A stretch of DNA of 25,070 nt from assembly GCA_943704525.1 (NCBI GenBank), contig CALSCQ010001805.1, forward strand, positions 1 to 25,070, written 5' to 3'. The position numbers and the translations under genes are program-made. The DNA comes from Pigoraptor vietnamica (Eukaryota > Opisthokonta > Filasterea). Of the stretch, positions 1 through 25,070 are shown one piece after another. Position 1 is the stretch's first letter. Every line of letters begins with the position of its first letter. The notes beneath the pieces are model-generated. The model had not been told where the DNA came from. It saw only the letters and a program-made list of their open reading frames with translations, and ran no database searches.

Positions 1-58
<58 letters not shown>
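1..58. repeat. (GA)n microsatellite
   Basis: The window opens with an uninterrupted GA dinucleotide run. It continues off the left edge, so its full length is unknown. It lies upstream of the first visible CFAP206 exon, probably inside one of that gene's introns. A second large (GA)n tract sits in the ZNHIT1 intron near 2.8 kb. Confidence 0.97.
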
Positions 59-61
<3 letters not shown>

Positions 62-107
62 CTGGGGGAACCGCACGAGGATTGGGGGGGGCCGTGACGC
101 ATTTCAG

Positions 108-1511
108 AGTCTTGCGCAGTCGTGCTGAATGCCTCTGCAACGCAGCCGCAATTCATCGCACTGGCGCACCTGTGGTGCGGCTTCCAGGACGAGATGATCC
201 TCCTGAATGTGCGCGACGCGCTCATCCCGGGCATGGACGAGTACACGCTGGTGGGTGTGCGACTGTGGCGTGCGCGTGATGGCGGGTTCGTGCGGCGCAA
301 TCTGATGATGCACTCGCAGCCCTATCGCATCGACGGCATGGCGCCCGATCTGGCGGCCGCCATCAGCAGCGTCGTGCTGCCGGGGACGGACGGCTCAGGT
401 GGGTGCGGCGCGCCGATTGGGCCGCAGGGCGTGCCAGCTCTGCTCATGCACGCGTCCACTGCAGACGAGGACGGGGAGCACGCGCGGCACGAGCGGATAG
501 ATGCCTCGGCCGTTCGTCCACTGCTTGCGTTCTTCCCTGATGCGACTCCAAACTACAACCGTCTGCCACTCGAGTACAAGGTACGGTTCGAGAATTGTCG
601 CGAGTTGCGGAATTGCTCTAACAGTGTCCCCCACAGGGCTTCTGTGCGTACTCTGTCGCGGCCAAGGACGGGCTGCTGATTCCCGCCGACCGCGACATTG
701 GCGTTGTCCGGTACAAGGAGCACTTTTTTGCATTCAGTAGCGCGGCGGGTGCGGAGGCATTCGCCCGAGAGCCCGACAGGTGGTGGCCCTTGCCCAGCGT
801 TTGATTTTGCTGCTGCAGTGACTTAGTGCCGCTTGGTTGGCTGCGCAGGTTTATCGCGCGACTGGTCGATATTGCGAAGAAGAGTCCCGAACTTATCCAT
901 CTCTTAGATCTTCATCGGCACATGTCGGTCGTGAATGTCGACGGCAAGGTAATTATTGTCTGCTTTCCCCTGCTCTTCTGTTTGGTCACCGTTTTGATTT
1001 TTGGTGTGTGTGTGCGCGTAGGGCGATGGTGGCGTCAGGAGAATGGTCCATGTCGTTACGAAAAGCGATGGTGGCACCCAGACAGATACGCACATTGTCG
1101 AGTCGCACATTGATAAGAAATACGACTGGAACGAATGGGAGCTGCGAAGGAAGGCCCTGCGACTGGTACGTCGATCGCCCGCCCTTGTGCGTGCCCGAGG
1201 TGCTCACTACTCTCTGGTTGTCGCAGGTGAATCTGCGGAATAAGGCGACGCATTCGATGCAAACCGATGCAAGCCACTTCCGACGCGACAACGAAACACA
1301 GGTTTATTTGCCAAAGTGGGTACCCCGCCGGTTCAACTCGGCTGGCATGGCATGGAACTTAATTTGTAATCAATCACCTTGCAGGATCGCGACAACGCAG
1401 ACGCGGAAAGATGCTTCGACGAAGGTGCCAAAGCAGACAAACTTCTTTGCGGGTCTGCGTGGCAGTCCAAGTAGCACCATGCGAGTTGTGAATCTCACTT
1501 TCGACTTCTGA
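108..1511 (+). CDS. CFAP206: CFAP206, cilia- and flagella-associated protein (3' part)
   Basis: This is the C-terminal part of CFAP206 (C6orf165 family), an axonemal protein linked to radial spokes and needed for flagellar beating. Proposed exons are 108 (or 120)-580, 637-779, 849-948, 1022-1165, 1227-1315 and 1385-1511. All junctions are GT-AG and phases agree throughout. The joined frame gives about 353 residues; human CFAP206 has about 620, so the N-terminal exons lie left of the window. Family hallmarks visible are DGLLIPADRDIGVVRYKEH, then FFAFSS, then KKYDWNEWELRRKAL, then NLRNKATHSMQTDASHFRR, and FFAGLRG near the C-terminus. An AATAAA lies about 22 nt after the TGA stop. The first acceptor is ambiguous (ttcag at 107 or gcgcag at 119). 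The gene implies that the organism builds motile cilia or flagella. Confidence 0.9.
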
Positions 1512-1532
1512 AAGATTCTCCTCGCAAATGCG

Positions 1533-1538
1533 AATAAA
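1533..1538 (+). promoter_or_regulatory. AATAAA polyadenylation signal of CFAP206
   Basis: A canonical AATAAA hexamer lies about 22 nt downstream of the CFAP206 TGA, in the right place and strand to direct 3' end formation. Confidence 0.55.
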
Positions 1539-2527
1539 TGTAAATTTGAGGCCGACCAACAAAAATGTTTGTGCAAGGCGCACGTCCGTCATCCTGAGTG
1601 TGCCATATTGTTGTATGTACCAAGGCCACAATTAGCCTGCTCATATTTTTGTAGGAATACTCATGCGAACTAAAAGTCTGGCCGCGTACCACAATTACTC
1701 AACCAATTTTTATGAAAGCACTTGCCTTCATTAGCCACTGAAATTGCCACCATTATACCGAATTTCGAAGAGGGTGCGAGGAATTGGAGAGAGTGCAAAC
1801 CAACGGTTTGAAATGCGCTTGATTCGCAGAAGTCATGCAAATGCGACGCCGGTGTACTCATTTGTTGCCGCTGAGCTCTGCTTACGGCTCTGTTAACAAC
1901 TAGTCATTCTTCCCCGTTTGACAAAAATCCATCCGCAGCTTAGCCCCCGTGTACGACTATCATTCCCGGCTTTGCGACTACATTAATTTAGTTCCACTAC
2001 TCCTAGTTTGCATTGCAATGCGTGAGAATGCACTTGCATCTCTTCTATTTCGTCAGCCTGAGAGTCGCCTGTTTTATTAAGTTTTCGAAATGTTGACATA
2101 GCGAGGAGAGCCTCCGAAAAGCCCTGTTCTTTGTACGCGTCCTAAGCGCCTATCGCGTGGATCCTTTCCACAGATGGTGCACGCCCCTCTCTCTCGAAAA
2201 TTCACTCCCGCAAAGAATTGGTTCGATGTATCCTTTTTTTTTTTTTTACCTTTGGCGTCCAACACCAAGCTACTGCAATATTATTATCACCTTTATCAGT
2301 CCCTTAGCCGCTACAAAGAATGCGCGGAGCGCAAATTTATATCATTTCATGAACCATTCACAGCTGTAAATAAAATAATCCATGCCATCTATGTACTTGT
2401 TGATTTCTAAATGTCTAAACTTTCTTTTCTCGCATCTTAGGCGCTCAGTCGAAGACAGCCAGACATGGTTACTTCCTACAGAGAAGCCTCGTTTAATGCG
2501 AGACAGAAGAATCTCATCGAACTGTTG
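1539..2527. other. Convergent intergenic region, no gene seen
   Basis: About 1 kb between the 3' ends of CFAP206 (+) and ZNHIT1 (-). It is richer in A and T than the surrounding genes. It holds only short ORFs with no recognisable protein on either strand, and a 14-nt T run near 2234-2247. No tRNA fold or repeat structure was found. Confidence 0.6.
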
Positions 2528-2810
2528 TCAAGCCAGCCATTTCAGACACCTGCGGGGCAACGCATATCATCACAAACTGCTGCTGATATTATAATATAAA
2601 GTCAAACTACTACGCACTCACCTAGTTTCCCGATGAGTGCCATGGCATCGTTCGCTGCAATACTTAGAGCCGCACAAAGTGCAGCAATAACTGGATACGA
2701 ACGTTTGTTCAAGTTAAGAAAACTGAGATGTGCATGTGTGTGTAAGTGTGTGTGCACGTGTTCGTGTGCGTGATGGTGAGAAAGCCGCAGTCATAAGGTG
2801 AGCGAGAGAG

Positions 2811-2900
<90 letters not shown>

Positions 2901-3020
2901 AGTGTGTTCTTTTTGTGTGTATGTGTACACGTGTATGTGTGTGGGTGGGTGTGCCGTAGTGTGGTTTTCTTTTTGTGCGTGTGTGTGCGCGCGCGTAGTG
3001 TGGTATTCTTGTGTGTGTGT

Positions 3021-3088
<68 letters not shown>

Positions 3089-3573
3089 GTGACGGTGTCG
3101 TGTCTGCGCGGAAAACGGCGGATATCCACAAACGCTGCAGAAGCGTCGATCGGGAAATCTGGACGGCATAGCTTTCGCAGTGAAATAATTCGTCTCACTT
3201 CCAGTAGTTTCGGAGTGTGCCTCCTGTAGAATAACCTCCACAGATTTCTTCTGGCCTCGTTTCCGGATCCCACGGCCGTCCTTTTTCCGCTTCTTCTTAG
3301 CACCTGATAAATTGCACACAGTGTCAACACTAATAAATAATATCGACCTGCGTTGCCCTTGACTCTACCTTCTTCATCCATTACTTGTACCGCGCTAGGT
3401 CCGTCGAATGTTGGGTGGGGCTCGTCTTGAAAGTTGTCCAGTTCGAGCGCATCCAGCTGCCGCTTTTGCCGGCGCTGCCGCACAAACGTGTCTGCGATGC
3501 CATGGCTTGGACGTGCCCGTGCGAGGCGCGATGTATCTTTAAGACCCGCGGGCGTTCCTGTAGAGCTTTCCAT
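2528..3573 (-). CDS. ZNHIT1: ZNHIT1, HIT zinc-finger subunit of the SWR1/SRCAP complex
   Basis: Homologue of ZNHIT1 (yeast Vps71/Swc6), a subunit of the SWR1/SRCAP remodeller that deposits histone H2A.Z. Exons in transcript order are 3573-3369, 3303-3117, 2690-2622 and 2549-2528. Phases match and the product is 160 residues, close to human ZNHIT1 (154). The conserved N-terminal block reads [17 protein letters not shown]. It is followed by a basic KKKRKK stretch and [20 protein letters not shown]. The HIT finger spans intron 2: FCSVCGYPP joins [19 protein letters not shown], and the last exon adds the end of RETRCLKWLA before TGA. The ATG at 3573 is preferred; an upstream in-frame GTG is not a plausible eukaryotic start. 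Intron 2 (2691-3116, 426 nt) is much longer than the other introns because it is full of microsatellites. Confidence 0.93.
2813..2869. repeat. (GA)n microsatellite inside a ZNHIT1 intron
   Basis: About 57 bp of GA repeat, read as a polypyrimidine (TC)n run on the ZNHIT1 sense strand. It joins directly onto a GT run, forming a compound microsatellite in intron 2. Confidence 0.97.
2869..2893. repeat. (GT)n microsatellite
   Basis: About 24 bp of GT repeat continuing directly from the (GA)n tract; (AC)n on the ZNHIT1 sense strand. Confidence 0.95.
2891..3010. repeat. Degenerate minisatellite between the GT tracts
   Basis: Three related units start near 2891, 2951 and 2987. Each has the pattern GTG, a CG-rich step, CGTAGTGTG, then a T-rich step and GTG. 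They look like decayed tandem copies of a unit of about 36-60 bp that has grown between the two GT tracts. Confidence 0.6.
3011..3090. repeat. (GT)n microsatellite
   Basis: About 80 bp of nearly pure GT repeat with two single-base interruptions, ending about 25 bp before the intron-2 donor of ZNHIT1 on the minus strand. Confidence 0.97.
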
Positions 3574-3818
3574 TGAATGGTTAAAGGGATTCGCTGCATG
3601 TAGTCGAAGATGAAACACGAAAGGTTTTGAGACAGAAGTTTGTTACCAATTTGTTACATCATACACCGGCTTTGAGCGGATTTGTGCGGAGTAACCCCAC
3701 CCACGAAACCCCAATTCAAAACAACCACAACTGCAAACCCGAGTTCACAGCGAAATTAGGATTTTAGGGAGCACCCGCGGACGACACACCACCCTCTGCT
3801 CTTCTTTTTCAATTTAGA
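3574..3818. promoter_or_regulatory. Divergent promoter region of ZNHIT1 and the myosin light chain gene
   Basis: 245 bp between the start codons of ZNHIT1 (-) and the myosin light chain gene (+). It should hold both promoters. No clear TATA box was found. Confidence 0.4.
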
Positions 3819-4729
3819 ATGGTGAGGAAACCATTGCCGTGTGATTGACCTGTTGGTGTTCGAAAAGTCTACTTACTGATTTTCGCTTTTTGTTCAGGCC
3901 GGGCTCAACGAAGACCAGATTGCAGGTACGTCAGTGCTTGAGTGCACAAGGACCACAGCGTAGAATTTTCAGAGCCCGTTGGTTTGGTTACCCAGTGCTT
4001 TTCGTTCGCATGTACCCATAGGCTTGCCCTGCCTCATGATCACGCCGTGTTGTTACGCAGAGTACAAGGAGGGCTTCGTGCTCTTTGACAAGAAGGGCGA
4101 CAACAAGATTGCCCTCGCCGACCTCGGCCGTGTGTTGCGGTCCCTTGGTCAGAACCCGACCGAGGCCGAGGTCAAGAAGACGGTGGATGAGATTGATCCC
4201 ACCGGTGGGATTCCTCGTGATGTCTATCAAGTAGAGATGTATAGTTCAATTCAGCAAGAGCTTACCCGCTAATGCTGTCCAGGAACGAAGCGTATTGGCT
4301 TCGATGAGTTCCTTCCGATTTTGACGCGCCAGCGGAAGGAAACGGCGAAGGAGAGCGACTTTATCGAGGGTCTTAAGGTGTTTGACAAGGACGGCAACGG
4401 CTTCATGAACGCCGCCGAGTTGAGGCACGTGCTCACGAGCCTTGGCGAGAAGCTCACGGACGACGACGTGGATCAGCTGTTGCAGGGCGTCGAGGTGGAC
4501 AAGGATGGCTCGATCAATTACGAAGGTGAATTGGGTCGTTAGTACGTCTTTGTGTCGTGAGCATATTCGGCAATGTCGAGGGCGCTTTCATTCATTCGCT
4601 GTGAACGAAGAATTAGGGTGAAATGCTTGTGTGCATGGGATTGGGAATTCGCTGTCTGGATTCCGTGCTGAATTTTCTTTTTGCGTTTCCCTCTTGCCAG
4701 AGTTCGTGAAGATGGTCATGAGCGGTTAG
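3819..4729 (+). CDS. Myosin essential light chain (EF-hand, MYL6/Cdc4 type)
   Basis: EF-hand protein of 148 residues that binds the first IQ motif of a myosin heavy-chain neck. Exons are 3819-3821 (ATG only), 3898-3925, 4061-4204, 4283-4525 and 4701-4729, with consistent phases. It aligns end to end with animal MYL6. Matching blocks are [69 protein letters not shown] and [13 protein letters not shown]. Calmodulin is less likely: the first loop (DKKGDNKI) lacks a full set of calcium ligands, and the family's LGQNPT and FLPIL signatures are present. The third EF-hand loop ([12 protein letters not shown]) looks able to bind calcium. The first intron splits the gene directly after its ATG. Confidence 0.9.
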
Positions 4730-5028
4730 ACACAGCTGGCCGACAACAAGTTCCCTTTGGGCTGCGCATGCTCGCAAGGCCCTCCGCTGCCGTGCGCTTG
4801 TCGTTGTATTGGTTCCGTCGCGTGCATTAAGAGATTTCTGGCGTATGGTCGCAATGCAAGAAGGATTGTCGGTCGACTCACCCCGGATGTTGCCGCGCCC
4901 ACGGCAGTCAGCTATGACGTCGGTTCAGCCGGCGCTACATCATTCAATCTGTTTGCAAAACGCGGCTGTAGAATTGAGGCTTGAGGCACAGCGGGCAGGG
5001 CTACCATTCACCCACCTGACAAACGAAG

Positions 5029-5932
5029 ATGCTGTCGTCGACGGTTTTGCGCGCGCGCGGCGCCGTCGTTGCAGTCGGCGCTTTGGCGCGCGCCAAGCAC
5101 ACGCTGCCTGACCTGCCCTACGACTACAATGCCCTCGAGCCCACCATCAGCGCTGAGATTATGCGCATTCACCACGACAAGCACCACCGCGCGTACGTCA
5201 CGAACCTCAACATTGCCGAGGAGAAGCTGAACGAGGCCATTGCGAAGAACGACGTCTCGGGCATTGTCGCTGTTCAGTCGGCCTACAAGTTCAATGGCGG
5301 CGGACACCTCAACCACTCGATCTTCTGGAAGAACCTGTCGCCGACGAGCAAGGAAGGCGGGAAGCCCCCCACCGGTGGGCCTCAGACTCTAGTTGGCGTT
5401 GGTGTGCGCCCATGTCTCACTGCCCACATGCAGGAGACTTCGCCAAGGCACTCAACGCCGAGTTTGGGTCGCTCGAGTCCTTCATCGAGAAGTTCAATGC
5501 CGCCGCAGTGGCTGTGCAGGGCTCTGGCTGGGGATGGCTTGTGGGTACAGGGGCCTGGTAATCGACTATGCGTGCACGCGTGCGTTCGAGGGGGGAAGCT
5601 CGTGAGTGTTATAGGGCTGTGCGGTTGTCTGAGGACTATCTTCGCAGGGTTACGACAAGGCCAAGAAGCGCCTCGTCATTGCAGCGTGCGCCAACCAAGA
5701 CCCCCTCGAGGGCACGACGGGTGCGTGCGTGCTCGATCGTCTGCTAATCGGCGCCGTCTCTGACAACTTGAAATTTGCAGGCCTCGTGCCGCTCCTCGGG
5801 ATTGACGTGTGGGAGCACGCTTACTATCTCCAGTACAAGAACGTGCGGCCTGATTATCTCAAGGCTGTCTGGAATGTGGTCAACTGGTCTGATGTGGCCG
5901 AGCGCTTCAAGAATGCCTCCGGTGGCAAGTAA
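5029..5932 (+). CDS. SOD2: SOD2, mitochondrial manganese superoxide dismutase
   Basis: Converts superoxide to hydrogen peroxide and oxygen in the mitochondrial matrix. Exons are 5029-5374, 5434-5540, 5648-5720 and 5781-5932, with matching phases; the product is 225 residues. The first ~27 residues ([20 protein letters not shown] and onward) are basic and hydroxylated without acids, as in a targeting peptide. The mature part begins [16 protein letters not shown]. Metal ligands are visible in [23 protein letters not shown] and [26 protein letters not shown] matches Mn enzymes rather than Fe enzymes. The C-terminus is [14 protein letters not shown]. The stop lies 45 bp from the convergent ORC2 stop. 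Confidence 0.96.
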
Positions 5933-5977
5933 GCGCGCCAAGGGCCGCAAATACAGGTGTCGAACGGGGTGTATATG

Positions 5978-7352
5978 TCATCGGATGCTGCCAAACTGGT
6001 CCATCACATGGCGAAGAACAGCGGGCTCCACAGGGATGCGCAAATACTCGACCCCGTCAGCGCCCTGCGTAGCAACCGCATGAGAGTGTTAACTACGCAT
6101 CCCCTGGAAGGCATAACGAAACTCCCACGGCTGACCTTCTTTGCGCGGATGATGGCGTGGTCCTTGAATTCGACCAGCTGCGTCCGGAGAGCGAGGTCGC
6201 TGTTCACCAAAAACTGCTCCCGGCAACGCGCATAGTAGTCATGGAACGACAGACCCGGGTCCGCGGTGTCCCCCTCCCCGCACTGCAGCTGGTATTGCGC
6301 CAGAACGGAAAACACGCCCCGCGCATTTGGCGTGAGGCTGCGCAGCACCACCAGGATAGACTTTGCCGACAGCGACGATGGCCGCACGAGAAGGGACCCC
6401 TCGTAAGACAGCTCGTGCACATAGCTCTCATATGTCGTTGCATCGTGCCATACCCAGCGCATGGACGCTGACCGCGCATGGTCCCAAACTGGAACAGACG
6501 CAATCGGCACATGAGTGGTCAGCATGACACCGTGCAGCACAACGGGGGCGACTCACTGAGTGGGGCGTTGAGGTGGTCGATCGAGGCCACAATATGGAGC
6601 CGCGGAATGACGGCAAGATCAGCCAGTACGGCCTGCGCCTTCTCCCCCCGAAATGCCGTGCCGTCGATGTTGTGAATCACAAGAAAAAAGCGGAGAGGCG
6701 CGTCTCGCTCGAGGGCAGCGCGAATGAGATCACACTGGTCCGCCGGGGATCGAAAGGCGCCCGTGTACCCTGCCACGCCCGCGGCCAGTTTGCCGAGGAC
6801 GTGGCGCAGCGTCAGCGAGGGGAAGTGTCCATTGACAATGAGGCGCGGGCAGTCCCCCAGGCACTGCCGCGCAAAGTCCTCGAGAAGAGCTTTTTTCGAT
6901 CCAAAGCCGTAGAGGAGAATGTTGAAGCCACACCTACGCCAAAGGAACGGCCGTGAGAAACGCGGCAGGGCCAAGCGTCACTGATGCCACGCACATTAGT
7001 TCCGTTCGCCACCGCGGAAAGGCATTGACGTGACGACGGCGCAATTGACGACGGTCCCCCTCGAGGGTAGGCGGGATCCGCGAAATGGCTTCGAGGACGG
7101 CCTGCGCGAGACGGACGTGAGTTGTGCAGCCGACACGTTCGCAGATGGAATCGACTCGTTACAACCGTTACCTGGCCGTCCATACTGGCGATCGCCACCC
7201 CTGCGAGGGTGCGGTCTGACGTAGGCGCTGCCTTTCCCCGCTGAGAAAAGTAAGTGTCGATGTCTTCGACTGGCCTGCAAGCCCTTGTAGCATTCAGCCG
7301 ACTGGCCCTGAGATGCCTACTGCCCCCATGTCTCACCTCACCCAATCACCAT
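5978..7352 (-). CDS. ORC2: ORC2, origin recognition complex subunit 2 (short form)
   Basis: ORC2 is a subunit of the complex that marks replication origins and loads the MCM helicase. Exons in transcript order are 7352-7342 (11 nt), 7274-7172, 7101-6995, 6933-6557, 6488-6136 and 6064-5978. Phases agree and the product is 345 residues. Recognisable blocks are DTYFSQRGKAAPTSDRTL, CGFNILLYGFGSKKALL, HNIDGTAFRGEK, ASIDHLNAPLIWDHARS, LRSLTPNARG, CREQFLVNSDLALR and GADGVEYLRIPVE. These span the AAA+-like core and the C-terminal winged helix. The chosen start (MVIGPVEDIDTYF) means the long disordered N-terminus of human ORC2 (577 residues) is absent. The tiny first exon is the least certain part, although its 67-nt intron and phase fit well. 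Confidence 0.92.
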
Positions 7353-8058
7353 GCATGCAATAGTCGCAGTGCTTATACAACGCCACGGGATGAGAACGCT
7401 ATCCCACCCCACATCGTCCCGCTTCCGTTTTCGCTTTTTGTCTCGCTCTGAACGGCGAGTGCAAGGGGCACATGAGAATGCAGCACACTGCAACGCGTGC
7501 GCATTTATGCGACTCACCCTCTCCCACGCTCCCATCATCGTTGCCCATGCGGTCGCATTCCCCGCCGGCGTGGAGGTCTGAACGTAGCGCCTTGTGCGCG
7601 CGCAACTCGCCCGCATGCTTCTGCGACGCTGCGCGATCCGTCAAGAGACGCGCTTACTTGCAACCAACCAACCACACACACCTGCCGGTGGACGATAAGA
7701 CGTTATGTCAACAACATGTCGTGGCACGTCGGCGTCCGGGACGGTGACAATACGCGGCTGCATCGTTGCTGCAGGGCGCTCGCAGTGCAGCCGAGCCGTT
7801 TTAAGGGGCACCTGTGCCAGCACCAGCAATAAGTAGATGTCATTGCATTTTGAGCATTTTCCGGAGTAACCGTATCCGAAGCCATAGTCAAACTTGTGTC
7901 TTTCTGCTGCAGGCATGTTGGTTGTTTTTGAAACGCAGGTTGAAGCCAGCGCAACGGCGTTCTCGATTAAGACCATTGTGCGTTGCAACGTGCGATAATG
8001 TTGTGGAGCACAGCCCTGGCACCACTGTAACATGGAATGAGGGTCGCTTCGAAGGGCC
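7353..8058. other. Divergent region between ORC2 and the PUF gene
   Basis: About 700 bp between two start codons. It must contain both promoters. A TATAA-like sequence on the minus strand (GTATAAGC) lies about 25 nt before the ORC2 ATG. An in-frame TGA 21 nt before the PUF ATG supports that start. A weak minus-strand coding candidate is listed separately. Confidence 0.5.
7641..7954 (-). CDS. Doubtful small uncharacterised gene upstream of ORC2
   Basis: A minus-strand frame reads MPAAERHKFDYGFGYG from about 7954 and later RIVTVPDADVPRHVVDITSY. It can be followed by a plausible 53-nt intron (GGCAG|gtgtgt to cgcgcag) into a second block, ASQKHAGELRAHKALRSDL, ending at a strong donor GAG|gtgagt. 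I recognise no family and cannot close the gene with a convincing stop, so this may be chance. Opposite-strand frames through the region look no better. Confidence 0.2.
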
Positions 8059-10293
8059 ATGTCGCTGCGGGGGCCGCGTGAGGACGCTTGGCAGCCGCCG
8101 GCGGATAAGGGGCGCGCACAGACGGAAGCACTCTCGGCGGGGCACGGACACGGGCAGAGTCCGGCCGATGAGCGCGAGAGGGGTGCGCGAATCTCGACTG
8201 AGTCGTCTGCCGCGAGTTCCAGCGCTCCTCGGCCTGCTTCCGCATCTGTCGCAGACCGCGCCTATTCCGGCGGACGAAGCAGCCGTGATCGCCATGCGCA
8301 CACGTACTTCCCAGTCGCTTATGGTGGCCCCGTTCTCCCATTCGTTGGGGTTGCGCGCACGGGCTTTGAACATGCGGAGGCCCATTTGAGTGCGGCAGAC
8401 ATGCTGTATGCCGAGCATGTCGCACACCCCTTTGCCCTCGGCTATCCCTTGACGGTGCATCCGGCCTTCCACAGTGCGGACGGAGCGAGCGCTCGAGCCC
8501 TTGGCGTGCCGGATTGGGGTTCTGCACCGCTGGCGGGAGATTCGTTATCGGTTGTTGCGGGTGTGCCGGCTGGTGGCGTGCCTATCTGCCGATACTTTCA
8601 GCAGGGCTATTGCCGTCACGGCGATCGTTGCAACTTTTCGCACGCCGACTCGGTGAATGCCGACATTACGGGACCTGGAGACAATGCGCACACGCGGGGG
8701 GCAAAAGCTTCGGCGACGCAAGGCCACTCACGCGGTCATCAGCGTCGAACAAATGGGGACGGTGGGTGCTGCGCGCAGAGCGCACCATTTTCGCGACGTC
8801 GCTCACATGGGAGGTCAGCAGGGATGCGGTATACTTCCCTCGAGCAAGTGACCGGCAAGATATATGCGCTCTGCAAGGACCAGCACGGCTGCCGATTTCT
8901 CCAGCGCAAACTCGAGGAGCAGAGTGAGCGGGCAGTGCAGGCGGTCTTTGACGAGGTCTTGGAGCACATGGTCGAGTTGATGTCCGGTGGGTTGAACGGC
9001 CGCTGCGGCATGCAAACGGTGCAACGACGTCATGCTGACACCAAGTTCGCAGACCCCTTTGGCAACTACCTCTGCCAGAAGCTCATCGAGCTCTGTAACG
9101 ACGATCAACGAACCGCAATTGTGTGTGTGGCTGCACCAGAGATCGTGTCAATCGCCATGAACATGCACGGGACGCGCTCGGCACAACGAATGATCGAGTG
9201 CCTGACATTGCCGCTGCAGGTGGAGGCGCGTTTATGTCGCATGGGGGCCCGAGTGCGCCGACAGCAGAAGGGGTTGTGTCTGACGCAGAATGCGCGCAGG
9301 TGGCGCAGGTGGTATCGGCCTTGAGGGGGAGCGTGGTGCCCCTCATCAAGGACCTGAATGGCAACCACGTCGTCCAGCGGTGTCTGCAGCACTTTTCGGC
9401 CGAAGACGCGCAGGTGCGTGCAACTTGTGCACGTGGGGGCATTTGATGCGCCGACTGAGCTCGTCCTCGCAGTTCATATACGACGCCGTCGCCAGCCACT
9501 GCATCGAGGTGTCGACGCACCGGCACGGCTGCTGCGTCATGCAGCGCTGCATTGATCACGCAACGGAGGCTCAGAAGGTGATCCGCGCGTGGTGTGCCAA
9601 TGTGCCCGTCCCTCGAAATTCGCTAACTGCCGCCTGCGCATTGTAGGCTCAGCTTGTGTCGGAGATTACTGTGAACGGGCTGACGCTGGTGCAGGTGGGT
9701 ATCACCTCTCCTTGACCTTACGGGTGGGTACATGCTGACCCTGCGCTGTACATTCAGGACCCGTTCGGTAACTACGTCGTACAATACGTTCTCGAGCTCA
9801 AAAATCCGTGTTTTTCGGATGCGCTGATCAAGCGCTTCGTGGGGAACGTCGGTCTCTTGGCGGCTCAGAAATTCAGCTCGAACGTGATGGAGAAGGTTGG
9901 TTACGGGCGTCTCTTTGCTGCATTGGACCACGCACGCTTTTCTGACCGCGACACAGTGCCTTCGGGTGGCGGAGGGTGACACGCGCAGGCAGCTGCTTGA
10001 CGAGGTCGTGGAGGCCTCGTGGCTGCCGCGTTTACTCCAAGATCCGTATGGGAATTACGTCATACAAACGGCACTCGCCATGTGCGATGCGGCCCAGTTT
10101 GCCACGGTACGTGTCGGTGCGCCTTCGCCACCACCGGGTCTGACTGTCGCTTACGTTCAGTGTCTAAACTCCGCAGCTCGTCGAGAGCATTCGGCCGCAC
10201 CTCAACCTTATTCGACACACCCCGTATGGGAAGAAAATCGAGGCTAAGCTAAACACCGTAAGCAAGTGGCACCTTAAGAAAGGGGGGGAATGA
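8059..10293 (+). CDS. CCCH zinc-finger Pumilio (PUF) RNA-binding protein
   Basis: A cytoplasmic mRNA-binding regulator of 588 residues. Exons are 8059-8986, 9053-9219, 9300-9413, 9473-9577, 9647-9694, 9758-9895, 9957-10106 and 10177-10293; all phases agree. A low-complexity N-terminus leads to a CCCH finger near residues 177-195 (CRYFQQGYCRHGDRCNFSH, C-x7-C-x5-C-x3-H). The Pumilio domain covers about 258-575 with eight repeats. Their RNA-contact motifs, R1 to R8, are CRFLQ, NYLCQ, TRSAQ, NHVVQ, CCVMQ, NYVVQ, SNVME and NYVIQ. With the known PUF code this predicts a UGUAUNUA-type target, as for Pumilio/Puf3. The first intron (66 nt) is in frame, and splicing it restores the repeat-2 helix VELMSDPFGNYLCQKL. 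The third acceptor is ambiguous by 9 nt. Confidence 0.92.
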
Positions 10294-10334
10294 AACCATG
10301 GTCGCCATCGTCTGTATTGCCAACAAGCGAATGA

Positions 10335-12578
10335 TCAGTGTTGCCACTTGCGGCCCAAATTGTCGATCAGCCCGTCGATGCGGGTCTCATGCGCGCTGAG
10401 GACGTCCACGGCACACGCACTCAGCCTGCTCTTCAGCGAGGCGCGCAACTTTTCGCGCAATGTTACACCGGCAGCATGCGCCTCTTCCTCCGGCGCCGGC
10501 TGAACGAGGCCCCCAGGTTCCTGCCTCCCTTCAGCGGGACGCCATACGGCCGAAAAGTCCGGCACCCGCGTTTCGAAGGACGCGTAAGTGTCGATGAGGG
10601 CATCCTGCAGGTTGCAGTTTGTCAGCAAACAGCAGTAGCACCCCTCTGCTTTCTAGGGAACGCGCAAATGCGACTGCAACGCCAGCGCACCATCTTTTGG
10701 AATGCGGCATCGTAGGCGCTGTCGGCCACGTCTATCTCCACGTCCAGCACCATTGGCACGTTCTTTTCCACGACGCCCTTTCGGTTCACGTAGAACCAGT
10801 TCATGACGCTGGCCTCCGTCGGCATCTGCTTGTCAAACGGGCCTGCATCGACGACGCGGCTGAGCGGTGTGCGTCGGCAATGTTATTTGCACATGCCATA
10901 CGTACCGACCACGAGCCCCACGAAGGGTTCCTGTCCAGATGCGTCGCGCATGAGCACCTGGTAGTTGGACTGGTTCTCGATGTCGCGGTTCGAGGGGATT
11001 GGCTTGAACGTCGGGTGGGAGTGGTACCACCCGACAACGGCCAAATCACGCCGCCGTATTTCGTCGCGGAGTTCCACCTCTGCCGCGGGATCCATTTCGA
11101 CGCTCGTGTTCGCATCTCCGTCAGTTTGCACGGCGCGGCACGGGAATGCCTCTTCAATCGAAAGCTCTGTGCCGACATGGTGTTAGGAGGACACCGTAAG
11201 AGCGCGCACATTCTCGCCAATTGAACAGGGACTCGCCTTTCGATGTCGCGTTCCACTGTCCCGCCAGAAAGCCGATTATCTCCGTGCTCGCCATATGCGC
11301 GTGGAAATCGGCGACGAGGAGGACGGACGGCCGCACACGGACCACAAACGGCTGGGATCCGCGTCCGCTCGATCCGGGCGCCCCAGAGTAGCGGTGGCAC
11401 TGGACCATCATCCACGGGTTGCTGCGCAGGGGTCGCCTTGAGAGGACTTCGCACGCGCGGCCCAGTGCACACTCACGCTTGCACCCACCTGCCGTCATCG
11501 TCGAGGACAAGGTACTCGGATTGCTGAGGCAGGCTTCTCAGGCGAGAGGAGGCGTATTCCGTGCGTCCAGAGCAGACGAGCTCATCCGTCTCGCTCACTG
11601 GTGTGGCCTCTCGCTTGGCCGCAGGTCGCCTGCGTGCGCCTCGTTATTGTGTGACAGAGACGCCGCTGTCGGCATATCAATCCACAAACCTGCGCTTCGC
11701 TTTCGGTTCATCATCGGCACGAGGAATCGGCGCCGCTGTCTCTTCGTCCACTGCGGCACCTTCCCGACCCTTTCCTTCTCCAACGCAGACAAAAAAAGCG
11801 ACATAAGGATACAAAACCGCAACAGCTCGCCGCAGAAGGTTGCGAGCGTTACTTACCCGTTTTCATGTACGCTCCCAGCGCAGCAGAATTCGGATCAAGG
11901 GGCTTGCCAGAGAGTGTATACCCCTCGCCACTCTCTTTGACCTGCGCGCCGACAAGCGCAGTTTGGACACCGGCACTGCACGGCGCATCCCCAGACGCCA
12001 CGTACCTTTGCAGGCAACGACTCCCCCTTCAGGTGCAGCTTGATGAAGTGCTTCTGCGCATGGCTCTTCACGGCATTCTTGTCCCGACCCGTGCCAATGT
12101 GAGCAGCCACCTGCCGGCGCCGACGGACGTCAGCGACGCCAGGGCGCACTACTGCACGAACGACTTACCCTGTCCCATTCGCGGCCATAGAGCTCCAGGC
12201 CCTCCACAAAGCGCCCGTGCTCATCATCCGTCCAGCGCTGCGGTGGCTTTGTAGTCCTCGGCGTCCTCGCCTCGGGCATACTCTCTGCAGTGGCGGGCAC
12301 GGAGCGAGGCTTGGACGGTTTGCGATGCGCAGATGCCGGCGCTCGCTTTCGCTTCTTCGGGCCGCCATATTCGCCGTCGCTGAAGTTACCGTCGTCGCTT
12401 TCGTCGTTGAGGCTGCAGAGAAGTACGTCAGCACCTGCCGGGCTCTGCGGCAGAGCAGTAAAAACTGAATCCCAACTGAAGGCGACACCCACTCAAAGGC
12501 ATCGCCGTACTCGAGATACGACTCTCGCTCCTGGCGCGCAAGCTCCCGCGCGAGAGCAGCGTCATCGTCCACTGTCAT
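10335..12578 (-). CDS. MYSM1: MYSM1-like histone H2A deubiquitinase (SANT + JAMM/MPN)
   Basis: Likely removes ubiquitin from histone H2A. Exons in transcript order are 12578-12489, 12444-12169, 12110-12006, 11941-11857, 11777-11690, 11629-11489, 11421-11237, 11166-10906, 10842-10691 and 10604-10335. Phases are consistent and the product is 550 residues. A SANT/Myb domain (about 100-147) runs from RWTDDEHGRFVEGLELYG to KNAVKSHAQKHFIKLHL. The MPN+ domain starts near 285 (VADFHAHMASTEIIGFLAG). Its JAMM zinc motif is intact near residue 372 (WYHSHPTFKPIPSNRDIE: H-x-H-x7-S-x2-D), so it should be catalytically active. No SWIRM domain is visible between the two, unlike human MYSM1. The intron at 11167-11236 is GC-AG; the first intron is only 44 nt. 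The stop is 41 bp from the convergent PUF stop. Confidence 0.88.
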
Positions 12579-12799
12579 TTTTGCCAAAAGTCGACAGCAA
12601 AACGTTCGCTCACACCTAGTAGTGAGTATGATACGTTTCTTGAAACGGCCGTTTGGCACTGAAAATTTGCGCGCCAAAACATGTTACCTGGCGTCCGGAT
12701 ATTCGTGTAGTGTCCGCGGGTGACCGGGCAAACCCTGCGGTTGCGGGCTCATTGACCGCTACGACCACATGCCACGCACACTGTTCGTGGTCTGAACAA

Positions 12800-12806
12800 T
12801 ATATAA
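12800..12806 (+). promoter_or_regulatory. TATA box of the small basic protein gene
   Basis: TATATAA followed by GG sits about 53 nt before the ATG at 12859, a typical spacing for a TATA-driven promoter with a short leader. It is the clearest TATA element in the window apart from the one at 22080. Confidence 0.55.
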
Positions 12807-12858
12807 GGCTTGCAAAACTGCGCTCAATTCCTTGTAAACCTAAGAAATTACCAAAAAG

Positions 12859-13345
12859 ATGGTGAGTATATCGGGTGACCCCACGCCGCGTGTGTGAAAC
12901 CCGTTGCGGCTCGGCGGTTGCCCCTGGCGTCAATCTGAATTCCAGTCTGTTTACGTTGCAGGCTCCCAAGAATGACGAAGGTGTCGAACTGGTGACGGCT
13001 GATATGAGGCTGGTCGCGGCTCAACTACCGAAGCAGCGGCCTCGGCGGAAGTCCAGCAGTGCTGGGCGCCTGTCGAAGGCTGCGCGGAGTTCGCTCGCCC
13101 ACGGTGTCCTCCATCCGTTCGGAGATCCGACGGAACCAGCCGTCCCGCCCGGAACGCTTGTTCTTGGGGAAAAGGGCCGCATTCGTAGACGCATCGCGCG
13201 GTTTCTGACCTTTGGTTGGCTGAAGAAGGACCGTCGTGTTCAGGCGGTGCAGATTGAGACGAAGCAGACGGACAAGTACGCTAAGCACGATTTCGTGCCA
13301 CTGGAGGTCAAGATCCTCGCGAACCCATCAGCAGATGCGTTTTAG
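12859..13345 (+). CDS. Small basic protein, function unknown
   Basis: Predicted 128-residue protein. Exon 1 (12859-12861) is only the ATG; the intron is 12862-12961; exon 2 is 12962-13345 and begins MAPKNDEGVELVTADMRL when joined. It is rich in Arg and Lys (for example KQRPRRKSSSAGRLSKAARS and KGRIRRRIARFLTFGWLKK), with no membrane segment or known motif. I do not recognise a family. Support for it being real: a single long frame, a good TATA box, a strong donor (ATG|gtgagt), and an exon-1 design shared with the myosin light chain gene. The stop lies 61 bp from the convergent carrier stop. Confidence 0.65.
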
Positions 13346-13406
13346 CCTTGCATACGCACATGTGCATAAATATACACTTGAGTGTATTATTCAATTGTTC
13401 GGTACT

Positions 13407-14976
13407 TCACAACCCCAGGCCGAGCCTGTCTTCCCACGTCGTCAAGAACCGAGCAATCATTTCGTAGGCAGTGAAAGTGATGGCGCCGGAGGGTGTTACG
13501 CGCAGCAAGTTCGTGCCCATTCCGCGGTAGAATGCTCGGGGCCCTTCTTCCCGCCATACCACTGCCGCACAATGCAGCAACCCGCGGTATTTCGGTGGAG
13601 AACTAGTTTGGTTTTGCAGTCGTGTTCGCACAACCTGCGCGAAATGAATTGCACATGAAACAGCGAGACTACGTGGCACAACACTCGTCACAGAGTAGTT
13701 GCACGGCAACATTCCACACATTCCCACAGGCACATTTGACAAGGGACCGAAGAACACTGGAACATGGGCAAAACAGGCAAAGATCACCAACCTCATGCGG
13801 GTACCAACAGATGCTTGCCACGGCCTTGGAAGCCGACGATGCAATCATAATGTCTACGGGACCCAGTGGGGCCGACGGGTCGCTTTCTGGGGCATGCGCT
13901 GCGATGAGAACAACTGGAGGGCGCATCGCCGAACAGCACGTTCATCCATCACCCACTTTGATGCTGGATGATGTCCTTGAGGCGCTCGTACAGCGGAATC
14001 TGAATGCCGACATGCACCACGCCCAAAAGCGACGGCGCGAGTCCCTTGTAGAAACCCGCGACGCCTTCCTCGCGCAGAATGCGGCCAAACGCAGTCCGAA
14101 TGCTCGGGTAGCCCGCAGGCCCAATGGGATTGAGCTACGATTCAAAAGATAGGTGAGCCACTCACTGCGGACGCCGAAACGACAGCACATACCATCATTC
14201 TAGTCTTGATGACCCAGAGAGGATTCGTCGCGAGCGAGCAGACGGCACCCGCTGACATCGCGGAGACGCAGTGAAGGAGCGGGTTCTTTTCAGATAACCC
14301 TGCAGCGACAATATCAGAGCCAGCAACTGCTGTCAACAGGGCGGAAGTGGACGCACCGTAATAATGGCCAATGTGGTGCTTGAGTTCGTCGTAGGCCACA
14401 AAGTATATCGCCCAGTTCGGCAGTAGCCCAAGAAGCGTGGGACTCAGGCCACGGTATAGGGAGCGCGCGCCCTCGTGACGCAAAATTTGGCGGATGGTAC
14501 CTAATGAATAGGAGGGCTCTTGTCAGTACAAGGGCACGGAATGGCGCACAACCGCCGCACTCACCGGTCATGCCCTTGTACCGAACATCTGCAGTCTGGC
14601 GGGAAAGAGGGGCGGGGGAGAGGTGGGTTCGACTCTTTAAATTCGATTGAGCACAGCAGACACATTCGATTGCGCGCACCTGCAGTCGCGTCTTGACGAC
14701 GTCGAGAGGGCATGTCACAACAGAAGCAATGGCGCCCGCGCCCGCCCCAGAAAGAATGTGCACAAGGGGTCGCGGACGATCGTCCCTGCCAGACAACGAA
14801 GGGCCCGCGTCAGTCAACCAGGTAACCAAACACCACGCGGGGCAAAAACCATACCGTGGCTCTGCATTGCGCGCTCTTCTGGGTTCGCGGACCACTTCGG
14901 CCGGCACGATCGGCGAGTGGCCACCGACGTCGCCCAGCGCGGAAAGGGAACCTCTCCCGTCCAACAAGCGTAGCAT
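13407..14976 (-). CDS. Mitochondrial carrier, NAD+ transporter-like (YIA6/NDT type, SLC25)
   Basis: Six-helix inner-membrane carrier of 355 residues. Exons in transcript order are 14976-14855, 14785-14680, 14595-14565, 14500-14193, 14134-13957, 13886-13792 and 13634-13407; phases agree. The three carrier signatures are CPLDVVKTRLQ, NPLWVIKTRMM and YPHEVVRTRLQ. Trp in place of the acidic residue in repeat 2 is typical of the yeast YIA6/YEA6, FLX1 and RIM2 and SLC25A32 branch. GLLPNWAIYFVAYDELK, GLAPSLLGVVHVGIQIPLYE and ASSASKAVASICWYPHE resemble yeast YIA6 most, so NAD+ (or a related nucleotide or folate) is the likely substrate. The exact substrate is inference. The last intron (157 nt) is longer than usual. 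Confidence 0.87.
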
Positions 14977-15336
14977 GCCGAACGTCGTTCAATTCACCCG
15001 CGTTCGCCCGCGCCGGAGACCAGCTTCGACGGCGTTGAGGAAGCCACCGCCAACAGTCAAGTTGTTCAAAGAATGGGTGGGGAGTGTGAGTCCTGTACCC
15101 TAGGACATCACAGTGACGTCCCATTTGAAATGGCGTGTTGGTTTCCCGCGCTTTCGGCACCGAAAGGGCCAAATTGAAGGTGGGTCGATTTTGCACATAA
15201 ATTGGCCCTAGTTCCAATACACGCGCTCGAGGGGGCTCACGTCATGTGGCGCGAGCGGCAGACCCAGCGCCGCGTTTCAAAAGCACGTCTCCGTTTGCAA
15301 GTGCGAGAGTGACCTCGTCCCTCGCTCGCATGCGCC
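14977..15336. promoter_or_regulatory. Divergent promoter region of the carrier and SMARCC
   Basis: 360 bp between two start codons. It should hold both promoters. A half CRE-like TGACGTC occurs near 15113. No TATA box or convincing ORF was seen. Confidence 0.4.
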
Positions 15337-18300
15337 ATGAGTTTTCGACGGGACAGCGGGGCCCCGCGGCTCGATGACTTCAAGCGGGCAGCCTACGTGG
15401 CGCGCTACGATCCCGTCCGCCAGCACCTCAACAAGTACGCAAAGAAGGTGGGTTGTGTGGTGCGACAGCCCTGGCGAAAGGCTCGCTCTTATGCACTGGC
15501 CGCCTCGCAGTACATTCCCAGCGAAGGGTTGACGAACAAAGGCCTCGCCGCGCTCACGTACTCGCTGCTGGAGTACCAGGAGGAGCGCTTTGGGCGCGGT
15601 GCCGCCGCCCCCGCCCAGACGAAGGTGCCCGCGAAGCTGTTCACGGACTTCTCGTCGGGTGGAGGGCTTTGCGTCATTCTCTCGACCGCCCTGCGCTTTC
15701 GCCACGAGCACAACCTTCCGTCGCTGGACCTGCAGGGGAAGGGCGCCGACCAGTTTGTGCGGCTGTTCAAGGAGATTGAGAACGCGGTCCAGGACGCGAA
15801 GCTGTACTCGTTTCCGCGCGTCTTCCTTTCGCCGTCTGTGGCTGCGGACGTCAAGCGTCTCACCGAGATTGTGAGGCGTCACGGAGGCGCCGTTGTTCGC
15901 GACAAGGCTGCGGCGACCCATATTGTGCATGCCTCTCCGCCAGCTGAAGACGGTGCGTCCTCTGTTTGTACTCATCTACAGTGTTCTGTACTTGTTATCT
16001 TATAGCCCGCAATGCGATGCATGACAGGGGAGGAGGAATACTTTCGGGCCATCGACTCGGCGGGCGACCATGTCCTTGTCCACTTCTGGTACCTGCCGGA
16101 CAGCTACGACGTCTGGGTGCCCCAGTCGGAGGTTGCGAGCGAACCGGAGCCTGCGCCGACGCACTCCGGTGCCTGGAATGTTGGCGCGAGGTGGATAGAG
16201 GACACGGACAAGTTTAACGAGTGGATGAACGAGGAAGATTACGAGGTCGGCGAGGACGGTGCCGCGCCTGCAGATGCAGATGTCGATGGCGAGCGCAGCT
16301 CTGGCAAGGGTCGCGCGAGTCGTGTCCCCAAAAAGGGCGGAAAGGCGGCGTCGGAAGCAGAGCGATCGTCGAAACGGGCGCGTCGTTCCGAGTCCCCGGA
16401 GCTGGAGCGCAGTTCGAAGCGTGCGAAGACGGAAGAGAAATTGAAGGAGCCCACCGAGAAGCCAGCCGAGGTCCCGGCGGTGCCGCACGTGAAGCGGACG
16501 TCCGTGGACTCCATCGTGCTGTCCAACAAGCCCTCCAACCCGGAAACGGCTCCTATCAAGGGCGGCATTGTGTTGAACATCTCGAATGCCACCAGTGCGC
16601 CGATCGATTCGGACGCCGACAAGGCGCGTGCGCAAGTGCCTCCAGACACGCCGATGGCGGATGCGGATGGCGCCGCGGCGGAGGCAGGTGCAGCAAAGGA
16701 GGGCGGCGCGCAAGAGGCGGAGGAGGCGGAGGACGTGGAGGGCGAGGACGTTCTCGCCCACCAGACGCACGCGATTGTGGTGCCAAGCCACGCCGCGTGG
16801 TTTGACTACAACGCCATCCACCACATCGAGAAGCGCGCTCTCCCCGAGTTTTTCAACGGCAAGAACAGGTCGAAGACGCCCGAGATTTACACGGCGTATC
16901 GGAATTTCATGATCGACGCGCACCGCCTGAACCCGACAGAGTATCTCACGGCCACGGCGTGCCGTCGCAATCTGGCCGGCGACGTGTGCGCAATTGTCCG
17001 CGTGCACGCGTTTCTGGAGCAGTGGGGGCTCATCAACTACCAGGTTGATCCGGAGACGCGCCCTTCGCCGATGGGGCCGCCGTCTACGAGCCACTTTGCG
17101 GTCACGTATGATACGCCATTGGGTCTACGCCCTGCCATTGCGCCGGTCGTGGCGCAGGCGGGAGGTCAGAGCCTCACGTGGACGGATGGACGGCGAGCCT
17201 CGTCGTCGGCCACCGCAGGCCAGCTGCTGTTTCAGCCGCAGCCCTCGGTAAAAGCGCCCGCGCAGCCGGGGAAAGCGCCGGCCCCCGGGCAGGCGTCGCC
17301 TGCATCCTGCTCTTCGTGCGGCGGGCAGTGTGGGAGTGGACACTACAAGTCTGCTGACTATACCCTGTGTGCGGCGTGCTATCTGCAAGGTGGGCTGTAT
17401 GCTGCGCTGAATGTGACTGCTCCGTTTGCACTGAATGTGACTGTTCCGGCTGACTATTCGTTGATCCTCTTGGTTGCAGGACGATTCCCGGTCGATCGGC
17501 AGAGTTCAGACTTCTCCAAAGTTGGCGCGTCGGACGACGGCCGGGCGGATTGGACTGACGCCGAAACTCTCCGCCTTCTTGAGGTGCGCGCCGGCCTGTT
17601 GTTGTTTTCACGTGCCTGGATGGGTCTGACGCTGTGTCTGCAGGCTGTCGAGACGCACAAGGACGACTGGAACAAAGTCGCGGATTATGTTGGATCGCGC
17701 ACGCAGGAGGAGTGCATCCTTCGCTTTCTCCGCATGCCCATCGAAGACCCTTTTCTCGAGCATGACGGCGGCGCCGGTGGGTCGCGTGCTGCGCTGTTCG
17801 TTTGTGTGCAGGTCATTGATTTATGGCTTTCTCATTATATATTGCACGCGGCCACAGCTCTCGAGAGCAGCATGCCGATCCCGTTCAGCAAGGCAAACAA
17901 TCCGCTCATGTCGACAATAGCGTTCCTGGCGTCTGCTGTCGAGCCTGCAGTTGCGGCTGCGGCAGCCAAGGCCGCGCTAGGTGAGCGCGATTCCGTCTTA
18001 TCCCGCATGTTGCTCATTCCTGTGTGCATGTCTGACATTTGACAAACGTGCAGACGCATTCTTCGGCGATTCGCCAGCGGACGTGTCCGAGGGGAAGCCC
18101 ATTGCCGCGTCGAAAGACGAGCCCCCCAAGGCAGAGTCCTCGGAAGGGCCTGTTCCGATGGAGGTAGATTCGGCCGAGAAGCACGTCGCTGCCGAGGGAG
18201 CGGATAGCGCGCCAGGCGCGAAGACGGAAGTGACGGAGCAGGTGTGTATTGGTGCCATGTTTCCTCGCATCCACGCGGGGCGCTAACCCCCGCTTAGGAG

Positions 18301-18853
18301 CAGACGTCAACTGAGTCGGCGTCGGCGATTGCGAAGAAGGCCGTCGACGAAAAAGTGGCGCGGCGAGACAAGTTCGGAAATTACGCAAGCGCTGCCGCCG
18401 CCGCTCTGTCGTCCGCAGCAGTGAAGGCGAAGGTCGGTTCCACCTGCTGCGAACTTGTGTAGTGTTCCGCTTACATGAGTGATGTATGTCGCAGGTGCTC
18501 GCCCTAAACGAGGAGCGTCAGATTGCGGGCCTTGTCTCGCAACTCGTAGAGGCACAGCTACGCAAGCTGGAAATCAAGCTGCGGCATTTCGACGAGCTCG
18601 AAGCGACGCTACACCGGGAGCGAGAACAGGTTTGTTCCGGCTTGTCTCGTCTGTCACACTGCGTTCAATCCAGGACTCCCTCTGTCGAGCACCGGCGAAC
18701 TACGCCACTTCTTTCTCCTTTTGTGGCTGATTCCTCTGATTGCATTCGTCTGTGTCGCAGATTGAGCAACAGCGGCAGCAGCTTTACATGGAGCGCCTGC
18801 AGTTCCAGGCGACGGCGATGGGCGCTCGGCGACTGGAGCACGACACAGAGTGA
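15337..18853 (+). CDS. SMARCC: SMARCC/SWI3 core subunit of the SWI/SNF remodeller
   Basis: Scaffold subunit of SWI/SNF (BAF), 941 residues. Exons are 15337-15447, 15511-15952, 16028-17389, 17480-17583, 17644-17776, 17858-17980, 18054-18241, 18298-18432, 18495-18629 and 18761-18853; all phases fit. The N-terminal module resembles animal SMARCC ([19 protein letters not shown], a BRCT-like part near 140-180, then [16 protein letters not shown]). SWIRM lies at about 430-520 ([20 protein letters not shown] to [18 protein letters not shown]). A ZZ-like zinc finger follows near 612-640 (CSSCGGQC and CAACYLQG). SANT is at about 660-715 ([20 protein letters not shown]). The C-terminal helix [20 protein letters not shown] is the SMARCC leucine-rich coiled coil. 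The intron-2 acceptor at 16027 was chosen over 16005 because it gives the usual length and a gapless match. Confidence 0.95.
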
Positions 18854-18925
18854 CCGGGCTGATGACGGAGCGATATAGGAATCGTACGTGTCGTATCGGG
18901 CATGTCACGTGAGGTCCGACCAGAG

Positions 18926-18933
18926 GTGTAATG
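18926..18933. repeat. Left 8-bp target-site duplication (GTGTAATG)
   Basis: GTGTAATG directly abuts the left terminal inverted repeat and is repeated exactly at 21806-21813. An 8-bp duplication with central TA matches the Buster-type hAT preference (nnnTAnnn). Confidence 0.85.
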
Positions 18934-18946
18934 CAGGGGCACTAAA
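18934..18946. repeat. Left terminal inverted repeat
   Basis: CAGGGGCACTAAA, identical to the reverse complement of 21793-21805. Similarity beyond 13 bp is weak. Confidence 0.85.
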
Positions 18947-19081
18947 GTCGATTCGCGCTGAGAATACCCAAAAGTTGGATATGATAAAAGTATGCGAATT
19001 CTCGGCCGATTTTCGTCATTCCAACGACGCTGGGAAGCCAATTGAAGAACAAAGTTATCTTCGCAGCAAGCCAGCCTATCC

Positions 19082-20596
19082 TCATTCTTTGACACGAAAC
19101 GGACTCCTGAAGTGGAAAAAGTGGGAAAACGGTGGCGATTTTGGACACCTTTTGCGCAGATCACCAGCAAAATATTTACTTAATGAAGGTTTTGGTTTCA
19201 CATCACGCATCACGCATCCACTTCCATCTCCACGCACGGCGCTCTCGTCGTCATCGAAGTAGTCATAGTCGTAGTCGTCATCCGAGTCGTCTCCTATCGG
19301 AATGACAACGCGCTGGTGGAGCCAGTCCGTTTCCAGCTCGCGGCGGCTGATGTTGTCATGTTCAATCCAACGTTGCTCCTGCCCCTCGCTGAACTTGAAG
19401 CACCGCGCCCACGTCTCCGCCGTCACGCGCTCGAAGCCTTCGAGAGTGAGCCGCTCAACCTCGCTGAGAGTGAGCTTGCGGTTGTTCTTGGCGACGTACG
19501 TCTTGACCGACCGCCAAATGGGCTCGATAGGGTTGAGCTCGCAGTGGGTAGGTGGGAGGCGGACGACGATCATGTCCTTCTCCCGCGCCATCTCGTCGAT
19601 CACGTGGCGAACTGGGGTGCATCTTGTCCCTGCTCGAGCTTTCAGTTGCGGGATGGTATCTTTCTCGCCGAAAGGGATGTTCCGCGCTCGTAGCCATGCC
19701 TGAATTTCGTGCTTGCGCAGGCTGGACTTGAGTGGGCCTGTTCCGGCGATGCGCTCGCAGTGGTAGGGGGCGTTGTCGGCGATAATTATCGAGCGCGGCG
19801 GACACTTGGAGAGGAAGTGGGCCCAAATCTCCTTGAACTTTGTCATGTTCATGCTGCCGTCGGTGTGGTAGTCGCCCTTGCTCTTGCGCGACTTGAAGAT
19901 GTAGTGCCCGCCCGCCACAAAACCGTCCTTCGTCCCGCCATGGAAGATGATGAGACGTGCTCCCTTCCCTTCCTTCTGGTGCACTGGACCACCGACGACT
20001 TTCCCGTCGATAACACGAGCGAGAACCTTGGGGCGGCGCAAATTCGCATTCACCCACGTCTCGTCAACCGAGACAATGGGTCGGTCAGGCTCGGTGCGGC
20101 GAAGGTACGCAATCTTGGTGAGGTACTCGTAACGCAGGCGCTTGAGTCGGGCGTCTCGAGTCTTGTTTGGCCTCTTGTCGGGCGGGAGTTGCTTGAAGTT
20201 CATGTTGATGAGCTCCTTGTAGAAACGAGTGCGCCCGCACGGAAAGCCCTGCTCCTTCATCTTTCCGTACACGTCGCCAATCGTCGGGTTGTAGTCGTCG
20301 TCGTTGAATGCCTTGATAGCCGCCAAAATTCGCTCGTGCCAGGCACTGAGGTCGACGCCGCGCATTGTCGAGTGGTAGCGTGTCGTGGGGGGGGGGGGGA
20401 CGGTCCCTCCATTGCGGTTAATGAGAGTTAGAAACCTTCGAGCGGTGTGTTCGCTGAGTTTGCAGAGTTTTGCTGCCGCGTGTGTGGGATTGCGGACACC
20501 ATCATTCTTGAGACGCATATAATGGTGAAGGAAAAGCTCCTTTACAGCAACAGGAACGGCGCATCCGCGCGCCATTTCTGTGCGTTTCACACGCAT
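19082..20596 (-). CDS. DDE_3 (IS630/Tc1/mariner-like) transposase
   Basis: Intact 504-residue transposase without introns. An N-terminal helix-turn-helix region (NPTHAAAKLCKLSEHTARRF) should bind the element's ends. The catalytic triad reads as D178 (IVSVDETWVN), D274 (IIIADNAPYHCE) and E358 (PPTHCELNPIEPIWRSVK). By my count 95 residues separate the two aspartates and 83 separate D274 from E358, far above the 34 of Tc1. A spacer of this kind (KHEIQAWLRARNIPF) occurs in DDE_3 proteins common in arthropods and cnidarians; the DD82E Sailor group may be the closest named family. An acidic stretch (DDSDDDYDYDYFDDD) precedes a tail of about 45 residues. A G12 homopolymer near 20388 encodes PPPP. 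Met-8 is an alternative start. Confidence 0.93.
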   Translation of the reverse strand: MRVKRTEMARGCAVPVAVKELFLHHYMRLKNDGVRNPTHAAAKLCKLSEHTARRFLTLINRNGGTVPPPPTTRYHSTMRGVDLSAWHERILAAIKAFNDDDYNPTIGDVYGKMKEQGFPCGRTRFYKELINMNFKQLPPDKRPNKTRDARLKRLRYEYLTKIAYLRRTEPDRPIVSVDETWVNANLRRPKVLARVIDGKVVGGPVHQKEGKGARLIIFHGGTKDGFVAGGHYIFKSRKSKGDYHTDGSMNMTKFKEIWAHFLSKCPPRSIIIADNAPYHCERIAGTGPLKSSLRKHEIQAWLRARNIPFGEKDTIPQLKARAGTRCTPVRHVIDEMAREKDMIVVRLPPTHCELNPIEPIWRSVKTYVAKNNRKLTLSEVERLTLEGFERVTAETWARCFKFSEGQEQRWIEHDNISRRELETDWLHQRVVIPIGDDSDDDYDYDYFDDDESAVRGDGSGCVMRDVKPKPSLSKYFAGDLRKRCPKSPPFSHFFHFRSPFRVKE

Positions 20597-21792
20597 TTAT
20601 TTGTGAAATGAAGCTTTGTATCCTCTCGAGTTGCCCAGTGATGTGGCACCGACCAGCGTTAGATTCGGCGGGCGCCGGCGCCGGTTTGCGCGGTTAGGCA
20701 CATCCAGTCGGTTCAAAAAAAGGCGCGCAACCCGGAAAAAAAGGAAGCTTCTTATTGGTTCTCACTTTTATGTACTATTCCTCGAGGTTCACCGGTTGTT
20801 GGGAGCGCGACGCCTCGCAACGGTCGTGCACGTTGTGCGAGCATGCACGTGGAAAGTGATGTATTTTTAGCGATTTCCTTAGCAACACTATGATCTGATT
20901 GTAACATCCATGGTAACCGAATACAATCAATAAGTCATTCTTCCCACTTCGTCTTTGAGGACTCGCCCCTCCACCAAAACGCAACCCGAGTATCTTATCT
21001 ATAGAAATTGATTTTGATATGTCTTACACACCATCCGGGGTGGCAATTTGGGATTTGGGATCACCACCAATCACTTAGCTATGAAAATTTGGCCCGGCGA
21101 ATTTGCGAACAGTGCGCTTTCATTTCTGGCCGAAAAACGCATTTCCGCACGGTCTAATTACCATGAAAGGATATTTCAACTCTCCTACAAGAGCCTTTGT
21201 TAGTATCTGGACATGGTCCGAGTACGACAAAATCAGTTAACCCCACGAGGGGCGAACTATAAACAAAGAAATTTTAGTATGACAAAGTATCGGATGTACC
21301 TCAAGTTTGAAGGCTTCGTGCTCACGATCAGGCCATTTCCGCACGAAATGCCGCCAGAACAGCCTGCTACCACTCCTTATGTGTCTTATAACGAGCATCG
21401 CGTTCACAAAAAGCCACGACAAAATTCGGAAACCTTGGTCAGGAAATAGGTACTCTAACCCTCACCAATAGTTATATTCTCTAACTGTGATCGGCCGGTG
21501 TAGTGTCGCTCACATTTTCCATTAGAAACAATGCAGCGCCCGGCCCATAAATGCCTTGTTAGGGTTGGTAGTGATCGCACATCCACATACAACGCACTTC
21601 TTCTGAGTATTGAGTGCAATAATTTGCGGAAGCTGGTCTAACGAAGTAACACAAGCGGACAGTCCGGTCTCTGAAATAAGGGCGTTTGGAATTACTGATG
21701 CCCAAATATGGTAATTACGTTCTGTAACCTATGTGTCCAAGCATCCGGGGTGAAAATGTAAGACATCGTTTATAGTTTCCAGCCCCGTCTAT
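20597..21792. other. Non-coding right half of the transposon
   Basis: About 1.2 kb inside the element, upstream of the transposase start. It contains direct repeats ATCCGGGGTG (21033-21042 and 21743-21752), an inverted pair ATGTCTTACA (21019-21028) and TGTAAGACAT (21757-21766), and a repeated CATTTCCGCACG near 21137 and 21327. A 78-residue ORF at 21213-21449 has no recognisable family and is probably chance. These repeats may be subterminal transposase-binding sites, or the edges of a small nested element. Confidence 0.5.
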
Positions 21793-21805
21793 TTTAGTGC
21801 CCCTG
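21793..21805. repeat. Right terminal inverted repeat
   Basis: TTTAGTGCCCCTG, the exact reverse complement of the left terminus at 18934-18946. Confidence 0.85.
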
Positions 21806-21813
21806 GTGTAATG
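21806..21813. repeat. Right 8-bp target-site duplication (GTGTAATG)
   Basis: Exact copy, same orientation, of 18926-18933, directly abutting the right terminal repeat. Confidence 0.85.
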
Positions 21814-22079
21814 CGCCGAGGTAGGCTGGTCACGTGCTGGAAGAACGGGCACCAAAAATAGCAGCGACCAGTCGGCGAATCACCGTTGATTGTCGCTCCT
21901 AGAGAGCGCCGCACGAGGCAGGAGTTGGGCGCTTGGAAAGAACAGCACGTAGCACAAGAGGTTTTGCGACGCGCCCTTACGCACACAAACTCCAGACAAT
22001 AAATGTCTTTGCCTTAGTCGTTTAAGACGACAAGCTCTCAGCGATTGTACAAATCAAACGCCACGCTTCACCGCCGCCC

Positions 22080-22086
22080 TTATATA
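22080..22086 (+). promoter_or_regulatory. Candidate TATA box
   Basis: TTATATA followed by CGCTCGC, then a CA-rich leader-like stretch. It could drive a plus-strand transcript through the unresolved region that follows, but no gene could be assigned to it. Confidence 0.35.
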
Positions 22087-22308
22087 CGCTCGCATCCCAC
22101 GCGTTCACTCACAGCGCTACTCACGCACACACACTGCACACACGATAACCGCACACACACAATTGCTTCGCACGCAGCGCCACACTCGCTCCTCAGACAC
22201 TCTGAGCTTCGGACGCTCTCCCCATTGGTCGTGACACCGTCTCGTTCCTTCGCCCGAACAATTCTTCCCCGTTCACCCGTCGACCGATCACTCACGAACA
22301 CGTCACCC

Positions 22309-22316
22309 TGACGTCA
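22309..22316. promoter_or_regulatory. Palindromic CRE-like site TGACGTCA
   Basis: A perfect TGACGTCA palindrome, the consensus for ATF/CREB bZIP factors. Chance occurrence of one 8-mer in 25 kb is not negligible. Confidence 0.3.
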
Positions 22317-22570
22317 CGTTCGCTACAGAGGTACATAAGTACCTTTGGGAAGGACGCCCACCGCTTTGCAGTGCTTCTCGCCCGAGACACACGTGTGTGC
22401 ACAGCCGAACCACAGAATGGACGCTCGCACCGGCCTCCTCTCTCTTCCCAACGAACTCTTCGTTTGTCGCACTGTCTGACGAGGACGACGACACCGGTGA
22501 CAGTGCCGGCCGTGAAGAAGATTGACGGTGAGAATGAAGCGGACGCGTTGAGCTTTTCAATGACGGCAGT

Positions 22571-22693
22571 AAGCTCGGGCTGATGTCCTTGCCGGTTCGT
22601 GGACACCGCTGCGCTCGAGGATGCGAAGCGTGCACGTTATAATGGCCCTATTCCTCATGAGCGCAGCGACGAAAAGCTTTAGCATACGAAACC
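22571..22693 (+). repeat. Direct repeat, copy 1
   Basis: This segment, from AAGCTCGGGCTGATGTCC to CATACGAAACCAAGAG, is repeated about 800 bp downstream with small indels. The shared core includes GTGGACACCGCTG, AAGCGTGCACGTTAT and GGCCCTATTCCTCATGAGCG. Its frame reads KRARYNGPIPHERSDEKL and then stops, so this copy looks shorter and more decayed than copy 2. Confidence 0.8.
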
Positions 22694-23370
22694 AAGAGCT
22701 GCCGTGATCGGAAGAAGCAAGCGGCTCAGTCTCTGTGCATGGCGCTGTCTTGTCAACGCACCCATGGTATGCTCAGGCAGGGGACATGGCTTGCCCCTCT
22801 CCCACCAGATATGGGACCAGCGCGCCTCGTATTCTTACAACCTGGCGGGCGCCAAGAACAAGGGCAGCCCACTCGAAGCACGTCGGGTGAGTCAGTGCGG
22901 GTTTTACACACTGTATGTTAAGTACTGTTTACTGGTACACTGGGTGGCCAAAAAGCTTGAAGGCGCCACTTGGCACACCCATATGGGTGAAGGCCGCATG
23001 CTTCTGACCAAAATAACCTGGTTTCTGTTTTGCTTCAAGGCTCTCCAAGGAACGGAGGGACGTGGAGTTTGAGCATTGGCGTGCCGAACAAGGCGAACAC
23101 TCTGCTTGCGCGCGTGGCAAAGTTGGTGTGCTTGCGTGCACGAATGAAGAAGCGGGACCGAGGACTGAGGCCAGCCGGCCAGGGTCAAGCGCCGAGCTGA
23201 CGGATGGCTCTGAAATTCCTAGCCGGCAAAACCAAGGCGTAACGCGCCTCGACGGCCTCAAGTACAAGCTGGCGCACAAGTGGGCCACGAGCAAGCGCTG
23301 GAACATCAACCACGGAAACGGGAGGTGGGAGAGGGCTATCAAGCTGCTCGAGGACGCTATTCAGCGCATT

Positions 23371-23519
23371 AAGCCGGGCTCAGATGTCCTCATTGTCAGT
23401 CGTGGACACCGCTGTGCCCGAGCCGATGCCGTGCCGTGAAGCGTGCACGTTATGATGGCCCTATTCCTCATGAGCGCAGTCTGACAGTCGACGAAAGCTT
23501 TAGCATACGAGACCAAGAG
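23371..23519 (+). repeat. Direct repeat, copy 2
   Basis: Second copy of the 22571-22693 segment. It has a few extra bases (TCTGACAGT) in the middle and an open frame KRARYDGPIPHERSLTVDES continuing to about 23849. It lies just beyond the ARS2 stop codon, so it may also be ARS2 3' UTR on the opposite strand. Confidence 0.8.
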
Positions 23520-23579
23520 ACGGCGTCGGCCAAAGTCAGCGCCGGCCCATCGGCACGTCCACGGGGTATCCCGGCGGCA

Positions 23580-24632
23580 TCATCCCCGCGGCCCGATCGG
23601 GGCCACTGGCGGCGGATAGTACGGCGCCGGTGGAGGGACTGCGACGGGACAGTGAAAGTCAGCACCACAGCAAAGCAATCGAGAAATTACACAGGGATTG
23701 TGCTGCATACAAACTGCCACTACACATCGGGAAGAGGGAGAAGGCTGCCTCGGCTCCCGGCTGCCGGGGGGGGGCGGTGGCGCGGGCGCATAATTGCCCA
23801 GTCGCGAGGCCACGTTCGCAGGGACGGCCTTTGCTTCTCGTCCGGATGACGCGCTGAGGGCGATGGAGTGCCGAGGGTCCGCAAGGAAGCGGTTGAACAT
23901 GTTCGCCTGCCGGATGCAATAAGAAGGGGAAAAAAAGAACGCAGCTGAAGTGTCACTCACAAGGATCGAACCATAGACTTCACCAAACACAAGAACAGCA
24001 GATTGCTTTCGAGCGAATTACAAAACGCGAAGGGACAGTCAGCAATGGGTCACCTTCTCGCGCGCCTCCTCAATCTTGTCCTCGTGGCGGCTGCGGATGT
24101 GCTTTTCGACGAACTCGGGGCCCTTGAACATCTTCATGCAGACGTTGCAGCGGTACTTTGCCTTTTCCACCTGCACCGTGTTCTCCTTGACAAAGGCCGC
24201 CGTCTCGCTGTTGCGGAAAAGTGTCAAGGCAACGCTCACCAAAGAAGAAGAAAAGAAGAACCAAAAAAGTGAAAGGAAAACGCAAGAATCGAACGCAGAA
24301 CCGCCTGTTTCAGAAATAATAGTGACTAGTGTGAGTGCAGAACGAGCGCCAACGCCCAGGCATGCACATGGCGGATACGCATCCGGGTCCCTCAAAGCCC
24401 AATCGCTCCATCTCCTTCGCCGTGAGGCGCCCCACAATAATCCGCCGGATCATCGTCTCGTGTTCGCGAACAGACGCCAGACACATTAGCCACTCACCCA
24501 AGGCACACAATGGATCTCTCTTAGTCATAAAGGAGTGTCCGCCAATCCCTATTTCCAACGCAAGGCAAGGCACCGCACAAGAAGCTCATGGTCACATCTG
24601 GCGGCTATCAGGTAAGCTTTAGAAGCCGTCAT
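23580..24632 (-). CDS. SRRT: ARS2/SRRT (Serrate), C-terminal part
   Basis: ARS2 links the nuclear cap-binding complex to RNA 3' processing, small-RNA biogenesis and decay. Exons in transcript order are 24632 (or beyond)-24574, 24517-24368, 24207-24054, 23906-23726 and 23638-23580, with matching phases. Blocks similar to human ARS2 are RCDHELLVRDPLCALGEW, LTAKEMERLGFEG and FVKENTVQVEKAKYRC. The zinc finger reads CNVCMKMFKGPEFVEKHIRS. ANMFNRFLADPRHS follows, and a Pro-rich end (PPPAPYYPPPVAPIGPRG) precedes TGA. The 5' side is unresolved: an ATG at 24632 is in frame but is unlikely to be the true start, because ARS2 is normally 700-900 residues and its N-terminal exons should lie to the right. 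The usual conserved C-terminal tail after the Pro-rich part is not seen. The intron at 24208-24367 has a long pyrimidine tract; the 23726 donor and the last exon are moderately certain. Confidence 0.8.
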
Positions 24633-25070
24633 GTGGCTAAAGCGACTGAATGTGCCAGCCCGGCGGCTCACCAATTTCATGACCTGTTATTAGAAAAGGG
24701 CATGCGTGAGTGCGAGGGTGTGTGTGCGTCCATCTATTGTGCATATAACTCACACGTCTTTAACTACGCAGAAATCGACCGCCGCGCATAATCGCGGATT
24801 CCATCATAAACATGAAGGCAAAGGCAAAATATCGCAGTCCTGCACATAAAAAACGCCGGACGGGGAAAGAACGAGTGAGACCCTGAGAAACGCGCGATTG
24901 AACATCGTTTGGAGGGGTCAGTAACACGAGCGATTGCAGTGCGCAAGCTTGATTAAAGACAGCGTCTGCCGAGTCCTCGGTAAAATTTTTATGTATTGGG
25001 CTTTAGAATGGCCGGAGCCTTCTATGACAGCTTTCATAGTAATTGGGAATCCACAAAATAGTAGAGAAGA
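24633..25070. other. Region expected to hold upstream ARS2 exons, unresolved
   Basis: About 440 bp at the right edge. On the minus strand there is a good acceptor-like sequence (gttttttatgtgcag near 24840) before a short open stretch, and a possible 12-nt micro-exon near 24673-24684. Neither joins the ARS2 frame cleanly. No other gene is visible. Confidence 0.35.

Follow-up and report, generated by a model that had tools for sequence, protein, structure and literature searches.

The locus

The window that we analyzed is a stretch of 25,070 nucleotides from the filasterean Pigoraptor vietnamica. Eukaryotic host genes lie at 5029-5763, 8059-9324, 13407-14483, and 16012-18042; their products comprise an Fe/Mn superoxide dismutase, a protein that combines a CCCH zinc finger with Pumilio repeats, pieces of a mitochondrial carrier, and a SMARCC-like SWIRM/Myb protein, and their domains are split across reading frames, apparently because introns interrupt them. 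Long tracts of (GA)n and (GT)n lie at 2800-3108. A mobile element of 2872 bp (18934-21805; GC 0.518 vs 0.569 for the window) follows, apparently about 70 bp past the end of a gene, possibly the upstream SWIRM/Myb gene (its stop was read by eye). This one element joins hAT-type ends and a hAT-type target-site scar with an intact transposase gene of the Sailor type.

The element is bounded by perfect 13-bp terminal inverted repeats (TIRs), CAGGGGCACTAAA, at 18934-18946 (plus strand) and 21793-21805 (minus strand); directly outside them are two identical copies of an 8-bp sequence, GTGTAATG (GTG-TA-ATG), at 18926-18933 and 21806-21813, which we take as the target-site duplication (TSD). An earlier note on this DNA had placed both the repeats and the duplication at these positions and had likened them to hAT, and they stand as described: an 8-bp TSD with a short TIR is what has been published for hAT elements. 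The TIR stretches to 18 bp if 2 mismatches are allowed, and the exact 13-mer occurs in the window at two places, both of them element ends, with a single further match at 2 mismatches. When one base is added per side the direct repeat becomes 10 bp long, GGTGTAATGC; we prefer the 8-bp parse because it leaves perfect TIRs. Outside the transposase gene, the element consists of a left part 3' of the gene (18947-19081) and a right part 5' of it (20597-21792), with GC contents of 0.466 over the 148 bp of 18934-19081 and 0.462 over 20597-21805. The right part also holds a direct repeat, CATCCGGGGTG, at 21032-21047 and 21742-21757, and an inverted repeat of 10 bp, ATGTCTTACA (21019-21028 and 21757-21766), which might reflect a small rearrangement or chance. 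Subterminal 6- to 8-mers of the element yielded nothing notable.

How much weight the boundaries can bear depends on how often such an arrangement arises by accident. Among 1361 inverted 9-mer pairs lying 100 to 10,000 bases apart in the window, flanks identical at 8 of 8 positions were found for the element's pair only, and one other pair reached 7 of 8. When the window was Markov-shuffled 40 times, 2 shuffles also contained one or more 9-bp inverted pairs with matching 8-bp flanks, so that weaker form would be unsafe by itself; the actual repeat is perfect over 13 bp and should be some 4^4 times rarer. The outer TIR alone has a local-alignment score of 14, against a mean of 7.7 and a largest value of 14.5 in its own shuffles, so its weight comes from its placement exactly at both ends beside an exact repeat.

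A Sailor-type transposase gene

An intact open reading frame (ORF) of 504 amino acids with no apparent intron runs along the minus strand at 19082-20596. As the earlier note had reported, the catalytic residues D178, D274, and E358 are all present, and Pfam DDE_3 is matched at E=2.9e-7, over residues 332-374 only, at the end of that domain; NCBIfam IS630 is also matched at E=3e-12, though at 46.6 bits this is below the cut-off of 100. D274 and E358 are separated by 83 residues, which gives a DD83E signature. An acidic tail at about residues 437-452 is common to the relatives described below and is followed by roughly 50 extra residues. The GC3 of the ORF (0.695) lies inside the range of 0.56 to 0.85 spanned by five hand-picked host coding stretches, so the gene is not compositionally foreign. 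The AlphaFold model of the protein is poor (mean pLDDT 45.1), and a PDB sequence search returned two lines, with E values of 0.61 and 0.83, both unrelated. The same note had called this the only long ORF of the element. It is indeed the longest, but six further ORFs of 100-240 amino acids overlap the element, and each of them lies across either the transposase ORF or the element's left end; none has a Pfam match above the cut-off, and the one line returned stood at E=0.12.

The Sailor group is characterized in PMC8533490 by a DD78-111E signature, mostly DD82E with DD83E frequent, by the motifs I/VVYLDET, VIIMDNA, and HCELNPIEL, by transposases of 323-676 amino acids in elements of 1379-6979 bp, by a duplication that is predominantly TATA, and by TIRs that usually begin GT and CC and measure 23-57 bp in most species; two species of Amoebozoa are counted there among its hosts. 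The spacing of 83, the protein length, and the element length of the window all fall within this description, and the corresponding motifs, IVSVDET, IIIADNA, and HCELNPIEP, are near to those of Sailor without being letter-perfect. In its 8-bp duplication the element departs from the published Sailor pattern, as it does in its TIR, which begins CA rather than GT or CC and is perfect over only 13 bp.

Two relatives argue for the same placement. A scan of prokaryote genome contigs for the motif HC[DE]LNPIE found 7 loci, among which one (L004) is a full relative, with 33% identity to the window transposase over 270 amino acids (E=3e-32); another (L007) gave a 69-residue match (E=2e-4), and the other 5 gave nothing below E=0.01. 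MAFFT aligned the L004 protein end to end with the window transposase, acidic tail included, at 30% identity. Its contig, a short one deposited with a mussel-symbiont assembly, is probably mussel host DNA in a bacterial record. The second relative (L010), from a genome drawn from the same class, is 28% identical over 430 amino acids (E=2.6e-37), and its last motif reads HPELQPIE. All three proteins share the spacing of 83. Both relatives lie in elements with recognizable ends: the L004 element (49-2382) has 114-bp repeat arms that are 81% identical, and the L010 element (1-1409) has 22-bp arms, with a TATA that begins one base beyond the right arm; the contig starts at the left end of this element and so provides no left flank. 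No second copy of the L010 element was found in genome G186, where its end pattern occurred no more often than did the control (14 and 13 vs 7 and 14).

In a six-row tree, the Sailor-type rows split from three IS630-type proteins with support of 100/100; here L004 and L010 are called Sailor-type from their motifs, the tree holds no labelled Sailor, Tc1, mariner, or pogo rows, two of the IS630-type rows are close kin, and P0001 was flagged for its unlike letter make-up. This tree omits L032 and L035, which were wrong ORFs, and an eight-row tree that included both did not group the Sailor-type rows.

Judged by its motifs, its spacing, and its similarity to L004 and L010, the window transposase is of the Sailor type. 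The earlier note had taken it for a Tc1/mariner transposase from a group that duplicates TA; the DD83E spacing, the VDET, ADNA, and HCELNPIE motifs, and the two relatives point to Sailor instead, and the scar to be expected is therefore TATA, not TA.

Genome searches returned matches in 2 of 7 genomes and then in 2 of 369, 1 of 83, 1 of 3, and 1 of 398, the last four counts each including the centre genome itself. Viral contigs yielded no relative in a search with P0001 or with alignments A1 and A2, no instance of the HC[DE]LNPIE motif, and no instance of the 18-base end pattern, a pattern that could miss relatives because it demands 18 matching bases. A tblastn search of plasmids and phages likewise found no relative.

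hAT-type ends with no hAT domain found

The outer features of the element invite comparison with a single branch of hAT. Members of hAT are described as having an 8-bp TSD, TIRs of 5-27 bp, and a length under 4 kb (PMC3517528), a limit within which the 2872-bp element falls. The Buster TSD consensus is nnnTAnnn (PMC3517528, PMC3499496), the ends of Buster2, CAGGGGTGGCCAACCT, start CAGGGG (PMC4298943), and those of Mar read CAG(G/A)GGTAGGC (PMC3517528). The duplication in the window, GTG-TA-ATG, fits this consensus of the branch that includes Buster2, Mar, and TcBuster, as judged from one copy, and the short TIR starts CAGGGG, which is one of the Mar forms. Unlike Buster elements, however, the element has no detected hAT domain and carries a transposase of another superfamily. 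We found no hAT domain in the transposase ORF, in the six further ORFs of at least 100 amino acids, or in 11 right-part ORFs of 54-87 amino acids (among the 14 longest stop-to-stop ORFs); the scan of these 11 gave a single line, for a zinc finger (E=0.35), which did not reach the cut-off. Bacterial promoter and tRNA scans were uninformative.

Partial counterparts occur in protists. The hAT-5 elements and hAT MITEs of Acanthamoeba and pandoraviruses share with the window element an 8-bp TSD, short TIRs, and a protist setting (PMC6004678), although hAT-5 is placed in the Ac family and has a 10-bp TIR, and the MITEs, unlike the window element, have no coding capacity. The Submariner elements of Acanthamoeba (Tc1/mariner) provide a protist precedent for an ITm transposase, but they make TA duplications (PMC4495683), unlike the element described here.

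No inner pair of ends stood out around the gene. Gapped local alignment of 18952-19330 against 20560-21787 gave no inverted repeat above chance: the best match scores 11, the shuffle mean is 12.4, and 89% of 500 shuffles reach the same score. In a scan for TA-bounded pairs round the ORF, the best of 994 pairs agreed at 14/25 bases. Apart from the TIR, the right part (20597-21792) matches the left part in inverted orientation no better than chance.

Competing readings of the element

We favor, with about even confidence, the reading that this is a non-autonomous, Buster-like hAT-type element carrying a Sailor-type gene that lacks its own ends. The outer unit would be a Buster-like element without a hAT transposase, and a hAT transposase acting in trans, encoded elsewhere in the genome, would have placed it here by making cuts staggered by 8 bp round the central TA of the target. 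The Sailor-type gene would be a passenger, either captured or left as the remnant of a Sailor insertion whose ends were deleted or decayed. TSD length, TSD pattern, and end sequence all fit the one hAT branch, and Sailor elements in print show predominantly TATA duplications and TIRs that usually begin GT and CC (PMC8533490); the relative L010, with TATA one base past its right arm, agrees with them. There are documented hAT MITEs that have no transposase themselves (PMC6004678, PMC3517528), and in Acanthamoeba and pandoraviruses hAT machinery is described as being lent to transposase-less elements (PMC6004678). Against this, no Sailor ends are detectable round the ORF (a score of 11 against the shuffle mean of 12.4), the ORF has stayed intact and kept its catalytic residues where a passenger should decay, and a single gene with a single pair of ends is more simply explained if the two form one unit.

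That simplicity is the strength of a second reading, possible but less probable in our judgment, in which a Sailor lineage has acquired new ends. The transposase would bind CAGGGGCACTAAA and cut three bases either side of TA, leaving 8-bp duplications rather than TATA, and the hAT look would be convergent. A single inverted-repeat pair stands at the element limits, together with a single transposase ORF and no trace of other machinery, and the ORF is intact and aligns collinearly with the two Sailor-type proteins along almost its whole length. A shift in TSD length has been reported inside another transposase group, IS481EU (PMC10045372). It has to contend, however, with the agreement of three end features with Buster, with the single copy known, and with the general rule that ITm elements generate TA (PMC10045372) and Sailor predominantly TATA (PMC8533490). 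Among the matches listed in a search of the open-access literature (titles and abstract openings), no ITm element leaving an 8-bp scar appeared, which likewise argues for the passenger gene in a hAT-type carrier. Nor did the matches listed from that literature include any account of hAT-type ends enclosing a Sailor-type transposase, although an 8-bp Sailor member could already be on record. The TA at the exact center of the scar, which counts toward new ends, does not discriminate between the two readings because ITm enzymes seek TA too, and one with a longer stagger would also be expected to leave it there. The weights that we give these two readings are judgments, not computed odds, and with one copy only the two cannot be told apart.

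A third reading, which we consider unlikely, places a recent and complete Sailor element, with its own TIRs and TATA scar, inside 18947-21792 of a hAT element. Transposons commonly nest, and the ORF is intact. The absence of inner ends above chance round the ORF makes such an insertion improbable, however, and the repeat finder readily reported the arms of both L010 (22 bp) and L004 (114 bp). The inner-end scans thus largely refute a nested Sailor with recognizable ends, and any nested version requires either that the inner ends were lost or decayed or that the gene was captured without them. The earlier note had offered two explanations, a transposase lineage with new termini or an insertion into a non-autonomous hAT element with hidden ends; both remain, although a nested Sailor with ends that can still be recognized was not seen. 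Finally, it is very improbable that a Tc1/mariner-like element inserted at TA with the remainder of the 8-bp repeat arising by chance: the duplication does contain TA, but eight flanking bases must then match by accident, the two ends fail to pair over their first three bases (as the earlier note had observed on forcing a TA site), and the spacing is DD83E, not the DD34-41 of Tc1/mariner (PMC8533490).

We keep gene and element apart in naming them. The gene itself is labelled Sailor-type, and the element is assigned neither to Sailor, because its duplication is not TATA and its TIRs do not start as those of Sailor do, nor to the autonomous hAT elements, because no hAT transposase was found.

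Implications for transposon classification

The length of a target-site duplication is usually taken as fixed by the geometry of the transposase family. If a Sailor enzyme makes the 8-bp scar, this fixed-length rule no longer holds in a transposon group that is among the most widespread, and the assignment of elements to superfamilies from their ends and scars fails. If instead the Sailor-type gene is a passenger, as we favor, then a hAT-type element carries a foreign transposase gene and is possibly spreading it.
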